Source: an uncultured Fodinibius sp. (GTDB taxonomy: Bacteria > Bacteroidota > Rhodothermia > Balneolales > Balneolaceae). From it: a stretch of DNA of 64,000 nucleotides. The DNA is taken from NCBI GenBank assembly GCA_913056455.1, contig CAJXMJ010000001.1:496001-560000 (forward strand), read 5' to 3'. Under the pieces are notes generated by a model. The model was not told the DNA's origin. It was given only the letters and a program-made list of their open reading frames with translations, and did not search any database. Each line of letters begins with the position of its first letter. The first letter of the stretch is position 1. Positions 1 to 64,000 of this stretch are shown one piece after another. The translations under genes were made by a program, and so were the position numbers.

Positions 1-43
1 GTTGTGTGAGATTTGTAACTTCCAGAATTGGATTTAGAGCCAT
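1..43 (-). CDS. ABC transporter ATP-binding protein, 5' end only (YbbA/LolD-like)
   Basis: Read on the minus strand, an ATG at 43 opens a frame that runs off the left edge and gives MALNPILEVTNLTQ. This is the typical first beta strand of an ABC ATPase of the LolD/YbbA/MacB group (ILEVxNLT). Only 14 codons are visible, so no Walker motif can be checked. It is divergent from the GDSL esterase at 167. In Escherichia coli the ABC ATPase gene ybbA is divergent from the esterase gene tesA, and the same arrangement here supports the call. The short match and the synteny together make it likely but not certain. Confidence 0.6.
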   Translation of the reverse strand, partial: MALNPILEVTNLTQ

Positions 44-106
44 AAATATAATATCGTAATTGAATTATGGGTAGTAACATCTACCGGCAGGTGAATCATT
101 CCGTTA

Positions 107-121
107 AGGAAAGCGTTTCCT
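107..121. promoter_or_regulatory. inverted repeat in the divergent ABC-ATPase/esterase promoter region
   Basis: AGGAAAGCGTTTCCT is a perfect inverted repeat with a three-base GCG centre. It is flanked by GTTA (103-106) and TAAC (121-124), which extend the symmetry with a one-base offset. It lies between two divergent starts (43 and 167). The form resembles operators of LacI-family regulators, but no regulator gene is visible here, so the role is inferred. Confidence 0.35.
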
Positions 122-166
122 AACCTAAATGAAAATGATATAACAATAATTTACGCTTACTGATAT

Positions 167-814
167 ATGAAACGGATTTTTACAGCTATTGTTTTGATTT
201 TTTTACTTCCTATGTTGCTCGTTGGACAGGAGAAACCTAAGCGTATACTTTTTTTTGGTGATAGTATTACCGCAGGATATGGAGTAGGAGAGAAGAATGC
301 ATTTCCCGCTTTTGTCCAGCAGAAAATTGATTCCCTGGATTGGAATTTTAAGGCGGTTAATGGGGGATCGAGTGGAGAAACATCCGCTGGCGGGTTATCG
401 CGTATTGACTGGATGCTACGTCAGCCGATATCTGTTTTTGTGCTTGAACTGGGAGGCAATGACGGACTTCGTGGCATTGATTTGGATGCAACGAAGAAAA
501 ATTTGCAGAAGATTATTGATGGGGTTGAAGCCAAGTATCCCAATGCGGAGATTGTTATTACCGGTATGCAGGTTCCGCCTAATTTAGGCCCCGAGTACAC
601 CAGTAATTTTAAAGAGATATATCCTGAATTGGCCGAAGAAAATAATGCTGAACTTATCCCTTATTTTTTGGATGATCTGGGAGGTGATTCTGAGTTAATG
701 CAATCCGATGGAATACATCCTACAGAAGCCGGCCATAGATTGTTGGCTGAAAAGACTTGGAAAGTGTTAAAACCAATCTTACAATCAAAGAGAACAGATA
801 CTCACTCTAATTAA
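167..814 (+). CDS. secreted SGNH/GDSL esterase (TesA/arylesterase-like)
   Basis: This 215-residue protein starts with a signal peptide (about residues 1-21, hydrophobic, ending LLVGQ). The SGNH blocks follow: block I GDSITAGYG with the nucleophilic serine, block III GGND with the oxyanion asparagine, and block V DGIHPT with the catalytic Asp/His. Order and length match periplasmic multifunctional esterase/lysophospholipase TesA. The enzyme hydrolyses short acyl esters, thioesters or lysophospholipids in the periplasm; the true substrate cannot be read from sequence. It is divergent from an ABC ATPase fragment (as in ybbA-tesA) and 14 bases ahead of a PIG-L deacetylase on the same strand, so the two are probably co-transcribed. 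Confidence 0.88.
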   Translation: MKRIFTAIVLIFLLPMLLVGQEKPKRILFFGDSITAGYGVGEKNAFPAFVQQKIDSLDWNFKAVNGGSSGETSAGGLSRIDWMLRQPISVFVLELGGNDGLRGIDLDATKKNLQKIIDGVEAKYPNAEIVITGMQVPPNLGPEYTSNFKEIYPELAEENNAELIPYFLDDLGGDSELMQSDGIHPTEAGHRLLAEKTWKVLKPILQSKRTDTHSN

Positions 815-828
815 AAGCGTTTTCTATT

Positions 829-1758
829 ATGCGCAGCATAAAAGGGCTTTTCCTAATCATTAGTTTGCTTTTTCTACTTGGATTTACGGAGTTATCCCAA
901 GCTCAAGAACTCGACTATGAACCGAAAGTGTTGTTGGTGACTGCTCACCCTGATGATGATGCCCTATTTGCGGCCACGGTTTTCAAGACTACACATCTGT
1001 TGGATGGCGTAGTAGATCTGGCCATTATGACGAACGGCGAAGGCGGATATAAATATTCGACGCTTGGAAATTATATTTATAATCGTGAGCTCGACAGGGA
1101 AGAGGTGGGGCGTGAATATCTTCCGGGTATTCGCAAGCGGGAACTGATGGCCGGCGGTAAAATTGTTGGTATGCGCAACTACTTCTTTTTCGATCAGGTG
1201 GATGACGAATATTCCAGAGATATTTCACGCGCGATGCAAAAGTGGGATACTAACTGGATTAAACAGCGACTGCAAAACATTTTGAAAGAGCAGCAATACG
1301 ATTTTGTATTTACCATGACGCCATCCAAAACGACACACGGACATCATAAAGCCTCGGCGATTTTGGCTCTGCTGGCTATACAAGAACTTCCAGAAGGAGA
1401 GCGTCCTATTGTTTTTGCAACGACTATAGTTGATTCATTGGGAGATAAAATCAACTATAATCAGTTGGAAGGGTATCCTATTTCTAAAGTGATGGAGGGA
1501 CAGCACCTGATGGAGTTTGATCGGACACAGAAATTTGGTCACGAAAATAGACTCGATTATAAAATTATTGCTAACTGGGTGATTGCCGAGCACAAATCAC
1601 AAGGGACGATGCAGCTGTTGATGGGACGTGGCAATGTGGAGCAGTACCGACCGTATGCAATTAATGACAAAGAGGATCTAACAAAAGCGAAGATTTTTTT
1701 TGAAGCTGTTAATGAAGTACCTATTTATCGAAATCCTAATGTGGAATTTAGGAACTGA
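829..1758 (+). CDS. secreted PIG-L family deacetylase
   Basis: A 309-residue protein with an N-terminal signal peptide (to about residue 25, ending SQAQ). The zinc-binding motif AHPDDD follows the first beta strand, and the distal histidines lie in THGHHKAS, as in LmbE/PIG-L N-deacetylases. These zinc enzymes remove acetyl groups from N-acetylglucosamine-containing molecules. Export suggests a periplasmic or outer-surface substrate, unlike the cytosolic BshB1 homologue at 62150. It begins 14 bases after the esterase stop, so an operon is likely. Convergent with the next gene. The family call is secure; the substrate is unknown. Confidence 0.85.
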   Translation: MRSIKGLFLIISLLFLLGFTELSQAQELDYEPKVLLVTAHPDDDALFAATVFKTTHLLDGVVDLAIMTNGEGGYKYSTLGNYIYNRELDREEVGREYLPGIRKRELMAGGKIVGMRNYFFFDQVDDEYSRDISRAMQKWDTNWIKQRLQNILKEQQYDFVFTMTPSKTTHGHHKASAILALLAIQELPEGERPIVFATTIVDSLGDKINYNQLEGYPISKVMEGQHLMEFDRTQKFGHENRLDYKIIANWVIAEHKSQGTMQLLMGRGNVEQYRPYAINDKEDLTKAKIFFEAVNEVPIYRNPNVEFRN

Positions 1759-1806
1759 AAAGAGAGAGCCTATAATCAAGGGTAGTGGACTCTCTTACCT
1801 AAAAGA

Positions 1807-2481
1807 TCATCTTTTAAATTTATAAGTCACTGATACATTTGCCGAAACGCTTACAGTCTGATCAAATTCTAACAGGCTGCTGTCAGGAGCTCTACTTGCC
1901 GTCATTTCCATCATTGGCCGGGGCGGGCGACTGCTGTACGAATGGCTGATATTTTGGATCCCGGTGATAGTTACTCCCGTTTCTGTGGCAATGGTTTCCG
2001 CTTTTTCACGAGCGATGTTTAATGCTTGTTTGAGGGCCTCACTTTCTCCTTTCTCAGATTCGCTTGACGTGAAATTGCCGCTGAACTCATCAAAACCATT
2101 TTCAATAAGTGTAATCTGAATTTGTTCGTAGATGTCAAAATCATCCAGTGTTAATGTAACGCGTTGACGGGTTTTAATGCGCTTGTTTTTTTCGTTTCGA
2201 TACGATCCGTTGTAAGTTTTGTTGATGGAGATAGGTTCAAAGTTAAGATCTTTGTCTTTTATATCGTGTTTTTTTAGCTGTCTGACTAAAACCTTTTCCC
2301 GTTTTTTGTGAAGGTCATACGCCTCCTGTGGAGTATCACCTTCAGCATTCAAGTTGATTTGGAAAGCAATTTTATCGGCCGGGACCAAAACCTGTGCAGC
2401 AGCATTTATTGAAATTCCGTTTTGGGCCTGCCCACTTGTTGTAAAGATAAACAGTGTGAGTAAAAAGCTAAGAGCTCTCAT
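1807..2481 (-). CDS. SIMPL domain protein (DUF541), secreted
   Basis: A 224-residue protein with a cleavable signal peptide (about residues 1-19, ending SGQAQ). The rest matches the SIMPL/DUF541 fold: an N-terminal strand with the ISINAAAQVLVPADKI pattern, a central helix-rich stretch with a basic patch (KNKRIKTRQ), and a C-terminal strand ending VSVTYKF. Members are periplasmic or surface oligomers (BP26/OMP28 type) of poorly defined function, sometimes linked to oxidative stress. It lies 30 bases downstream of the threonine dehydratase gene on the same strand, so it may be the last gene of that unit. Confidence 0.8.
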   Translation of the reverse strand: MRALSFLLTLFIFTTSGQAQNGISINAAAQVLVPADKIAFQINLNAEGDTPQEAYDLHKKREKVLVRQLKKHDIKDKDLNFEPISINKTYNGSYRNEKNKRIKTRQRVTLTLDDFDIYEQIQITLIENGFDEFSGNFTSSESEKGESEALKQALNIAREKAETIATETGVTITGIQNISHSYSSRPPRPMMEMTASRAPDSSLLEFDQTVSVSANVSVTYKFKR

Positions 2482-2511
2482 AGAATAAATGGTTAGTTTG
2501 GATTAAATAAA

Positions 2512-3468
2512 TTAGTCGCACAAGACAGATTTCAGTTTGTTATGGGAGATATTGGCACCACAAACAACGATTACGCTGGTTTGATCAGCAAACTTTTTGG
2601 GATACTTTAGTAAGCTGGCAATGGCCACGCCTGCCGATCCCTCCACTAACTTGCTGTGGTGCTTGATCATAGAACGAATAGCATCGGCAATTTCGTCTTC
2701 GGAAATCAATATAAAATCATCTACCAGCTTTTTGCACAGTTCAAAGGTGATGGAATCACGTTCAAACCCACCGGCCGAACCATCTGAAAGAGTCGGTTTG
2801 GACTCTACTTCGCGGTATTCGCCTGCACGCACGCTTACGCTCATTTCCGGGGAATTTTCTGGCTGACATCCGATAATATTTGTTTCAGGAGATCGATCTT
2901 TCACATAATTACCGATTCCTGAAATAAGTCCCCCGCCACCGACAGTAGCTAAAACGTTATCAGGCTTGGCAAGAGTATTTAATATTTCTATGCCGATAGT
3001 TCCCTGTCCCGCTACAATATGCAAATCGTTATAGGGTGAAACGTATATCCAACCGTTTTCCTCAGCTGTTTTGCGAGCATGAGTTTCGGTTGTATAGGGA
3101 TCATTTCCATGGAACTCGATTTCTACATCAAATGCCCTGATTGATTCCACCTTAGATGATACCGCATTGTGGGGTAAAAAAACCTTTCCTTTTATACCCA
3201 AAAGATCACAAGCGCGGGCAAATCCAAGTCCATGATTTCCTGTTGATGCCGTAACAGGGAGACTTTTTATGTTTTGCTCTTGTATCCACTTAAGCTTGTT
3301 TAAGCTGCCGCGTGCTTTAAAAGAGCCCGTAATTTGTTCGCTTTCAAGTTTTAGATAGACATCACCCTGACAGTAATTACTCAGCCAATTTGAATAGATC
3401 AACGGCGTCTGAAAAACATCATCATGAATACGTTTGTGGGCTTTTTCAATTTCTTCGAGTAGCTCCAT
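2512..3468 (-). CDS. threonine/serine dehydratase (PLP fold type II)
   Basis: A cytosolic PLP enzyme of about 318 residues. The PLP lysine lies in SFKARG, the substrate loop is STGNHG, and the phosphate-binding loop is VGGGGLISG, as in threonine ammonia-lyases and serine racemases. There is no C-terminal ACT domain, so it resembles the catabolic (TdcB or EutB) form rather than biosynthetic IlvA. The ATG at 3468 (MELLEEIEK) is chosen because the longer frame from 3519 would overlap the preceding esterase gene and adds no conserved residues. Only five bases separate this start from the esterase stop, so translation is probably coupled. A second family member lies at 31028. Confidence 0.85.
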   Translation of the reverse strand: MELLEEIEKAHKRIHDDVFQTPLIYSNWLSNYCQGDVYLKLESEQITGSFKARGSLNKLKWIQEQNIKSLPVTASTGNHGLGFARACDLLGIKGKVFLPHNAVSSKVESIRAFDVEIEFHGNDPYTTETHARKTAEENGWIYVSPYNDLHIVAGQGTIGIEILNTLAKPDNVLATVGGGGLISGIGNYVKDRSPETNIIGCQPENSPEMSVSVRAGEYREVESKPTLSDGSAGGFERDSITFELCKKLVDDFILISEDEIADAIRSMIKHHSKLVEGSAGVAIASLLKYPKKFADQTSVIVVCGANISHNKLKSVLCD

Positions 3469-3473
3469 ATAAA

Positions 3474-4157
3474 TTACTTTAGTTTCGGCAGTATTGAGGG
3501 AAGCGTTTTTGAAACCCATTGCTGATACATTTTCCCGGATGGGTGCAGGCCATCCTCGGCGATTAGTGCGGGATTGTGTTGAGCATTCTCAGAAATAGGA
3601 GTGATGTTTACAAACGTAACATCGTTTTTTTGAGTAATTTGCCGGGCGGTTTTATTATACCGACGAAGCTCTCGAGTGATTTTTTGGGGATTCTTCTCCT
3701 GTCCAAACGGAGTGACGCCATAATTGGGAATAGAGACCACAAATACGTTTTGGGGATTGCCGCCGGCAAAAGAAATGGCTTGGTTCAACAGATTCTTGAA
3801 CTCTTTTTCAAACTGTTTGAAATCTAATCCCTGATATTGATTATTAACGCCAATAAGCAGGGAGACGAGATCATAGTTGGAATGAGGATTTTCATTATTT
3901 ATGGCCTCTTGTAAGTCAGACGTGGTCCAACCTGTTTTAGCAATGATATCAGGTTTTTCAACGTCAAATCCGCGACTGCGAAGAGAGTCAGCAAGAAGCA
4001 CCGGCCATCGCTGATCCGGGTCTACACTTTCGCCAATTGTGTATGAGTCACCCAGTGCTAAAAATGAAATAGGGCAGGACTCGTTTTCAATAGCCCCCAG
4101 GAATAATAATGCTGAAAATAACAGCCCAAAAGTAATCGATCGAAAATAATTATTCAT
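3474..4157 (-). CDS. SGNH/GDSL hydrolase, exported
   Basis: A 227-residue protein with an N-terminal hydrophobic export segment (about residues 7-22). The SGNH blocks are visible: GDSYTIGE (nucleophile), an IGVNN block III, and DGLHPSG near the C terminus with the Asp/His pair. It is a second, divergent esterase, distinct from the TesA-like one at 167. It is likely periplasmic and acts on ester or carbohydrate-acetyl bonds. Its stop lies five bases ahead of the threonine dehydratase start, and it begins 27 bases after the MutS-like gene ends, so 6017 to 2512 may be one transcription unit. No functional link between these genes is obvious. Confidence 0.82.
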   Translation of the reverse strand: MNNYFRSITFGLLFSALLFLGAIENESCPISFLALGDSYTIGESVDPDQRWPVLLADSLRSRGFDVEKPDIIAKTGWTTSDLQEAINNENPHSNYDLVSLLIGVNNQYQGLDFKQFEKEFKNLLNQAISFAGGNPQNVFVVSIPNYGVTPFGQEKNPQKITRELRRYNKTARQITQKNDVTFVNITPISENAQHNPALIAEDGLHPSGKMYQQWVSKTLPSILPKLK

Positions 4158-4184
4158 AGTTTGTCTGTAGTTAATTCTAAAACT

Positions 4185-6017
4185 TTAAGTTGGTAATCCC
4201 TCCATTTCCATAATTTTAAGGGCATTGGTAGATGGACATGGACCGGGTTTCAGTTTGTATTCAAAACTCATCTTGTTACCCTCAATAGTTTCGGCAAAGT
4301 GCCAGTTACTTAGTTCGGGTATGGTATCTTCCAGTTGTGCCAACTCCAGGTCGTGTGTAGAAACAAGTCCAACCCCGTTTTTGCCTGCAACATTTTTTAG
4401 AAATGCTTCGCTGCCCTGCAGCCGCTCCCGATTGTTAGTGCCGCGGTAGATTTCATCCACCATAAAAAATACGGGGGCATCATGGTCGTCATTGAGCATA
4501 TTCAGTAGTTCTCGCAGCCGTTTCACTTCTGCATAAAAATGGGACAGCCCATTGTCCAGCGAATCAGTTACATTGATGCTCGTGTAAATGCGAAAGGGGA
4601 TTGTAGAAAAATTTGAAGCATTAACGGGTGCTCCTGCAAAACACATGGACAGATTGATACCCATGGTCCGTAAAAAAGTGCTTTTCCCGGCCATATTAGA
4701 ACCCGTGATCAACAGAATATCACCCTTTGAATCAATAGTAATATCATTGGTTACTTTTTCGTGGTGGGGAATAAGCGGATGTCCTAAATCAGTTGCGGAA
4801 AAAGGGATTGTGGACTGATCATCCGGCAAAGAAAACTGGTACTGCGGATTTAACCATGCAAAGTTAGCCATTGAGCAGAAAGCCTCAAGCTGGTAGAAAT
4901 GCGTGAGCCATTCATCCAGTTTTGGGGCTAACTCTTTTTTATAGGTGCTCAGTTTTTGTGAAAAGTAGAGATCCCATGGCACTAAAAAATTGAGCAGCAC
5001 CCAAACGATTTCACTCTGCTGAGATGAAGCAGCACCGGCAATGCGAATGATACTCTTTACATATTTTGAAGGGGAGTAGTCGCTGTTCCAGTAGGGTTTG
5101 CAAAAAGCTTTTAGCTGCTGATTTGATTGGTAATCATGGTTCTCCAAAAAATGTAAAACAGGGTTAAAGCGGCTAAGCTGTTTTTCAATTTGATGTGCTT
5201 CGGTATATAAACCGGATATTTTCTCACTGTTGAAATTATAGATCATCAAATACGCAACGAAACTAATAATGACATAGGGTGCAATGATCCCCATAAGATA
5301 GAGTGCCAACAGCACGATGTTGAGAGCCGATAGCCCTCCAAGGATCGTGAGTGGAAGCGTGTAATTCATTTCTTTTGAATTTCGGAGATAGTCCAGAAGC
5401 TCATCGAGATTCCAGTCAGTTTTAAGCTCTTGTTTATTGTTAAGCTCTGCCAGCAGATGTAGTTTATCTCGGAATTTTGGCTGGGAAGTAAGTTCTTGGA
5501 CAATTTCCTGGCGCTCTTTTATATCAGTAATATCCGGATTCCGCACTAACAGATAGTTAGCCAGCTCGTCAGTGCTGCCTTGATAGGTAGAGGTGTCAAT
5601 AAGTTGCAATAGGGAATGGTTGCCGATAATATCAAGATCGCTGGCAAAGGGATGCTCTTCATAATTTGAGGTGGGTTTTCGTTCCGGAATGTTAGGCCAT
5701 GTTAATTGCTGGCGGGCAAGGTGTGCTTCCCGTATTGACTTCCATATTTTAAACTTTTCTTTTGACTTCTCTATGGTATTGTGAATTTTCACCAATCGGC
5801 TGAATCCGATTAGGAAGCCAGCCAGTGTAATCCAGAAAATCCATTCCGGTCCCCAATTACCGGCTGCATAAACCAAAGAAAGTCCGCCCACAAAGCCGAA
5901 AAGGCGTCCCATTGAAAGACGGCTGCTCAGCTTATTAAGTGATGCAATGTTATTTGATAAACGACGGATTTGATGCTCAAGTGCGTTTGCTAAAGACTGT
6001 CTGGAATAGTTAGGCAT
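4185..6017 (-). CDS. MutS-family ATPase with membrane segments
   Basis: A 610-residue protein. The C-terminal ATPase domain carries the MutS P-loop GSNMAGKST (about residues 439-447), Walker B FFMVDE (about 517-522) with the following YRGTNNRERLQG loop, and STHD, all standard for MutS domain V. The mismatch-recognition domains of MutS1 are absent. The N-terminal part has a hydrophobic pair at about residues 38-72 and another at about 218-258 that look like transmembrane helices. This matches the membrane-associated MutS-like proteins common in Bacteroidota, which are annotated as mismatch repair but have no proven role. It leads a run of minus-strand genes. Confidence 0.82.
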   Translation of the reverse strand: MPNYSRQSLANALEHQIRRLSNNIASLNKLSSRLSMGRLFGFVGGLSLVYAAGNWGPEWIFWITLAGFLIGFSRLVKIHNTIEKSKEKFKIWKSIREAHLARQQLTWPNIPERKPTSNYEEHPFASDLDIIGNHSLLQLIDTSTYQGSTDELANYLLVRNPDITDIKERQEIVQELTSQPKFRDKLHLLAELNNKQELKTDWNLDELLDYLRNSKEMNYTLPLTILGGLSALNIVLLALYLMGIIAPYVIISFVAYLMIYNFNSEKISGLYTEAHQIEKQLSRFNPVLHFLENHDYQSNQQLKAFCKPYWNSDYSPSKYVKSIIRIAGAASSQQSEIVWVLLNFLVPWDLYFSQKLSTYKKELAPKLDEWLTHFYQLEAFCSMANFAWLNPQYQFSLPDDQSTIPFSATDLGHPLIPHHEKVTNDITIDSKGDILLITGSNMAGKSTFLRTMGINLSMCFAGAPVNASNFSTIPFRIYTSINVTDSLDNGLSHFYAEVKRLRELLNMLNDDHDAPVFFMVDEIYRGTNNRERLQGSEAFLKNVAGKNGVGLVSTHDLELAQLEDTIPELSNWHFAETIEGNKMSFEYKLKPGPCPSTNALKIMEMEGLPT

Positions 6018-6201
6018 ATGAAGTTTTGTTGGAATAAAAATGCTAACTCATAGGATAGAGAATGCAGCGAAAAGATGCAGGTAGAAATTGAGGTTTGATT
6101 TATTATTGGGCAAGCCGAATATTTTTTATAAATTCACATAAAGGATAAAAAGATCTTTTATTCTTGTTAGGTGATATATCAAAAACAAATCCATAATAGT
6201 T

Positions 6202-6774
6202 ATGAGTATTATAAAAAAAGTAGGTACAATAGTGTTGGTGACGGCAATTTCAATGGCATTGATTTCATGTGGAAACACAGGAGACAAATCTAATGATACT
6301 ACCCAGAATCGGACTGCATCTGCATCCACAACAGGACAGGCCGGAGTAGTGGACGATGAGTCTAAAGCTCACATTTTGCGCATTGCCAAAGAATCCCCTG
6401 ACCATACCATATTAGCTAAAGCGATAGAAGCTGCTGGAATCCAAAATGTACTGGTAAATCCAGGACCACTAACAGTTTTTGCTCCAACTGATAAAGCTTT
6501 TAAGGCATTGCCTGAAGGCACGCTTGATAATTTGATGAAACCCGAGAACAAATCAAAGTTGGCCAAAATATTAACTTCTCACGCATCTCCGGCTTCGCTT
6601 GATCAAGAGCGATTGGGAAGGGGAATGAATGTATATCTGGCTACCGGACATTATGTCCAGTCGGAAAAAAAGGATGGTGACGTATATGTTAATGGAGCCA
6701 AAATTTTAGGTTCGGTTGATGCCTCAAACGGCCAAGTTCACGTTGTCGATAAGGTATTCTTGGTAGCGAACTAA
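6202..6774 (+). CDS. fasciclin (FAS1) domain lipoprotein
   Basis: A 190-residue lipoprotein. The lipobox LISC puts the acylated cysteine at residue 23. After a Ser/Thr-rich linker, a single FAS1 domain begins near residue 53 with the H1 motif around TVFAPTDKAFKAL and ends with the H2-like GQVHVVDKVFL. FAS1 domains mediate adhesion or protein-protein contacts on the cell surface. It stands alone on the plus strand and is followed by a strong intrinsic terminator at 6801. A second FAS1 lipoprotein sits at 58321. Confidence 0.9.
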   Translation: MSIIKKVGTIVLVTAISMALISCGNTGDKSNDTTQNRTASASTTGQAGVVDDESKAHILRIAKESPDHTILAKAIEAAGIQNVLVNPGPLTVFAPTDKAFKALPEGTLDNLMKPENKSKLAKILTSHASPASLDQERLGRGMNVYLATGHYVQSEKKDGDVYVNGAKILGSVDASNGQVHVVDKVFLVAN

Positions 6775-6800
6775 ACAATCCTATTGTTAGATCAGTAGTG

Positions 6801-6841
6801 AAGTTCGGTGGCGTGTTTACGTTGCCGGACTTTATTTTTTT
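6801..6841 (+). terminator. intrinsic terminator of the fasciclin gene
   Basis: AAGTTCGGTGGCGT pairs over all 14 positions (including G-T wobbles) with ACGTTGCCGGACTT around a GTTT loop, and is followed by TATTTTTTT. It lies 26 bases after the fasciclin stop. Confidence 0.85.
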
Positions 6842-6879
6842 GTGTCAAATATTGCTTTAGAATATCCTCAAAATAAAAA

Positions 6880-6920
6880 AGCTCTTATCGGAATGCACTT
6901 AGGCAATTCCAATAAGAGCT
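6880..6920 (-). terminator. intrinsic terminator of the LVIVD-repeat gene
   Basis: AGCTCTTAT...ATAAGAGCT form a long stem, with an inner GGAAT/ATTCC extension past one mismatch. On the minus strand the stem is followed by TTTTTTATTTT. It lies 43 bases after the stop of the gene at 6963. Confidence 0.8.
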
Positions 6921-6962
6921 GAATATTATCCCGGACAAACTACTATATTTATGAAGAGTGGT

Positions 6963-9017
6963 TTATTTGGCAGCCAGTTTCTGTAGGGTATCAACTAATT
7001 TATTTACCTTCGCAGTTTGACTGGAACTTGAAGCCTGTCTATCCATCTTATCAGCTAATCCATCAAGGATCTTTTGTTGTTCGTTCCCTGATGTGCTTTC
7101 AGCTGCAGCAAGTTGCTTTCTGGCATTTGTTATCTGATCCATAGCAAGTCCCTCGCCTCGTTCAAGTTGATCCACATATGCTTTTGCAAGAGCAAAAGTG
7201 GCAGGCCAGTCGTATTTCGGCTGTCCCTGTGGATTGAGTTGCTCAAAAGTAACGGTATTGGCTGCGGCAATCTCATTTTCAGTGAGATATGGGCTGGGCT
7301 CCAGTTCAAAAATATCAAGTCCGCGAGCTATTTCGGAATTCACAATAACGCCGTTGTACCAGTACACTGACCAGCTTCCGCCCATTTGAAAACGGGTAGA
7401 GTCAATAGGGCCGCGGTCATGGTATGCAATTTCAACAGGATTGTTCGGATCGGTCCAGTCGAAAACGGATATACCACCCTGGTACCAGGATTGAACCATA
7501 ATATCACGATCGGGCACCGGTATCAACGAACCGTTGTGCGCTACACAGTTTTCTTGTGGAGTCTGTGGAGCCGGCATTTTAAAGTAGCTTTGAAAATCCA
7601 TCTCTTTATTTTCATCGATTGTAAAGATGGCATTAGCACCCCATTCCATAGGATCTTTTTCGCGGCACTTCGGTTGACCGCCACCGCCCCATTCATCCGT
7701 AAAAAGCACTTTGTCGCCTTCGTTATTAAAAGTCGCTGAGTGCCAGTAGGCAAAGTTGGAATCCGCAACCGCATCGACTCGCTTGGGATTAGCGGGATCT
7801 TCGATATCTAAGAGAAGGCCGTATCCTTCACAGGCTCCGCCGGCTAATCCGATTTCGGGATAGAGCGTAATATCGTGACACTGATTGGGCCCCCGATTGG
7901 CCATAAGATCTTCCTCATCGTCATCATTACCGCCAAAGCGTTCTTCAATCATTTTGCCGATGTTTTTGCGAAGGGTTGCACTGTCTTGTGCCGTTGGTTG
8001 TCCTTCACCGCCGCGTTGTTTTACAACTTGGCCAAGCATCTGCGAAACATAACGGTCTGGGATGATGCGAGGTTGTCCGAAAATTTCCGCTACAAATGCT
8101 CCTTCTTCTTTTGCTTTCTCAATTTGCTCCTTGTCAGCGGGAGACATTCCGTGAGAGGGCGCTTCCGTAAGGTTTTCAAAGATACGAGGAGAATTAACAA
8201 TTTTAGCATTTTCCGGGTTATCCAAAGGAACCTGAATCACTTCGATTCGGAATAGGGCAGAGTTTGGATCTTCGGAGGGAGGAGCCGAAGAACAGCCCGG
8301 CAATTCTTCTTCGGGACGTACCGGAGCAGATCCGGAGACGTATACATAGACATTTTCATTATCCTGTGGATCGTCTAAGACGGAATGCGTGTGTGAACCA
8401 CGGCAAGTTTGTACATTGGAAACGTATTCAGGGTTCTCGATGTCGCTGATATCAAAAATTCGTATACCACGCAATCGCTCTTTGCTTGCTCTCTTATTAA
8501 CTCCTTCAGTACCGCAATCGAGGCGTCCGCCCAGACCTTCGCCGGACACAAAGAGGAGATCACCATAGACGGATACGTCACTTTGGGAAGCCGGACAAAG
8601 GAAATCAACCACGAGACTTGGATTTGCAGGATTAGATATATCCCAAACCATAAAGCCGTTATAATTTCCCTGGATGGCATAGTTTCCTTTGAATGCCAAA
8701 TCAGAATTTGTTGAACCAATAAAATCTTCCGGGGGTGGAGTTGTAGAAAGCATTTCGAGGTTCCAGATTGCATCTTCGGCATCGAATAGTCCCGCTTTAA
8801 GACCTACGCGAGGATCCGGGCTGGGAGGGGTGACTTCATCCAGTGATTTTATATTGGATGTTTCGATCGATTGCTCTTGCTTATTATCTGTTACCGATGA
8901 TGAAGGGGAACAGGCATAAGTGCCGAATAGAGCTACTACGAATAATAGCCCCAGCCAGCGCTTATTTGCTCCGGCTAATCCGGTGGCAGAAATGAAGCGG
9001 TTGTAAAGTGAATTCAT
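6963..9017 (-). CDS. LVIVD-repeat lipoprotein
   Basis: A 684-residue exported protein with a lipobox FGTYAC (cysteine 36). The body holds several copies of the LVIVD-type beta-propeller unit, for example WDISNPANPSLVVDF, FDISDIENPEYVSNV, DIEDPANPKRVDAVA and FDWTDPNNPVEIAY, each with the D/N-P-x-x-P core. Cysteines and a CHDITLYPE/WHSATF stretch are conserved in this family. The C terminus adds an Ala/Gln-rich helical tail. Family members are cell-surface proteins of unknown role. It starts 42 bases after the DUF305 gene; such gene neighbours recur in other bacteria, so the two probably work together in the envelope. Confidence 0.82.
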   Translation of the reverse strand: MNSLYNRFISATGLAGANKRWLGLLFVVALFGTYACSPSSSVTDNKQEQSIETSNIKSLDEVTPPSPDPRVGLKAGLFDAEDAIWNLEMLSTTPPPEDFIGSTNSDLAFKGNYAIQGNYNGFMVWDISNPANPSLVVDFLCPASQSDVSVYGDLLFVSGEGLGGRLDCGTEGVNKRASKERLRGIRIFDISDIENPEYVSNVQTCRGSHTHSVLDDPQDNENVYVYVSGSAPVRPEEELPGCSSAPPSEDPNSALFRIEVIQVPLDNPENAKIVNSPRIFENLTEAPSHGMSPADKEQIEKAKEEGAFVAEIFGQPRIIPDRYVSQMLGQVVKQRGGEGQPTAQDSATLRKNIGKMIEERFGGNDDDEEDLMANRGPNQCHDITLYPEIGLAGGACEGYGLLLDIEDPANPKRVDAVADSNFAYWHSATFNNEGDKVLFTDEWGGGGQPKCREKDPMEWGANAIFTIDENKEMDFQSYFKMPAPQTPQENCVAHNGSLIPVPDRDIMVQSWYQGGISVFDWTDPNNPVEIAYHDRGPIDSTRFQMGGSWSVYWYNGVIVNSEIARGLDIFELEPSPYLTENEIAAANTVTFEQLNPQGQPKYDWPATFALAKAYVDQLERGEGLAMDQITNARKQLAAAESTSGNEQQKILDGLADKMDRQASSSSQTAKVNKLVDTLQKLAAK

Positions 9018-9059
9018 AAAGATAGTTTTAGGTTAAAGGTAAATTGTGATTACAAAGTG

Positions 9060-9737
9060 TTATCCTGATTCATTAAGCTGATCAAGCATTTGCTGCATGC
9101 GGTCGATTTCGGTGCGTTGATCTACCTGTATGTCGGATGCCAGCCGGAATGCTTGATCATCCTGCGCTGCTCCGTCGGTATTAAATAGGTTTTCAACCAT
9201 ATATACGGCACCGGAATGATGTTCAATCATGTATTTGAGAAAGAGTCTGTTGAAGTCTGATCCTTTTACAGCAGCTAACTCTTCGATCTGTTGCTGTGAT
9301 AAAACACCCCTCATTTTTTTGTACATGGTATAAGGTTCACCATTGATTTCTATCATTAAGTTAAGCCCATCAATATCAATCTCAGGTACGGGCTGATCTC
9401 GATCGCGGAGCCACTGCTGCATCGATTTTATCTCATCTTTTTGAGCATTGATAATACGTGCAGCCAGTCGCTGAATTTCGGGACTGGCTCCATTTTCAGG
9501 GGCTAAGCGAGACATAACGAGTGCCTGTGCATGATGAGCAATCATTCCTGTCATAAATTTGACATCGGCTTTAGTAAATGACGTTCGGGAACGTTCGATG
9601 CGATCCCAGTAAAGTTCCTCAAGCTCTGATTTATCGGTTGAAGTGTCAGAAGATTGAGTGGTTGTTTTTTGGGTATGTTGGCAAGCTACTGTTCCTGTTA
9701 TTACAAGAACTGCCAGGAATAATTTTAAAATTTTCAA
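9060..9737 (-). CDS. DUF305 (ferritin-like) lipoprotein
   Basis: A 225-residue lipoprotein with lipobox GTVAC (cysteine 19). The DUF305 four-helix fold is marked by two HH motifs, FMTGMIAHHAQAL and YMIEHHSGAVYM, each on a Met-rich helix. Such His/Met-rich helices suggest metal (often copper) binding, which is inferred from the family. It is the first gene of a two-gene unit with the LVIVD lipoprotein (42-base gap). A perfect 19-base palindrome lies about 175 bases upstream and may regulate it. Confidence 0.88.
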   Translation of the reverse strand: MKILKLFLAVLVITGTVACQHTQKTTTQSSDTSTDKSELEELYWDRIERSRTSFTKADVKFMTGMIAHHAQALVMSRLAPENGASPEIQRLAARIINAQKDEIKSMQQWLRDRDQPVPEIDIDGLNLMIEINGEPYTMYKKMRGVLSQQQIEELAAVKGSDFNRLFLKYMIEHHSGAVYMVENLFNTDGAAQDDQAFRLASDIQVDQRTEIDRMQQMLDQLNESG

Positions 9738-9912
9738 ACTGTTAAGTTTTTTAAATTTATGAAGAGAATGTCCTAAAATATGTGTAGCACAAACCGTGAA
9801 CGATGAACATTATAATTGCAAATTCACAAAAATACTAATGCGATTATTTTAAAAAATGAAAATTAGTATAGCTGCTTAAGTTCGCTCTAATGAGCTGTTT
9901 TTTTTTGATAAT

Positions 9913-9931
9913 CATACTTTTCAAAAGTATG
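9913..9931. promoter_or_regulatory. 19-base perfect palindrome, candidate operator
   Basis: CATACTTTT-C-AAAAGTATG is a perfect inverted repeat with a one-base centre, overlapped by TGATAATCA at 9906-9914. It sits between the terminator of the upstream gene and the DUF305/LVIVD unit. On either strand it lacks the GC-rich stem and T-run arrangement of a good terminator, so an operator is more likely. Confidence 0.5.
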
Positions 9932-10025
9932 AGACGTAATATCTCTGGTAAAGTTTCAGAAAAGATAGATAGGGCTTAAACAAATTAAGAAAGTGATCAA
10001 AACCGGAAATGATGGGAGAAAAAAG

Positions 10026-10049
10026 GCTACAGATATTCATCCCTGTAGC
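10026..10049 (-). terminator. intrinsic terminator of the small lipoprotein gene
   Basis: GCTACAG and CTGTAGC form a 7-bp stem. On the minus strand it is followed by CTTTTTTC. It begins 19 bases after the stop of the gene at 10068. Confidence 0.7.
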
Positions 10050-10067
10050 ATGTGAAAGGCACAGGAG

Positions 10068-10370
10068 TTATCTTTTTTCAATATCGACTATATGAATGAC
10101 CGGCCCTACCATTCTGATACTTCCCACGTTTTCGTCTACGTTGGCGGCAACCGTAACATCAAGTCCATCCTTTTTAAATGGAGAGGGCAGGTTGGTGGGT
10201 TCGTAGGTTTCATCGTCAGTTTCTATTGCCCAAAAACCACCTTCAATTTCCATATAAGTTACTTCCCCTTCGAAGTAGAGTTCAGCGTCTTCTGCAGATT
10301 TCAAGTCACTGCATTGTGTTATGGTAAACGCAACTAATACGACAAACAGTAGATGTTTTATCCGTGGCAT
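10068..10370 (-). CDS. small lipoprotein of unknown function
   Basis: A 100-residue protein with a signal peptide and a plausible lipobox ending TITQC (cysteine 20). The mature part is a short beta-rich domain (YFEGEVTYMEIEGGFWAIETDDETYEPTNLP) that looks like the small OB-like 'inhibitor of growth' or YobA-type secreted beta-barrels, but I cannot assign a family. It is monocistronic: a terminator follows, and the M3 peptidase upstream has its own terminator at 10479. It is a real gene, judging by the signal and the flanking signals; its function is unknown. Confidence 0.65.
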   Translation of the reverse strand: MPRIKHLLFVVLVAFTITQCSDLKSAEDAELYFEGEVTYMEIEGGFWAIETDDETYEPTNLPSPFKKDGLDVTVAANVDENVGSIRMVGPVIHIVDIEKR

Positions 10371-10478
10371 TGCTAATGGTTTTGTTGCTTTTTTGGGATG
10401 CTAAAAAATATTAGCTCTTTTTTCAAATATCCACAATGGACTGATAATATATTTGGTATAAGATTTAACTAAATAAAT

Positions 10479-10508
10479 TAGGCCGGAACTTGTTCATATC
10501 CCGGCCTA
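10479..10508 (-). terminator. intrinsic terminator of the M3 peptidase gene
   Basis: TAGGCCGG and CCGGCCTA form a perfect 8-bp GC-rich stem. On the minus strand the tail is AATTTATTTAG. It lies 27 bases after the peptidase stop. Confidence 0.75.
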
Positions 10509-10534
10509 TTATATAATATCAATGGAAGTTAATA

Positions 10535-12673
10535 CTAATTTTCAGTTTGGAGCCCTCTGCGCTTCAAGAGATGCTTGACTTCCGGCTCTTGGCCGCGATA
10601 CTCTTTATAGAGTTCCATCGCTTCATCACTGCCTCCTTGAGAAAGAATGAATTCTCGGAATCGATCCCCGTTTGCTCTTTCCAACCCGCCTTGCTCCATC
10701 ATATAAGCAAAGGCATCAGCGGCAAGAACTTCGCTCCAGATATAGGCGTAGTAATTGGCAGCATATCCCCCGGAAAAAATATGAGCGAAATAGGGTGATT
10801 TATATCTCGGAGGTATGGCCTGCATGTCCAGATCATATTTTGCAAGTGCGTTATTTTCAAATGCCTGTACATCTTGCGGGATCTCATCTTGTCCCAACAG
10901 GTGCCATTCCATATCAAGCATCGTTGCCGCCAGGTATTCTTGGGTGTCAAAACCCTGGTTAAAGTTGCTGGCTTCGATTACTTTGTCGAGCAGTTCCTGT
11001 GGAATCTGCTCTCCTGTTTCGTAGTGGATGGCATAATTTTCTAGCACTTCTGGCTGTATGGCCCAGTCTTCTTCAAATGTGGATGGAAATTCTACAAAGT
11101 CACGGGGTACAGAGGTTCCTGATTGGGATGGATATTTTACATCAGAGAAAAGTCCGTGCATGGCATGCCCCATTTCATGGAACATAGTTGTGACGTTATC
11201 GAAACTGATGAGTGCTGGTTCTCCCTCGGCAGGAGGAGGAATGTTCATGACGTTAACAATCACCGGCTTATTATCCAGTAGATGCGACTGAGAAACAAAA
11301 GAGTTCATCCAGGCGCCGCCGCGTTTGGAGTCACGTTCAAAATAATCGGCATAAAAGAGTCCAATTTGTTCTCCGTTCTCATCATATACATTAAATGTTC
11401 TCACATCAGGATGATAGACCGGAAGATCATTTCGTTCTTCAAAGGTGATGCCAAACAGCTTTTCCATAGTATGGAATACGCCCTCTTTTAAGACCCGATC
11501 GAGTTCAAAATAGGGTCGTACTTCCGACTCATCGATATTGTATTCTGCCTTGCGAACTTTTTCCGCATAGTAATTCCAGTCCCAGGGCTTTACTTCTCCA
11601 TCGATTCCATCTTTTCGCATCATTTCTGTAATGGCATCGGCTTCATTTTTTGAGTTTTGGATTACCGGAGGAATGAGATCTGTGAGCATATCCAGTGCGG
11701 CATCGGGTGTTTTAGCAGTTTGGGGATCGAGTTTATAAGCGGCATAGTTGTCGTATCCCAGCAAGTTTGCCTTTTCGGCGCGTAGCTTTACAAGCTCCAG
11801 GATGATCGGACGATTGTCGATCCCACCATCTTGTCCAATGCCGCGATAGGCAGATGCTTTCCATACACGTTCGCGCAGATCGCGATTATTAAGACTTTTC
11901 AAAATGGGGACGCGTGTTGTGTTTGTAATGCTAAGCAAATACTTGCCTTCTTTATCCCGGTCTGCAGCGGCTTCCTTGGCTGCTGAAATACGATCCTTAC
12001 TGAGACCGTCCAGCTTATCAACATCATCTACCAAAACAGCGCGCTCTTTTGTTATCTCAAGCAGATTGTCTTGGAATTGAGTGGTAAGTGTAGATATGCG
12101 TTCGTTTATTTCGCGCATTCGCTCTTTTTCTTTATCTGTAAGTTCAGCACCAGCGCGGACGAATTCACGGTGAGTGTCTTCCAGCAATTTTAAAGAAGCT
12201 TCATCTAATTCAAGCTGATCTCGTTTCTGGTAAATGGTTTTTACGCGATCAAAAAGATCGGCGTTTAGCAGAATATCATCAGAATGGGCAGCGAGCTTAG
12301 GCGCCATTTCTGATTGGATTTCTTGAATCTTATCGTTGGTATGAGCAGAGGTAAGGTTATAAAAAACGGAGCTGGTTCTACGAAGGAGCTCTCCGCTTTT
12401 TTCCATTGCTACAATAGTATTTTCAAAAGTTGGAGGCTCAGGATTTGTAGCAATGGCTTCCATTTCTTCAAGCTCGCGCTTCATTCCTTCTTCAAAAGCC
12501 GGGCGGTAGTGCTCAACTTTTATAGCATCGAAATTTGGTGCTTCGAAAGGAAGTGAACTTTCAGAAAATAGTGGGTTGTTCTTCATTGAATCAGTCTCAT
12601 TGTCGGATTGATCGCAGGCGGACAACAATAGGCTGAATGCCAGCGACAGTATTAATAGGTGAATGATTTTCAT
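10535..12673 (-). CDS. dcp: M3 family metallopeptidase (peptidyl-dipeptidase Dcp-like), lipoprotein
   Basis: A 712-residue zinc peptidase with a lipobox LLSAC (cysteine 20), so probably membrane-anchored on the periplasmic side. The zinc motif HEMGHAMHG is in the C-terminal half and the third ligand region is EFPSTFEEDW. The long helical N-terminal part and the terminal PRYKSPYFAHIFSGGYAANYYAYIWSE block are typical of Dcp/oligopeptidase A. It removes dipeptides from the C termini of short peptides. Length fits the family. It is monocistronic, with a terminator after it and a 440-base gap before it. Confidence 0.92.
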   Translation of the reverse strand: MKIIHLLILSLAFSLLLSACDQSDNETDSMKNNPLFSESSLPFEAPNFDAIKVEHYRPAFEEGMKRELEEMEAIATNPEPPTFENTIVAMEKSGELLRRTSSVFYNLTSAHTNDKIQEIQSEMAPKLAAHSDDILLNADLFDRVKTIYQKRDQLELDEASLKLLEDTHREFVRAGAELTDKEKERMREINERISTLTTQFQDNLLEITKERAVLVDDVDKLDGLSKDRISAAKEAAADRDKEGKYLLSITNTTRVPILKSLNNRDLRERVWKASAYRGIGQDGGIDNRPIILELVKLRAEKANLLGYDNYAAYKLDPQTAKTPDAALDMLTDLIPPVIQNSKNEADAITEMMRKDGIDGEVKPWDWNYYAEKVRKAEYNIDESEVRPYFELDRVLKEGVFHTMEKLFGITFEERNDLPVYHPDVRTFNVYDENGEQIGLFYADYFERDSKRGGAWMNSFVSQSHLLDNKPVIVNVMNIPPPAEGEPALISFDNVTTMFHEMGHAMHGLFSDVKYPSQSGTSVPRDFVEFPSTFEEDWAIQPEVLENYAIHYETGEQIPQELLDKVIEASNFNQGFDTQEYLAATMLDMEWHLLGQDEIPQDVQAFENNALAKYDLDMQAIPPRYKSPYFAHIFSGGYAANYYAYIWSEVLAADAFAYMMEQGGLERANGDRFREFILSQGGSDEAMELYKEYRGQEPEVKHLLKRRGLQTEN

Positions 12674-13114
12674 CTTGCAAGAGGTTTATTAAATGATTTG
12701 ATCTTGAATCAGTTGAATATAAAGAAAATTGTATTATCCAAAATGATAAACATTGGGAGTAGACTGTTTCAAATCTACTAACTACTTCCAAAATAGTATT
12801 CAAGGTTCGGCCAGGATTTTGTTAAGGGGGATATCTTTACTAAAGGTTTAGATAAAATAGAAGTGGATGATTCTTGTCATCATGCATTATTACAAGCCGG
12901 GTTTAGGCTATTCTTGCACCGTTGCAATAGTAAGGCTTGGGACGTCAGGAAATATTGGGATAGGATGTATGAGAGTACACTATTATAGAAGTAAAAGAAT
13001 GGTCTGATTCTTGTATTACTACTATTAGAAAAGGCTGATAACATAGGATTTCAATCGCATTTATTTACGGTGAGTTCACTGTTCTCAGCTCTTCAAATTA
13101 AGAAGGAGGTTGTT
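12674..13114. other. intergenic region between the M3 peptidase and TonB genes
   Basis: About 440 bases between divergent genes. I see no conserved reading frame or RNA. It must hold both promoters. A strong Shine-Dalgarno (AAGAAGGAGGT) ends the region at 13100-13110, just before the TonB start. Confidence 0.6.
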
Positions 13115-13786
13115 ATGTATTCGGATTTGAAAAACCCCAAATATGACTTAAGAACATACTATAAACTATTTTGGGAAACCGGTGTTATTATATCACTCCT
13201 GATATTTATTGGGTTGACAAAAATTGATTTTAGTGTTGAGAAGAAAGAAATAACGTTTCAAGGGGAGCAAGAAGTGGTTGAGATGGAAGAAGTAGTACAA
13301 ACCGAACAGCAAAACCGTCCGCCACCACCACCTCGCCCCCAGGTCCCGGTAGCCGTTCCCAACAGTGAGATTATTGAGGATGTAGAAATTAATATTGATG
13401 CTGAAATCGATATGGAGGAGTCCCTGGAGATGCCCCCTCCACCTCAGGAGGAAGAAGCTGTTGAAGAGGAGGAAGAGGATTTCTTTGTCTCGGTGGAAAA
13501 AATGCCCAAAATGAAAACCAGCCTGGCTGAACTTCAAAAGAATATGGTGTATCCGGATCGGGCGCAAAAAGCCGGTATAGAGGGTAGGGTTATAGTACAG
13601 TTTGTCGTTAATGAAAAGGGAGAAGTAGAGAATCCAAAGGTTATTCGTGGTATCGGAGGAGGTTGTGATAAGGAAGCCCTGCGCGTTGCAAAAATGGCGA
13701 AGTTTGAACCCGGTGAACAGCGAGGAGTCCCGGTTCGTGTTCAGTACACATTACCTATTATGTTTATGCTTAGAGATAATCGATAA
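13115..13786 (+). CDS. tonB: TonB-like energy transducer
   Basis: A 223-residue protein. The ATG at 13115 is chosen because a strong Shine-Dalgarno AGAAGGAGG lies just upstream; a GTG at 13070 in the same frame is less likely. One transmembrane helix (about residues 19-38 of this form) is followed by an acidic and proline-rich spacer (PPPPPRPQ, MPPPPQEEE) that crosses the periplasm. The C-terminal TonB domain has the AGIEGRVIVQFVVNEKG core and the final FEPGEQRGVPVRVQY strand. It passes proton-motive-force energy to TonB receptors, such as those at 49248 and 52115. No exbB/exbD is nearby. Confidence 0.9.
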   Translation: MYSDLKNPKYDLRTYYKLFWETGVIISLLIFIGLTKIDFSVEKKEITFQGEQEVVEMEEVVQTEQQNRPPPPPRPQVPVAVPNSEIIEDVEINIDAEIDMEESLEMPPPPQEEEAVEEEEEDFFVSVEKMPKMKTSLAELQKNMVYPDRAQKAGIEGRVIVQFVVNEKGEVENPKVIRGIGGGCDKEALRVAKMAKFEPGEQRGVPVRVQYTLPIMFMLRDNR

Positions 13787-13795
13787 CCTCGATAC

Positions 13796-14077
13796 TCATA
13801 AATAAATCATAGCGTAAAGAGATCCACCGATTATCAAGGCTACTGATATAATTGCTGTGGGTCTGGCAAAGTTTAGGGTGTATCCTCCACCGCGAGGTTT
13901 AAAGAGTCGTGGATCATTGGGATTATAATAAATGAAATGCCAGTAGAAATGTTCGGCTTCAGCTTTGTATTGCTCACCCAGATTCTTTTTGTGCCACTTA
14001 TAGCTTACAAAAGCATTGTATCCTAAGAGAAGCAGGAGAAATAGGATGATGGCGGTAACAATGATGAAGACTGTCAT
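13796..14077 (-). CDS. small membrane protein, DUF5808-like
   Basis: A 93-residue protein with two hydrophobic helices (about residues 2-24 and 72-92). Between them lies the motif HFIYYNPNDPRLFKPRGGGYTLNFARP, whose YNPNDPRLF and TLNFARP parts are the signature of the DUF5808 family, usually found on larger integral membrane proteins. Function is unknown. It is convergent with tonB (9-base gap), and its gene lies 53 bases after Smr on the same strand. Confidence 0.7.
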   Translation of the reverse strand: MTVFIIVTAIILFLLLLLGYNAFVSYKWHKKNLGEQYKAEAEHFYWHFIYYNPNDPRLFKPRGGGYTLNFARPTAIISVALIIGGSLYAMIYL

Positions 14078-14130
14078 GTTTAAACCGGCTTTATTTGTAA
14101 ACTGGAATCTACCTCATAGTAATTGAGAAG

Positions 14131-14400
14131 TTATACGTCTCTTTCGAGTGTCGCAATAGTGGCACCCCATCCGCTACGGTCGTTAGCCAGCGAGTAAGAC
14201 TTTACGCTATCATGTCTGTCAAGTAGAGTATGTACCGAACGCCGAAGATTGCCTGTTCCTTTACCGTGAATAATACGAATCTCATAGATTCCTTCTTTGA
14301 GGCATTCATCAATATAAGCAGGAATCAGTGAACCTAATTCTTCAGGTTTAAAGGTATGCAGATCAAGCGTCCCGTCAATAGGAAGTTCTGTTGGTTCCAT
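14131..14400 (-). CDS. small Smr-domain protein
   Basis: About 89 residues from the ATG at 14400. A TTG at 14445 would add 15 residues with no conservation, so it is not preferred. The stand-alone Smr domain shows the DLH motif near the N terminus (LDLHTF) and the HGKGTG loop (IRIIHGKGTGNLRR), both hallmarks of Smr nicking endonucleases. Small Smr proteins have recently been linked to ribosome rescue and mRNA cleavage at stalled ribosomes, besides DNA nicking. It is downstream of the ABC-F gene on the same strand (107-base gap), which also belongs to translation, so a ribosome role is a fair inference. Confidence 0.8.
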   Translation of the reverse strand: MEPTELPIDGTLDLHTFKPEELGSLIPAYIDECLKEGIYEIRIIHGKGTGNLRRSVHTLLDRHDSVKSYSLANDRSGWGATIATLERDV

Positions 14401-14507
14401 AGTTTGAGTCGTATTATTGTGGCAAACATGCCAGGTGATAGCCAATATGGAGTGGGTGTTTCTGAGTAAAAGTATCTTTCAACAGTAATAAGATCGTGGG
14501 AATGCTT

Positions 14508-16400
14508 TTAAGCTCGCTCAGCCAATTCAAACCAGCGTTCAGTACATTCTTCGATTTTAGATTTTAACTCCGAATATTCGTCTGATTTCTCGCGAAGCTC
14601 TTCATGATCAAGGTTACCGCTGCTAATTTCAGCTTCGAGTTCTTCTTTCTTTTCTTCCAGCTCCGTAATTTTATTCTCTAGCTTATTGTATTCCCGACGT
14701 TCATTATAGCTTAGGCGTTCTTCATAATTGCCGGAAGCACTTTTTTGGCTATTTTGGGATACCGAAGATTCTGCCTTCTTTTTAGCTCGCTCTTCGATTT
14801 CCCGTTGCTTTTTTTGCTCACGATATTCTTCATAGGAACCGTGGTGATCATGGACTTTTCCTTCTCCCTCAAAAACAAGGTAGTGGTTGACCAGTTTATC
14901 CATAAAAAATCGGTCGTGTGAAGCAATAATCAGGCAACCTTCAAATCCCATTAAAAACTCTTCGAGCTTATTGAGTGTGAGTAAATCCAGATCATTGGTA
15001 GGTTCATCAAGGACCAGGAAATTGGGATTTTCTAAGAGCACCATCATAAGGCTAAGTCGGCGTTTTTCGCCGCCGCTCAGGTTTTTGACCGGCGTATATT
15101 GCATATCTGAAGTAAACATGAAGTGCTTGAGGAACTGCGATGCCGATATCTTTGATCCATCGGCCAGTTCTACAACTTTTCGAACGTCTTCGATGACATC
15201 AATTACGCGCTGATCTTCATCAAAATTAAGACCCTCTTGGCGGTAATGACCAAATACAATCGTTTCACCTACCCGACGTTTGCCGGAATCAAATGACTCT
15301 TCACCGGTAAGTATTTTCAGGAAAGTGCTTTTGCCTACACCGTTTTCGCCGATGATGCCAATGCGTTCTCCCTTTTCAAAATCGTAATAAAAACTGTCAA
15401 GAATTTTTTCGTCCCCGTAACTCTTGGATACATTAAGTAGCTCCAAAATTTTACCACCCATTCGTTGCATATCCATCTGCAGGCGTAGTTCGGGACCATC
15501 GGGACCGGTATCGAGCTCATCTTCGAGCTCTTTGAAATCATCGATACGTGATTTCGATTTGCTGGTCCTTGCTTTGGGGGATCGACGCATCCATTCCAGC
15601 TCTTGTTTATAAAGTTGGTTGGCTTTGTGAGCGCGCTTTCGCTCAATTTTACGTCGCTCAGCACGCTTCTGCAGAAAGTACTGGTAGTTTCCCTGATGAT
15701 GATAGAGATTTCCGTTTTCCAGCTCGATGATATGATCACATACCCGATCCAGAAAATAGCGATCGTGTGTCACCATCAGCAGTGTTTTGTTGGTCGACTT
15801 CAGATAATCTTCGAGCCACTCGATCATCTCTACATCCAGGTGATTAGTCGGCTCATCGAGGATAAGCATGTCGGGCTCATCCAGCAATACAAAAGCCAGA
15901 GCCACGCGCTTTCGCTGTCCGCCCGAAAGCGTCGAAATAGATTGATCAAGGTTGTGGATATTGAGCTTGCCGAGGATCTGCTCCATGCGTTGTTCGTAGT
16001 CCCAGGCGTTGGCAGCATCCATCTTGGAAGCGGCCTTTTGGAAAGCTTGCTGCGTTTCTTCGTTGTAATCTTTAGCTTGAGCTTTTGCGGCACGCTCATA
16101 TTCCTGAATCAGATGTACCTTTTCGTTGTTGCTCTGTGATATGTATTCCCGGATGGTGAGCGTGTCATCGAGTTGAGGATCCTGTTCCAGAAAACCGATG
16201 CTAACGTCATTCTGTATCATTACCTTGCCTTTATCCGGTGTTTCTTTACCGGCTAAAATATGGAGAAGGGTAGATTTACCCGTTCCATTTTCAGCGATGA
16301 GTGCTGTTTTATCTCCTTCGGAGATGCCGAAAGTAAGGTCTTCAAATAATACTTTATGTCCGTAATTTTTGGAGAGGTTTTCGGTGGAAAGATACGTCAT
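14508..16400 (-). CDS. ABC-F family ATPase (Uup-like)
   Basis: A 630-residue soluble protein with two ABC ATPase domains and no membrane span. The N-terminal domain has Walker A ENGTGKST and signature LSGGQRKR; the C-terminal one has GENGVGKST and LSGGEKRR. Both Walker B sites read LDEPTNxLD. A basic linker (KRAERRKIERKRAHK) joins them, and a coiled-coil C-terminal domain rich in E/K follows, as in Uup. ABC-F proteins bind the ribosomal E site and help stalled ribosomes; Uup also binds branched DNA. The start at 16400 (MTYLSTENLSKNYG) fits the family. Confidence 0.9.
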   Translation of the reverse strand: MTYLSTENLSKNYGHKVLFEDLTFGISEGDKTALIAENGTGKSTLLHILAGKETPDKGKVMIQNDVSIGFLEQDPQLDDTLTIREYISQSNNEKVHLIQEYERAAKAQAKDYNEETQQAFQKAASKMDAANAWDYEQRMEQILGKLNIHNLDQSISTLSGGQRKRVALAFVLLDEPDMLILDEPTNHLDVEMIEWLEDYLKSTNKTLLMVTHDRYFLDRVCDHIIELENGNLYHHQGNYQYFLQKRAERRKIERKRAHKANQLYKQELEWMRRSPKARTSKSKSRIDDFKELEDELDTGPDGPELRLQMDMQRMGGKILELLNVSKSYGDEKILDSFYYDFEKGERIGIIGENGVGKSTFLKILTGEESFDSGKRRVGETIVFGHYRQEGLNFDEDQRVIDVIEDVRKVVELADGSKISASQFLKHFMFTSDMQYTPVKNLSGGEKRRLSLMMVLLENPNFLVLDEPTNDLDLLTLNKLEEFLMGFEGCLIIASHDRFFMDKLVNHYLVFEGEGKVHDHHGSYEEYREQKKQREIEERAKKKAESSVSQNSQKSASGNYEERLSYNERREYNKLENKITELEEKKEELEAEISSGNLDHEELREKSDEYSELKSKIEECTERWFELAERA

Positions 16401-16500
16401 GAATGATTACTAATGCTAAAACGGATGTATTGATAGCTGATTCTTACTGTGGTGTAAAATAAGGAACCCGAGTACCACTTAGAAACGTTGATTATATCAA

Positions 16501-16558
16501 ATTAGTGCCAAATACCATTGTGAATAATAATTATTCCTGCACTAATCTTATTGGCACT
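16501..16558. promoter_or_regulatory. overlapping alternative inverted repeats upstream of adenosine deaminase
   Basis: Three symmetric elements overlap. AGTGCCAA (16504-16511) pairs perfectly with TTGGCACT (16551-16558). ATTAGTGC (16501-16508) pairs perfectly with GCACTAAT (16539-16546). These two share bases and exclude each other. Between them lies a 15-base perfect palindrome GAATAATAATTATTC (16522-16536). The segment ends 57 bases before the adenosine deaminase start and lies in the divergent promoter region. It could be a set of operator half-sites or an RNA switch. Confidence 0.5.
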
Positions 16559-16615
16559 TTCTTATATATTCCCGATTTTCAATAGCTTTATTTAAAATTA
16601 GTAGATTATTGTGAT

Positions 16616-17608
16616 ATGGCATTTTCTGAGCTTCCAAAAGTTGAGTTACACCTGCATTTAGACTGTTCACTTAGTTTTGATGTTGTCCGGCAGTTAAATC
16701 CCCAAATAAGCGAAGAGGAGTACCGGGAACAGTTTATTGCCCCTGATAAATGCCGTGATTTGGCAGATTACATTAGCCGATCAGAAAGTGCAGTTGCCTT
16801 GATGCAAGATCGGGAGGCGCTTCAATTGGTGACAAAGGACCTCTTTACTCAGCTTGAAGCCGATAGTGTTATTTATGCCGAAATTCGTTTCGCCCCGTTA
16901 TTGCACACCCGAAAGGATTTATCCCCTGAAGAGGTGGTTAATGTTGTAAATAAAGCAGTTGATGAGCAGGCGAAAGCAACAGGCATTGAGGCCGGTATTA
17001 TTTTGTGTACGCTGCGCCATTATTCTGGCGATCAGAGTATGGAAACAGCCAAGCTTGTTGAGCAGTTTTCGGGCAGTCGGGTGGTTGGGTTCGATATTGC
17101 CGCTGATGAAGCCGGTTTTCCGATTGATAATCATATTCCGGCCTTTGTGTATGCCAATAAACAAGGATTGAACTGCACTGCTCACGCGGGAGAAGCCTGC
17201 GGTGCAGAAAGTGTGTGGGAAACGATTAAGCATTTTAACCCTTCACGAATTGGTCACGGGGTTCGGAGTGCAGAGGATGATGAGCTGCTTGACTATTTAA
17301 GAGAACATAACATTCATTTGGAGGTTTGTCCTACAAGTAATGTACAAACCAATGTTTTTGAAACCATTCACGACCATTCTATTGATATGCTTTACAAAAA
17401 GGGGATTTCCCTGAGTGTAAACACCGATACGCGAACCATCTCTAATGTTACGTTGAATGAGGAATATCAAACGCTTTCCGATATTTTTGCTTGGGATGTT
17501 GACCAGCTTTTGCGTTCTAATCTTGAGGCTGTCGATCACGCTTTTACAGATGATACGACCAAAGAAAAGCTCCGCAGAGTAATCCGCGAAGCTTATTCAA
17601 ATAATTAG
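16616..17608 (+). CDS. add: adenosine deaminase family enzyme
   Basis: A 330-residue cytosolic zinc hydrolase, the usual Add length. The first metal ligands are in ELHLHLD near the N terminus, followed by the HAGE motif (catalytic Glu), the IGHG histidine, and SVNTDTRT with the last metal Asp. It converts adenosine (or a close analogue) to inosine and ammonia in purine salvage. Two local differences from the E. coli enzyme (LHLDCSLS for HLDGSL, and NTDTRT for NTDDP) place it in a side branch; a related purine or aminodeoxyfutalosine substrate is possible. It is monocistronic, with a structured leader at 16501. Confidence 0.85.
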   Translation: MAFSELPKVELHLHLDCSLSFDVVRQLNPQISEEEYREQFIAPDKCRDLADYISRSESAVALMQDREALQLVTKDLFTQLEADSVIYAEIRFAPLLHTRKDLSPEEVVNVVNKAVDEQAKATGIEAGIILCTLRHYSGDQSMETAKLVEQFSGSRVVGFDIAADEAGFPIDNHIPAFVYANKQGLNCTAHAGEACGAESVWETIKHFNPSRIGHGVRSAEDDELLDYLREHNIHLEVCPTSNVQTNVFETIHDHSIDMLYKKGISLSVNTDTRTISNVTLNEEYQTLSDIFAWDVDQLLRSNLEAVDHAFTDDTTKEKLRRVIREAYSNN

Positions 17609-17626
17609 GTAATATTATTTGTAACT

Positions 17627-17686
17627 CCTCAGGATTTATGAAGGTCTAATGTCTAAGCAAGAGATCCATTAGTTTTAATCCTGAGG
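17627..17686 (+). terminator. long-loop hairpin after adenosine deaminase
   Basis: CCTCAGGATT and AATCCTGAGG are perfect 10-base arms separated by 40 bases, and the loop holds a smaller CTAATG/CATTAG stem. The plus-strand tail GTTTGGAATTGTTTTT is T-rich. It lies 19 bases after the add stop and is convergent with the next gene, so a terminator is the likely role. Confidence 0.5.
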
Positions 17687-17700
17687 GTTTGGAATTGTTT

Positions 17701-18912
17701 TTAATCTTTTTCTTTGACCACGTTTCCGTCTACGATTACAGAACTGATGTGAGTGGTGTATTCGAGGGGATCACCGTCAAACAAAACGAGGTCGGCATCT
17801 TTGCCTTCCTTCAATGATCCTACGCGGTCGGATATGCCGAGTATTTCAGCAGGAGCTTTCGTTAAGGCATATAATGCTTGTTCTCTGTTGAGTCCGTAAC
17901 TGGTTGCAATCGCCGCCTCATAAAGAACAATTCGGGTTTTAGGTACATAGCTTTCAAATCCACTTTGAAAGGCAAAGGGGATACCTGCCTCGGCTAATTT
18001 ACTTGCTGTGGTAAAGCTTGCGTTTTGGGTATCACCATAAGTTCGAACCATTGTAGGGTGGATGATCACCGGAACTCCGGCTTTTTTAATTTCATCTAAT
18101 AGGAGATATGCTTCGGCTGCCCCATCCAGGATCATATCAAAACCAAACTCTTCCTGCAGCCGCAGAGCCGACATGATATCATTAGATCGTTGGGCGGTTA
18201 TCATAGCCGTTAATTTACCATTGAGTACATCAGCCAATGCTTCCATCTTCAAATTTTTGTTGGGACGTTTATCGGGATCCTCAGCCTGACGTTTTTCGAG
18301 GTATTCCTGCGCATCTATAAACTTTTGTCGGAGCATGGCAATCCCTTTAGCACTTGTGCCGGGACTATCAAAGTTACGTCCAACAGTAGAGCCGAGCGTA
18401 AAGGCGACCGTTGTTGCGGAATCTACTAAAGCATCCTCAACAGTATTATAGGGTGTCTTGGCAATCATCGTTTGTCCGCTTGCCAAAGCGCCCGGACCGT
18501 GCCCTGTATGGGTTGTCGTTACCCCTTTATCGAGTACAAATTTCACCAGCTGCTCACGGGCGTTATAGGCATCGATGGCTCGCAGTTCGGGTTGAATGGG
18601 ATCGGATGTTTCCAGTTGGTCTTGATCATCATCCCGGTTGTAGATGCCTGCCAATCCTACCACGCTGTGGGCGTCTACCAAACCCGGTGTTACAACTGAG
18701 GCCTGATGAGTTTCATAGTCAGTAGGGATCTTAATTTCTGAAGCTGAACCTACGGCTTCAATCTTATCGTTGTCGATAAGGACAACTCCGTTCACAATTT
18801 TGTCGCCTTCCATGGTGTAAAGCGTATCGGCTTGCACAGCTACTTGGGCTTGTGTAGCAGTACTTAATCCAATCAATAGTACAAAAACAAAAAGTGTAAT
18901 TCGTTTTTTCAT
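17701..18912 (-). CDS. secreted amidohydrolase-like protein lacking the HxH metal site
   Basis: A 403-residue exported protein (signal peptide to about residue 22, ending TQAQ) with the amidohydrolase fold: an N-terminal beta sandwich, the strand VVTPGLVDAHS, and the C-terminal DRVGSLKEGKDADLVLFDGDP block. Where active members have HxH it reads DAHSVVGL, so one metal ligand is lost, and the usual later histidines are also hard to find. It may be an inactive or structural subunit of its neighbour at 18995, which is 82 bases upstream on the same strand and retains HSH. Such pairs of adjacent genes are known in related bacteria (from memory). Confidence 0.8.
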   Translation of the reverse strand: MKKRITLFVFVLLIGLSTATQAQVAVQADTLYTMEGDKIVNGVVLIDNDKIEAVGSASEIKIPTDYETHQASVVTPGLVDAHSVVGLAGIYNRDDDQDQLETSDPIQPELRAIDAYNAREQLVKFVLDKGVTTTHTGHGPGALASGQTMIAKTPYNTVEDALVDSATTVAFTLGSTVGRNFDSPGTSAKGIAMLRQKFIDAQEYLEKRQAEDPDKRPNKNLKMEALADVLNGKLTAMITAQRSNDIMSALRLQEEFGFDMILDGAAEAYLLLDEIKKAGVPVIIHPTMVRTYGDTQNASFTTASKLAEAGIPFAFQSGFESYVPKTRIVLYEAAIATSYGLNREQALYALTKAPAEILGISDRVGSLKEGKDADLVLFDGDPLEYTTHISSVIVDGNVVKEKD

Positions 18913-18994
18913 AGCGCTAATTATTTAAAACTTAAATTCTTGAAGATGCTGAATAAAAATCAGCATGGCATGTCGGTTTTGAGCTAACAGTGAA

Positions 18995-20290
18995 TTATTT
19001 GTCACCGTGATGATTGTGAGCCGAACCTCGAAACACATTATAACCGCCGGTGGAATACTTGCGATCTTTAGGGTTGGAGTAATCGAATCGCTTAATACCC
19101 TCAACCCACGTTTGTTCTACTTTTGTATAAACGCTCAGCGGATCGCCGGATAAGACCACGAAGTCAGCATCTTTCCCGGCTTCGAGCGTTCCCACCCGAT
19201 CCTGCAGATCCATCATTTTAGCATTTTCGATGGTCAGTGCTTCGAGTGCGGCTTCGCGACTCATTCCTGCGCGGACCCCAAATGCTCCTGATCGCAAAAA
19301 CAGTCGGGTATCAGTAATAGAGGCATCGGTGTGATAACCAACCGTTACGCCGGCTTTCTCTAAAACAGCGCCATTTTTGTATTTAATGTCCGTAGCTTCG
19401 GGTTTGCCTCCGGGGGCATCGAGTACAATGATGGATGCTGGTACCTCAGCTTCTGCAATTTCGTCGGCAACTTTCCAGGCTTCACTTACATGATGCAGGA
19501 CGATTCGGAATCCAAATTCTTCGGCCAGCCGAATAGCGGTGAGGATATCGTAATGGCGGTGTGTGTGATAGTGGACGATACGCTCTCCATTTAGCACTTC
19601 AACCAGTGCATCCATGCCCACATCTCGTGTTGGCATCTTTTCGGGATCACCGTCAGCTTGTTCTATCTTATCTTTGTAATCCTGTGCTTTTATAAATAGC
19701 TCCCGAACCATTGAAGCTGATTTGGCACGCGTACCTGGGAAGGGGGGATCACCTATAGAATTGGTGCCGTTTGCCATTTTGAGTCCGCCCGCTACCTCTT
19801 TTTGTGAATCATCCACAAAAAGCATCTCCTCAATTTTATCCGCATTACGGAGTTTGAGATAGGCCGTTTGTCCGCTCATTAAATGACCCGAGCCGGGTAA
19901 CACATTCACCGTTGTTACGCCACCGGCCAGTGCTTTTTTGAATGTTTCGCTGTGCGGATCAATGCTGTCTATAATGCGTGTATCGGGATGGAGGGCTGCA
20001 GATCGATCGCCCCCGTCACCATTACCAATATGTGAGTGGGAGTCTACGAGTCCGGGCATGATAACTTTGCCGGTTACATCGAATGTTTTTGCATTAGAGG
20101 GTATATCAACCTCAGCCTCTGTTCCAACAGCAACAATTTTATCCCCCTTCGTGACGAGCACACCGTTATCAATGGGTTCCCCACTTATAGGGATAATTTT
20201 GGCGCCTGTAAAAACTTTAGTTTGCTGTGCTACTGACATGATTGGTAACAAAAAGATCAGCAGCAGACTTAGCCGGATGATTCGTGTCAT
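18995..20290 (-). CDS. secreted amidohydrolase (imidazolonepropionase-like)
   Basis: A 431-residue exported protein (signal peptide to about residue 21, ending SVAQQ). It has the metal-binding HSH in GLVDSHSHIG, further histidines in YHTHRHYD and LHHVSEAW, a YHTDA site for the last Asp ligand, and the terminal DRVGTLEAGKDADFVVLSGDP block. It is likely a periplasmic hydrolase acting on amide or cyclic-amide (peptide or dipeptide) substrates. The C terminus ends in a His-rich tail (HNHHGDK). It is the first gene of a two-gene unit with the degenerate homologue at 17701. Confidence 0.85.
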   Translation of the reverse strand: MTRIIRLSLLLIFLLPIMSVAQQTKVFTGAKIIPISGEPIDNGVLVTKGDKIVAVGTEAEVDIPSNAKTFDVTGKVIMPGLVDSHSHIGNGDGGDRSAALHPDTRIIDSIDPHSETFKKALAGGVTTVNVLPGSGHLMSGQTAYLKLRNADKIEEMLFVDDSQKEVAGGLKMANGTNSIGDPPFPGTRAKSASMVRELFIKAQDYKDKIEQADGDPEKMPTRDVGMDALVEVLNGERIVHYHTHRHYDILTAIRLAEEFGFRIVLHHVSEAWKVADEIAEAEVPASIIVLDAPGGKPEATDIKYKNGAVLEKAGVTVGYHTDASITDTRLFLRSGAFGVRAGMSREAALEALTIENAKMMDLQDRVGTLEAGKDADFVVLSGDPLSVYTKVEQTWVEGIKRFDYSNPKDRKYSTGGYNVFRGSAHNHHGDK

Positions 20291-20486
20291 AAGTTTTCCC
20301 TGAATTTTATTAATGATATTTTGCAGTCCTTTAAAACTTGATTATGCTAAGAAGCTGATTTGTTGGCAAATTATCAATACGCTCATTTGCAAGCTTTTAC
20401 AACTGTGCTGCTTTATATATTGCAACAGTCGTCTTAACAGATAGCTGTAGTTTTCAAAACTTCATACAAATAAATTTTGATACTTA

Positions 20487-21485
20487 ATGTCTTTTTTATC
20501 GCCCCCGATTACAAAAAACAAGGATGGGAACTCAAGAATGGTGGGACTTGAGATTGAATTTGCAGGAATTGAGCCCATGCAGGCGGCTGAAATTATTACC
20601 TCGGTTTTTGGAGGAGAGATATCTAAAGAGCACCGTTATCAGATAAATATATCGGGCAGCGATCTGGGGGATTTCAGAGTAGAGCTGGATGCGCGTATTC
20701 TTCGTAGGATGGCCGAGGAAAATATTTTTGATAAACTTGGTATTAGCTTGGAGGAAGATTCTATACGCAAATCTATAGAAGATGTGGTAGATAAAATGGC
20801 ACGATCGGTCGTACCGCTCGAGATTGTAATGCCGCCGGTTAGTATCGATGAGCTGGAGAAGTTGGAAAACCTTCGGAAGGCTCTTCAGGAAAATAAAGCA
20901 AAGGGTACGTATGCTTCTATGGTACATGCTTTTGGGATGCACTTAAATATTGAGGCTCCCAATTTAAATGTAAAAACGCTGCTGAATTATTTGCGTGCGT
21001 TTGCGGTGGTGTATCCGTGGCTGCTTGAAGTACTGAGGATTGACATGACGCGACGGATATCTCCCTTTGTGGATCCATTTCCTGAAAAATATGTAAAGAA
21101 GATTTTGAGCCCGGAATATGCCCCGGATGTTGATCAATTCATTGAGGACTACATCGAATTTAATCCCACGCGTAATCGTCCCGTTGATATGATGCCAATA
21201 TTTGGGATGTTGAATGAAGATATAATTGAACCTGTAATGGAGGGAGAAAAGAACGATCCGCGTCCCACTTTTCATTACCGTTTGCCGAACAGCAGGATTG
21301 ATGACCCGGACTGGCGCTTTGAAGATGAGTGGAATCATTGGCTGGTGGTAGAAAGACTTGCCGCTGATGATGAAATGCTTAATAAGTTAAGTCGGTTATA
21401 TTTGTTGCGACGTGATCAAACAGTAATATCATTTCGTAAAGAATGGGCAAAAACCTTAGAAATATTGCTGGACTTAGATGAATAG
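20487..21485 (+). CDS. amidoligase family enzyme (PF12224-like)
   Basis: A 332-residue protein. The N-terminal MVGLEIEFAGI strand and the ISGSDLGDFRVELDAR stretch are those of the amidoligase branch of the glutamine-synthetase-like fold, with the paired acidic metal ligands (E-x-E and E-x-D). A second metal/His site is suggested by AFGMHLNIE. Enzymes of this group ligate amines to carboxylates using ATP; Iyer and colleagues described them by comparative genomics next to class I amidotransferases. The next gene is exactly that and overlaps by eight bases (ATG at 21478, stop at 21483). The product is unknown; peptide tagging or a small amide metabolite are both possible. Confidence 0.8.
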   Translation: MSFLSPPITKNKDGNSRMVGLEIEFAGIEPMQAAEIITSVFGGEISKEHRYQINISGSDLGDFRVELDARILRRMAEENIFDKLGISLEEDSIRKSIEDVVDKMARSVVPLEIVMPPVSIDELEKLENLRKALQENKAKGTYASMVHAFGMHLNIEAPNLNVKTLLNYLRAFAVVYPWLLEVLRIDMTRRISPFVDPFPEKYVKKILSPEYAPDVDQFIEDYIEFNPTRNRPVDMMPIFGMLNEDIIEPVMEGEKNDPRPTFHYRLPNSRIDDPDWRFEDEWNHWLVVERLAADDEMLNKLSRLYLLRRDQTVISFRKEWAKTLEILLDLDE

Positions 21486-22275
21486 AAGGAAACCAAATAT
21501 TGGGGTGACAGGACCTGATAAAGGAGGACGAGCGGCTTGGTGGTTTACTCGTTTTGCGGTGTTTCTTCACGGGGGGCGTGCTATTCATATACATCCACAA
21601 AAAGGGTTGCCTGAAGAAGATATCCATGGACTTATCATTGGAGGGGGTGCCGATATTAACCCGGAACGGTACGGGGCAGAAGATATTCGCGATCTGTTTT
21701 CGAAAGATGAAAAGGTATCGAGCCTGCGAAGGTTTTTTATTTATCTGTTAACGATAATATTTTTTCCTTTTATCTATTTTTTGCGGAAGATTTTTTCTGC
21801 TTCGTCGGAAGATATTGATGATAATCGTGATGAACTCGAGTTTGGGCTTATCGAAAAGGCAGTAGATAAAAATATTCCCATATTGGGAATATGCAGGGGA
21901 GCACAACTGTTAAATATACATTTTGGAGGTACTCTTCATCAGGATATCGCAGGATACTATACTGAAGTGCCCAGAATACAAAGCGTGTGGCCAAAGAAAA
22001 GGGTGGAGGTAGATGGTAATAGCATGCTACATGATATTTTGACTTTTGAAAAGGTATGGGTTAATGCACTACATCATCAGGCTGTGGATGATTTGGGCGA
22101 AGGCTTAGCTGTTGTTGCTAAAGAAGAAAATGGCATTATCCAGGCCATTGAGCACACCAACCGGAATTTTATTCTGGGCGTACAATGGCATCCCGAATAT
22201 ATGCCGCAAATACCGGCTCAGCGACGGGTTTTTAAACGGTTGGTAGCGGCAGCCAAGACAAGGATGACAAAATAA
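21478..22275 (+). CDS. class I glutamine amidotransferase-like hydrolase (peptidase C26, PuuD-like)
   Basis: A 265-residue protein. The catalytic cysteine is in LGICRGAQ (C139), and the His/Glu pair is in VQWHPEY near the C terminus, as in gamma-glutamyl-GABA hydrolase. The N-terminal TGPDKGGRAAW and GLIIGGGADINPERYG blocks are also typical. Residues 84-106 form an unusually hydrophobic run (FFIYLLTIIFFPFIYFL) that looks like a membrane-anchoring insertion between the family motifs. It overlaps the amidoligase gene by eight bases, so translation is coupled and both probably act on one substrate: hydrolysis of an amide formed by the ligase, or ammonia supply. Confidence 0.85.
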   Translation: MNRRKPNIGVTGPDKGGRAAWWFTRFAVFLHGGRAIHIHPQKGLPEEDIHGLIIGGGADINPERYGAEDIRDLFSKDEKVSSLRRFFIYLLTIIFFPFIYFLRKIFSASSEDIDDNRDELEFGLIEKAVDKNIPILGICRGAQLLNIHFGGTLHQDIAGYYTEVPRIQSVWPKKRVEVDGNSMLHDILTFEKVWVNALHHQAVDDLGEGLAVVAKEENGIIQAIEHTNRNFILGVQWHPEYMPQIPAQRRVFKRLVAAAKTRMTK

Positions 22276-22277
22276 AA

Positions 22278-22308
22278 AAGCAGGGGCTTTGGTATAAAAC
22301 CCCTGCTT
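22278..22308 (-). terminator. bidirectional intrinsic terminator
   Basis: AAGCAGGGG and CCCCTGCTT form a perfect 9-bp stem between convergent genes. On the minus strand it is followed by TTTTTATTTTG, so it best serves the Dabb gene; it may also stop plus-strand transcription from the amidoligase operon. Confidence 0.8.
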
Positions 22309-22333
22309 GGAATGTAGTTATATGTATTAGCTC

Positions 22334-22654
22334 TTAGGTGTCCACTTTGTAATCAACGAAGTGGCGTTCTTCGATCACCGAGTTAATAAATTTCACAGCC
22401 TTTTTATGATTTTCATCACGAGTATACATAGTGTAATCCAGCTCTGTTTCAAAATCAGAGATCAGAACTACATCATACGGTGAACCCGCTTCGTCGTCAT
22501 CTTCAGAAATATTGATTCCAACTTCTACATTTTTAATTTCGTCGATATTTACTTTTAGTCCCTCCAGGATAAGTTTCATCTTTTCGGCATTCTTTTCCTT
22601 GGTGGCACCTTCCGCTTCTTCTTTTAATTTCCACATTACTACGTGACGAATCAT
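22334..22654 (-). CDS. Dabb (stress-responsive A/B barrel) family protein
   Basis: A 106-residue single-domain protein. It opens with MIRHVVMWKLKEEAEG, has the central VEVGINISEDD strand and ends RHFVDYKVDT, the layout of the Dabb ferredoxin-like dimeric barrel. Members are linked to salt or other stress in plants and to small-molecule enzymes in bacteria; the role here is unknown. It is downstream of the HU-LysM gene with a 69-base gap, and has its own terminator at 22278. Confidence 0.85.
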   Translation of the reverse strand: MIRHVVMWKLKEEAEGATKEKNAEKMKLILEGLKVNIDEIKNVEVGINISEDDDEAGSPYDVVLISDFETELDYTMYTRDENHKKAVKFINSVIEERHFVDYKVDT

Positions 22655-22723
22655 ATATTTACTCCTATGGTGTGCTTTTATTACAAATTTTATTTAAGGG
22701 TCTAAGGTTTGCCAAACTAACCG

Positions 22724-24430
22724 TTAGCGGGCTTTGTTGGCATAAGAAAGATCTGTTTTATCTATTGGTACATCAGCAAGCTGTTGTAAATCATCGTGGT
22801 ACAACTTGGCAGCCCAAAGGTGATTTTTAGCTTTGGATTGCTCATTGCTTTTATACCATTTGTAGGTGGCGATAAATCCTTTGGCAACACCCACTGAATC
22901 GGTACTGGTAAGGGTGTTCTGCGGCCCTGATGGCAATGGTACAGAAAGTGAACTGCCGGCGTAAATTAAATCGGGATCTTCAAGTGAACCATTATTGCCG
23001 TAAATCCATGGCCATAAACGAGGGTTTCCATATCGGTCTTCGGCAAGGCTCCACAAGGTTTGTCCTTCTTCAATTTCAACAGACTGATTATCAGGCGCTG
23101 TATTACCTGTTGATTGTTGTGTTGCTGAAGACTGCGTTGACGCTTGTGACTGATTTTGTGCTGATTCTTGAGAATCTTCGGTCTCTTGCTGCTGAGTGTT
23201 AACTTCCTGTGCAGCATCAGTTGAAGTTGTTGGTTCTTCCGATGAAGAAATCAGTGTAGTATCATTTGTTGATAACGTACTGTAATACCATGCTCCTCCT
23301 GCAATAAGTAGCAATACAATGGCAGCAGCTGCCACGTATGAAAATGAAGAACTTCGATCGGATGGACGACTTGTTGGGGGAGTAGGATATTGGGAGTTTT
23401 TATCTTCGAGGTCAGACTGTTCTTGTTGATCCTGTTTTAAGTCTTGAGCTGTTTCTTCGAGCTTTTCTACTTCTTCTGCAAGGACTTCTTCTTCAGACTT
23501 TGTTGCTTCTTTCTCTTCGTCGTCTTCTTCCTCGCTTGATCCTGTTTCGTCTAATTTATCTTCAAATTCTTGAGGTTCATTTGTTTCGGGCTCAGTTTCC
23601 TCTACTGCTTCGATATCTTCGGAGGTTTCATCCTGCTGTTCTTTTTCTTCTGAACCAATGAACTCTTCAAGGAGGTCATCTTCAGTATCTGATGCGGCAG
23701 CCCTAAATTCGACAATATCCCCATTGTCATCATCCTCAATATCATCCGAGCTTTCAGAGGCTGAGGCTTCACTTATATCCTCATCAGATTCTTGCTGTGC
23801 TTCAAAACTAAATGGAAAATCTTCCTCAGTTTCTATTTGGTTCTTATCACTGGTTTTATCCTCATCACTATCTTGCTGGTGTGAGGTGGGGGGAGCAGTT
23901 GGAATAAAATCGTCTTCGTTTAGTTTCTGCTCTTCTGAACTTTCCGGAATATCGGATTCTGATTTCTGTTCCTTTTGAGCTTGCTTATTGTCTTCATCAA
24001 TGCTACTACTGCTATCAATAGCTGACTTTTCCGTTTGGGAATCCACTGCTTGGTGGTCAGCTGAGGAGTGATCTTCAGCATTAGATGTAGTCTCCTCTTC
24101 TTTTTCCTCCTCTTCTATAAGTTGCGGCTCCATATGTGCATAGGGAGCATTAACAAGTTCTCTCAGATCTTTGTAAGGCTTGAAAACCACCTTGTTATGG
24201 GCGGGAATAGTTATCTTTTCCTCGGTTTGTGGGTTATACCCTTCGCGTTCATCCACGCGTTGAAGTTCAAACTTCCCGAAGCCGGCAATATTTACCTTGC
24301 CGTCTTCTTCGAGTCCACCATTGATGATATCCACAAAATCCTTGAGAAAATCGTGGGTAAACTGCTTGGAGTGCTCTGTTTCCTCAGCAATCGACTCAAT
24401 AAGTTCTCCAAATGTAACTTTTTCACTCAT
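22724..24430 (-). CDS. HU-domain / transmembrane / LysM fusion protein
   Basis: A 568-residue protein of unusual layout. Residues 1-95 are a complete HU/IHF DNA-binding domain, including the GFGKFELQ and GYNPQTEEKI parts of the beta-arm. Residues 100-355 are an acidic, Ser/Glu/Asp-rich disordered linker. One transmembrane helix follows (about 364-383, YVAAAAIVLLLIAGGAWYY). After a Gln/Ser/Thr-rich spacer, residues 450-500 are a LysM module (EGQTLWSLAEDRYGN...DPDLIYAGSSLSVP). There is no signal peptide, so HU should be cytosolic and LysM periplasmic. The protein could link nucleoid, inner membrane and peptidoglycan. Its start overlaps the stop of an HU gene by eight bases. Confidence 0.85.
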   Translation of the reverse strand: MSEKVTFGELIESIAEETEHSKQFTHDFLKDFVDIINGGLEEDGKVNIAGFGKFELQRVDEREGYNPQTEEKITIPAHNKVVFKPYKDLRELVNAPYAHMEPQLIEEEEKEEETTSNAEDHSSADHQAVDSQTEKSAIDSSSSIDEDNKQAQKEQKSESDIPESSEEQKLNEDDFIPTAPPTSHQQDSDEDKTSDKNQIETEEDFPFSFEAQQESDEDISEASASESSDDIEDDDNGDIVEFRAAASDTEDDLLEEFIGSEEKEQQDETSEDIEAVEETEPETNEPQEFEDKLDETGSSEEEDDEEKEATKSEEEVLAEEVEKLEETAQDLKQDQQEQSDLEDKNSQYPTPPTSRPSDRSSSFSYVAAAAIVLLLIAGGAWYYSTLSTNDTTLISSSEEPTTSTDAAQEVNTQQQETEDSQESAQNQSQASTQSSATQQSTGNTAPDNQSVEIEEGQTLWSLAEDRYGNPRLWPWIYGNNGSLEDPDLIYAGSSLSVPLPSGPQNTLTSTDSVGVAKGFIATYKWYKSNEQSKAKNHLWAAKLYHDDLQQLADVPIDKTDLSYANKAR

Positions 24431-24716
24431 CGTCTATATCCACTTGTTTTAAGTCTTCTTTTAGTCCCTTACTGGGATTAAAATCAACAACCCGTTTTGG
24501 GGGTAGCTTCATGTATTGCTCATAGTGCGGATTATAAGATTTTCTTTTTTTTCGAGTAGTAGTACCAAACGTTCCCAGTTCCGGTATCGAAAATGAATTA
24601 CCGGAAGCGATATTTTCAGTAAATGTTTGGGTAATAACGTTTAAAAAGTCACGTGCTTCAGCATGCGTCATATCCCAGTTTTCTGCAAGTATGGCTACTA
24701 CATCGCTCGTATTCAT
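24423..24716 (-). CDS. HU family DNA-binding protein
   Basis: A 97-residue basic DNA-bending protein. It shows the N-terminal helix pair (SDVVAILAENWDMTHAEARDFLNVIT), the GNSFSIPELGTFG turn and the beta-arm with KKRKSYNPHYEQ and PPKRVVDFNP, as in HU/IHF. It is somewhat divergent from housekeeping HU and is probably specialised. Its last codons overlap the start of the HU-LysM fusion gene by eight bases, so the two are translated together and may form heterodimers. It is divergent from aconitase. Confidence 0.88.
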   Translation of the reverse strand: MNTSDVVAILAENWDMTHAEARDFLNVITQTFTENIASGNSFSIPELGTFGTTTRKKRKSYNPHYEQYMKLPPKRVVDFNPSKGLKEDLKQVDIDDE

Positions 24717-24949
24717 ACAAAGAATAATCTCCGATTATCTTTACAGCTTATTATTTACTGTTAATTAAGAAAAAAAACTTTAAAAACTAAGTATATATTT
24801 CTACCTATAGCTTAGAATATGTATAAATTATTATTTTTTGTGCATTTACTTGAAGAGTAGGGGTATGGTCTGGTATTTTAAGAAACGATTTTAGAGGAAT
24901 TTTACTTTAGGTAATCAACTATACAGCGGAAATAAATCCAAAAATATTT

Positions 24950-26914
24950 ATGAGTAAACCACTTAATGTTACTGAGAAACTAATCAAAAGCCATCTCGTT
25001 GATGGTGAAATGGTTCCAGGCCAGGAAATTGGTCTTAAAATTGATCAAACGCTCACGCAAGATGCCACTGGTACTATGGTGATGCTTGAGCTTGAGGCCA
25101 TGGAACTGGATGAGGCACAAACTGAATTATCGTGCCAATATGTTGATCACAACTTGATCCAAACGGACTTTAAAAATCCGGATGATCACGTATTTCTGAA
25201 ATCTGCTGCTGAACGATTTGGTATGTGGTATAGCCGTCCGGGTAACGGGGTAAGCCATCCCATTGAAACAGAACGTTTTGGAATTCCCGGTAAAACATTG
25301 GCAGGATCTGACAGTCATACACCGGCAGCCGGTTGTATGGGAATGCTCGCCATTGGTTCTGGTGGTCTGGACGTTGCTTTTGCGATTGCGGGCGAACCTC
25401 TATACATAAAGATGCCTAAAGTGTTAGGTGTTGAGATCAAAGGAAATCTCCCTGACTGGGTAAGTGCCAAAGATGTGGTTCTTGAAATGCTGCGACGTTA
25501 TGATGTTGATGGTGCTACCGGTTATGTGATCGAATATTTTGGCGAAGGATTGAGAAATCTTTCCACGATGGATCGTCACGTAATTGCAAATATGGGTACC
25601 GAGATGGGGGCCACCAGCACGGTGTTTCCTGCTGACGGTGAAGTGCGTCGATTTATGGAGACGCAGGAACGCGGAAATGAATTTGTTGAACTCAAGGCCG
25701 ATGAAGGTGCGGAATATGACAAGTACGAAGAGCTTGTATTGGACGATGTTGAACCACTGATCGCTCTGCCCAGTAGCCCCGGTAATGTTGTACCGGTTCG
25801 TGAAGTTGAAGGTCAGGATATTTATCAATCATATGTTGGATCTTCTGCCAACCCGGGATATCGTGATTTCTGGATCTGTTCTGAGATTGTAAAAGATAAA
25901 ACGGTTGATGATAATGTCTCTTGGGATATCAACCCCACGTCGCGACAGATTATTGAAAACATGGTTCAGAATAACGTGATGTTTAATCTGGTTCAGTCCG
26001 GTGCACGTATTCATCAGGCCGGCTGTAACGGTTGTATAGGGATGGGGCAGGCACCGGCATCAGGACAAAATAGCCTTCGTACAGTACCTCGTAACTTCCC
26101 GGATCGTTCAGGAACGCCCGAAGATTCAGTATTCTTAGTAAGTCCTGAGACCGCTGCGGCTTCTGCTCTTACGGGTAAAATTACAGATCCACGCGATCTC
26201 GAGGATCTGTATAATATGCGATATCCCAAGTTCGAGCATCCCAAAGAAATTCATATCAATACGGAGATGCTTACTCCGCCCAAGCCCAAAGAGGAACGAG
26301 GTGAAATCAAGAAGGGGCCAAATATTTCTACAATGCCCGACTTTGATGAGTTGAAAGACTTTGATGTTCCCGTTCTGTTGAAGATGGGCGATGACATTTC
26401 TACGGATGAAATTCTTCGTGCCGGAGCCGAAGTGCTTCCTTACCGCAGTAATATTCCTGAGATTAGCAAGTTTACCCTGGATGTTGTAGATGAAAACTTC
26501 CACGATCGTGCGATGGAAGCCAAAGAAGAGCATGATGGACATGTCGTGATTGCAGGTGAAAATTACGCACAGGGCTCCAGCCGTGAACATGCTGCTATTG
26601 CACCGCGTTATTTAGGTATGCGAGCTGTAATTGCTAAAAGCTATGCACGTATTGGCTGGCAAAACCTGATTAACTTCGGAATTCCGCCCTTAGAATTTGA
26701 ACATGATGCGGACTACGAAGATATCGATCAGGGAGATATCCTTGAAGTGAATGACATCCGAGAAGCTATTAAAAATGGTAATGAAGTTGTTATTCATAAC
26801 AAGACGAAAGGAAAGAAATATACTGTTAAGCATACCTTCAGTGAACGTCAAAAAGAAGCTGTGCTACACGGTGGCGTTATTAATCGCTTTAAAGCGAAGA
26901 AGAAAGCAGGTTAA
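24950..26914 (+). CDS. acnA: aconitate hydratase (Aquifex-type)
   Basis: A 654-residue TCA-cycle enzyme that interconverts citrate and isocitrate through an [4Fe-4S] cluster. The cluster and substrate loops GSDSHTPAAGCMG, HQAGCNGCIGMG and YAQGSSREHAAIAPR are all present, and the C-terminal swivel domain is fused. The short length and motif spelling match the compact 'Aquifex type' aconitase rather than E. coli AcnA or AcnB. It is monocistronic, with a terminator at 26941. The gene symbol is by function only. Confidence 0.93.
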   Translation: MSKPLNVTEKLIKSHLVDGEMVPGQEIGLKIDQTLTQDATGTMVMLELEAMELDEAQTELSCQYVDHNLIQTDFKNPDDHVFLKSAAERFGMWYSRPGNGVSHPIETERFGIPGKTLAGSDSHTPAAGCMGMLAIGSGGLDVAFAIAGEPLYIKMPKVLGVEIKGNLPDWVSAKDVVLEMLRRYDVDGATGYVIEYFGEGLRNLSTMDRHVIANMGTEMGATSTVFPADGEVRRFMETQERGNEFVELKADEGAEYDKYEELVLDDVEPLIALPSSPGNVVPVREVEGQDIYQSYVGSSANPGYRDFWICSEIVKDKTVDDNVSWDINPTSRQIIENMVQNNVMFNLVQSGARIHQAGCNGCIGMGQAPASGQNSLRTVPRNFPDRSGTPEDSVFLVSPETAAASALTGKITDPRDLEDLYNMRYPKFEHPKEIHINTEMLTPPKPKEERGEIKKGPNISTMPDFDELKDFDVPVLLKMGDDISTDEILRAGAEVLPYRSNIPEISKFTLDVVDENFHDRAMEAKEEHDGHVVIAGENYAQGSSREHAAIAPRYLGMRAVIAKSYARIGWQNLINFGIPPLEFEHDADYEDIDQGDILEVNDIREAIKNGNEVVIHNKTKGKKYTVKHTFSERQKEAVLHGGVINRFKAKKKAG

Positions 26915-26940
26915 TCTGTTTTTACAAAGCGTTTAAATTA

Positions 26941-26970
26941 AAAAGGCTCCGATTTTTATCGGAGCCTTTT
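26941..26970. terminator. bidirectional intrinsic terminator
   Basis: AAAAGGCTCCGAT and ATCGGAGCCTTTT form a perfect 13-bp stem around TTTT, between the convergent aconitase and CocE-type genes. Both strands have T-runs. Confidence 0.9.
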
Positions 26971-27022
26971 CTACATTAAGGAACAAATAGGTGCTCTAAG
27001 TTAATTCGAATGAAAGGCTATC

Positions 27023-28900
27023 CTACTTATTTTTTAGCACTTTCACTTCAATGGAGGTAGGGTATTTAAAGCTGTGGTAAATACGCTGAATGGCATCCCG
27101 GAAATCCTCTTCATCCGCTTTGAAAATATTTGGCACATATTTTTGGGGATTTAGGTCCACGAGAGGAAACCAAGTGCTCTGAATTTGGATCTGTATTCTA
27201 TGCCCTTTCTTAAAAGTGTGGTACACATCCTGCAGGGGTAGATCGATATTGGTTACCTTATTGGGCTTAAATGGTTTTGGGTTTTCATAGCTGTCCCGAA
27301 AACGTCCACGAATAACTTCACTACGCACCATCTGGTGATAGTTATCAAGCTCTACATCCTCAGGGGTATGTTCACTTTCCTCGGTGCTGGGAGGATACAC
27401 ATCCACTAACTTAACTATCCAGTCCGAAGCGGTACCGGAGGTTGATACAAAGAGATTGGCAAGCATATCACCGGCCAGTGTTACGTCTTCTTTGAGTATA
27501 GGTGTTTCAAAGGTAATAACGTCCGGCCGACGAGCTGCAAAACGCTGATCATCAGTCATATAATCCTGGGGAATAAATACAAGCTCGCTTTCTTCTTTAT
27601 AAGGTACCGGGTTATCAATATCACTTTTGTACTCGGTATATCTCTTCTTGGTTTTTTCCGGTTTCGTATCATCTAAACGACCATCGCCGTGGATATACCA
27701 TGATTTCTGCTCAATGTTTTTGGGGGGCCAGTGGTCAAAGGTACTCCATGATTTTTTCCCGGTATCAAACATATAGGCTTCCGGAAGCTCTTTAGTATCT
27801 GCACCTTTCAAGTGTTTCATAAAGAAGGGATATTCAATTTCTTTTTGATAGAACGCAGATATCCCTTTACCAAAATAGATTTCTCCTACTGATTGGTGAG
27901 GGCTGCTGCTTGCCCATTGCCCATGACTCCAGGGACCCATGACAATGGTATTCTTGGTATCTGGGTTTTTCTCCTCAACAGATCGATATGTGTTAAGCGG
28001 TCCGTAGAGATCTTCGGCATCAAACCAGCCACCAACCGTCATGACCGGGTGATCAATATCATTTAAGTGCGGTAGAATATTTCTGCTTTGCCAGAATTCA
28101 TCATAATTGGGATGATTCTTTAGCTCCTGCCAGAAGAAATTATCTTCAGAATAGTACTCATCTGCTTTGGTCAACGGGGTAATACTTTTATAAAAAAGGT
28201 ACCCATCGTTGGTACCGGTATCTGCAAAGTTATACCAAGAAGTGTCGGTGGGTGCCTCATGCTGTATTCCGAATAGTGGCGTTACATACCAGTAGCTCAA
28301 AAAGTAAGCCCCGTGGTGGTGGAAATCATCAAAAAAGAAATCCGAGATCGGGGCTTGCGGGGAAGAAGCGGCCATGGCGGGATGCGCATCAGGTAATCCG
28401 GCCGTGGTGTAAAATCCGGGGTAGGAGATACCCCACTGACCTACTTTTCCATTATTATTTGGAATATTATTGATGAGCCATTCCACCGTATCATAGGTGT
28501 CAGAACTTTCGTCTATGCTATCAGGATCTTCACGGTTTGGTGTCATCGTTGTATAATCACCCTCCGACATCCAGCGTCCGCGTACATCCTGGCAAACAAA
28601 GATAAAGCCAGCCTTTTGCAAGTGTGGATTATGAATGATTTGTTCAGGGACTTTTCCTTCGTCATACGGGCGACAGCTGTAGGGTGTTCGCTTCATAAGG
28701 ATGGGGTATTCCTGCGTGGTGTCTTTGGGAGCATATACCACAGTATGTAGCTTGACACCGTCACGCATTTCAATACCGTATTGCGATTTTTCGTAATCCT
28801 TACTTGAAAAATTATTCTGTTGTGCAAGAGAAGAAACTGTCACAAAAATCATTAAAAAGATGATTCCTGACAGCGTAAAAATTCTTTTACAGTCTACCAT
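27023..28900 (-). CDS. CocE/NonD family serine hydrolase (X-Pro dipeptidyl-peptidase-like), secreted
   Basis: About 625 residues from the ATG at 28900, chosen because it puts a clean signal peptide (MVDCKRIFTLSG...SLAQQ) at the N terminus; a frame extending to 29068 adds a non-conserved leader. The alpha/beta-hydrolase nucleophile is in GQWGISYPGF, the acid/His region in GPWSHGQW, and the C-terminal beta-jelly-roll domain has the usual RGRFRDSYENP and HRIQIQIQSTWFP blocks. Related enzymes are glutaryl-7-ACA acylases and alpha-amino-ester hydrolases; the in vivo role is probably peptide or amide cleavage in the periplasm. The MerC gene is divergent. Confidence 0.88.
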   Translation of the reverse strand: MVDCKRIFTLSGIIFLMIFVTVSSLAQQNNFSSKDYEKSQYGIEMRDGVKLHTVVYAPKDTTQEYPILMKRTPYSCRPYDEGKVPEQIIHNPHLQKAGFIFVCQDVRGRWMSEGDYTTMTPNREDPDSIDESSDTYDTVEWLINNIPNNNGKVGQWGISYPGFYTTAGLPDAHPAMAASSPQAPISDFFFDDFHHHGAYFLSYWYVTPLFGIQHEAPTDTSWYNFADTGTNDGYLFYKSITPLTKADEYYSEDNFFWQELKNHPNYDEFWQSRNILPHLNDIDHPVMTVGGWFDAEDLYGPLNTYRSVEEKNPDTKNTIVMGPWSHGQWASSSPHQSVGEIYFGKGISAFYQKEIEYPFFMKHLKGADTKELPEAYMFDTGKKSWSTFDHWPPKNIEQKSWYIHGDGRLDDTKPEKTKKRYTEYKSDIDNPVPYKEESELVFIPQDYMTDDQRFAARRPDVITFETPILKEDVTLAGDMLANLFVSTSGTASDWIVKLVDVYPPSTEESEHTPEDVELDNYHQMVRSEVIRGRFRDSYENPKPFKPNKVTNIDLPLQDVYHTFKKGHRIQIQIQSTWFPLVDLNPQKYVPNIFKADEEDFRDAIQRIYHSFKYPTSIEVKVLKNK

Positions 28901-29080
28901 TATATAATTATTGATTAAAGATTTATTAATCTTAAAATAGGAGCTAAACGAAATTATAAAACCGATTTTCGAAATTAATTGTAAATACTTTTTTCTGAGG
29001 AAGCGGAGCAAAATCTTGTAAGAAAGATAGGAAGTGTGTACCTTAATACACATTAGAAATTTAACCAATCAGAACAACGT

Positions 29081-29467
29081 TTGTTTTCGAAATCTTTTTG
29101 GGATGAGATAGGTATTACTCTTTCAGGGCTATGTGCGATACACTGTTTGTTTTTTCCGGTGGCCATTGCGTTGTTACCGCTTTGGCCCGTGGCTGAATCG
29201 ATCCATTTCTGGACCCATCCGCTTCTGTTTTTGCTCATTGTTCCCACTGTAATTTTTGCATTGCGCCATAGTAATCTGCCGCAGCGAATTCCAGTTTTAT
29301 TGTACTCGGGATTAGCTGTAGTTGCATTGGCCTGGATTTTTCATGAGTGGTTGGGATTATGGGGAGAATCGCTGGTAACAATGGGCGGGAGTGCTTTGTT
29401 AGTAACCGGACATTGGTTCAACTACAAATTTCATCAAAATAGACATAAAACAGGTTGTGAAGTATGA
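29081..29467 (+). CDS. MerC-domain membrane protein
   Basis: A 128-residue protein with four hydrophobic helices. The first carries SGLCAIHCLFFP, the cysteine pair typical of MerC mercury transporters, and the C terminus is His/Cys-bearing (NYKFHQNRHKTGCEV). The start is a TTG at 29081; the in-frame stop lies only 15 bases upstream and there is no ATG before the first helix. MerC family members outside mer operons are common in Bacteroidota and probably move zinc or other soft metals. The stop overlaps the next start (ATGA), so the pair is coupled. Confidence 0.82.
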   Translation: MFSKSFWDEIGITLSGLCAIHCLFFPVAIALLPLWPVAESIHFWTHPLLFLLIVPTVIFALRHSNLPQRIPVLLYSGLAVVALAWIFHEWLGLWGESLVTMGGSALLVTGHWFNYKFHQNRHKTGCEV

Positions 29468-29802
29468 AACGATTAAATTTTACCCTCGATGACGATACCG
29501 TAAAACTATTAGAGGAACTTTCGGGGAAATATTATGGGGGCAATAAATCTCAAACAGTTCGTGCTGCGCTGGAAAGTCTTGCTGTACATGCCGGTCACGA
29601 AGGTTGGATCATTGCTGGATATACCCCTAAAGAGCTTGATGGAGAGGAAAACTGCCATAGTTGTGGGGAGTCACATGAAAAAGGTGATGTGTTGTACCGG
29701 CCTGTTTTTGAGAAGGGGAGCAGCCCGAAAGCATTGCCACAGATGCCATCAGAAAATTGGCTCGATTGCCCGGATTGTGCCGAAAAGCAAATCTATAACT
29801 AA
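29464..29802 (+). CDS. ribbon-helix-helix protein with a C-terminal zinc ribbon
   Basis: A 112-residue protein. Residues 1-42 form a ribbon-helix-helix DNA-binding fold (RLNFTLDDDTVKLLEELS, NKSQTVRAALESL). The rest contains two CxxC knuckles, CHSCGE and CPDCAE, about 36 residues apart, as in a zinc ribbon. The two parts suggest a metal-responsive repressor, analogous in principle to NikR. It overlaps the MerC-like gene by four bases, so it may regulate that membrane protein. The combination is inferred from sequence; I do not recognise a named family. Confidence 0.72.
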   Translation: MKRLNFTLDDDTVKLLEELSGKYYGGNKSQTVRAALESLAVHAGHEGWIIAGYTPKELDGEENCHSCGESHEKGDVLYRPVFEKGSSPKALPQMPSENWLDCPDCAEKQIYN

Positions 29803-29812
29803 TTCAACTAGG

Positions 29813-30985
29813 TCATTGTTCAATATCAATATCGCTTATATTGTCCAACAGTTCAGCTTGAATTCCTTTTTGATGTTGGTTTGATATCCGATGGGCGATT
29901 TCTATTGCACATCCCCAAGAAAGTGTAACGCCCGCTCCGCCATGTCCATAGTTGTGGTATACTTTTTTTCCTGATATCGTTTCTTGATCAAGTCGTAACC
30001 CATTTCTGCGGTTGCGGATATAGCGATAGCCTACCGAAGGAATGATGTTATCCGATATCTCAAGCCGGTGATCGTAAGAGTTATTGAGGATCTCATTATT
30101 TAAATCAATAATCTGTGTGGGAAATTGGATCTCATCGATGGCATATGTAGACGATTCACTAAAACTTTCCCAGTTATTTGCTTTGTTTAGTTGTCCTACC
30201 TGACGACTGCCACCGAGAATCCAACCATCTTTGCGGGGGTAGCAATAAACATCACAGGCATTACCCTCGTCATCAGAATACACATCCGGTTGCGGAGTGT
30301 AATTATAGGATACAATGTCTTCATCGTTGGTGGTAATTAATGGAGCCTCAGACTTATGAAGCAAATGCCCGCGCATGATGAGCTGATCTTCACTGGGATC
30401 ATTAAATAATAAGGGGGAGCCGGTGCCGCTGCAGTTGATGACAATGTCGGACGACAGGGCTGAGATATCTTCTTGTTCCAGTTTTTGTTGTGTGATGATT
30501 CCCCCACTTTGTTGATAAAGAGTGATAAGGGCAGGGAAATAGAGCGACCAGTCGGCAAAGATGCAATCAAAAAGCCAGCCATAAAGCGGCTTATCATTAG
30601 GCCGGCGCGGAACAACAGTTTCAGAAAGATCGGAAATAGGGATGTAGTTTGGCATCCAGTTGCAGTACTCCGGTTGTTCAGCTTCAAATTCGAACACTTC
30701 AAAATGTTTGTGGATGGTTACTCCGGGAAATACACGTTTGCGGAGTTCGTAAAAAAAGGATTGCGACTGCTTAAACAACTCCTCCAGTCGCTCGGAATAA
30801 ACGGAGTGGGGTATAACCGAGGCCGAAGGAAATAGGCTTGCAAATTCCGGATGTATATTCTTGTTTGAGATGTTAGCAGGGTTTTTATCCGTAATAATTT
30901 CGGTCTTGTATCCTAAATGTTGTAGCGAAAGCGCAGTGGTAATGCCCGAAACACCGGCACCGATAACAGTGATTTTATCAGCCAT
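29813..30985 (-). CDS. D-amino-acid oxidase-like FAD enzyme
   Basis: A 390-residue flavoprotein. The N-terminal Rossmann loop VIGAGVSG is followed by the usual DAO fold, a YCYPRKDGWILGGSRQ active-site strand, the RNRRNGLRLDQE arginine segment, and NYGHGGAGVTLSWG near the C terminus, which holds the FAD-contact motif of eukaryotic-type D-amino-acid oxidases. It would oxidise neutral or acidic D-amino acids to 2-oxo acids with H2O2. No signal peptide is seen, so it is cytosolic. It lies 42 bases after a serine racemase-like gene on the same strand, which fits D-serine or D-aspartate turnover. Confidence 0.86.
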   Translation of the reverse strand: MADKITVIGAGVSGITTALSLQHLGYKTEIITDKNPANISNKNIHPEFASLFPSASVIPHSVYSERLEELFKQSQSFFYELRKRVFPGVTIHKHFEVFEFEAEQPEYCNWMPNYIPISDLSETVVPRRPNDKPLYGWLFDCIFADWSLYFPALITLYQQSGGIITQQKLEQEDISALSSDIVINCSGTGSPLLFNDPSEDQLIMRGHLLHKSEAPLITTNDEDIVSYNYTPQPDVYSDDEGNACDVYCYPRKDGWILGGSRQVGQLNKANNWESFSESSTYAIDEIQFPTQIIDLNNEILNNSYDHRLEISDNIIPSVGYRYIRNRRNGLRLDQETISGKKVYHNYGHGGAGVTLSWGCAIEIAHRISNQHQKGIQAELLDNISDIDIEQ

Positions 30986-31027
30986 TGATATATCTATTTC
31001 CTATTCCCAATTTCTAAATTTCTAATT

Positions 31028-31978
31028 CTATTGCCAGGGCAGAGTATCCAGATCCATATTTCCGCCGCTGATGATGATTCCGACTTTTTGGTTATTGATA
31101 CGAATTTTCCCATTGAATACTGCGGCGACCGGAACAGCACTCGATGGTTCAATAATGATTTTCATGCGTTCCCAGATAAACCTCATGGCATCAATAATTT
31201 CTTGTTCGGAAACGGTTACAATATCATCAACATGTTTTTGAATACAGCTGAATGTAAGTTCGCTGAGTGATGTACGCAGCCCGTCGGCTACCGTATCAGT
31301 ACTTTGTACAGGATGACGCTCACCGGTTTTAAACGAGAGGTAGGCATCATTGGCTACTTCCGGCTCAACGCCGATAATTTTCGTATCCGGTGAAAATCCT
31401 GAAGCTGCAATAGCCGTACCACTAATAAGCCCGCCGCCTCCAACTGGTGCAAGTATGAAATCCAGCCCGGGTTGATCTTCCAGAAGTTCGATCGCCGCGC
31501 TTCCCTGACCCATTATAATATGGGAATTATCATAGGGATGGATGAAAGTAGCCCCGGTTTTTTCAATAACCGCTTCCAGGGTCGATTCGCGAGCCTGCTG
31601 GGTGGATTCGCAGAATGTAATATTAGCCCCGTAGTCCCGCACCGCATTTACCTTCACTTTCGGTGCATTTTCGGGCATCACGATATGAGCAGGTATGCCG
31701 CGCTGTTTGGCAGCAAGGGCAACCGCCTGGGCATGGTTCCCTGATGAGTGCGTCGCAACCCCGTTTTGTGCTTTTTCTTTTGATAATTCTCCCACTGCAT
31801 GGGTTGCACCGCGGAATTTAAAAGCACCTACTTTTTGAAAGTTTTCGCACTTGAAAAAGAGTTCTCCGCCTGCGCGTTCATTTACTTTTTGACTCTTTAT
31901 TACGGCTGTACGATGGACTTTTTCACGTATTTTAAGATATGCTTTCTGTATTTGTTTAAATGTGGGAGTATCTGACAT
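31028..31978 (-). CDS. serine racemase/threonine dehydratase (PLP fold type II)
   Basis: A 316-residue enzyme. The PLP lysine is in GAFKFRGATHA, the substrate loop is SSGNHAQA and the phosphate loop GGGGLISG. The pattern SSGNHAQ, and the EPEVAND stretch where divalent metal is bound, match serine racemase and threo-3-hydroxyaspartate ammonia-lyase better than the paralogue at 2512 does (STGNHG). It racemises or eliminates serine/threonine. Placement 42 bases ahead of a D-amino-acid oxidase gene favours D-serine metabolism. It begins 25 bases after the AsmA-like gene's end. Confidence 0.82.
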   Translation of the reverse strand: MSDTPTFKQIQKAYLKIREKVHRTAVIKSQKVNERAGGELFFKCENFQKVGAFKFRGATHAVGELSKEKAQNGVATHSSGNHAQAVALAAKQRGIPAHIVMPENAPKVKVNAVRDYGANITFCESTQQARESTLEAVIEKTGATFIHPYDNSHIIMGQGSAAIELLEDQPGLDFILAPVGGGGLISGTAIAASGFSPDTKIIGVEPEVANDAYLSFKTGERHPVQSTDTVADGLRTSLSELTFSCIQKHVDDIVTVSEQEIIDAMRFIWERMKIIIEPSSAVPVAAVFNGKIRINNQKVGIIISGGNMDLDTLPWQ

Positions 31979-32003
31979 GCTTTACGAGTTAGTTTAAAAC
32001 AGA

Positions 32004-33620
32004 TTAGAGACCAATACTTTCTTTAAGACCTGAGAGTAAGCTTTTCCACCAATAATTAAAAACGGATTTATCTTTGATTCGTTTAAAATCAACCTGGGAG
32101 ACTCTTGGTTTTTCTCCCTTATTTTCTGACTTTATTTTGAAGGTATTTGCCAAAAGTGATTTTGCTTTATCACCAAAATTTTCTCCTGCACCTTCATCAT
32201 CGAGAAGTGAAACTTTAAGGTCTTTGTATTGCAATGTTAAGGTACCTCCCGCATGATTTTCTGAGAGATTCATATCAAAATCGAGTCCTAAAATTTTGCC
32301 CCTGTCAATTCGGACAAAGGCAATAGGTTCCAGAATGTGATTAAGTGGCTGCATCTTCATTGGTTGTAGCGTTCCCTTTATTTCCTGACGGTTTTTGTTA
32401 TCAGCCATAAAAAATTTAAACTGTACGTTTAAACGTGCTTTGTTCATGACCATGGTCTCTGCAAATAGGGTGGGAGTATGGGTTTTCCAGCGTGATTCAA
32501 TATTGTTAAAGTTAGAGAATCCTGCTGATAGGTTTGCAAATTCAATATAACCTGCTTTATCAGCATTTTGTACGCGTTCGGAATAACGAATATTGCTTTT
32601 GCTAATACGGATGCTATCAAAAGAGACAGGGAAGGGGATCTCCTGAATTACCTCCTTCGGCAGAGGCTTGTTACTTGTTGCGGGGGCAGAACGACGCTTA
32701 TCACGATAGATATCTAAATCCGCGTTTTCAATACTGATAAGACCTGCTGAGATACCTTCACCACTATTTGCCTGATCTATATTAATTTGCACTCCCTTAA
32801 TTTGGTGGACGAAAAGATTAATCCGATCAATCTCATGGCCCACTTGTTTAGAGAAAGCTCCCTTTTCAAACTTCGGTAGAACCGAAAGGCTGTTTACTTC
32901 CAGCATCGAATCAGAAGAGGAAAATTGAAATTGTTTGGCCGAAATATCATACAGTTTAGTTGGGGTTTGCCACCGCACGTTCTGTGCAGTTACCTCGATA
33001 CTCTCAGCAGGAACTATGTGATCATCCGTCAGTGATGTTGAGTCGATCGATATATTAGATAAGGCTACATTACAATTTGAGATTGATAAATTGGGTTCTG
33101 GGGATAGATCTGTACGAGTATTATTAACAGAAAGTCCCTTAATATTGAACTCTGAAATAAAAATATTGTCCAGCACTTTTAGGGCTGTTTCCGATAGAGA
33201 TTCTGATAATTTTCGCCACTCTATCTTTTTGCTTGATGAGCTTTTTCTGTTTGCTGACAGATACACTTTGGGATTAACGATATTGACTTCTTGGGTCGTC
33301 AGCTCATTCCTAAAAAGGAGATTGGTTAAATTAATACCCGATATATTAAATTCGTCCAGTGTTAAATGTAAATCCGTGGTTTTGCTATTTTCCTTTTTTG
33401 TCATTCTAATTGTGGAAATAGAAAGCTGCCGACTGAATATGTGAAGGTCGAGATCACCAACTTCGATATTGTAAGCATTATCAGTTGCTGCATTAATTTT
33501 TTTAATCCCCCTTTCTTGCAGCTTTTCTTCCAGAAAAAAATTCAGGTAAATATGAATACTACCAATTACGAAGACAGTAGTCGCAATGATGGCAAGCAGG
33601 ATTTTTTGATAGTTTTGCAT
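32004..33620 (-). CDS. AsmA-like membrane-anchored protein
   Basis: A 538-residue protein with one N-terminal transmembrane helix (about residues 7-28) followed by a long beta-rich, Asn/Ser/Ile-rich periplasmic part. Repeated strands such as LHLTLDEFNISGINL and VNIVNPKVYLSAN are characteristic of AsmA/DUF748 proteins, some of which form lipid-transfer grooves between the membranes. The C terminus GKILGLDFDMNLSENHAGGTLTLQYKDLKV is the typical AsmA_2/DUF748 end. It is the first gene of the minus-strand unit 33620-29813. The family assignment is by pattern and is moderate. Confidence 0.65.
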   Translation of the reverse strand: MQNYQKILLAIIATTVFVIGSIHIYLNFFLEEKLQERGIKKINAATDNAYNIEVGDLDLHIFSRQLSISTIRMTKKENSKTTDLHLTLDEFNISGINLTNLLFRNELTTQEVNIVNPKVYLSANRKSSSSKKIEWRKLSESLSETALKVLDNIFISEFNIKGLSVNNTRTDLSPEPNLSISNCNVALSNISIDSTSLTDDHIVPAESIEVTAQNVRWQTPTKLYDISAKQFQFSSSDSMLEVNSLSVLPKFEKGAFSKQVGHEIDRINLFVHQIKGVQINIDQANSGEGISAGLISIENADLDIYRDKRRSAPATSNKPLPKEVIQEIPFPVSFDSIRISKSNIRYSERVQNADKAGYIEFANLSAGFSNFNNIESRWKTHTPTLFAETMVMNKARLNVQFKFFMADNKNRQEIKGTLQPMKMQPLNHILEPIAFVRIDRGKILGLDFDMNLSENHAGGTLTLQYKDLKVSLLDDEGAGENFGDKAKSLLANTFKIKSENKGEKPRVSQVDFKRIKDKSVFNYWWKSLLSGLKESIGL

Positions 33621-34090
33621 CTTGTTAAAACAAGCTTAAAAAGTGTCTTTAAATAAAAACAGAAATGGTTTATATCTTTCTTTCTGGCATAACAGCATTA
33701 TATTTTTAAATTTAAAATAAAGTATATGGAGTAAAGATAAACTCTTAGTAAATAAAAGGTTGATTTTGATAAATTTATTTTATCGGTATAATACGATAGT
33801 GTAATGAGTATATATTGACTCCTAACTCCCTGTGGTAAAAGCACTTAATGTATTTACCTATTTATGAATAGGTGAATTGACCTATATACATCTTGCTTTA
33901 AAAAAGTTATTCTTGGTTTTGAATATTTAGGCTTATAGAAAAGTTTGCGGGACATTGGTCGTGTAGAATATGAAGTAGGAAAAATCGTTAAAAAAGGATT
34001 GGGCAAAATATTTACGCACGCCCTTATTTTTATAGTCCATAACAGTTCTGAGCAAGATTATATCTTATAATAAATAGCTTTGCGACATTT
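33621..34090. other. 470-base divergent intergenic region ahead of the signalling island
   Basis: It is AT-rich and without a credible gene. It contains the compound inverted repeat at 33856-33885 and must hold promoters for the AsmA-like gene and the response regulator. TAGCTTTG at 34075-34082 resembles the Bacteroidota -7 box (TAnnTTTG). Confidence 0.55.
33856..33885. promoter_or_regulatory. triple ACCTAT half-site element
   Basis: Three half-sites alternate: ACCTATT (33856-33862), AATAGGT (33867-33873) and ACCTAT (33880-33885), giving two overlapping inverted repeats with 4- and 6-base centres. It lies about 205 bases before the response regulator start. A 12-base match (TTACCTATTTAT, 33854-33865) recurs on the minus strand at 43955-43966. 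Operator function is inferred. Confidence 0.4.
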
Positions 34091-34729
34091 GTGAATATTC
34101 TTATTGCATTACATCACAAGATTGTTAGGGAAGGCATTACGAAAATTTTGTCCGAAGCCCCCGATATCAATGTGATTGGTACGGCCAAAAATAAGGAAGA
34201 ACTATGCCCTTATGAGTCAAAAGGAGGTAAGATCGATGTCGTTGTGCTGGATCTTAATATTCCGGATTTAGATTCATTGAGTACTATTAGAAATATTTTA
34301 AAAGATCATCCCGATACTCATATTCTTACTATGAGTGATGATGAGGATTCCCATCAGATAAAAAATGTGATGCAGGCCGGGGCTTCAGGTTATATATTGA
34401 AAAAACGCAGTGCCGAAGAGCTTATTAAAGCGATAAAGGAGGTTCATGCGGGCAATCAATATCTTTGTAATGATACTATAGCGTTAATGGTTGAGGGAGA
34501 GAGGGTTCGAACTACCAGTGAGCGGATTGCCGACCTTACCGAGCGAGAATTACAGGTGTTGCAATTAATATGCCAAGAGCATATCAACCGTGAAATTGCC
34601 GAAGATCTCGGGATTAGTGTTCGTACTGTAGATGCCCACCGGCGTAACCTTATGCAAAAAACCGGGGCTAAAAATACAGTCGGACTGGTAAAGTTTGCCA
34701 TCAAAAATGATTTGTTTAACCTGAAATAA
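34091..34729 (+). CDS. NarL/LuxR-type response regulator with a degenerate receiver
   Basis: A 212-residue protein starting at GTG. The receiver keeps the phosphoacceptor Asp (VVLDLNIPD, D54), the Ser/Thr region (LTMSDDED) and the lysine (YILKK, K104), but the usual acidic pair after the first strand (ADDH) reads ALHH, so Mg2+ binding should be impaired. The C-terminal LuxR HTH is complete (LTERELQVLQLICQEHINREIAEDLGISVRTV). It leads the plus-strand signalling island ending at 40295 and may be the output of the histidine kinase at 36927 or act without phosphorylation. Confidence 0.88.
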   Translation: MNILIALHHKIVREGITKILSEAPDINVIGTAKNKEELCPYESKGGKIDVVVLDLNIPDLDSLSTIRNILKDHPDTHILTMSDDEDSHQIKNVMQAGASGYILKKRSAEELIKAIKEVHAGNQYLCNDTIALMVEGERVRTTSERIADLTERELQVLQLICQEHINREIAEDLGISVRTVDAHRRNLMQKTGAKNTVGLVKFAIKNDLFNLK

Positions 34730-34874
34730 GGTTAGGAAAATTATTGTTTTACTTTGGTTTATATACGCTTTAATATGATTTGTTGGCTTTGTTGATATGA
34801 TGTTTAGCTGATTTAGAAGCTTCTCTTTACTGGTAACCGCTATATGAACAGGGCAAAAATTCTAATCCCTTCAT

Positions 34875-35234
34875 ATGCGGATATTACTAATAGGTGATCA
34901 GTCCATACAAAATGATGCAGTCAAGTCAATACTTAGCTCAGAGGTGAGCCGGGAAATTTGGCAGGTAACCCATGCCCAAGTTCAAGAGGGGGTAGCTAAA
35001 ACAAAAAAATATCTCGTTTCTATTGTTGATCTCATTTCATCACCTAAGAATCCCGTTGAATATGTGCAAGATATTTACGAGCAAAAACTCTCCAAATATC
35101 TTATTGCACTTCACACATTCTCTTACAATGAAATAGAAGAAGCGCTCCACGATGCCGGTGCTGATTACTGTCTATCCATTGATTCCAATCCTAATAAGCT
35201 GGTTCAACTAATCTCACGGCTGGATCATAAATAG
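34875..35234 (+). CDS. receiver-like protein
   Basis: A 119-residue single-domain protein with the alternating strand/helix pattern of a CheY-type receiver: MRILLIGDQS at the N terminus, IVDLIS with Asp52 where the phosphoacceptor sits, a LIALHTF strand, and DAGADYCLSID near the end. The conserved lysine of the last strand is replaced (DYCLSID instead of xYLxKP), so it is probably a stand-alone or pseudo-receiver that binds a partner. It lies between the LuxR regulator and the KaiC-like gene on the same strand. Confidence 0.65.
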   Translation: MRILLIGDQSIQNDAVKSILSSEVSREIWQVTHAQVQEGVAKTKKYLVSIVDLISSPKNPVEYVQDIYEQKLSKYLIALHTFSYNEIEEALHDAGADYCLSIDSNPNKLVQLISRLDHK

Positions 35235-35468
35235 ATTTATTTATGAATTATCACGTGCAATAGGAAACAACTAAGTCTTTTCTGCATCTATATCCTACGT
35301 TAGGTAGAAATACCCATATCTGAAAATAGGTCTTTTACGTCATTAAATTTTGTTTTCATACGCTTATGTTTTCAAGTGGAAAAAAATAAGAGGATTGGGG
35401 CGACATTTTTTTAGGTATCCTGACTAAATGTATTCGGATACGTAAATACATATAAACAATTTTTTTAT

Positions 35469-36905
35469 ATGAGTGATAAGGACAGGATTTCAACGGGTTT
35501 AGAAGGATTAGATGATATTCTGAACGGTGGATTAATTCCCCGAAAGGCCTATTTGGTGCAAGGCGGACCGGGTTCAGGTAAATCCACCCTTGGATTTCAT
35601 TTTTTGAGGCAAGCCATCGATAATGGCGAAAATGCGCTCTGTGTAACGATGGTTGAATCGAAGGAGAGTATTCTTCAGAATGCGGATCAATTTGAGCTGG
35701 ATCTTTCCAAGGTTGCTGCTCTTGATTTAAGTCCTAAAGACGACGTTACCGGGAATTCGGGGCAGTATAATGTATTTTCTTCGGCCGAGGTGGAACAGGG
35801 GCCCATAATGGAATCGGTGGTAGAAGCCATAAAAGAACATTCGCCCAGCCGTGTACTGTTCGATTCGTTTACCATGCTGCGGCTGCTGAATCAGGACCCC
35901 TATCAGATGAGAAAACTGACCCTTTCGCTGGTAAATTACATCACCAAGCATAATGCCACCCTGATGATGACATCCGAATCGTTGACGCGTACTTCTGATG
36001 ACGATGCCGCCTATTGGGTTGATGGTATCATCGAGCTGGAAAATAGTGGTGATTGGCGAACCTTGCAGGTTCCCAAGTTCAGGGGTTCCGATTCGTTAAG
36101 TGGAAAGCACTCTTTTAAAATAACTGGCAATGGTATTACCGTTTTCCCCCGGCTGCAACCGAATAACTACAGCCGAAAATTTACAAAGGGTCAAATGTCT
36201 TCGGGTATTGAAGGTGTTGATAGTCTGTTACACGGAGGCATTGAAAAGGGGACGACAAGCCTTATTATAGGTCCTACCGGTGCCGGTAAAACCAACCTGG
36301 GGCTTCAATTTGCAAAGGAGGCTGCTTCCCGCAATGAGCGGTCGACGGTTTATACCTTTGAGGAATCTAAGGAGCTTATTATTCGACGATCAGAAAACAT
36401 CAACACGCCTATTAAAAAGATGATCGATGGTGGTTACTTGAATATTGTGCCGGTAGAACCGCTCTCGTATTCTCCTGATGAATTTGCAAAGATTGTCCGC
36501 CGTGATGTCGAGGAAAACGACACTGGGATAGTGATGATTGATGCCATTGGCGGGTACCGCATGGCCGTTCGCGGTGAAGATGTGCTCGAACGGTTGCATT
36601 CACTTACCGTGTATCTGCAGAACATGGGGGTTACCACGCTTTTGCTTAATGAATCCAAAAACGTGACAGGAGAGTTTACCACCACCAATATGAATGCCAG
36701 CTATTTGGCAGATAATATCCTCTTTCTGCGGTACTTGGAAGTTAGTGGGCAGATACAGAAAGCAATTGGAGTACTGAAGAAGCGGCTAAGTGGCTTTGAG
36801 AAATCGATCCGTGAGTTTAAAATCACCTCCGAAGGCGTACAAGTAGGCAACAAGCTGGAGAATATGCGGGGCATTTTATCGGGTGTGCCTGAAATAGAAA
36901 GGTAG
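35469..36905 (+). CDS. KaiC-like double RecA-fold ATPase
   Basis: A 478-residue soluble protein with two KaiC/RadA domains. Domain 1 has Walker A GGPGSGKST (about 32-40) and domain 2 has GPTGAGKT (about 268-275). The paired catalytic glutamates are complete only in domain 2 (TFEES, about 297-300); domain 1 reads MVESK, with a single Glu. The 'G-DD/G-DS ILNGGLIP...KAYLVQGG' entry to each domain is standard. No kaiA or kaiB is nearby. In bacteria without a Kai clock such proteins work with sensor kinases. The multi-PAS kinase begins 21 bases downstream, so the two are likely an operon. Confidence 0.9.
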   Translation: MSDKDRISTGLEGLDDILNGGLIPRKAYLVQGGPGSGKSTLGFHFLRQAIDNGENALCVTMVESKESILQNADQFELDLSKVAALDLSPKDDVTGNSGQYNVFSSAEVEQGPIMESVVEAIKEHSPSRVLFDSFTMLRLLNQDPYQMRKLTLSLVNYITKHNATLMMTSESLTRTSDDDAAYWVDGIIELENSGDWRTLQVPKFRGSDSLSGKHSFKITGNGITVFPRLQPNNYSRKFTKGQMSSGIEGVDSLLHGGIEKGTTSLIIGPTGAGKTNLGLQFAKEAASRNERSTVYTFEESKELIIRRSENINTPIKKMIDGGYLNIVPVEPLSYSPDEFAKIVRRDVEENDTGIVMIDAIGGYRMAVRGEDVLERLHSLTVYLQNMGVTTLLLNESKNVTGEFTTTNMNASYLADNILFLRYLEVSGQIQKAIGVLKKRLSGFEKSIREFKITSEGVQVGNKLENMRGILSGVPEIER

Positions 36906-36926
36906 ATTCTCAGGATAAATGCAACT

Positions 36927-39914
36927 ATGGAAACCCTAAATTATAAATCAAATACAGGTGACTCGACTCCCCTGAAGCAACCAGAGCTGTTGCTGTCGGT
37001 ATACAATGCCAAAGATCGAGAGCTTATTAAACAGTTTTTGCCCGATTTCTTTACGATTGAGATAAGTGAAAATGGCCTTGCAGATCATTCCTTCGATCTC
37101 TGTATTTTGGATCACCAGTCTTTTGAGGATAACAAGCAGAAACTGAGGGAATTGAAAAATAAGGCAGCGCCCATTTTTTTGCCGTTTTTACTACTGTCAC
37201 CAGATCGAAAGGCGAGCCGAAACAGTGATACGGTTCTGGAATTTGCCGATGATGTGGTGTATATCCCGGCTTCTAAAAAGCTGCTCAAATCACGTATTAA
37301 TATACTTTTAAAGCAGCGCGAATATTCGCTGAAGTTGGAGCAAAAAAGTCGGTTGCTGGAAGAAAAAAATGAAGAGCTGGCCGAAGAGAAGCGCAAGTAC
37401 CAGTTGATTACCGAGAACGCCACAGATATGATTTCTTGTCACAAACCGGACGGGACCTATCTATATGCTTCTGAGGCTTCGAAAGAATTGATTGGCTATC
37501 GTCCGGATGAGTTGATTGGCCAAAATGCTTTTGAAAATATGCATCCCGATGACAAGGACCGGCTTATTGGTGACGAGAATCTATTTGAGAAGAAAGAATT
37601 TGTTACCTGGCAATTTCGTAAGGGAACCAAGGAGGGTAGATATATTTGGGTAGAAGCGACAATGCGCCCGATACTGGATAAAGAAACAGGTGAGATTGCC
37701 GAGATACAGGCCAGTACACGCGATATTTCTGCCCGCAAAGAATATGAGAAGAAGCTGGAAGAAGAAAAGGAATTTATTGATAAATCCATTCAGAGTATTC
37801 CCGAACTATTCTTCCTTATAGATGAAGACCAGAAATTTGTGAAATGGAATAATATAGATCGTGAGCTGGGCTACACCGATGAAGAAGTTTTGGGGTTGGA
37901 TCCGCTGGATTTCTATAAAGAAGAAGACCGGCCATTTATAACTTCAAAAATTGCAGAAGCTTTTAAAACCGGACACGCAGAGGCCGAGGTACAAATGCAG
38001 ACCAAAGACGGAAAAATGATCCCCTATTTTGTTACGGCCAATTCATTTAGCAGGAGAGATAAACGATTTATTGTAGGTTCGTGTATAAATCTATCCGAGA
38101 TAAAAGAAGCCCAATACGATCTTGAACAACAACAGCAATTGTTGGATGCCGTCATTAATCAATCGAATTCTCTTATCTATGTCAAAGATCAGGACAGAAA
38201 ATACCGGTTGGTAAATGATAATTACGTAGAGATCTTTGGCAAGAGTCGCGAAGATATTCTCGGAAGATCAGTTCGTGAAGTGCATGGTCGCGAATTTGAA
38301 AGGCAGGTTGAAAAAAATGATGAAGCTGTGCTTAAGGATGGTAAAACCGTAGAAACCGAAGAAGCTATTCCAGTGCAAGGCGAAATTCGCTATTATCATT
38401 CTATAAAGTATCCGTTACAAGGCGTACCCGGATTCGAGAACTGTATGTGCGGTATTTCTACAGATATTACCGATTTAAAACGAGCTACCAATAAGCTTCA
38501 GGAACGAATAAAGGAACAGCGGTGCCTCTATAATATTTCAAGTCTGCCCCAGCAGAAAAGTACCATCGAAGGCCTCTTACAAAAGGCCGTGAGCTATCTG
38601 CCGGATGGATGGCGTTATCCTGAGCATACAGAAGCAGCAATTATCTATGGAGACGACATATATAAAACGGACAGTTATCGCGAAACTGACTGGCAACTAT
38701 CGGCTAAAAGCGACCGCGGTGAAGGTAAAAAACTGCAGGTAAAGGTTGTGTATACTGAAGAGAAACCAATGGCTGATGAAGGACCGTTTCTGAAGGAAGA
38801 ACGACAGTTGATCGACAGCATCGTGGATACGCTTTCTTCCCAAATTGACCGAATTATTTCGGCTGAACGACTCAAAGAAAGCAAGAATCGGTGGGAGAAA
38901 CTGGTGAAGAATGATCCCGATCTTATTACGATTTTGGTGGATCGGGAGATAAAATTTATTAATCAGGCGGGTGCACAAATACTGGGTGCCAATTCTCCCG
39001 AGGAAATAATCGGTGAATATCTGGATGAGATTGTTGAAGCCGATGATATGGAGCTCGTTGAGGAACGGGAAAAGAAATTAATGGATGACAGTTCCTTAGA
39101 TCCGCTTGTTCATTCCTTAGAACCTGTTATTCATAAGGTTAAGGCCATGGATGGCAAGATGCGCCACATAAAAACGCAGTCCACGCCGATTACTTACGAG
39201 GGAGACCAGAAAGCGATTCAAATTGTGGGGCAGGATGTAACCGATCAAATCGCTTATGAACGAGAATTAAAAGAATCGCTTAAAGAGAAAGAAACACTGC
39301 TGCAGGAAATTCATCACCGCGTAAAAAATAATCTGGCGGTGGTGTCGGGCATGATGGATCTGCAGGCATTCAGTACCGAAAATGAAGAAGTTAAGCGTTT
39401 GCTGAACGACAGTAAAAACCGGATCAAAACCATGGCGCTGATTCACGAGAAGCTTTATCAGTCGGCCTCACTCTCTCAAATTGATTTTGGGTCCTATGTC
39501 GAAGATCTGATTGAAAATATTAAAGGGGTTTCAGCGAGTGATAAAGAAATCGACTTAGAACTAGAGTACGACTCATTTAATCTTAATGTTAACCAGGCTG
39601 TTCCTTGTGCGCTTATTATCAACGAGGTGGTAGCCAATGCCTTTGAACATGCTTTTACTGACCGAGAAAGCGGTTTGATAAAGGTTATACTCCAACATAT
39701 CGAAGATAATATTGTGGTGAGTGTTCAGGATAATGGTTGCGGTCTGCCAAGTGACTTTGAATATCGAAAATCACAATCAATTGGAATTACGATCATTGAA
39801 ACGCTTATTGAGCAGCTGGAAGCCGATAAGAAGGTGGAGAGCAGCAATGGATTGTCATTTACTTTTACCTTTAAGAAGAAAGAGATAAAAGGCTCATCCA
39901 GCACGCTGGTTTGA
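36927..39914 (+). CDS. multi-PAS cytosolic sensor histidine kinase (HisKA_2 type)
   Basis: A 995-residue kinase with no transmembrane helix. Order: a receiver-like N-terminal domain (about 20-145, with FDLCILD), then PAS (about 155-275, HPDD motif), PAS (about 285-395), PAS (about 405-520), a GAF-like module (about 530-660), PAS (about 670-785), then the dimerisation helix EIHHRVKNNLAVVSG (phosphoacceptor about His797) and a HATPase end with NEVVANAFEHAF and DNGCGLP. This is the HisKA_2/HWE-like group. It is 21 bases after the KaiC-like gene and 24 bases before a lone PAS protein, so the three are probably co-expressed and sense an internal cue. Confidence 0.9.
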   Translation: METLNYKSNTGDSTPLKQPELLLSVYNAKDRELIKQFLPDFFTIEISENGLADHSFDLCILDHQSFEDNKQKLRELKNKAAPIFLPFLLLSPDRKASRNSDTVLEFADDVVYIPASKKLLKSRINILLKQREYSLKLEQKSRLLEEKNEELAEEKRKYQLITENATDMISCHKPDGTYLYASEASKELIGYRPDELIGQNAFENMHPDDKDRLIGDENLFEKKEFVTWQFRKGTKEGRYIWVEATMRPILDKETGEIAEIQASTRDISARKEYEKKLEEEKEFIDKSIQSIPELFFLIDEDQKFVKWNNIDRELGYTDEEVLGLDPLDFYKEEDRPFITSKIAEAFKTGHAEAEVQMQTKDGKMIPYFVTANSFSRRDKRFIVGSCINLSEIKEAQYDLEQQQQLLDAVINQSNSLIYVKDQDRKYRLVNDNYVEIFGKSREDILGRSVREVHGREFERQVEKNDEAVLKDGKTVETEEAIPVQGEIRYYHSIKYPLQGVPGFENCMCGISTDITDLKRATNKLQERIKEQRCLYNISSLPQQKSTIEGLLQKAVSYLPDGWRYPEHTEAAIIYGDDIYKTDSYRETDWQLSAKSDRGEGKKLQVKVVYTEEKPMADEGPFLKEERQLIDSIVDTLSSQIDRIISAERLKESKNRWEKLVKNDPDLITILVDREIKFINQAGAQILGANSPEEIIGEYLDEIVEADDMELVEEREKKLMDDSSLDPLVHSLEPVIHKVKAMDGKMRHIKTQSTPITYEGDQKAIQIVGQDVTDQIAYERELKESLKEKETLLQEIHHRVKNNLAVVSGMMDLQAFSTENEEVKRLLNDSKNRIKTMALIHEKLYQSASLSQIDFGSYVEDLIENIKGVSASDKEIDLELEYDSFNLNVNQAVPCALIINEVVANAFEHAFTDRESGLIKVILQHIEDNIVVSVQDNGCGLPSDFEYRKSQSIGITIIETLIEQLEADKKVESSNGLSFTFTFKKKEIKGSSSTLV

Positions 39915-39938
39915 TGTCAATTTAGAAGGTTATACATT

Positions 39939-40295
39939 ATGAAACAGGAGAAAGTTGTTCACGAAGAGCACTTATCAGACACTTTTTTTTGGTTTAATCC
40001 AATTCCAATGTGGATTTATAAAAAATCTGACCAGAAAATTTTAGAAGTTAATAATGCTGCCGTAAATGCCTATGGATATTCTAAATATCAATTTAGACAT
40101 CTTTTCCATGACGATTTTATTGGAGAAGAAATCCCAGTAAACTACCCTGATGGTTCAAAATCAGAGCTCCGAAAGCAGTTATCCATTCATAGGGCATCGA
40201 ATGGAGGTAGCTTTGTTACACTGATGGTAAAAAGCCTTGCTACTTACAATAGTTATGAAGCTATCTTAGTCCGTTCAATAAAAGTTTTTAATTAA
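39939..40295 (+). CDS. single PAS-domain protein
   Basis: A 118-residue protein that is just one PAS fold: FFWFNPIPMWIYKKSDQKILEVNNAAVNAYGYSKYQF (the FxxxPxPMWIYD pattern of PAS_4/PAS_8), followed by the central FLHDDFIGEE region and C-terminal strands. It has no kinase or output domain. It lies 24 bases after the 995-residue kinase and probably modulates it or the KaiC-like protein by PAS-PAS contact. It converges with a ferredoxin gene only three bases away. Confidence 0.8.
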   Translation: MKQEKVVHEEHLSDTFFWFNPIPMWIYKKSDQKILEVNNAAVNAYGYSKYQFRHLFHDDFIGEEIPVNYPDGSKSELRKQLSIHRASNGGSFVTLMVKSLATYNSYEAILVRSIKVFN

Positions 40296-40298
40296 TTT

Positions 40299-40658
40299 TT
40301 AGTGTAACGGCTGCTCAGCAAACATATACTCTTTAACGGGATTTCCCCCAATAAGATGTTCCTGAATGATACGTTCCAGCACCTTCGGTTTGCAGGAGTG
40401 ATACCAGGTCCCCTCGGGATAAACGACCGCTACGGGGCCTTTTTTACAGATGCGCAGACAGTTGGCTTTGGTACGGTAGATTCCGCCTGCTCCGTCAAGA
40501 TCGAGTTCACCTAATCTTTTCTTCAGGTATTTCCATGCTTTCAAACCAATCTCTTTTTTACAGCACTTGGGCTTGGTTTGGTCCGCACAGATAAAGATAT
40601 GCCGTTTTATCTTGTCTACATGGAGTTCTTCTGCTTTTTTTCTAACGCGTTTACTCAT
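40299..40658 (-). CDS. thioredoxin-like [2Fe-2S] ferredoxin
   Basis: A 119-residue protein. The four cluster cysteines appear as C-x7-C ([11 protein letters not shown]) and C-x3-C ([10 protein letters not shown]), with the following [11 protein letters not shown] strand, as in the thioredoxin-like [2Fe-2S] family (NuoE C-domain, Shethna-type, sucrase/ferredoxin-like). It ends with a short basic tail. Its electron partner is unknown. It stands downstream of the PepSY gene on the same strand (35-base gap). Confidence 0.88.
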
Positions 40659-40693
40659 TCGGTAAAATAATTTGTTAAAAAAGAATGCTATAG

Positions 40694-41263
40694 TTACAAC
40701 TTTCCCTCTATTTTTCGTTTTTGCCGTTCTTCTTTTCGTTTTTTTAGCCTTTTTTTATTGCGATATTTGGCCCAGTATGGATAAAAGAATAAGTAGATGC
40801 CTGTCAGCCATAGAATGGTTACGATTCCGGCCGAAGGCAGAAAAATCCAGAGCTTTGCTTTTTCGTGGAACCACGATCCGTCGTGGATAGCTTCAATAAC
40901 ATCAGAGCGCCGTGGTGCAATCTGCAAAATTTCACCGGAATGGGAATCAATCTGGGCCTCCCAGCCGTTGGTTCCCCGAATTTTTATGATTCCGTCTTCG
41001 GGACGTACATCCAGTCGGTCGATATCCGTCCACTTCTTGGTTTCCAACTCTGGTATTGATTTGGCGATGGTTAGTACACTGTCCAAGGGAACTGAGGCCC
41101 CAATGGCACTACCGCTTTGTGATAGAGGTTGTATCCAGTTAAACTGTTTTTTTACCTGTAAAAAAAGTCCGGATAACAATACAATTAGAAACGGCAGTGC
41201 AATGAGGATAGCACCCCAACGGTGTAGTTTTCGAGAGTCTTTCCGTAAATCAAAATTTAACAT
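40694..41263 (-). CDS. PepSY-domain membrane protein
   Basis: A 189-residue protein with an N-terminal transmembrane helix (about residues 14-34, [19 protein letters not shown]), a PepSY-type central region ([22 protein letters not shown]), and a second helix (about 142-164) followed by a highly basic cytosolic tail ([15 protein letters not shown]). RKLHRWGA and the [14 protein letters not shown] stretch are the PepSY-TM signature, found in small reductase-like or iron-uptake accessory proteins. It lies 30 bases after the amidohydrolase gene. Confidence 0.82.
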
Positions 41264-41293
41264 CAGAGAGATGGATCCACCATCTGAGAATAA

Positions 41294-42892
41294 TTAAAAA
41301 TCCAGCCCGGGCTGCGTTATCTTGTAGTTCTTTTGTTGCTTTGACTCTTGTACCATTTTTTCTACATCCTGCAGCAATTCTTTGGCGTCATAAACAACGC
41401 CGTCCTTGATGGTGTATTCAACTCCACCGATTCGAACCGGTTCATTCTCCTTGTTCACATGAATGGCACCGGTACCGTAAAGGGTTTTTAGATTTTTAAG
41501 GGGATTGGCATCCACCAGTACCATGTCGGCCAGCTTACCCACTTCAATGGTCCCCAATTGATCATCCATATTCAGAACTTCAGCTGCTTTCAACGATGCC
41601 GACTGGAAAATTTCAAGGGGATGAAAACCTGCTTCTCGCAGCATCTCCATTTCCTGGATGTATCCAAAACCATATAACTTATAAATATATCCCGCATCGG
41701 AGCCAAGGGTTACACGTCCACCGCGATTCTTGAACTCGTTGACGAATTCAAACCACAGGTCAAAGTTCTCTTTCCAGGCAACTTCCTGCTCAGTTCCCCA
41801 ATTAATCCAGTATGAGCCATGGGATTTTCGATTGGGCTTATAGAATTCCCAAAGGGAGGGCAGAGTATATTTTTCGTGCCACTCAGCGCGTCGCTGAGCA
41901 CTTAAATCACGGCTGGCTTCATAAATGGTAAAGGTGGGATTGAGCGTTACATCTAACTCCAGCATCTCATTCATCACGCTGTTCCATTTATCGCTATATG
42001 GTTCAGCGGCTTGTTTCCAGAGTTTTCCGGCCTCTTCAAAACGGTGCTGTTCGTTATTATAATTATAATTGGCTGGATAGTCTTGAATCTGCTGGTCGGT
42101 AAATAACGCTTCTGGAATACCGTACCAGTGCGTAATGCTTGTGAGTCCCATTCGGGCAGATTCAAGCGCATTATTGTAGACAACGCGTGTTTGGGCGTGG
42201 TGAGTCATTGTGCCTAGCCCCAGTTTATTAGCTTCATCTATGGCAGCTTTATAAATAGGGCGGGGAGCTCCAAAAAATTTGATTCCGTCAGCTCCCTCAT
42301 CCGCAATCATTTGCACCCATTCTCGTGCTTCTTCAGACGATGTTATGGGACCGTCATGGCCCATCCCAAAACCAATATAGGAAAAGATGCGCGGGGCGGT
42401 AATTTCATTTCTTGAGCTGCGCTCTTTTTGTTGCAATGTCCAGTCCATACCGTTAAATGAGCCGGGCTCACGAACCGTAGTAATGCCGTGGGCCATCCAT
42501 AGTTTGTATACATATTCGGCGGGTGTTCCCTGGGCTTCACCGCCGGTGTGGGCATGCATATCGATAAAGCCGGGCAGAAGATACATGCCATCTGCCTCAA
42601 TAACTTTTGTGTCCTCATCGGCTTTGGGACGTTGATCTTCGTCAATAGGCACGCCGGGATATCCCACCGACTGCACCGATGCAATGCGGTTGCCCTCCAC
42701 GACTACATCTACGGGACCGCGCGGTGGAGAACCGGTTCCGTCAACAAGGGTTACCCCTCGGATAATCATGCGATCATAGGGACCTTCGCCCATACTGCGG
42801 TCGGGAGCTTTCTTTACTTGGGCATTGGAAACTCCCATTCCAATTATAAGAAGTAATAGGATAGATGCTATCGAAGTTGCGTATTTGGTCAT
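41294..42892 (-). CDS. secreted amidohydrolase family protein
   Basis: A 532-residue exported enzyme (signal peptide to about residue 24, ending SNAQ). HAH is present in LPGFIDMHAHTGG, further ligand candidates in MTHHAQT and ITHWYGIPE, the last Asp in TLGSDAGYIY, and the usual closing DQLGTIEVGKLADMVLVDANPL block. It resembles periplasmic amidohydrolases of the same superfamily as the pair at 17701/18995 but is not part of that unit. Substrate unknown. It heads the unit with PepSY and ferredoxin genes (30- and 35-base gaps). Confidence 0.85.
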   Translation of the reverse strand: MTKYATSIASILLLLIIGMGVSNAQVKKAPDRSMGEGPYDRMIIRGVTLVDGTGSPPRGPVDVVVEGNRIASVQSVGYPGVPIDEDQRPKADEDTKVIEADGMYLLPGFIDMHAHTGGEAQGTPAEYVYKLWMAHGITTVREPGSFNGMDWTLQQKERSSRNEITAPRIFSYIGFGMGHDGPITSSEEAREWVQMIADEGADGIKFFGAPRPIYKAAIDEANKLGLGTMTHHAQTRVVYNNALESARMGLTSITHWYGIPEALFTDQQIQDYPANYNYNNEQHRFEEAGKLWKQAAEPYSDKWNSVMNEMLELDVTLNPTFTIYEASRDLSAQRRAEWHEKYTLPSLWEFYKPNRKSHGSYWINWGTEQEVAWKENFDLWFEFVNEFKNRGGRVTLGSDAGYIYKLYGFGYIQEMEMLREAGFHPLEIFQSASLKAAEVLNMDDQLGTIEVGKLADMVLVDANPLKNLKTLYGTGAIHVNKENEPVRIGGVEYTIKDGVVYDAKELLQDVEKMVQESKQQKNYKITQPGLDF

Positions 42893-43062
42893 GCGCCTTG
42901 TATCAATAATTAAGATTTGTTGGAATGTAATAATCAGAGACAGGGGAATACAGTAAAATATTTTAAATGATATAAATAGTGTTTCTGAATTATTTTACAG
43001 CCAAAATATTATGGTATGTCTTTTACCTTGATATGCAAAAGGAAGAAAACCACTCACTGCAA

Positions 43063-43599
43063 TCACAAAAGAAGTGCTCCTTCAAGCTGTAGTAGATACT
43101 GTTTTCGCTCGATGCCCCCACTGTAGCCGGTAAGTTGGTCGTCAGATCCGATAACCCGGTGGCAGGGAATGATGATTGGAATGGGATTAAGTCCATTGGC
43201 ACCGGCCACAGCCCGAGCTTTTTGGGGATCTCCAAGGCGCTTTGCCAACTCACCGTAAGTAATGGTTTGTCCATATGGAATCTGTTGTAGCTGTTCCCAG
43301 ACTGTTTGTTGAAAATGGGTCCCCTTTAATACAAGCGGGATATCAAAAGATTTTCTTTCTCCTTCAAAATATTCTTTTAGTTGGTTAACGGTCTTTTTGA
43401 GTATCGGATTTTGGTTCCTGTCCGATAATTCTGGCGGATCATTATCGCAGTAATTTATCGCAGTGAGCCCTTCTTCCTTCGATTTGACTTGAAGAGGACC
43501 AAGAGGGGACTTTATATATGTAGTGTAACCTTTTGACAATGAAGTACCTTCTTCTTGGAGGTTATAGGTTAAGTCTGATGTTGCCCGGTTTACGTTCAT
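43063..43599 (-). CDS. ogt: methylated-DNA-protein cysteine methyltransferase
   Basis: A 178-residue single-use repair protein that moves methyl groups from O6-methylguanine to its own cysteine. The reactive site is IIPCHRVIGSD, preceded by the DNA-binding helix region TITYGELAKRLGDPQKARAVAGANGLNPI, and the terminal GGIERKQYLLQLEG. Length fits Ogt rather than Ada. It is monocistronic. The plus-strand candidate RNA at 43.7 kb lies upstream of its start. Confidence 0.93.
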   Translation of the reverse strand: MNVNRATSDLTYNLQEEGTSLSKGYTTYIKSPLGPLQVKSKEEGLTAINYCDNDPPELSDRNQNPILKKTVNQLKEYFEGERKSFDIPLVLKGTHFQQTVWEQLQQIPYGQTITYGELAKRLGDPQKARAVAGANGLNPIPIIIPCHRVIGSDDQLTGYSGGIERKQYLLQLEGALLL

Positions 43600-43756
43600 T
43601 GATAAACTCTCGAATTAGTCATAGTACAGGTTCAATGATTTGTTCCGAAAGCCTAACTCTGGAGTACTTGAAATAAGATAAATATTTTTTTGTAACAAAA
43701 GGGGTTTGCAATACTCTTGAAAACAGAACGCACTATTATTGTCTCTTTTAGACCCC

Positions 43757-43847
43757 ATCTAGTTAGCCAACTAGATACTCTAGTCACTCCTAAATGCTGA
43801 AACCTAAAGCACGGGGCCTCAGGACGGATACTCCTGGGGCCTTTTTT
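43757..43847 (+). ncRNA. candidate small RNA ending in an orphan intrinsic terminator
   Basis: On the plus strand, a perfect 8-bp hairpin ATCTAGTT-AGCC-AACTAGAT (43757-43776) is followed 36 bases later by a strong intrinsic terminator: GGCCTCAGGA (43815-43824) pairs with TCCTGGGGCC (43832-43841), then six Ts. Both flanking protein genes are on the minus strand, so the terminator has no upstream gene of its own orientation and does not suit the minus strand, which lacks a T-run. A short structured RNA is the simplest reading. I recognise no known family, and the promoter and 5' end are not visible to me. Confidence 0.45.
43813..43847 (+). terminator. intrinsic terminator, plus strand, no upstream plus-strand gene
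   Basis: A 10-bp stem (one G-T pair, two further possible G-T pairs at the base) around a 7-base loop, followed by TTTTTT at 43842-43847. Confidence 0.8.
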
Positions 43848-43971
43848 ATTTCTTGAATATTCCCTTCAAAAAGATCTGCCGTCGATCAGCTAAAGACTAT
43901 ATGCGTGAATTAAAAAATGGGTAGCAATTATTACCTATAGTATTTGTAATTCCTATAAATAGGTAATTGAC

Positions 43972-45069
43972 TTAACTTTTTATTGCCAGACTTGCTACTA
44001 AAAAAAGACAAAATGCTGCCAATGCAGATATCCAAAACGTTCCATTGAGTCCAGTAGCCCCGTATACTAATCCTAAAAGAAAAGGTCCCACAGCCTGACC
44101 ACTTCTGATAATCGTCCAGTTAACCGATAAGAATGCTGCTCGGTATTCTTTCGGGGCCTGATGGGTAAGTAGATTTAAAATGCTCGGAATATTAATGCCC
44201 TGAGCAAACCCAAATACAATAATAGGCAGGGCAAACAACCAGATATTTTCAATAAAGGGAATGCTTAAGAATACGCCGAGGTATAGAATTGCTGCCGTAA
44301 TGATAAGTGTTGACTCGGCAAATCGCTTGGTCAAATTACCCAACTGTGAGGAAGCAAAAGCGGTAATAAGGGAGGAGCCCGATAGCATAATCCCGATAAT
44401 TAGTGATGACTTGCTAAACTGTTCATCGAGCAGAATGGGAAAGTATGTTAAGTATCCTCCATACAGGATAATGAAAGTGAGAAAGTTTGCAGCAAAAAGT
44501 CCGATGACTGTTTTTGATTTGAGTGCCTTGAGGATATCCCCCAGGTACGACTTTATGTTTTTGTGATTGTCGGGTTCAGGATTATCCAATTTGGTCAGGA
44601 CAATTAAGCCCACCGGAATGGCAACCAGCGTTAGAAAGAAGGGATAAAACCATCCCAACAGAGCCAATCCCCCACCAATGGCCGGATACGCTGCGGTACC
44701 CACGCTAAGCACGCTGCCATTGTATCCCATAGCTGTAGCCCGACGGTTGCCTTCGTAGAGATCGCCAATGAGCGTGACGTTGAGTGCTCCCAGCGAAGCC
44801 CCTCCGATACCCTGTAAAAATCGAAGGATAAGAAGCCAGGTAAAGTCAGTAGCAAATGCACAAGCTGTTCCGGCAATGCCAAAAATGAATAGGGAGGGTA
44901 CTAAAATAACTTTACGGCCAATGCGATCAGCAAATATCCCTAAAAAAGGGGTCAAAAACATCCCCGGTATGGTAAAAGCGGTGATAAGCAGGCCGATACG
45001 CTCGTTGGAAACATCGAGCACATTAGCCATTTTGGGCAGGGCGGGAGCAATACTCGAAACGCCCATCAC
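43972..45069 (-). CDS. MFS transporter (start uncertain)
   Basis: At least 365 residues with about eleven to twelve hydrophobic helices and the MFS loop signature GIFADRIGRKVIL between helices 2 and 3, plus LRFLQGIGGASLG. It is probably a drug or metabolite exporter. The first ATG/GTG (45066/45069) falls inside what should be helix 1: the frame stays open upstream to 45150 and encodes LNLYVIFGITLSAVMGVSS, a good first helix, but contains no ATG, GTG or TTG. A rare start codon (ATT or ATA near 45123-45130), a mutated start, or a one-base error may explain this. Confidence 0.8.
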   Translation of the reverse strand: MMGVSSIAPALPKMANVLDVSNERIGLLITAFTIPGMFLTPFLGIFADRIGRKVILVPSLFIFGIAGTACAFATDFTWLLILRFLQGIGGASLGALNVTLIGDLYEGNRRATAMGYNGSVLSVGTAAYPAIGGGLALLGWFYPFFLTLVAIPVGLIVLTKLDNPEPDNHKNIKSYLGDILKALKSKTVIGLFAANFLTFIILYGGYLTYFPILLDEQFSKSSLIIGIMLSGSSLITAFASSQLGNLTKRFAESTLIITAAILYLGVFLSIPFIENIWLFALPIIVFGFAQGINIPSILNLLTHQAPKEYRAAFLSVNWTIIRSGQAVGPFLLGLVYGATGLNGTFWISALAAFCLFLVASLAIKS

Positions 45070-45288
45070 CGCTGAGAGAGTAATCCCGAAAATTACGTAG
45101 AGGTTTAAATCTTTGAGAAGAGATTGCCGATTGGTGGAAGTAATTATATTGCGATATTGGTTAGCATGTTAGTGCAAAGCATATAAATAAAATGAGTAGA
45201 TTTAGCGTTCCGATAAAATGAGATTTAAATATAACTTGTTTGGTTGCTCACAGAGAAAGTAAACCATCAATATAAATGAATAATTACT

Positions 45289-45807
45289 ATGAGATTATTT
45301 TATGGGGTTCTGATTATATTATTCTTCACCTTAACCGGCACTTCTTATGGCCAAAAGATCAATATAGATGATGTTAGCAGCATTGATGGAATAATTACTG
45401 CTTTATATGATGTGATATCAGGTCCGGCAGGTCAACGCGATTGGGAACGATTTTCTTCACTCTACAAAGAGCAAGCAACGATGGGAGCAATGAGTGAAAC
45501 AGGGGATGGAACGTTGCGATATGTTTCTATGACGCCCGACCAGTATATAGATCGCAATGATGAGTATTTTAAGAAGAATGGGTTTTGGGAAGAGGAAATA
45601 GCTCGGGATGTGTTCCGGTTTGGTGAAATAGCGACGGTTCATACCTCATTTAAAATTAAGTCGGACAAAGATGGGAAAGTGACGCGACGAGGAGTAAATA
45701 CGGTACAGTTAGTGTTTGATCAAGGGCGCTGGTGGATTACAAATGTAACATGGAACAATGAACGTGGTGATAATAAAATTCCTGAGCAATTGTTGGGAGA
45801 TAAATAG
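45289..45807 (+). CDS. secreted NTF2-like (SnoaL-type) protein
   Basis: A 172-residue exported protein (signal peptide to about residue 21, ending TSYGQ). The mature part has the NTF2-like layout: a long first helix (GIITALYDVISGPAGQRDWERFSSLY), the middle MTPDQYIDRNDEYFKKNGF segment, and strands ending GRWWITNVTWNNE. Such folds bind small ligands or form dimers; no catalytic residues can be assigned. It is monocistronic and unlinked to neighbours. Confidence 0.75.
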   Translation: MRLFYGVLIILFFTLTGTSYGQKINIDDVSSIDGIITALYDVISGPAGQRDWERFSSLYKEQATMGAMSETGDGTLRYVSMTPDQYIDRNDEYFKKNGFWEEEIARDVFRFGEIATVHTSFKIKSDKDGKVTRRGVNTVQLVFDQGRWWITNVTWNNERGDNKIPEQLLGDK

Positions 45808-46239
45808 TAAGAAGAAGGAAGAGGCTTGTTAGGGGAGGTAGATATGTATAATATTGTAATATGTTTTAATATTAAATTTTTATAATGTTATATTGGTTCT
45901 CGTTAGGAAATTAGTTTCATCTTTAGGTATACAGCATTTAGGTTAAGGTAGTTTGTAGAAAGGTAAATCTGCAGTGAGATGGAGTTACTGCTATCAGTAA
46001 ATTTAAGTATAAATTAACATGCAGATGAATCCGTGGGGTATTGAAGTATAGCACCTATCAGGTAGATAACATCTTTGGTTTCATAGTCCTTACTATGACT
46101 ACACAGAAGTATTGCATTTCAGAATTTTATCTGATAATAATCACAGCGAATCCAACTAAATATGTCAAAAGCATAAAAGCAGGTCAAAGGTAGCTTGTAC
46201 ACGTAACTATTTTATTCACATAACATCTTAGAAAGGCTT
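45808..46239. other. 430-base AT-rich intergenic region before the B12 sensor operon
   Basis: No gene, tRNA or clear hairpin terminator is visible. Runs such as TATAATATTGTAATATG near 45846 are AT-rich and loosely palindromic. The promoter of the B12-binding/kinase operon must lie here. Confidence 0.5.
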
Positions 46240-47301
46240 ATGCCGGGATCAGACCGCAGGGAAGTACAACAATTAGAAGCTCACAAGGAGGAGTTGGCCG
46301 AGCTTTTCACGTCCATGCATTTTGAACGTTATCCGGAACTGGATGAACAGTATGGAAAAGAGGGAAGAAGGAAATGTTATGAGGATACCATTCAACATCT
46401 CGATTACTTAGAACAGGCTGCTCGTGTTGAGAGTAAGGAACTGTTTAATAACTATTTGGGATGGGCGCGAACTATGCTGCAAGAACGGGAGATGCTCAAA
46501 AGTGATCTTGTTGATAATCTTGCAACGTTACGAAAAGCCATTAAAAGAACATTGCCGGATGATACGGCTTCTTCATTGAACGAATATATTGATGATGGGC
46601 TCTCTTCGTTGCAGAATACTGATACCGAAGAAATTACATACTTACATGAAGGTGATCCTTTATTTGATGAAGCAAATAAGTATTTAGATTTATTACTGTC
46701 GGGAAAGCGTAAGGAGGCCTCACAGTTAATTCAAACACTGGTAGATGAAGGCACCTCGATAAAGGATATTTATGAGCATATTTTTCAAAAGACGCAATAT
46801 GAGGTGGGGATTCTTTGGCAGACGAATAAAATTACGGTCGCTCATGAACATTACTGCACTGCTGCCACCCAGCTTATTATGTCGCAGCTATATCCCAAAA
46901 TATTTGCCATGGGAAAGAGTGATAAACGATTAGTTGCTTGTTCAATAGCCGAGGAGCTTCACGAAATTGGCATTCGTATGGTGACCGACTTTTTTGAAAT
47001 GGAAGGTTGGGATACTCACTACTTAGGCTCCAACATGCCTGATGAACACTTAATACGATCAATCAAAGAAAATGATGCCGACGTATTGGCTATTTCAGTT
47101 ACTCTACCCTTGCATATCGGTAAGGCCAAGAACCTGATTGCAAAATTGCGGGAAGATAGGAAGCTTGAAAATCTAAAAATAATAGTCGGCGGATATCCCT
47201 TTAAAACTGTGCCCGATCTGTGGAAAAAAATTGGAGCTGATGCTTCGGCAGGTTCGGCAGATGAAGCCATTGAAATTGCAAATAAATTGATTGAACATTG
47301 A
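46240..47301 (+). CDS. B12-binding sensor protein with a CarH-type W-x9-EH motif
   Basis: A 353-residue soluble protein. Residues 1-125 are helical without a recognised DNA-binding motif. Residues 140-225 form the four-helix cap that covers cobalamin, with W193, nine residues, then E203-H204 (LWQTNKITVAHEHY): the W-x9-EH pattern of the photosensory CarH/LitR group. Residues 230-350 are the Rossmann B12 domain, with the lower-ligand histidine in ELHEIG (H241) and later VGGYPF. CarH-type proteins bind adenosylcobalamin and respond to light. Here the N-terminal MerR domain is missing and the next gene is a histidine kinase, overlapped by four bases. Light sensing is inferred. Confidence 0.85.
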   Translation: MPGSDRREVQQLEAHKEELAELFTSMHFERYPELDEQYGKEGRRKCYEDTIQHLDYLEQAARVESKELFNNYLGWARTMLQEREMLKSDLVDNLATLRKAIKRTLPDDTASSLNEYIDDGLSSLQNTDTEEITYLHEGDPLFDEANKYLDLLLSGKRKEASQLIQTLVDEGTSIKDIYEHIFQKTQYEVGILWQTNKITVAHEHYCTAATQLIMSQLYPKIFAMGKSDKRLVACSIAEELHEIGIRMVTDFFEMEGWDTHYLGSNMPDEHLIRSIKENDADVLAISVTLPLHIGKAKNLIAKLREDRKLENLKIIVGGYPFKTVPDLWKKIGADASAGSADEAIEIANKLIEH

Positions 47302-48503
47302 GTACACAGCACCAAACGCTTCCAAATGGAATCGCTATCATTGTAAATGATGACGGAATACTCCAGAAGATCATTCATGATTCTTTTGGGGTGTTTTCAC
47401 TCCGGGGAGATGAAACCATGTCTTTTGTAGACTGCCTTGAGAGCGATAGTATTCCCAAAGCTTATCAGTTTATTGAGCGTATTAATACCAACGATGTAGC
47501 CTATGACTGGGAGCTGCACGTTACAGATGGCGAGGAAATCAAATTGTTTAGTTTTTCGGGTATTAGCGTGGATGATAAGAATTTGTTGATAGGGACCGCC
47601 AATCCGGATGATACTGAACAGTTTTTGAATGGATTGATGGAGATGAATAATGAGTCTATTAATAAGCTGCGCACGTTTATGAAAGAACAACAGCAATCTA
47701 CCGGATCAATGAATGACGAGTGGGCAATGTATGACGAGATGAGCGGTCTTAACAACGAGCTGGCGAATATGCAGCGCAAGCTTACAAAAAAGACGGCCGA
47801 ACTTGAACGCATGAACGAACTCAAAAATCAAATGCTGGGTATGGCGGCTCATGATCTTCGCAATCCGCTTACGCTTATCCAGAATTATTCCAGTTTTTTG
47901 ATTGAGGATCACGAAGAGGAGGACATATTTTCGGATGATCAGTTTCAGCTGGTAAAACAGATCAAAGAATCCAGTGAGTATATGGTACAAATTATCGAGG
48001 ATATGCTGGACATTTCGGCTATAGAATCGGGTAGTATAAGTTTGGAAAAAGATGATGAAGATATTTGCGAGCTTGTCGACCGGGTTGTGTCATTGAACCG
48101 ACCGACAGCTGGGAAAAAGGATATCTCTCTAACAACTAAATTGCCGGATAAGGCAATAATTAAAGAGGTTGATGCCCACAAATTTCAGCAGGTATTGGAT
48201 AACTTGATCTCCAACGCCATAAAATATTCTCAGCCTCAAACAGAGGTAGAAGTAGGTATAAAGAAGGAGAGTGACAGTGCCATAACTATTTATGTTAAGG
48301 ATGAGGGACAGGGTATTCCTGAAAATGAGCTTGAAGATCTATTTGTACCCTTTACGAAGATTAGTAGTGAGCCTACCGCCGGGGAAAAAAGTACCGGGCT
48401 GGGGTTGGCGATTGCCCAAAAAATTGTAGAAGCACACGGCGGTGATATTCAGGTTGAAAGTGAAGCAGGGATCGGGTCAACCTTTTATGTCACTATTTCT
48501 TAA
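47298..48503 (+). CDS. PAS-like sensor histidine kinase coupled to the B12 protein
   Basis: A 401-residue cytosolic kinase (no transmembrane helix). An N-terminal PAS-like region (about 1-110) is followed by a coiled coil (about 145-180), the H-box MAAHDLRNPL (His185), the N-box NLISNAIKYS, and G-boxes DEGQGIPE and GLGLAIAQKIV. It starts with TTG at 47298 inside the TGA stop of the B12 gene (TTGA), so translation is coupled and the B12 protein is the probable input. No response regulator gene is adjacent. It ends 18 bases before a terminator at 48522. Confidence 0.9.
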   Translation: MSTQHQTLPNGIAIIVNDDGILQKIIHDSFGVFSLRGDETMSFVDCLESDSIPKAYQFIERINTNDVAYDWELHVTDGEEIKLFSFSGISVDDKNLLIGTANPDDTEQFLNGLMEMNNESINKLRTFMKEQQQSTGSMNDEWAMYDEMSGLNNELANMQRKLTKKTAELERMNELKNQMLGMAAHDLRNPLTLIQNYSSFLIEDHEEEDIFSDDQFQLVKQIKESSEYMVQIIEDMLDISAIESGSISLEKDDEDICELVDRVVSLNRPTAGKKDISLTTKLPDKAIIKEVDAHKFQQVLDNLISNAIKYSQPQTEVEVGIKKESDSAITIYVKDEGQGIPENELEDLFVPFTKISSEPTAGEKSTGLGLAIAQKIVEAHGGDIQVESEAGIGSTFYVTIS

Positions 48504-48521
48504 AAATACGACCAAATAAAA

Positions 48522-48548
48522 AAGTCCGCTGTCTTAAACAGCGGACTT
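48522..48548. terminator. intrinsic terminator between convergent genes
   Basis: AAGTCCGCTGT and ACAGCGGACTT form a perfect 11-bp stem with a CTTAA loop. The T-run (TTTTTTATTT) is on the minus strand, so it mainly serves the DUF4168 gene. Confidence 0.85.
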
Positions 48549-48567
48549 CATATAAAATAAATACAAT

Positions 48568-49137
48568 TTATTGATTTTGAGGAGAGGTGGGTTGTTGTTG
48601 CATTTGCCCTCCCATCTTCTTTTGGATCTGTTGCTGGATTTGCATTTGAAGTGCAGAATCTTGCTGAGCAGCACGGCTTATGTCTTGAAAACGTTGCATC
48701 TCCATGCCGGCATCCTCAATAGCTTTCGTCACGCTGTCACGGATTTCAGTTTGCAGCTCTTGAATAGAAGAAGTAGCCGCATCAAATTTCTCCATTTCGC
48801 TGTCACTGAATTGCGTAGAATCACCTTGGCCCATCTGCTTGGATTGTGCAATCTTTTGATAGGTTTGAATATCAAGGCCTTCATCCTGAATGATCCCCAT
48901 CATCTGTTTTTGAGCCTGCATCTGTACTTGCTGGGCATTCATGGCCGCATCAGCGAAGGTAGCAGCCTCCTCATCAGACACATCAACATCCGGGGCTGAT
49001 TGCTGCATCTGTGCCATGGGATTAGACTGTTGCGAATTTTGTTGCTGAGTATTCGTGTCCTCAGAGGAATCACTTTGGCATCCGATAAGTGCGACTGCCA
49101 ATAGAATAGTAGAAAGGTATTTTAAAGTATTAGTCAT
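48568..49137 (-). CDS. DUF4168-like lipoprotein
   Basis: A 189-residue lipoprotein (lipobox ALIGC, cysteine 20), very rich in Gln and Met. Two halves each resemble the DUF4168 unit: 'VSDEEAATFADAAM...GLDIQTYQKIAQ' and 'FSDSEMEKFDAAT...AGMEMQRFQDISR'. The C terminus is QQQIQKKMGGQMQQQ. Function is unknown; the family is secreted and often linked to cell-surface helices. It is monocistronic, with its own terminator at 48522. Confidence 0.75.
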   Translation of the reverse strand: MTNTLKYLSTILLAVALIGCQSDSSEDTNTQQQNSQQSNPMAQMQQSAPDVDVSDEEAATFADAAMNAQQVQMQAQKQMMGIIQDEGLDIQTYQKIAQSKQMGQGDSTQFSDSEMEKFDAATSSIQELQTEIRDSVTKAIEDAGMEMQRFQDISRAAQQDSALQMQIQQQIQKKMGGQMQQQPTSPQNQ

Positions 49138-49247
49138 TTCTTAGATAATAAAATTATGTTTTGTTCTTCCGTCATTTTGGGAACGGGGTTAAACTAACTT
49201 TATTCCCTTGTATTTATCAATGTTTATTCCGGATTCTTTAAACACAT

Positions 49248-51668
49248 TTACAAAATGGTAAAAGGCACCTTGATTCGGAGGGTAATATTCCTGCCCGGGC
49301 TCAAGGCATATCCCTTATAGGTATCGAGAAAATCCCGATAAGCCTTGTTCAGTAAATTATTACCGGATAATTGTAGGGCGATGGGGCGATCCCAAAGGGA
49401 TATTTCAGCACCTACCGTAGCATTGAATAAGGTATAGGAATCGGTTGAGGCGACCCCAAAGTCACTATATTGAGGCGCGTTACCAAACTGCCAAAAGGGT
49501 TCATAGCGACCGGCGGCATCTTTCGACGATGCGTATTGGATGCCCAAGCTAAAGAATGCATTATCGAATGTACCAATGGATGAACGCATCACTTTTATAT
49601 TACCACTTAGTTTAGTGGGAGGTAAAAGTGGCAAATCATCAACTTCTGCAATATCTTCGTCTACATTTTGCCCGTTGACTGTTTCGAAAGTTCCTGAAAT
49701 TTGCAGCCATGGTAATACCTGTGCGGTAATATCAGCATTAGCCCCGACTAATCGGGCATTGCCCTGCACAAATTCTAAAATAGGGGGACCGTCGTTATTC
49801 GGACCGGCAAACTCACCGGTATTCACTAAGAACATGTAATTATCGATGGCATTACGATAGACAGTTGCTTTGGCCTGAATGCTTTTAGATCGCCATCGAA
49901 GGGATAAATCTGTGTTCAGTGATCGCTCAGAATCCAGGTAAGGATTTCCAACTTGGTAGGCAGCAATACCTCCGTGAACACCATCCACGTGCAGGTTGAA
50001 TAGACTGGGTGCTCTGAATCCTCGTCCGATATTTGTTGCGATGGCAAACTCTTCGGTAAATTGATAGGTGGCACCCAGTGAACCACTGAATTCCACATAC
50101 GACTGACTAAGTACCTCATCCGTTTCGTTGGCATTTACATCGGGTAGATTCAAGTCAGCATTTGATTCGGCTTCTTGAGATCGTGCGTCAATGCGTGCTC
50201 CGAATGAGAACGTCAGATTGTTAATTTCGGCTTGCTCAAAAACAAAGGCTGCAAAATTCTGGATTGTCGCCGAAGGCACTAGTGGTTCTATGCCACGCGT
50301 ATCCTGATCCTGGTATTTATATTCAAGACCAATTGTACCTGAAAATGGACCTACTGCAGGATGTTTGAGATCAGTCTTTAAAGTGTAGCTGTTTAACAAA
50401 ATATCGAGGTGCGCAAATCCTTCGTCCGGCAGCTCACTGCGCGGCTCGGCATTGGCACCGCCCGGATTGGATTGACGAAGATTTTGACTGTAGGTAAACT
50501 GGGGATTCAATGTAAAATCATTTCCGAGATCCAGGTCTCCCTCAAGCTGCAGAGAGTTATTTACCAGGTTTTGACCCAGACCTCGGCCATTTGGCAGCAG
50601 GAAGTTGTGATTGTTTTGCCAACGGGTATATTCTCCGGAAATTTGTCCAATATCGGTTTGATAACCAATCCCGAAGCTGCCATTCAGTTGGTCATAGTCT
50701 GTGTGATCTAATTCTCCTGAAAACTTGGGGGCAGATGTATCATTGCTTTCCTGAAAGGTAGCCACATCCGGTGCCTCCATATTGCCCGCAGAGCGGCGAA
50801 TGATCGTTCCTGAAAATCCCCATCGTCCGGTAGCGCCATTCAAGTGTAATCCGCCGACCAGCTCATTGTTATTGGTTGAAAATTCACCGAGTGTTTTTCC
50901 CTGTAGAAAGGAATCCGAATTGAGGGCCTCCGGTAGTGAATTGGAGATTACATTAACAGCTCCGCCAAGTGCGTCTGATCCGTATTGAACGCTTGCTGCA
51001 CCTCGAACCACTTCGATGCGTTCTGAGGTAAAGGGATCAACATTGGGGCCGTGTCGCACCCCATATTGCTGATAGTCCATAGCAGCTCCGTCGTCGAGTA
51101 CGCGTACCCGGCTACCGCTGAGACCGCGAATGACAGGTTTCCCCGTTTGACTTCCTGTTGAAATCGTGGAAACACCAGCCAGTTCTTCCAGAGATGCTCC
51201 CAGCGAAGTTTGTTGACGCGAAAATTTGGTATCTCCAGTCAATACATCAACGTCGGCGGGTGTAGTAAGGGGATCTGATTCATAAGGCGTTCCGGTGACG
51301 ATAATGTTATCTGATTGTACCGTTCCTTTTTTGAGGGTAAGGTTGAAGGTAGTGGTTTCCCCATCTCGGAGTGTGACTTCTCGGGTTTGGGAAGTGTATC
51401 CCACAAAAGAAAAGGTGAGGGAATACGTGCCGGAGGGGAGGTTTTCTATTCGATACTTTCCATCTGCTTTTGTTGACGTTCCTTCACCCAGTTCGGCAAA
51501 TGCGACATTAACGCCGGGCAGAGGTGCTCCTTTAGTGTCGGTAACAGTACCGGTAATAACAGCTGTATCATCGGATTGAGTTTGTGCATGTAATGACGAC
51601 GTTAGAAATGAGGTAGTTAATAGAACAGTTAAAAATATCAGGGTTTTTGTTTTAAATAGATGCGGCAT
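49248..51668 (-). CDS. TonB-dependent receptor
   Basis: An 806-residue outer-membrane receptor. A signal peptide (to about residue 29, ending HAQ) is followed by a carboxypeptidase-regulatory-like domain (about 38-115, VTDTKGAPLPGVNVAF... and FSFVGYTSQTREV), a plug with VRGLSGSRVRVLDDGAAMDYQQYGVRHG and the EVVRGAASVQYGSDALGGAVNV block, then the beta-barrel ending ITLRIKVPFTIL. It imports a ligand using TonB energy. It is the last gene of the minus-strand locus 55345-49248, next to a small Cys-pair protein (51-base gap); zinc or other metal chelates are the probable cargo. Confidence 0.9.
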   Translation of the reverse strand: MPHLFKTKTLIFLTVLLTTSFLTSSLHAQTQSDDTAVITGTVTDTKGAPLPGVNVAFAELGEGTSTKADGKYRIENLPSGTYSLTFSFVGYTSQTREVTLRDGETTTFNLTLKKGTVQSDNIIVTGTPYESDPLTTPADVDVLTGDTKFSRQQTSLGASLEELAGVSTISTGSQTGKPVIRGLSGSRVRVLDDGAAMDYQQYGVRHGPNVDPFTSERIEVVRGAASVQYGSDALGGAVNVISNSLPEALNSDSFLQGKTLGEFSTNNNELVGGLHLNGATGRWGFSGTIIRRSAGNMEAPDVATFQESNDTSAPKFSGELDHTDYDQLNGSFGIGYQTDIGQISGEYTRWQNNHNFLLPNGRGLGQNLVNNSLQLEGDLDLGNDFTLNPQFTYSQNLRQSNPGGANAEPRSELPDEGFAHLDILLNSYTLKTDLKHPAVGPFSGTIGLEYKYQDQDTRGIEPLVPSATIQNFAAFVFEQAEINNLTFSFGARIDARSQEAESNADLNLPDVNANETDEVLSQSYVEFSGSLGATYQFTEEFAIATNIGRGFRAPSLFNLHVDGVHGGIAAYQVGNPYLDSERSLNTDLSLRWRSKSIQAKATVYRNAIDNYMFLVNTGEFAGPNNDGPPILEFVQGNARLVGANADITAQVLPWLQISGTFETVNGQNVDEDIAEVDDLPLLPPTKLSGNIKVMRSSIGTFDNAFFSLGIQYASSKDAAGRYEPFWQFGNAPQYSDFGVASTDSYTLFNATVGAEISLWDRPIALQLSGNNLLNKAYRDFLDTYKGYALSPGRNITLRIKVPFTIL

Positions 51669-51719
51669 GACAAATTAATTAATTTCAAATAAGTCTGTGA
51701 TTGAAAGAGCTGCAAATCC

Positions 51720-52031
51720 TTAAGTAAGAACTGGCGGGGACTTGTTTGAAATACGGAGGTAGTCACCAGACTCTGTAAAAAGCTGGTTATAAAGAAAAAA
51801 AGTATGGTTTTGAAAACTTACTGTGTCGCCTGTTTGGGGTTGGGTGGGAAGGCTTTGAAGCAAGTGTAGGCAAGCCAGGCAATCCGGCTGGTCGAGACTG
51901 ATATGGTGTTCAAGCTGGTGTTGCTCAGAGAAACCGGAAATATCATTATGAAGGTGGAATGAAGTTCCGATAAGACATAGTCCAACCACCATCAAAAATG
52001 CACGGTTTATAATGGTGGAACGAAGTCTCAT
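51720..52031 (-). CDS. small secreted Cys-pair protein (DUF2946-like), copy 1
   Basis: A 103-residue protein with an N-terminal hydrophobic segment (about 9-27) and then HLHND, HQLEHH and CLACLH, and a C terminus ending NKSPPVLT. A second protein at 55022 shares this layout (HSHH, CPICAK and a terminal RSPPVLG). His-rich stretch plus a CxxC pair suggests a metal-binding role, as in DUF2946-type proteins with an R-x-PP end. It lies between the two TonB receptor genes (83- and 51-base gaps), so metal handling is likely. Confidence 0.68.
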   Translation of the reverse strand: MRLRSTIINRAFLMVVGLCLIGTSFHLHNDISGFSEQHQLEHHISLDQPDCLACLHLLQSLPTQPQTGDTVSFQNHTFFLYNQLFTESGDYLRISNKSPPVLT

Positions 52032-52114
52032 CTAACTTTTAAAATATTCGAAGTTTATATTTTTATGAGGTTTAAGTTGAATAACAATCGTTGATAGGTG
52101 ATCATTCTATAGTA

Positions 52115-54400
52115 TCAAAAATACACCCGGTAAAGCATTGAGATATTACGTCCCGGCTGGGGATAAATCTCTTTAATGCGCGAGAGATGATCACGATAAG
52201 TAGTATTAAAAATGTTGTTGGCGTTTAATGATACGGTATGAAGCAGTCCCCACTTTCCAAATCGATACTGGCTAAATAAGTTAAAAACAGTATAGTCGTC
52301 AGTAGGGGTTTCAAATTCTCCGGTACGCTTTTGAGCGGCACCAATCCTTGCTTTTGTTCCCACTTTCAATTTGTCATAGGTATAAGACAGCTCAATATTA
52401 CCTTTTAATGGAGGAATCATTGGTAACGGTTTCCATTCCTCGCTGGAGTTTGTTTGCTCATTTTCAAAAAGTTTACGCTTGCCGTGTGTATAGCTTGCAG
52501 AAGCTGACAGAGCCCAATGATTAGACAGCTTAAACTGCGAGTTAAATTCAATCCCGGAAAGTACAGCTTCGGTTCCGGTAAATTGATAGATAAACAAGGA
52601 TTGGTTCTGGGAAGAACGCTGACCGGTATTGCGCGCATAATTGTAGTTGGAAAATCCGTTATGAAATAGTGTAAGCTCGGCACGTGCACGAGTTCCGCGA
52701 TATCTGAGGTAAATCTCCTTGCCAAGGCCTCGCTCGGGATCAAGATCAGGATTTCCAACCTCGAAAGAATAAGAGGCAAGATGAGGGCCCTGTGAAAATA
52801 GCTCTTCCTGAGAGGGTGCTCTGAACGAATGGATGATACTAGCTCCCGTAAAAAAGCCCCCGCCAAAGTCATAAACAGCATTGGCAGAACTGGCAAGGGC
52901 TGTAAAGCTTCTATCCCGAATTTCTCGTCCCTGAATAGTTTGGTTTTCTGTGTGAGGGAGAGATCGGGTATGATCCAGCCGTGCACCGAGTTCGAGATGT
53001 AATGATCTCAGATCCTTTTCTTCGATAAGAAATGCCGAGAAACTGTACGAGTCGGAGTCGGGAGTCCGAGTACCGTTAACGGCATAATTCTTTCGCTCAG
53101 CCCATATCCCGACTTTGCCTTCATCAAAAATACCAACGTTTTTATGATCAGCTTTTACGGAGGCGTTGCTGGTTAAAAGCCCAAATTCTGTACCGATTAC
53201 ACCATTCGATTCAATCTCTTGGTGATAATAACTTTTATGAGAGAGAGCGATTTGCAGCTTTTCGAAAATAGCATCATTTACAAAAATTTCAGTCTTGCCT
53301 TCAATTTGTAGTTTCTCCATCTCAATATTAACACCGTTCGGATGTCCGCCCAGCGAATCAGGAGGGATTCCGTAGTTGTTCAGGAACAAACTGGTAGCCA
53401 ATCCGGCATGCCCCCATGGACGAATATAACCGACACCTACCGAATTATTGGTAGAAAATATCCCTGAATTCTCAAGATTGCCGTTGGGGGTGTTAGTATT
53501 ACGTGCAGAACGAATATTTCCGTCAATTTTTAATGCAAAGTTTTTAGATAGTGGGGAAAGAAGTTCTATTCCTGCAGCACCGCCGGTATTTACTGATTCT
53601 CCCTGCAGGGTGGCCGTTCCATGGATATGGTCGGGATGACTTGAGGGCACTTGGTTTCGGACCACATTTATTACCCCTCCAATGGCATTGGAGCCATATT
53701 CCAGGGCTATTGGACCACGAGCAATTTGAATTTCCTCTGCTGAGATTGGATCTAATGTGACAGCATGATCAGAAGATTGTGATGATACATCACCGGTTCG
53801 TTCACCGTCCTGTAAAATCATTAGTCGCTCACCACCCAGGCCGCGCATTATCGGTCGTCCGGGTGCGGTCCCCATTGACCGCGTACTCAATCCCGGTATA
53901 TCTTCCAGTGTATTAGCCAGCGTGGAGGAGAGGTTTTGCCGCAGAGTTTGCCCTGATATAGTTTGCGTTGCATTTTCTAAGTGATTGCTGCTTTGCTGAT
54001 GACGGTGACCAATAACTTCTATACCCTCATTGTCCAGAATGGTAGGTGTCATTGACAGTGTAATTCTAAGTGTATCATTGGCCGGTACCTCAATGGTTTG
54101 TGATTGGGTTTGATAACCAATCCGCTGCATTTTGATTATATACGTTCCGCTCGGAATATTTTTAAACGTAAAGGTGCCGTCGCTGTGTGTGGTTTGCCCG
54201 CGATTTATTTCTTCAAGAAATAAATAAGCATAGCTGATGGGATCACCTGTTTCTTCGTCGATAACAACACCCGTAAGAGTATTGTTTGGAAGTTCAGATG
54301 CAGCTAATGACTGTGGCAACAACCAACAGAATGTCAAAGCCATTAATAAGATGAAAACTAATTTAAAAGACTTTGCCATAAGTGTCTTATAAAATGACAT
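52115..54400 (-). CDS. TonB-dependent receptor, probable metal (ZnuD-like)
   Basis: A 761-residue receptor with a signal peptide (to about residue 34), a carboxypeptidase-regulatory-like domain (about 40-112) and a plug: PIMRGLGGERLMILQDGERTGDVSSQSSDHAVTLDP and ARGPIALEYGSNAIGGVINV. That plug wording, with DVSSQSSDHA, is what I recall for zinc receptors of the ZnuD group, and SHPDHIHG adds a His loop. It ends GRNISMLYRVYF. It lies 46 bases after the His-rich lipoprotein gene, with a hairpin between them, and 83 bases before copy 1 of the small Cys-pair protein. Confidence 0.88.
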   Translation of the reverse strand: MSFYKTLMAKSFKLVFILLMALTFCWLLPQSLAASELPNNTLTGVVIDEETGDPISYAYLFLEEINRGQTTHSDGTFTFKNIPSGTYIIKMQRIGYQTQSQTIEVPANDTLRITLSMTPTILDNEGIEVIGHRHQQSSNHLENATQTISGQTLRQNLSSTLANTLEDIPGLSTRSMGTAPGRPIMRGLGGERLMILQDGERTGDVSSQSSDHAVTLDPISAEEIQIARGPIALEYGSNAIGGVINVVRNQVPSSHPDHIHGTATLQGESVNTGGAAGIELLSPLSKNFALKIDGNIRSARNTNTPNGNLENSGIFSTNNSVGVGYIRPWGHAGLATSLFLNNYGIPPDSLGGHPNGVNIEMEKLQIEGKTEIFVNDAIFEKLQIALSHKSYYHQEIESNGVIGTEFGLLTSNASVKADHKNVGIFDEGKVGIWAERKNYAVNGTRTPDSDSYSFSAFLIEEKDLRSLHLELGARLDHTRSLPHTENQTIQGREIRDRSFTALASSANAVYDFGGGFFTGASIIHSFRAPSQEELFSQGPHLASYSFEVGNPDLDPERGLGKEIYLRYRGTRARAELTLFHNGFSNYNYARNTGQRSSQNQSLFIYQFTGTEAVLSGIEFNSQFKLSNHWALSASASYTHGKRKLFENEQTNSSEEWKPLPMIPPLKGNIELSYTYDKLKVGTKARIGAAQKRTGEFETPTDDYTVFNLFSQYRFGKWGLLHTVSLNANNIFNTTYRDHLSRIKEIYPQPGRNISMLYRVYF

Positions 54401-54411
54401 AAGAAAACAAA

Positions 54412-54440
54412 CAGCCGGAAATAACGAATTTCTCCGGCTG
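54412..54440 (-). terminator. hairpin between the lipoprotein and receptor genes
   Basis: CAGCCGGA and TCCGGCTG pair, with an inner AAAT/ATTT extension. On the minus strand the tail is TTTGTTTTCTTAT. Placed inside a same-strand gene series, it may reduce read-through into the receptor gene. Confidence 0.6.
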
Positions 54441-54446
54441 TATTTA

Positions 54447-54938
54447 TTATTGATTTGATTCTGTTATAAGTATTGTGATAGCATCATCTTGTTCTGTACC
54501 TGGGGTTTGAAAATCCGGATGACCATTATGATCAAGGGTAAATTTAACAGCGGTTTCTCCTGCAGCTTTACCTGTAATACGGAATTCCCAGCGTCCATCT
54601 GAGTTTGAATGTACAACTTCGGCAATATCAGTATTGGCGATATTCCAAATTAAACTGTATTCATCATCAAGATCTTCCGCATGAATTTCATTACCGTCTG
54701 CATCTTTAAATTCAGCGGTAATTAATGGTGTTTGTTCACCTATAGTGACGTTAAATTGACCTTCGGTGGTTTCATTTGAATAGGTGTAGGAAACTATAAC
54801 ATCTCCATTTATGAGAAACTCAACAGTATCGGGATCAGAATGTTCTTCGTGGTCGTCATTGCTGGCGGGGTTAGAACATCCCGCGAAAAATAAAATTACT
54901 GTAAAAGTGAGCGCAATTAGTTTGGTCGAAATATTCAT
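54447..54938 (-). CDS. His/Asp-rich lipoprotein in the metal-uptake locus
   Basis: A 163-residue lipoprotein (lipobox FFAGC, cysteine 21). Right after the cysteine it has NDDHEEHSDPD, a likely metal-binding stretch. The rest is a beta-sandwich-like sequence with VSYTYSNETTEGQFNV, DADGNEIHAEDLDDEY and AAGETAVKFTLDHNGH, all rich in acidic residues and histidine. I do not recognise a named family. Position between the second small Cys-pair protein (83-base gap) and a ZnuD-like receptor suggests a metal-binding partner of that receptor. Confidence 0.65.
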   Translation of the reverse strand: MNISTKLIALTFTVILFFAGCSNPASNDDHEEHSDPDTVEFLINGDVIVSYTYSNETTEGQFNVTIGEQTPLITAEFKDADGNEIHAEDLDDEYSLIWNIANTDIAEVVHSNSDGRWEFRITGKAAGETAVKFTLDHNGHPDFQTPGTEQDDAITILITESNQ

Positions 54939-55021
54939 TGTTCTTGGTATTATATCTGAAAGTTGGACATGGATATAGCATGATCACCATGCTTTAGCCA
55001 TGTTTTCAATAAGACTGAATG

Positions 55022-55345
55022 TTAACCAAGAACGGGAGGGGAGCGACCGCGATTGATGATAATAGAGCCTGAACGTACTTTGTCATCAGTAACTATGATA
55101 AGCCCTTCGGTTTTGAAAAAGGTAGTGCCCGATTCATTTACTGATAAAAATTCGGGTTCGATAAGCTTGGCACAAATGGGACAAAGTGTGTCATCAGAGG
55201 TAATGCAATGTCCCGTATCAGCAAATTCTGAAGAATTGTGAAGCTCCAGGTTATGGTGGGAGTGTAACGTAGAAAATGAAAGGCTGATACCCAGAAGTAG
55301 GATCAGCAAGAATCCAGTCGATATGGTTATTCTACGCTTTAACAT
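55022..55345 (-). CDS. small secreted Cys-pair protein (DUF2946-like), copy 2
   Basis: A 107-residue protein with an N-terminal hydrophobic segment (about 6-27), then HSHHNLELH, the pair CPICAK and a C terminus RGRSPPVLG. It shares layout with the protein at 51720 (His cluster, CxxC, terminal SPPVL). It is the first gene of the minus-strand metal-uptake locus that ends at 49248. A TGTAA-N5-TTACA repeat lies seven bases upstream of its start. Confidence 0.7.
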   Translation of the reverse strand: MLKRRITISTGFLLILLLGISLSFSTLHSHHNLELHNSSEFADTGHCITSDDTLCPICAKLIEPEFLSVNESGTTFFKTEGLIIVTDDKVRSGSIIINRGRSPPVLG

Positions 55346-55351
55346 AGTAGT

Positions 55352-55366
55352 TGTAAAATTATTACA
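55352..55366. promoter_or_regulatory. inverted repeat just upstream of the metal-uptake locus
   Basis: TGTAAAATTATTACA has perfect 5-base arms (TGTAA/TTACA) around AATTA. It ends seven bases before the start codon at 55345, so a bound regulator would block transcription or translation initiation of the locus. A Zur/Fur-like factor is a guess from context. Confidence 0.35.
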
Positions 55367-55475
55367 CTAACGTCTGTGAACCAAATTAAAGTACGTAAAA
55401 AATTTGAGGCTGTATGCTTATACTATTCGTAAAACTTTGTTCTATTCGATACAGTTCATTCAGTAAAAGTGATAT

Positions 55476-57017
55476 ATGATGTTGAAGAAACTCATCAAAC
55501 GTTCAATTTTATTTTTTGTAGTAGGAATATTAGGGATGAACTCTGCTTTTGCACAGCAGCAGTGGGATTGGCATATATCAAAAGGCACAGTTGTGGATGG
55601 AACTGGAGAAGCTTCCTACAAAGCTGATGTTTTAGTTCGCGGCGATTCTATTGGCTATATCGGGGAGGTGAATGCTGATACCATTCGAGCAGAACATGTT
55701 ATAAATGCTTCCGGAAAAGTTATTACTCCCGGCTTTATTGATCCGCATGCTCATGGCAATCCGTTGGAAACACCGGAGTTCAACAACTTTCTGGCGATGG
55801 GAGTTACGACTATTGTGCTGGGACAAGATGGCTCTTCGCCTGCTGTGGGAGCCTTAAATAAATGGTTTGAAGAGGTCGAGGCGAAAAAATCCGCAGTTAA
55901 TATAGCACTGTTTTCGGGACATGGGAGCATTCGTTCCAAGGTAAATATCGGTAAACAGAATCCTACGCAAAAAGAGGTAAAGCGAATGCGGAAACTATTG
56001 CAATCGGATTTGAATGCCGGGGCATTTGGGATGAGCATGGGATTGGAATACGTGCCAGGCATGTATGCCGAGAAGAATGAGTTGGAAGAACTATCCAAAG
56101 TTGTTGGCGATGCAAATGACATAATTATGAGTCATATGCGCAGCGAGGATAATTCTGAAATTGAATCCTCGTTGGATGAGCTTGCTATGCAAGGTAAATA
56201 TGCTCCCGTTCATGCATCGCATCTAAAAGTAGTGTACGGAGAAGGTGTTGATCGGGCAAAAGAAATCCTGAATTATATTAGTGAAATTCGCAATCGGGGG
56301 ATTGATCTAACAGCTGATATATATCCATATTCGGCCAGTTTTACCGGGATTGGCATTGTATTTCCGGATTGGGCTAAAACCGAATCAGAGTGGAAGAATG
56401 CGTTGCAGGAGCGTCCCGAAGTACTTCGTCAATTTTTGGAAAATAAACTAGCCCAGCGTAATGGTCCGGAAGCCATTCTCTTCGGGTCGGGTGAATTTGC
56501 AGGAATAACGCTCAAAGAAGCTGCAGATCAAGAAAACAAATCCGCGGTTGATTTGTTAATGGAGATGGGACCACAGTCAGCTTCTGCGGCTCACTTTGTG
56601 ATGGATCAGGAGCTTCAGGATCGACTGATGTTAGGTGAAAATGTGATGGTGAGTTCGGATGGGAGTCCGACAATGCATCACCCGCGAGGTTATGGGAGTT
56701 TTGCAAAAGTGATTCGGTACTATGTCAATGAAAAAGAGTTACTTAGTCTTGAAGAAGCCATTTACAAAATGAGCGGCTTGCCGGCGAAAACACTCGGAAT
56801 AGAAGATAGAGGTCGTATACAAGAAGGGATGAAAGCTGATTTATTGATATTTGATCCTAAAGTTGTTCAGGATAGAGCCACGTTTGCCAATCCCCATAAA
56901 TTAGCTGATGGTTTCGATTGGATTATGGTAAATGGTACGCTTGTGAGAGAAGAGGGTAAGTTTAAAGGAGAAAGGAAAGGGCAGGTGCTAAAAGATAGAA
57001 GTATATCAGGAAAATAG
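55476..57017 (+). CDS. N-acyl-D-amino-acid deacylase-like amidohydrolase, secreted
   Basis: A 513-residue exported enzyme (signal peptide to about residue 26, ending AFAQQQ). HAH in PGFIDPHAHGNP, further ligands in HASHLK and SHMRSED, SSDGSPTMHHPRGYG with the last Asp, and the closing DRGRIQEGMKADLLIFDPKVVQDRATFANPHKLADGFDWIMVNG are the D-aminoacylase family pattern. It cleaves N-acyl-D-amino acids (or related amides), which fits the D-amino-acid theme of the racemase/oxidase pair at 29.8-32 kb, although those genes are remote. Its end overlaps by 12 bases the 3' end of the next, antiparallel gene. Confidence 0.88.
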   Translation: MMLKKLIKRSILFFVVGILGMNSAFAQQQWDWHISKGTVVDGTGEASYKADVLVRGDSIGYIGEVNADTIRAEHVINASGKVITPGFIDPHAHGNPLETPEFNNFLAMGVTTIVLGQDGSSPAVGALNKWFEEVEAKKSAVNIALFSGHGSIRSKVNIGKQNPTQKEVKRMRKLLQSDLNAGAFGMSMGLEYVPGMYAEKNELEELSKVVGDANDIIMSHMRSEDNSEIESSLDELAMQGKYAPVHASHLKVVYGEGVDRAKEILNYISEIRNRGIDLTADIYPYSASFTGIGIVFPDWAKTESEWKNALQERPEVLRQFLENKLAQRNGPEAILFGSGEFAGITLKEAADQENKSAVDLLMEMGPQSASAAHFVMDQELQDRLMLGENVMVSSDGSPTMHHPRGYGSFAKVIRYYVNEKELLSLEEAIYKMSGLPAKTLGIEDRGRIQEGMKADLLIFDPKVVQDRATFANPHKLADGFDWIMVNGTLVREEGKFKGERKGQVLKDRSISGK

Positions 57018-57197
57018 ATTATCAAACACCTGTCGGAGGGTAGACCAGTCTAAATATAGGTAGATAATAAAGGCGATGCCGCTGATCAGGAAAAGGTAAG
57101 GCGGATTTATCCAGTTTGTTGCTTCATTTTTATGATATTTTTCAATTAGTCCGCTGACGAAAACACCAACTGCGAACCCAAAAATGAAGTAGGTCAT
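57006..57197 (-). CDS. small two-helix membrane protein
   Basis: 63 residues from the ATG at 57197 (MTYFIFGFAVGVF). A longer form from ATG 57233 would add MIGRVILFYFGI, but that start lies in the loop of the sucD terminator hairpin (57219-57248), so the shorter form is preferred. Two hydrophobic helices (about 1-19 and 37-53) are joined by a short basic loop (EKYHKNEATNW). I recognise no family. The 3' end overlaps the D-aminoacylase gene by 12 bases on the opposite strand. Confidence 0.5.
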   Translation of the reverse strand: MTYFIFGFAVGVFVSGLIEKYHKNEATNWINPPYLFLISGIAFIIYLYLDWSTLRQVFDNLFS

Positions 57198-57218
57198 AAT
57201 TCCGAAATAAAATAGAAT

Positions 57219-57248
57219 AACTCGTCCGATCATATGACCGGACGAGTT
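57219..57248 (-). terminator. intrinsic terminator of sucD
   Basis: AACTCGTCCG and CGGACGAGTT form a perfect 10-bp stem 12 bases after the sucD stop. On the minus strand the tail is ATTCTATTTTATTTC. An alternative start codon (57231-57233) of the next small gene lies in its loop. Confidence 0.75.
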
Positions 57249-57260
57249 AGTAATAGGTAG

Positions 57261-58136
57261 TTATACCGTTTCTAGAAGTTCTTTGAGCGTGATACCGATT
57301 TCTGCAGGACTGTCAACAACTGTAACACCTGCATCGCGCAGAGCTTTTTTCTTAGCATCAGCGCCGCCTTCACCGCCAGAAATGATGGCACCGGCATGGC
57401 CCATTCTTCGGCCCGGAGGTGCCGTACTACCTGCGATAAATGCTACAACAGGTTTATCTACATTATCCTGGATGTAAGCTGCTGCTTCTTCTTCGGCAGT
57501 ACCACCAATTTCTCCAATCAGCACAATGGCTTCGGTGTCATCATCAGCTTCAAATAGTTTCACAGCATCAGTGTGCGTTGTTCCGATAACAGGATCGCCG
57601 CCAATACCGATTGCGGTACTTTGTCCGAGATCGGCCTTGGTCAGCTGGTCGACAGCTTCGTAGGTAAGAGTTCCGGACCGAGAGATAAGTCCTACTTTGC
57701 CGGGCGTAAAAATATTACCGGGCATAATACCAATTTTAGCTTCGCCTGGGGTAATCACACCGGGACAGTTGGGCCCCACAAGCGTTGCTCCATGACTATT
57801 AACAATCTGTTTGGCAGTAACCATATCCTTAACGGGAATTCCTTCCGTAATACAGATAATAGTTTCTATTCCGGCAAAAGCAGCCTCGGAAATCGCATCA
57901 CCGGCAAAAGCGGGAGGTACGAAGATAACCGATGTATTGGTATCTTCTTTTTCCACTGCATCGGCCACTGTATTGTAAACTGGTAGCCCGTGGTGCTCTT
58001 TGCCGCCTTTTCCGGGCGTAACACCAGCCACGACATTTGTGCCGTATTCAATCATCTGCTCGGCATGGAAGCTTCCTTCACTACCGGTAATTCCTTGTAC
58101 AACTAATCGAGTATCGTTACCTACAAGTACGCTCAT
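57261..58136 (-). CDS. sucD: succinate-CoA ligase, alpha subunit
   Basis: A 291-residue TCA-cycle subunit that carries the phosphohistidine and binds CoA. The CoA-binding [14 protein letters not shown] near the N terminus, [20 protein letters not shown], the phospho-His in [17 protein letters not shown], and the standard length are all present. The beta subunit gene sucC is not in this window, so the two subunits are encoded apart. Convergent with nothing; a terminator follows at 57219. Confidence 0.95.
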
Positions 58137-58267
58137 GAACTTTCCTAAATTAAGTTAAAATAATTTCCTTAAGTCGGTCGGAATATACCGAGATCAACAT
58201 GATAAGGCAAAGAGAGGATTTGGTAATTTTGTTTGCCAGCCATTACCCGGCAATATGCCAAATAAAA

Positions 58268-58297
58268 AAAAGAGCCCACTGTTTGGCGGGCTCTTTT
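58268..58297. terminator. bidirectional intrinsic terminator after the fasciclin gene
   Basis: AAAAGAGCCC and GGGCTCTTTT are perfect 10-base arms. The minus strand has a run of eight Ts, so it ends the gene at 58321. Confidence 0.85.
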
Positions 58298-58320
58298 GTC
58301 AACGGTCATTCTTTTAATTA

Positions 58321-58983
58321 TTAATCATCATCTTCTGAATCATCGTCGTCATCTTCTTCATCGTCATCATCATAGTCACCTTTTGAAGTGGAAGGTAACA
58401 TAACGCCATCGATAACATGGACAACTCCGTTAGAGGCCATGATGTCTGTAGCTATTACATTGACAAAGCCGTTTTCATTATTACCGACCTGTACGCTGCC
58501 ATCATCGACTTCAACTCCGATAAATTTTTTCGACAGCGTTCTGATTTTGTCCGAATCGACAACATCTTCGGCCGGTCTGTTACCGGGAGCAACGTGATAG
58601 AGCAGGATGCTCTTTACCAGATTTTTATTCTCTTCCACCAGCAGTTCTTCTGCAGTCAAACCAAGTTCACTGAGTAGGGCTTCAAAAGCATCATTGGTAG
58701 GGGCAAATACAGTTAGTTGTCGTTTTCCATCAAGCGCCTTATCTAAATTCGCAAATATGACAGCTTGAGCTAATATCGAAAAATCTTCATTGTTAGCTGC
58801 TATTTCCAGAATGGTACTGGAGTTTGAGTTTTTCTTAGCCTTGTATTCCAGGCCATTAGCTTGGCTTGTTTCATTTAATTGGGATAGTTCTTCATTGGAT
58901 AGATCTGAATTAGTTGCTTCGTTACAGCCTACCAGCAATAATGATAATCCCAGGGTTAACATGGTTATTGTTCTAAGTAGCAT
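58321..58983 (-). CDS. fasciclin (FAS1) lipoprotein with an acidic tail
   Basis: 220 residues from the ATG at 58983 (lipobox LLVGC, cysteine 20); a start at 58998 would add five residues. A single FAS1 domain has H1 around LTVFAPTNDAFEALL and H2 GVVHVIDGVML. The C terminus is a run of Asp/Glu (DDDDEEDDDDDSEDDD) that may bind calcium or other cations at the cell surface. It is related in type to the lipoprotein at 6202, which has no such tail. It is monocistronic, with a terminator at 58268. Confidence 0.88.
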   Translation of the reverse strand: MLLRTITMLTLGLSLLLVGCNEATNSDLSNEELSQLNETSQANGLEYKAKKNSNSSTILEIAANNEDFSILAQAVIFANLDKALDGKRQLTVFAPTNDAFEALLSELGLTAEELLVEENKNLVKSILLYHVAPGNRPAEDVVDSDKIRTLSKKFIGVEVDDGSVQVGNNENGFVNVIATDIMASNGVVHVIDGVMLPSTSKGDYDDDDEEDDDDDSEDDD

Positions 58984-59224
58984 CACAATACCTCTCATTC
59001 TTTATTTTAGGTTAAAATGTTCATATAAAAACCTAATGGACAACAATTAGTTCCCGTAAATAAAAGTTTTTGTTGAACTTATAGTAATTTATTTGTTAAT
59101 CACATGTTTTTTGTTTTGCTACTAAGTTCTTGTGGTTAATATATATTTGAGGCGATATAAATTAATAGCAGAATTAGATGAGATTCATGAAGAATTCTCT
59201 TATCATTTCCATTCTATGGCTACC

Positions 59225-61270
59225 ATGATTCCCGATGAAAAAAAAGAAGAAGTACGCGGCGCGGCGGATATCGTCGAGGTGGTCGAAGACTATGTAAAAT
59301 TGAAGCGATCCGGGCGCAGCTGGAAAGGACTTTGCCCGTTCCATGATGAAAAAACGCCCTCCTTTCATGTGACACCCGATCTGGGAATCTATAAATGCTT
59401 TGGCTGTGGAGAGTCGGGAGATGTCTTTAATTTTGTGATGGAGATGGAAGGGGTGGGCTTTGTGGAAGCAATGCGTTCCCTTGCCGACCGCTACGGCGTA
59501 TCGCTGCCCGAAGAGGATGCCGAAGAGTTTGATGAAGAGCATAACCTCCGCGAGGGAATCTATCATGCCCTCAAATATGCCGGGGTGTTTTTTTACCGCC
59601 ATTTGATGGAAACCAAGGAGGCACAAAAAGCTCGGGATTACCTGCAAGAACGCGGTTATGATCGCAGTGTTATTAAAAAATATGGTCTTGGCTATGCTCC
59701 CTCAGATGGCGAAAAGTTATACAAGACGGCACTGGATTCCGGTCTCAACGAAGAGTATTTGCTTGAGGCCGGTCTCATAAAACCGAGCAATCGGGGCGAT
59801 GGGTATTATGATGCCTTTCGTGGTCGTCTGATGTTCCCGATTTTTAATCCATCGGGTAAAGTTATTGCCTATGCCGGACGAGTGCTTGGGAAGGAAAAAA
59901 CGGCTAAATATATCAACTCCCCACAGACCAAAGTGTATAACAAGAGCAAGGTGCTCTACGGAATTAATTTTGCGAAAAATGATATCCGAAAAACAGACGA
60001 AGTTATATTGGTTGAGGGATATACGGATGTTATTTCGCTGCAGCAGTACGGTATTAATAACGTGGCGGCTTCTAGCGGAACGTCACTGACACCAGACCAG
60101 ATGAAGTTGCTGCACCGCTACGGGGATACGATCACGATGATTTATGATTCGGATTCTGCCGGAAAGCGTGCCATGAAGCGAGGCATCAATATAGCTCTGC
60201 GCGAGGGGATGGATGTAAAACTGCTGGAGTTGCCCGAGGGAGAAGATCCTGACTCGTTTGTTCGTCAGTTTGGGAAGGACTCATTCCTGGAATTAAAACA
60301 AGAGGAGTCGGAAGATTTTCTTAGCTACCAGATCCATAAAGCAAAAGAAGAGGGGCGGTGGGAGGAGCCGGCAGAAAAGAAAAAGGTGATCTCTGAGATT
60401 TTGGAAAGTATTGCACATATGCCTGATCAGGTATCCCGGGAAACCTATGTGCAACATTTGAATAGTAAGGCAAAGATTGGAGATCGTGCACTTTTTGATG
60501 AGCTTGGAAAAATCCGCAAGGAATTGAAGGAGGAGCGTCAGAAAGCACGACAGCGCGAAAAGCGACGCAAAGATCGGGAGGCACGACGTCAGCAGGAAGG
60601 AGGGGGAGATCAGCGGCCACAAGCTCCGGTTCCTCATTCGGTTGGATATAATGATCGGGAAGCGTCTCGTTCACCAAAGAAAAATCAGCCTCAACCACCC
60701 AAAAAGCGGCCCAACTATGAAAAGGAACTTATTCGCCTAATGCTGATGTATGATCGAGATATGATAGACTATATTGGATCGCAGTGTAATGAGCGGCAGT
60801 TTGAGGATGAACAACTTCGCAATTTTTATAAGGATATCATTGATCGCTATAAAGATGAGAAGGAAGTTTCAGTTGAAGCTTATGCCGAACGTGAGCATCC
60901 CTATCCTGAGCTGGTTGGAGAAATTGTACTCGAAGAGCATTCCGTAAGTGAGCGCCACCACGAAAAGATAGGTGTGCAGTATAAAAAGGATAAAAACCCT
61001 TACCGAACGGCTAAAGGGGCGCTTAAAGCACTTAAAATTCATTACCTTGATCGCCTGCAAGTTGATTTATATGAGCGCTATAACTCATCAAAAGAAGAGG
61101 AAGAACGCAAGAAGGTAATGAAGGCGATGAAAGAGGCCGGACGTCAGCGCACGCTACTACAGGAATCGCCAATTGATGAACTTTTTCCCGAACCGGATTC
61201 TGATGCAGCAAAAAAAGTGTCGGATAAAGTATTTGAGTATAAGATGAAGCATGAACGTGACGAGGAATAG
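59225..61270 (+). CDS. dnaG: DNA primase
   Basis: 681 residues from ATG 59225 (MIPDEKKEEV), the start conserved in DnaG; ATG 59216 adds three residues, and a frame back to 59132 adds 31 unconserved ones. The CHC2 zinc site is CPFH...CFGC. The primase core and TOPRIM part have VEGYTDVISL and DSDSAGKRA. A basic, Gln/Arg-rich linker (KARQREKRRKDREARRQQ) precedes the DnaB-binding C-terminal domain. It makes RNA primers for replication. rpoD, often adjacent in other bacteria, is not here; the inositol monophosphatase gene follows after 20 bases. Confidence 0.95.
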   Translation: MIPDEKKEEVRGAADIVEVVEDYVKLKRSGRSWKGLCPFHDEKTPSFHVTPDLGIYKCFGCGESGDVFNFVMEMEGVGFVEAMRSLADRYGVSLPEEDAEEFDEEHNLREGIYHALKYAGVFFYRHLMETKEAQKARDYLQERGYDRSVIKKYGLGYAPSDGEKLYKTALDSGLNEEYLLEAGLIKPSNRGDGYYDAFRGRLMFPIFNPSGKVIAYAGRVLGKEKTAKYINSPQTKVYNKSKVLYGINFAKNDIRKTDEVILVEGYTDVISLQQYGINNVAASSGTSLTPDQMKLLHRYGDTITMIYDSDSAGKRAMKRGINIALREGMDVKLLELPEGEDPDSFVRQFGKDSFLELKQEESEDFLSYQIHKAKEEGRWEEPAEKKKVISEILESIAHMPDQVSRETYVQHLNSKAKIGDRALFDELGKIRKELKEERQKARQREKRRKDREARRQQEGGGDQRPQAPVPHSVGYNDREASRSPKKNQPQPPKKRPNYEKELIRLMLMYDRDMIDYIGSQCNERQFEDEQLRNFYKDIIDRYKDEKEVSVEAYAEREHPYPELVGEIVLEEHSVSERHHEKIGVQYKKDKNPYRTAKGALKALKIHYLDRLQVDLYERYNSSKEEEERKKVMKAMKEAGRQRTLLQESPIDELFPEPDSDAAKKVSDKVFEYKMKHERDEE

Positions 61271-61290
61271 CAAAGGTTTAAATTTTCTGA

Positions 61291-62115
61291 ATGTCTGATT
61301 TTACCATAGAATTAAATGTTGCAAAGAAGGCTGCGAAATCAGCAGCTCAAATCATTAGAAAATTTCAGAAAGACAGTAACTTTTCGGTCGATTATAAAGG
61401 AAAAAATGATCTGGTTACCGAAGCGGATGTCAAGGCGGAAGAAGCAATTCTGTCTGTGATTGGGAAGGAATTTCCGGAGGATCATATTCTTGCCGAAGAG
61501 TCCTCTGTAGAGCAGGTAATGCCTGAGGGACGAACCTGGCTGATAGATCCCATCGATGGAACTACAAATTTTACCCATGGCTTTCCGGTTTACTGTGTAT
61601 CAATTGGGCTTTGGGAAGATCGTGAACCAAAAATGGGATTGGTTCTTGAGGTTGCAGGGAATGAGTGTTTTACAGCTATTAAGAATATGGGAGCCTATTT
61701 GAACGGTAACCCAATTTCAGTGTCCAAGGTTGATAATCCGGAAAATGCACTGGTCGGCACGGGATTTCCCTATAATGATTTAAGCCTTATGGATCATTAT
61801 TTGGAGTTTTTCCGCATGTTAATGAGTAACATTCAGGGCGTACGTCGGCCGGGTGCTGCATCCTATGATTTATGCTGTGTGGCCTGTGGCCGCTTTGAGG
61901 GATTTTATGAATATGCTCTTAATCCATGGGATGTCGGTGCGGGAGGATTAATAGTTCAGGAGGCAGGCGGAAAAGTTACTGATTGGTCGGGCGGAAATGA
62001 TTGGCTTTTCGGTAAACGTATCATAGCCGGCAACTCTGGTGTTCATGCATTTCTATTAGATGAAATAGCAACCTATTTTGAAATGGATGAGATACAAGCA
62101 AGGAGCGAGAAGTAA
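61291..62115 (+). CDS. inositol monophosphatase family protein
   Basis: A 274-residue Mg2+-dependent phosphatase. The metal site motif DPIDGTTNF follows the EESS helix segment, and the second motif WDVGAGGLIVQEAGG is near the C terminus, as in SuhB/IMPase. It dephosphorylates myo-inositol 1-phosphate or related sugar phosphates; some relatives act as CysQ. It begins 20 bases after dnaG, so both are probably co-transcribed. A terminator begins inside its last codons (62104). Confidence 0.92.
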   Translation: MSDFTIELNVAKKAAKSAAQIIRKFQKDSNFSVDYKGKNDLVTEADVKAEEAILSVIGKEFPEDHILAEESSVEQVMPEGRTWLIDPIDGTTNFTHGFPVYCVSIGLWEDREPKMGLVLEVAGNECFTAIKNMGAYLNGNPISVSKVDNPENALVGTGFPYNDLSLMDHYLEFFRMLMSNIQGVRRPGAASYDLCCVACGRFEGFYEYALNPWDVGAGGLIVQEAGGKVTDWSGGNDWLFGKRIIAGNSGVHAFLLDEIATYFEMDEIQARSEK

Positions 62116-62138
62116 AGACAGGCTTCTTCTCGCTTTTT
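62104..62138 (+). terminator. intrinsic terminator overlapping the IMPase stop codon
   Basis: AGCGAGAAG (62104-62112) pairs with CTTCTCGCT (62126-62134) and is followed by TTTT. The stem's left arm is the final codons of the IMPase gene and its TAA stop lies in the loop. Confidence 0.85.
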
Positions 62139-62149
62139 AATTCCTACTT

Positions 62150-62893
62150 TTATCTCATCGGATCTGTTTCAAACAGAGAATTAAAAGATGCCAACGGCAG
62201 GGGACCATTGTGATATTTAAATGGTTCACCATAGGTTACTCCAATTAAATGTCCATAATGGCGGGCGCGGGCTTCAATACCCTCAAAAAATTGCTCGTTG
62301 GAAATGTATGTTTCAGGTTCATCCCCGGGGTCTTGTACGTTAAACTGGGACTCAAACGCCAGGATTGCTTTTCTCTTCGTTTCAAAGGTATCCGAGATAT
62401 CAAAAACGATATCGGGATCAAAGGGACGGTCTTGCATAAAATGGAGTACATGCGAAGGACGCCATCGCTTTTGTGGTTCTCCCTGTTCGTCATACGTTTT
62501 TATTTTAGTCAATCCGCTATAGAAAATAGCATCCAGAGCCAGCTGCGTTCCATTTCCATGATCGGGATGGCGATCGGAGGGTGCTCCTACCAAACATACA
62601 TGCGGCTGATATGTTCGAATTTTCTGAATGATCGCTTTTTGATATTCACGTGTACTTTCGAGCTTGGTGTCAGGCAAGCCTAAGTTGTCACGAACTTCAA
62701 GTCCTATGATATCAGAAGCCTGTTGTGCTTCCTGCAATCGTTGTTCAGGCGTGCCCCGGCTTCCCATTTCACCCTGCGTAAAATCAATTACGCCCACTTT
62801 TTTACCTTTATTAACCAATGCTGCCAACGTGCCTCCGCAGCAAAGTTCGGTATCATCGGGATGAGAAGAGAGTGCCAAAATATCTATTTTCAT
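62150..62893 (-). CDS. bshB1: bacillithiol biosynthesis deacetylase BshB1
   Basis: A 247-residue zinc deacetylase of the PIG-L family without a signal peptide. The zinc motif SSHPDDTELCCGG, then FTQGEMGSRGT, PSDRHPDHGNG and the C-terminal YGEPF end are the BshB1 pattern of Bacteroidota. It removes the acetyl group from N-acetylglucosaminyl malate in bacillithiol synthesis, the low-molecular-weight thiol of this phylum. bshA and bshC are not in the window. It is convergent with the IMPase gene. Confidence 0.9.
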   Translation of the reverse strand: MKIDILALSSHPDDTELCCGGTLAALVNKGKKVGVIDFTQGEMGSRGTPEQRLQEAQQASDIIGLEVRDNLGLPDTKLESTREYQKAIIQKIRTYQPHVCLVGAPSDRHPDHGNGTQLALDAIFYSGLTKIKTYDEQGEPQKRWRPSHVLHFMQDRPFDPDIVFDISDTFETKRKAILAFESQFNVQDPGDEPETYISNEQFFEGIEARARHYGHLIGVTYGEPFKYHNGPLPLASFNSLFETDPMR

Positions 62894-63035
62894 ATCATGT
62901 AGTTACTTCAATTTGACCGTATAATATAGCTGAATTTTGAAGGATCGCTAAAAAATGAAATTCTTAATTTTCTTGAAACGATTCGTATTTTTATACGTAA
63001 GGGAGACGTTATAATTTTAAACCTGGACCAAGGGT

Positions 63036-64000
63036 ATGTCTAAAATAAGTAGATTTTTCAATAGCAGCTGGGAGGGACTCAAGATTTCTTTAAGCGCTTT
63101 GGGGATTAATAAAACTCGTTCCTTTCTTACAACGCTTTGCATCATCATTGGAATTGTAATGGTTACGCTGATGAATGCGGTGAGTAATGGCATGGATGCC
63201 GAATTTGATAAGAGCATGGCTATGATGGGCCAGAATGTGGTATATGTTGAAAAACACCCATGGAATCGGGGTCCTGATTATGAATGGTGGAAATATCGTA
63301 GCCGCAGAGATATCAAGTTGGATTATGTTGAAGACATCCGAGAATCAAGTCGCTTGGCATCAGCTGTTTCCGCATCAGCATCACGGGGAACTTCGATTAG
63401 GTATAAAGATGTGAGTGCCGATGGTGTTTTTATTGCGGGAGTTACGGATAACTATTTTGAAACAGCTGGTTTAGGTATTGAAACAGGGCGTGCTTTTACT
63501 CCCGAAGAAATTCAACGGGGAGCTAAAGTAACAATCTTGGGGGCAACACTGGCAGAGAACCTTTTTGATCGGCAGAATCCATTAAATGAAGAGGTTCGTA
63601 TCGGTGGACAGCGGTTTCGAGTTATCGGGTTATTGGAAAAGCAGGGGAAATTTCTGGGATTAGCTGATATGGATCGGCGTGCTATAACGCCAATTAAGGC
63701 ATATGGGCAACTTTTTAGTTTGCGAAGTAATATTCAGATCGCCGTGAAATTTCCGAATGAAAAGATATTAGAAGAAGGGGAGTATGAGATTGAGGGCATA
63801 ATGCGTCGTGTACGTGGACTCGAGGCCACTGAAGAAAATGATTTTGAGCTTAATAAACCTCAAGCTTTTGAGGCTCAGCTTTCATCATTCAAAGCCGGAC
63901 TTTATATGGTAGGGGGAGGACTTACGGCACTATCGTTAATCATTGGGGGCATTGGTGTCATGAATATCATGTTTGTTTCGGTACGTGAACGTACCAAAGA
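63036..64000 (+). CDS. ABC transporter permease, MacB-like (3' end missing)
   Basis: The ATG at 63036 opens a frame of 321 codons that runs off the right edge. The first transmembrane helix follows a short basic leader (MSKISRFF...INKTRSFLT), then a large periplasmic domain with [27 protein letters not shown] and the KQGKFLGL segment, as in MacB/FtsX periplasmic domains. A second helix starts near [30 protein letters not shown], the signature of this permease family. It exports lipoproteins, peptides or other substrates with an unseen ATPase. Its partner genes should lie just to the right. Confidence 0.88.
   Translation, partial: [321 protein letters not shown]

Follow-up and report, generated by a model that had tools for sequence, protein, structure and literature searches.

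An overlapping HU gene and HU–transmembrane–LysM fusion gene in Fodinibius as a candidate wall-anchored HU pair

The window, by which we mean the whole stretch of 64,000 nt analysed here from an uncultured Fodinibius sp., carries a plain HU gene overlapping a second gene that encodes an HU domain, a long acidic linker, a single transmembrane helix, a LysM module and a helical tail. The fusion was found in 61 distinct genes from Balneolaceae, Fidelibacterota (Marinimicrobia) and Bacteroidales, and comes with its own dedicated upstream HU gene. On the strength of conserved sequence features, we propose with moderate confidence that the pair codes for an HU heterodimer anchored to the wall and serving as a nucleoid tether. 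A search of the accessible literature turned up no description of an HU-LysM fusion.

The gene pair and the fusion protein

Both ORFs are intact and lie on the window's minus strand. The first gene of the pair (24423..24716, 97 aa) encodes the plain partner HU, with the HU family PF00216 matching residues 1-89 (E 1.4e-19), and the second (22724..24430, 568 aa plus stop) encodes the fusion. The fusion start and the partner stop share an 8 nt overlap (ATGAGTGA, 24423..24430), which suggests translational coupling. PF00216 matched the whole domain in the two HU proteins (89 and 70.6 bits, versus a gathering score of 22.4). The preliminary description of this DNA correctly recognised an HU-TM-LysM fusion overlapping an HU gene by eight bases; the topology that it proposed, with HU inside and LysM outside the membrane, is supported, and the part order that it reported recurs in all 61 distinct genes from the three phyla. 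A chance fusion or frameshift artefact is excluded by this identical order, since HU and LysM/tail are conserved in the 61 distinct loci while the linkers vary. Two fusion genes, in L016 (G024) and L131 (G446), are broken between HU/TM and LysM, either by a frameshift or by an assembly error.

Downstream of the pair lies a Dabb-domain gene (22334..22654, minus strand; PF07876, E 4.7e-21), followed on the same strand by a terminator-like hairpin with T-run (22278..22308, a consensus match only). The Dabb gene probably shares a transcript with the pair and lies outside the module; a functional tie was rejected because Dabb persists in congeners lacking the pair (87–90% identity) and mostly does not adjoin the pair in other lineages. 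Further along the window (20487-22275), an amidoligase_2 gene (PF12224) overlaps a Peptidase_C26-type glutamine amidotransferase gene, possibly forming a ligase/hydrolase set for an amide-linked product.

All parts of the fusion are encoded on the minus strand. Its HU domain (residues 1-95, 24146..24430; PF00216 at 9-94, E 2.5e-25) includes the DNA-bending arm and is modelled as an HU fold with a pLDDT of about 90. The acidic, disordered cytoplasmic linker (residues 101-355, 23366..24130), recognised by composition and low pLDDT, consists of about 255 residues with 37% D+E and 7% K+R, and has a pLDDT <50 across 106-139 and 143-312 in the full-length AlphaFold model. It is followed by the transmembrane helix (residues 362-385, 23276..23347; hydrophobic segment at about 362-380, modelled helix 363-385), a spacer, the LysM module (residues 446-500, 22931..23095) and a 68-residue C-terminal helical hairpin (residues 501-568, 22727..22930; modelled helices 509-528, 534-544 and 558-567), a tail that is conserved across phyla. 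The full-length model, a single chain like all AlphaFold models used here, shows the HU fold with arm, the disordered linker, the helix at 363-385 and the LysM. Within the genus, identity is 80–95% for HU and 62–96% for LysM, and just 23–62% for the linker. The linker of L026 (G023) contains a simple-sequence tract, a long run of Glu-Pro repeats, which may vary in length.

Sequence matches and the structural model together indicate that the LysM is real but diverged. The Pfam LysM family (PF01476) gave no match to the window fusion at E≤0.1, the gathering score not being reached, and the LysM of relatives scored 17–18 bits against a cut-off of 20.9. The NCBIfam model PRK11198 (LysM protein) matched residues 437-498 (E 8.4e-8, below its equivalog cut-off), and the PDB entries matching in sequence were the LysM domains of TsaP and Kbp. 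The AlphaFold model of residues 440-568, comprising LysM and helical hairpin (pLDDT 90.6), displays the β-α-α-β fold of LysM domains, and in VIA-align the Kbp LysM ranked first with Z 6.4–7.1 over about 60 residues, which is a middling score, but LysM domains fill most of the match list; the LysM of a T. thermophilus NlpC/P60 protein also aligned (Z 4.9). No SPOR domain was detected in the fusion by Pfam search.

The topology, with HU in the cytoplasm, LysM in the periplasm and a single membrane pass, is well supported by sequence features. All 68 scored proteins had exactly one hydrophobic segment, no signal peptide precedes the fusion HU, and positive charges near the helix (K+R) averaged 3.7 inside versus 1.35 outside, the N-terminal side being richer in 59 of the 63 untied proteins, with kinship among the scored proteins inflating both counts.

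Distribution, pairing and ancestry

The host sits with Fodinibius/Aliifodinibius (Balneolaceae), with Aliifodinibius salipaludis WN023 and Fodinibius halophilus 2W32 as close relatives. A profile of the LysM plus tail, searched in a 395-genome sample of the host's phylum, gave 40 genomes with matches at E<1e-26, each of them a member of the host's family (40 of the 46 sampled there). Below a gap in E-value, ordinary LysM proteins started at 2e-15; those of other Bacteroidota were rejected as family members, as their matches span only about 60 positions in ORFs mostly of 130–310 aa. The fusion was absent from the 24 genomes sampled from other families of the host's order. The overlapping pair was also detected in one Fidelibacterota (Neomarinimicrobiota) MAG and one Bacteroidales MAG, and the HU form in two further Bacteroidales genomes; the only positive among 345 Bacteroidia genomes was the one already known. 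None of 64 Latescibacterota genomes contained a family member, in a set without a positive control. A viral origin was rejected, as the 63 viral-contig matches cover HU only and none matches the fusion.

In Fidelibacterota the LysM-plus-tail module was present in 27/245 genomes, and the fetched loci showed 18 with HU-TM-LysM, two with lipoprotein-like LysM proteins, and seven in which DUF1508 (UPF0339) takes the place of HU on the TM-LysM-tail anchor. The seventh of these DUF1508-TM-LysM genes is near-identical to another; each of the six distinct ones lacks an HU partner and is closely followed by a free DUF1508 gene (L097:808-1866 and 1882-2061; also L098, L100 and L102-L104). Judged by gene content, this set is a parallel of the HU pair, with one copy of a domain free and another fused to the anchor.

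The preliminary description suggested checking whether the neighbouring HU gene is conserved, and the association turned out stricter than it had guessed. When every ORF of the fetched loci was scanned, an HU gene was located directly upstream on the same strand for 60 of the 61 distinct HU-TM-LysM genes, and the remaining one starts at a contig end. Junctions were scored for 61 pairs (counting the window locus twice), with 8 nt overlaps in 28 and 4 nt overlaps in 18, together 46/61; the others were small overlaps, or gaps of up to 11 nt. A partner-clade profile (E≤1e-32) matched in 24 of 59 relatives, every time beside the fusion and nowhere else, and the fusion-less genomes among these relatives gave housekeeping HU scores only. 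An apparent orphan partner HU in G031 is actually a housekeeping HU, and in G019 the fusion is represented only by its LysM end, on a short contig. Some Fidelibacterota partner HUs have a long C-terminal extension (241–245 aa; L120:1525-2259, L123:1415-2140).

The pair is absent, at a conserved site, from four of 12 sampled congeners. In these four genomes the two genes flanking the pair in the window, aconitase and Dabb, are adjacent, with about 390–430 bp between them, and both genes of the pair are therefore missing together. The pair is dispensable, and its absence from these congeners and from the order's other families means that segregation cannot generally depend on it.

A tree of 64 HU domains, in which five E. 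coli and B. subtilis references served for orientation only, placed 27 fusion HUs in one clade (support 99/92) and 27 partner HUs in another (100/99), both apart from housekeeping HU. Distances in one clade agree with those in the other (Mantel r 0.83, 0/2000 permutations), as expected for genes inherited together, shared ancestry contributing to the correlation. Two paralogous clades whose members always occur together form the pattern seen for old subunit pairs such as IHF alpha and beta. The genome also encodes a third HU type (L003:1489-1821; C1:104918 onward), whose gene immediately precedes that of a YqgF-like Holliday junction resolvase.

Features of DNA-bending HU proteins are retained in both clades. 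The arm strands are modelled, and the intercalating proline at the arm tip (Pro63, E. coli HU numbering) is present in 61/62 fusions and 58/61 partners; Gly48 is found in all copies and Arg58 in 50/62 fusions. The net charge in this genome is -8 for the fusion HU, -3 for the partner and -1 for the housekeeping HU, and non-specific DNA binding by so acidic a fusion HU could be weak.

A proposed nucleoid tether and its alternatives

We propose that the two genes specify a dedicated two-subunit HU. Coupled translation would produce the free HU and the fusion's HU domain together, and the two would then associate on DNA at the inner membrane, an IHF-like heterodimer being the likeliest form. With its N-terminus inside, the fusion would cross the membrane once, its LysM and tail holding peptidoglycan and its long, variable, disordered linker acting as a flexible leash. 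Such a complex would tie nucleoid DNA to the cell wall, much as HubP acts but with a DNA-binding domain of its own, and may influence chromosome placement. Against this stand the sub-threshold Pfam scores of LysM in relatives, the acidity of the fusion HU and the dispensability of the pair. Some LysM folds, such as those of Kbp and of phage baseplates, serve other work.

The HU domains might instead no longer bind DNA and be used for protein pairing in a scaffold at the envelope, a role that has been proposed for CCDC81-type HU domains. Such a scaffold would fit the negative net charge of this genome's fusion HU, the exchange of HU for DUF1508 in one clade and the loss of the arm in an HU-SPOR paralogue. 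Unlike HU-SPOR, however, almost every fusion and partner across the three phyla retains the arm with its tip proline and basic positions, and we regard the scaffold as unlikely. Scarcely different in probability is a membrane one-component regulator in the manner of CadC/ToxR, with the HU pair binding specific promoters or bending membrane-associated DNA while LysM and tail sense the state of the wall. IHF-type two-subunit HUs can be site-preferring, and the LysM-plus-tail module is almost as conserved as HU; however, there is no linked set of wall genes, the neighbours change between lineages, and the long, fast-changing linker fits a leash better than signal transfer.

Since HU proteins often homodimerise, the neighbouring HU could also be an independent nucleoid protein merely sharing the operon, each HU then being homodimeric, but strict co-occurrence, loss as a unit and the separate ancient clade of partner HUs make this a little more doubtful still. 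A reversed topology, with a periplasmic HU binding extracellular DNA (as some nucleoid proteins of the HU class do) or wall material, is highly improbable given the absent signal peptide, the charge bias placing the N-terminus inside, and the acidic leash that HubP/FimV likewise keep inside.

The tether could have a wider counterpart. We consider it possible, as a tentative extension from the comparative data, that the pair represents an HU of two subunits, ancient in the FCB group (Balneolota, Fidelibacterota and Bacteroidales), with holding the nucleoid to peptidoglycan as its sole job, and that the rule of one free and one anchored copy extends to DUF1508. If this rule does hold there, DUF1508 (UPF0339) would be a nucleoid- or nucleic-acid-binding domain, which would give the first functional lead for this family.

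A direct protein link between chromosome and wall has often been imagined, and to our knowledge the characterised systems are indirect, like HubP working through ParA1. A two-gene module with both binding ends would open such a link to testing by a single deletion and two pull-downs, and if the tether is real it would also constitute a new kind of HU heterodimer.

Comparison with known systems

HU proteins fused to wall-binding domains are already known in the form of HU-TM-SPOR proteins (HU-CCDC81_bac, PF18174/PF18175; Bacteroidota). These are the closest to the fusion in design and share with it an HU-like domain, an acidic linker, one helix and a wall-binding domain, but have SPOR in place of LysM and lack a partner HU. 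Such a gene is present in the same genome (G000:C2:776928-778079, equal to L096:2929-4080), and its HU has no DNA-bending arm, unlike that of the LysM fusion. All 24 genomes examined contained HU-TM-SPOR, whether or not they had the LysM pair. We know of no earlier description of an obligate partner HU gene or of an HU-to-DUF1508 swap on the same anchor. A role in chromosome partition was reportedly predicted for HU-TM-SPOR proteins by Burroughs et al. in 2017. The preliminary description saw the fusion and overlooked both this second HU-TM-wall protein and the envelope-anchor precedent of HubP/FimV.

The arm-less, CCDC81-like HU-TM-SPOR gene lies directly upstream of ExbB/TolQ, ExbD/TolR and TonB/TolA-like genes. 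The same region (L096) has curlin-repeat proteins and a CsgG-like gene (C2:785548-788660) near a short LysM protein (C2:784011-784751), together a curli-like locus.

The LysM itself compares best, in sequence and in modelled fold, with that of TsaP and Kbp (YgaU), which is of the same long type (WPxIYxxN...NP...G...P); unlike in these proteins, it is here fused to HU and followed by the conserved helical hairpin. The likeness to IHF alpha/beta lies in two paralogous HU-fold subunits, each with its own clade and with the arm prolines kept, whereas here the genes overlap, one subunit is fused to a membrane anchor, and the heterodimer is predicted.

The polar landmark proteins HubP/FimV, the closest in mechanism, share with the fusion an outside LysM, a single membrane pass and a long, acidic, disordered cytoplasmic part. 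Their LysM is N-terminal and periplasmic and their FimV TPR domain C-terminal and cytoplasmic, an arrangement not found in the fusion, where the order is reversed with HU at the N-terminus and LysM at the C-terminus. FimV binds peptidoglycan through its LysM (PMC12918733), and oriC1 is tethered to the pole by ParA1, a protein that HubP recruits (PMC5353653). HubP thus contacts DNA through ParA1, whereas the fusion carries an HU domain of its own, and by analogy the LysM-anchored HubP/FimV proteins provide a precedent for reading the HU pair as a tether.

Follow-up and report, generated by a model that had tools for sequence, protein, structure and literature searches.

How would a cobalamin-binding protein with no DNA-binding domain of its own pass on what it senses? 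The question is raised by two overlapping genes in the 64,000-nucleotide stretch of DNA analysed here (hereafter the window), which derives from an uncultured Fodinibius sp. The initial annotation had read them as a CarH/LitR-type B12 protein coupled to a histidine kinase.

An overlapping sensor-kinase gene pair

The pair comprises the following features:

46240..47301, + strand: photocobilin-like sensor, 353 aa (Pfam, PDB sequence matches, profiles, AF2 model, fold match of the B12 part)
47298..48503, + strand: soluble histidine kinase partner, 401 aa, TTG start (Pfam HisKA 1e-16, HATPase_c 1e-27)
47298..47301, + strand: TTGA, start/stop overlap of the sensor and kinase genes (sequence)

Both open reading frames and their shared TTGA exist as the initial annotation described them. 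The 4-nt overlap recurs between the sensor and partner genes of 31 of the 77 relatives measured, and in 62 of these 77 the intergenic spacing is 10 nt or less (overlaps counted); translational coupling of the two genes is conserved. A simple hydropathy scan found no membrane segment in either protein (the highest 19-residue Kyte-Doolittle means were 1.19 and 0.88 for the sensor and kinase proteins, respectively). The identification of the partner as a histidine kinase is borne out by the two Pfam matches and by the catalytic boxes, as the phospho-accepting His and the N, G1 and G2 boxes are all present (H185, N306, D335, G337, G367, G369). An Rfam search over the whole window gave no match, and hence, by that test, no cobalamin riboswitch. 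Directly behind the kinase, on the opposite strand, lies a gene for a DUF4168 protein (window 48568-49137), a placement that the nearest relatives share.

A photosensor-type cobalamin-binding domain

The C-terminal part of the sensor holds three features:

46657..47298, + strand: cobalamin-binding domain (helical cap plus Rossmann part), aa 140-353 (Pfam; fold match to 8j2w)
46816..46851, + strand: W193-x9-E203-H204, adenosyl-pocket signature (sequence; invariant in 79/79)
46954..46971, + strand: E239-L-H241-E-I-G244, lower-ligand motif (sequence; H241 and G244 invariant)

All six residues (W193, E203, H204, E239, H241 and G244) stand at the positions given before, and W193, E203, H204 and H241 are unchanged in the 79 aligned proteins (window protein included). 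The window has 295 stop-to-stop frames of 60 aa or longer; a single one of them contains W-x9-EH, and a single one W-x9-EH followed by ExHxxG. Pfam B12-binding_2 (6e-16) and B12-binding (1e-21) both scored over their cut-offs on the sensor. The photocobilin structures 8j2w, 8j2x and 8j2y ranked top in a PDB sequence search with the B12 part. The AF2 model of the sensor reached a pLDDT of 90.6 and a pTM of 0.85, and in fold comparisons the B12 domain matched 8j2w (VIA-align; Z 26.8, rmsd 1.8, 208 residues aligned), a methylamine corrinoid protein (Z 23.2, rmsd 2.4, 210 aligned) and CarH (Z 20.6-20.7, rmsd 2.4-2.7, 192-202 aligned). The NCBIfam methyl-carrier models gave 67 bits on the window protein versus 30 bits for the CarH model, all of them below cut-off (215 bits or more for the methyl-carrier models).

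Phylogenetic placement, on which the earlier photosensor call had been made to depend, set the sensor apart from the methyltransferase corrinoid proteins, in a clade of its own. In a tree of 73 B12 domains this clade consisted of 31 rows (28 of the 29 photocobilin rows and three relatives from the phylum; support 98/96), the 13 methyl-carrier rows grouped with the window genome's own MetH (100/100), and the 14 MerR-type rows formed one clade (97/95), for which long-branch warnings were raised. The Ilyobacter row fell outside, and two Streptomyces rows joined the methyl carriers at 82/82. The W-EH signature is present in all photocobilin-type rows, in 14/14 MerR-type rows and in 14/14 other rows from the phylum, and is absent from 13/13 methyl-carrier domains.

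The sensor has no Pfam match to a MerR DNA-binding domain, whose absence had been noted, and carries a phycobiliprotein-like N-terminus in its place. Hence, the CarH/LitR-type assignment stands as far as the B12 domain is of the photosensor type, but photocobilins are closer both by sequence and by fold, and the N-terminal bilin-type domain makes them, rather than CarH/LitR, the closest known proteins.

B12 domains with W-EH that stand alone occur repeatedly in the phylum; ten of them form their own clade in the 73-domain tree. At one locus (L055 4589-6842) a protein of 219 aa with the cobalamin-binding domain only is followed by a 149-aa gene and by a kinase without the partner-module motif described below.

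A bilin-type domain at the N-terminus

Whereas the B12 anatomy had been correctly drawn, residues 1-125 had been left unidentified in the initial annotation; here they prove to be phycobiliprotein-like:

46240..46614, + strand: phycobiliprotein-like (photoglobin) domain, aa 1-125 (profile A5 against PDB; Pfam Phycobilisome)
46375..46386, + strand: C46-x-x-D49, position of the CXRD attachment Cys and equivalent of SasPcob Asp270 (alignments)
46462..46464, + strand: W75, equivalent of SasPcob Trp296 (invariant in 79/79)

The assignment is based on sequence profiles, and the PDB fold list is nearly silent on this domain because the B12 domain fills it. A profile of 47 N-terminal domains retrieved allophycocyanin (3.7e-7) and the SasPcob bilin domain (1.1e-6) from the PDB, and the best 60 of 132 PDB matches were phycobiliproteins, photocobilins or smURFP. 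Pfam Phycobilisome was matched at E 0.01 or better by 44 of the 79 aligned proteins (best 1.3e-10); residues 9-119 of the window sensor gave 0.007, below cut-off, and its residues 8-107 align weakly to the photocobilin bilin domain in the PDB sequence search.

The equivalence of D49 and W75 was read off printed alignments after conversion of the published numbering (chain = paper minus 6). D49 is kept in 77/79 aligned proteins, and no column of the domain other than W75 is invariant. According to the accessible text of PMC10979010, Asp270 and Trp296 hold biliverdin in SasPcob (Trp296 touching both biliverdin and the corrin), and AbPcob, with His at the Asp270 position, binds biliverdin poorly. 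The CXRD motif of phycobiliproteins (a name found in the available part of PMC10151467) has its Cys aligned with C46, a position occupied by Cys in 39/79 and by Ser in 26/79 aligned proteins; covalent attachment of a bilin through a phycobiliprotein-type Cys may occur in about half of the photocobilin-like members. The most fitting reading of the sensor is that of a photocobilin whose B12 domain is C-terminal, i.e. a predicted two-chromophore (B12 and bilin) photoreceptor.

A partner module dedicated to the sensor

The N-terminal part of the kinase forms a unit of its own:

47298..47807, + strand: photocobilin-partner module, PAS-like part aa ~1-105 and linker ~110-170 (linkage; AF2; R160 in 78/78)

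This region has no Pfam family match and no credible match to a PDB chain by sequence. The AF2 model of the kinase N-terminus shows a PAS-like order of strands and helices at moderate confidence, and Foldseek aligned the whole chain to LOV kinases with a TM of 0.35-0.36. The linker residues are N117, N118, R125, N152, N153, L155 and R160, of which R160 is invariant in 78/78 partners and N152 is found in 76/78.

In the phylum set of 395 genomes (the window genome is a member of the Balneolota) the two-domain sensor is present in 19, counting one in which the reading frame is split (G184). A profile of the first 168 residues of the kinase recovered 16 of the 395 genomes at <1e-35, with one copy each, and all 16 strong matches lie directly downstream of a photocobilin; two further matches were weak (1e-4 and 5e-4), and three of the 19 two-domain carriers (G387, G072, G183) have the sensor without the module. 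In G085 a linker-only kinase (9e-10) stands beside a B12 domain without globin. A linker-motif pattern run over 22 loci, near stand-alone B12 domains of the phylum, returned only L021/L050 (the same locus) and L057.

Two loci are worth recording for their architecture. At L050 4451-5880 (G085; also L021) the globin-less B12 domain is accompanied by a kinase that lacks the PAS-like domain and starts with the linker, and at L051 7339-8402 (G184) the photocobilin gene is split over two frames (173 + 169 aa), through a sequencing error or in reality.

Beyond the phylum we considered the best 80 of 243 relatives, which span 22 named phyla and include two Lokiarchaeota bins. The search patterns had been derived from 15 aligned proteins, every one of which had the partner, and the 80 are the best of 243, so that the linkage rate holds for this clade only. 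Of the 79 downstream genes at these 80 loci, 77 match the module; in L075 it lies 418 bp further on, in L115 none was found downstream of the sensor, and L136 ends at the contig. The module is carried by 89 of the 149 kinase-like ORFs in the flanks, and every remaining flank match is the same partner gene in a longer reading. Alignment A4 omits L125 and L136, which are short or lie at the end of a contig, and alignment A3 omits L075, L115 and L136; L125 was retained in A3 and in the count of IsdG-like neighbours given below.

The N-terminus stays constant across the 78 partners (window included) while their outputs vary: HATPase_c was detected in 70/78, HisKA in 67/78, a receiver domain in 8/78 and GGDEF in 4/78, and L039-L042 keep the N-terminus in front of a kinase core of another type. 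The design recurs in plasmid-borne relatives, namely in Azospirillum, with a kinase, and in Ilyobacter, where the sensor gene and a GGDEF gene overlap; the Skermanella plasmid relative has no such output neighbour.

A third gene and the supply of bilin

Upstream of the pair the window contains a further trace:

45981..46228, + strand: decayed remnant of an IsdG/HmuQ-like (ABM-family) gene (tblastn, blastn, alignment)

The IsdG-like proteins of relatives matched two frames of the window in tblastn (E 0.002 each), and blastn aligned window 45200-46300 to L060 at 69.6% over 1163 bp. The remnant shows small indels and a 43-bp deletion that spans the conserved-Trp stretch. No intact IsdG-like copy was found in the window genome at E 1e-12; it has one other ABM-containing frame (271 aa, two matches). 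Close relatives have an intact copy immediately in front of the photocobilin gene. Among the best 80 of 243 loci it is the commonest other neighbour of the pair, a protein of ~99 residues being encoded directly upstream in 25/80, from eight phyla. In the phylum set strong matches (<1e-44) occur in 4 of the 395 genomes, each just upstream of a photocobilin, and three others lie near 1e-13.

Pfam ABM was over cut-off in 7/7 IsdG-like proteins tested. Below curated cut-offs they matched HmuQ (best 5e-12), the 'heme oxygenase' PRK13315 (2e-11) and IsdI (5e-8), and in the PDB they matched IsdI (2.7e-10), MhuD (1.6e-9) and also TT1380 and HmoB. The available part of PMC5557675 gives Asn-Trp-His as the catalytic triad of the IsdG family. 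IsdG-type products are reported to differ from biliverdin. In the IsdG-like proteins the triad's Trp and His are invariant and its Asn is replaced by Ser in 20/20, which leaves the triad of IsdG-family haem oxygenases incomplete; the generic ABM proteins L193 and L194 retain the Asn. The gene is absent from 14 Chloroflexota, 4 Thermodesulfobacteriota, 3 Bacillota and 2 archaeal loci, a spread that fits an oxygen-using enzyme but descent as well.

An association between Cys46 and the IsdG-like neighbour was considered and rejected: the raw counts (19/24 vs 17/49, Fisher p 0.0004) did not survive correction on the tree (of 7 independent pairs, 2.5 spoke for the link and 0.5 spoke against it; median p 0.63). 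Compared with L060, dN/dS is 0.36 for the globin domain and 0.08 for the cobalamin-binding domain, values that rest on low dS. Since the IsdG-like gene is decayed and the globin value is the higher one, the bilin site of the window sensor may be losing its ligand.

Canonical haem oxygenase (PF01126) has no match in the window genome and occurs in 43 of the 395 phylum genomes, but in only one of the 19 two-domain carriers, as a partial match. The cross-phylum search, which took in 49 of the 80 genomes (L075 was left out), found it in 4/49; at L108 a haem oxygenase gene (PF01126) adjoins the sensor gene, divergently upstream. Anaerobilin was rejected as the bilin source, because the HutW model matched in 50/50 carrier genomes and exceeded its cut-off in 0/50; the matches were taken as HemN-like proteins. 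With PF01126 in 4/49 and anaerobilin synthase in 0/50, a bilin source is missing for most carriers. A bacteriophytochrome was detected in 2/50 carrier genomes. One of these two, G411, encodes two phytochromes without PF01126, no haem oxygenase being recognised by its first residues in the flanks fetched, and thus an absent PF01126 match is no proof of an absent bilin. The carriers L093, L095, L098, L101 and L110 include lineages that we take to be strict anaerobes (e.g., Heliobacterium, Lokiarchaeota); an enzyme that uses oxygen is an unlikely source of whatever bilin they may have.

At L044 the sensor is preceded by a histidine-kinase-like ATPase, a flavin amine-oxidase-family gene (likely protoporphyrinogen oxidase), ferrochelatase, HemN, HemE, HemD and HemC; downstream of the pair come a KaiB-domain gene and then a hybrid kinase (L044 6346-16695; the gene order at L051 is similar). 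The layout possibly links light, tetrapyrrole supply and a clock-like protein.

Proposed mechanism and alternative readings

The earlier proposal that B12 sensing feeds a phosphorelay keeps its core (a photosensor-type domain, no DNA-binding domain and a lasting kinase partnership), but had overlooked the bilin-type domain and the upstream remnant. Starting from the observed anatomy, conservation and linkage of the sensor-kinase pair, we consider it probable that a photocobilin carrying AdoCbl and bilin light-switches a separate kinase by way of the PAS-like/linker module, with its ligands, light response and signalling steps predicted. AdoCbl photolysis, a change at the dimer interface and altered partner contact are proposed because of photocobilin biochemistry. 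In the dark, the conserved Trp/Glu/His would lie over the bound AdoCbl, and a bilin carried by the N-terminal globin would widen the absorbed range; light would break the Co-C bond, the adenosyl group would leave and the dimer interface of the B12 domain would then rearrange. The sensor would contact the separately encoded kinase through the latter's dedicated module, and the rearrangement would alter the geometry of the linker helix running into HisKA and so switch autophosphorylation. We reason that the linker may be the docking site, given that G085 combines a sensor reduced to the cobalamin-binding domain with a linker-only kinase and that R160 is invariant. Translational coupling would keep the amounts of sensor and kinase in step, and in many relatives the upstream IsdG/HmuQ-like protein might supply or handle a linear tetrapyrrole. 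In lineages that possibly use oxygen, this Ser-Trp-His protein may make, cleave or load the bilin, replacing canonical haem oxygenase. Only tentatively do we extend this to a light cassette shared by at least 22 phyla, made up of a photocobilin (with covalent bilin in roughly half), an adaptor with interchangeable outputs and the Ser-Trp-His IsdG-like protein as bilin handler.

The same genes could serve a purpose other than light reception. As a sensor of cobalamin status (or of B12/redox state) the protein would set kinase activity through corrin occupancy or the axial ligand, its globin steadying the corrin edge; this would suit carriers that presumably are strict anaerobes or come from sediment and similar sources, and the absence of a known bilin enzyme from most of them. 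The shielding of the corrin edge by the globin domain, described in the accessible text of PMC10979010, points the same way. Against such a role stand the adenosyl pocket and the bilin contact: the W/E/H triad is invariant in 79/79, shared by 14/14 MerR-type domains and by 0/13 methyl carriers, and D49 is kept in 77/79, so that we hold the cobalamin-status reading to be rather unlikely.

Less likely still, and in our view improbable, is a sensor of haem breakdown, in which the N-terminal domain would report a bilin from the IsdG-like protein and B12 would be a structural or secondary cofactor. The IsdG/HmuQ-like gene directly upstream in 25/80 loci (best 80 of 243) and the haem-synthesis cluster adjoining the L044 pair speak for it; yet most loci do not have the gene and the window has only its remnant, Ser takes the place of the catalytic Asn, and it is the B12 pocket residues that are fully invariant. 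That the protein is a corrinoid methyl carrier with an incidental kinase neighbour is very improbable and was already disfavoured: although the NCBIfam methyl-carrier models score best, they do so far below cut-off, the tree sets corrinoid methyl carriers apart, no methyltransferase was seen among the immediate neighbours scanned, and the pairing with the kinase module is kept across phyla.

Comparison with known systems

Read as a photocobilin, the sensor is not of a new kind, because photocobilins are known (2024), forms with a C-terminal B12 domain included; the accessible text of PMC10979010 describes groups in which the B12 domain comes first and others in which it comes last. With SasPcob (8J2W/8J2X) and AbDPcob (8J2Y) it shares the AdoCbl domain with W/EH and lower-ligand His and the phycobiliprotein-like domain with equivalents of Asp270 and Trp296. 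It differs in its reversed domain order and in the Cys at the bilin position, said in that text to be missing from photocobilins. Photocobilins act, according to the same source, on a diguanylate cyclase, both fused and in trans, a parallel to the control of a separate kinase proposed here. A dedicated PAS-like partner and an IsdG-like neighbour set the present pair apart. The BBAG-2 bilin-binding globins, as presented in the available part of PMC10151467, are biliverdin-specific, lack CXRD and are encoded near a B12 protein in some bacteria; they share the broad globin lineage with the sensor domain but are separate globin proteins with a pre-2 PcyA, and that part mentions no partner kinase. 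CarH/LitR (TtCarH 5C8A-F, LitR 3WHP) have the same adenosyl-pocket signature and lower-ligand His, but the window sensor is without a MerR domain, bears the extra bilin-type domain and falls in a separate clade.

Schneider et al. (2022) reportedly predicted a photoglobin-B12 bundle as a light sensor in prokaryotic signalling. Their work may anticipate the linkage; in the literature from 2015 on we found none that joins B12-binding, phycobilisome, histidine kinase and globin. The main text of PMC10979010 mentions no histidine kinase, IsdG, heme oxygenase, operon, PAS domain or two-component system, and the available portion of PMC11796333 mentions no histidine kinase. The partner module, the IsdG-like third gene and the scarcity of haem oxygenase in carriers are thus undescribed in the literature examined, the kinase linkage being possibly anticipated.

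Descriptions of photocobilins date from 2024, and little is known of the partners with which they work in nature. How a stand-alone photocobilin signals can be tested directly on a fixed sensor-adaptor pair whose outputs are swappable, and such a pair offers kinases and cyclases a natural green/red switch. The IsdG/HmuQ-family monooxygenases (IsdI, MhuD, HmoB, LFO1) share with the neighbour gene the ABM fold family and the Trp and His of the triad, and differ from it in that the neighbour has Ser for the catalytic Asn and is linked to a photocobilin. Literature joining IsdG, photoreceptor and bilin includes, in the portions available, algal bilin synthesis, and this neighbour raises the question of whether a photoreceptor may draw its bilin from an IsdG-type enzyme, the known products of which are unlike biliverdin.
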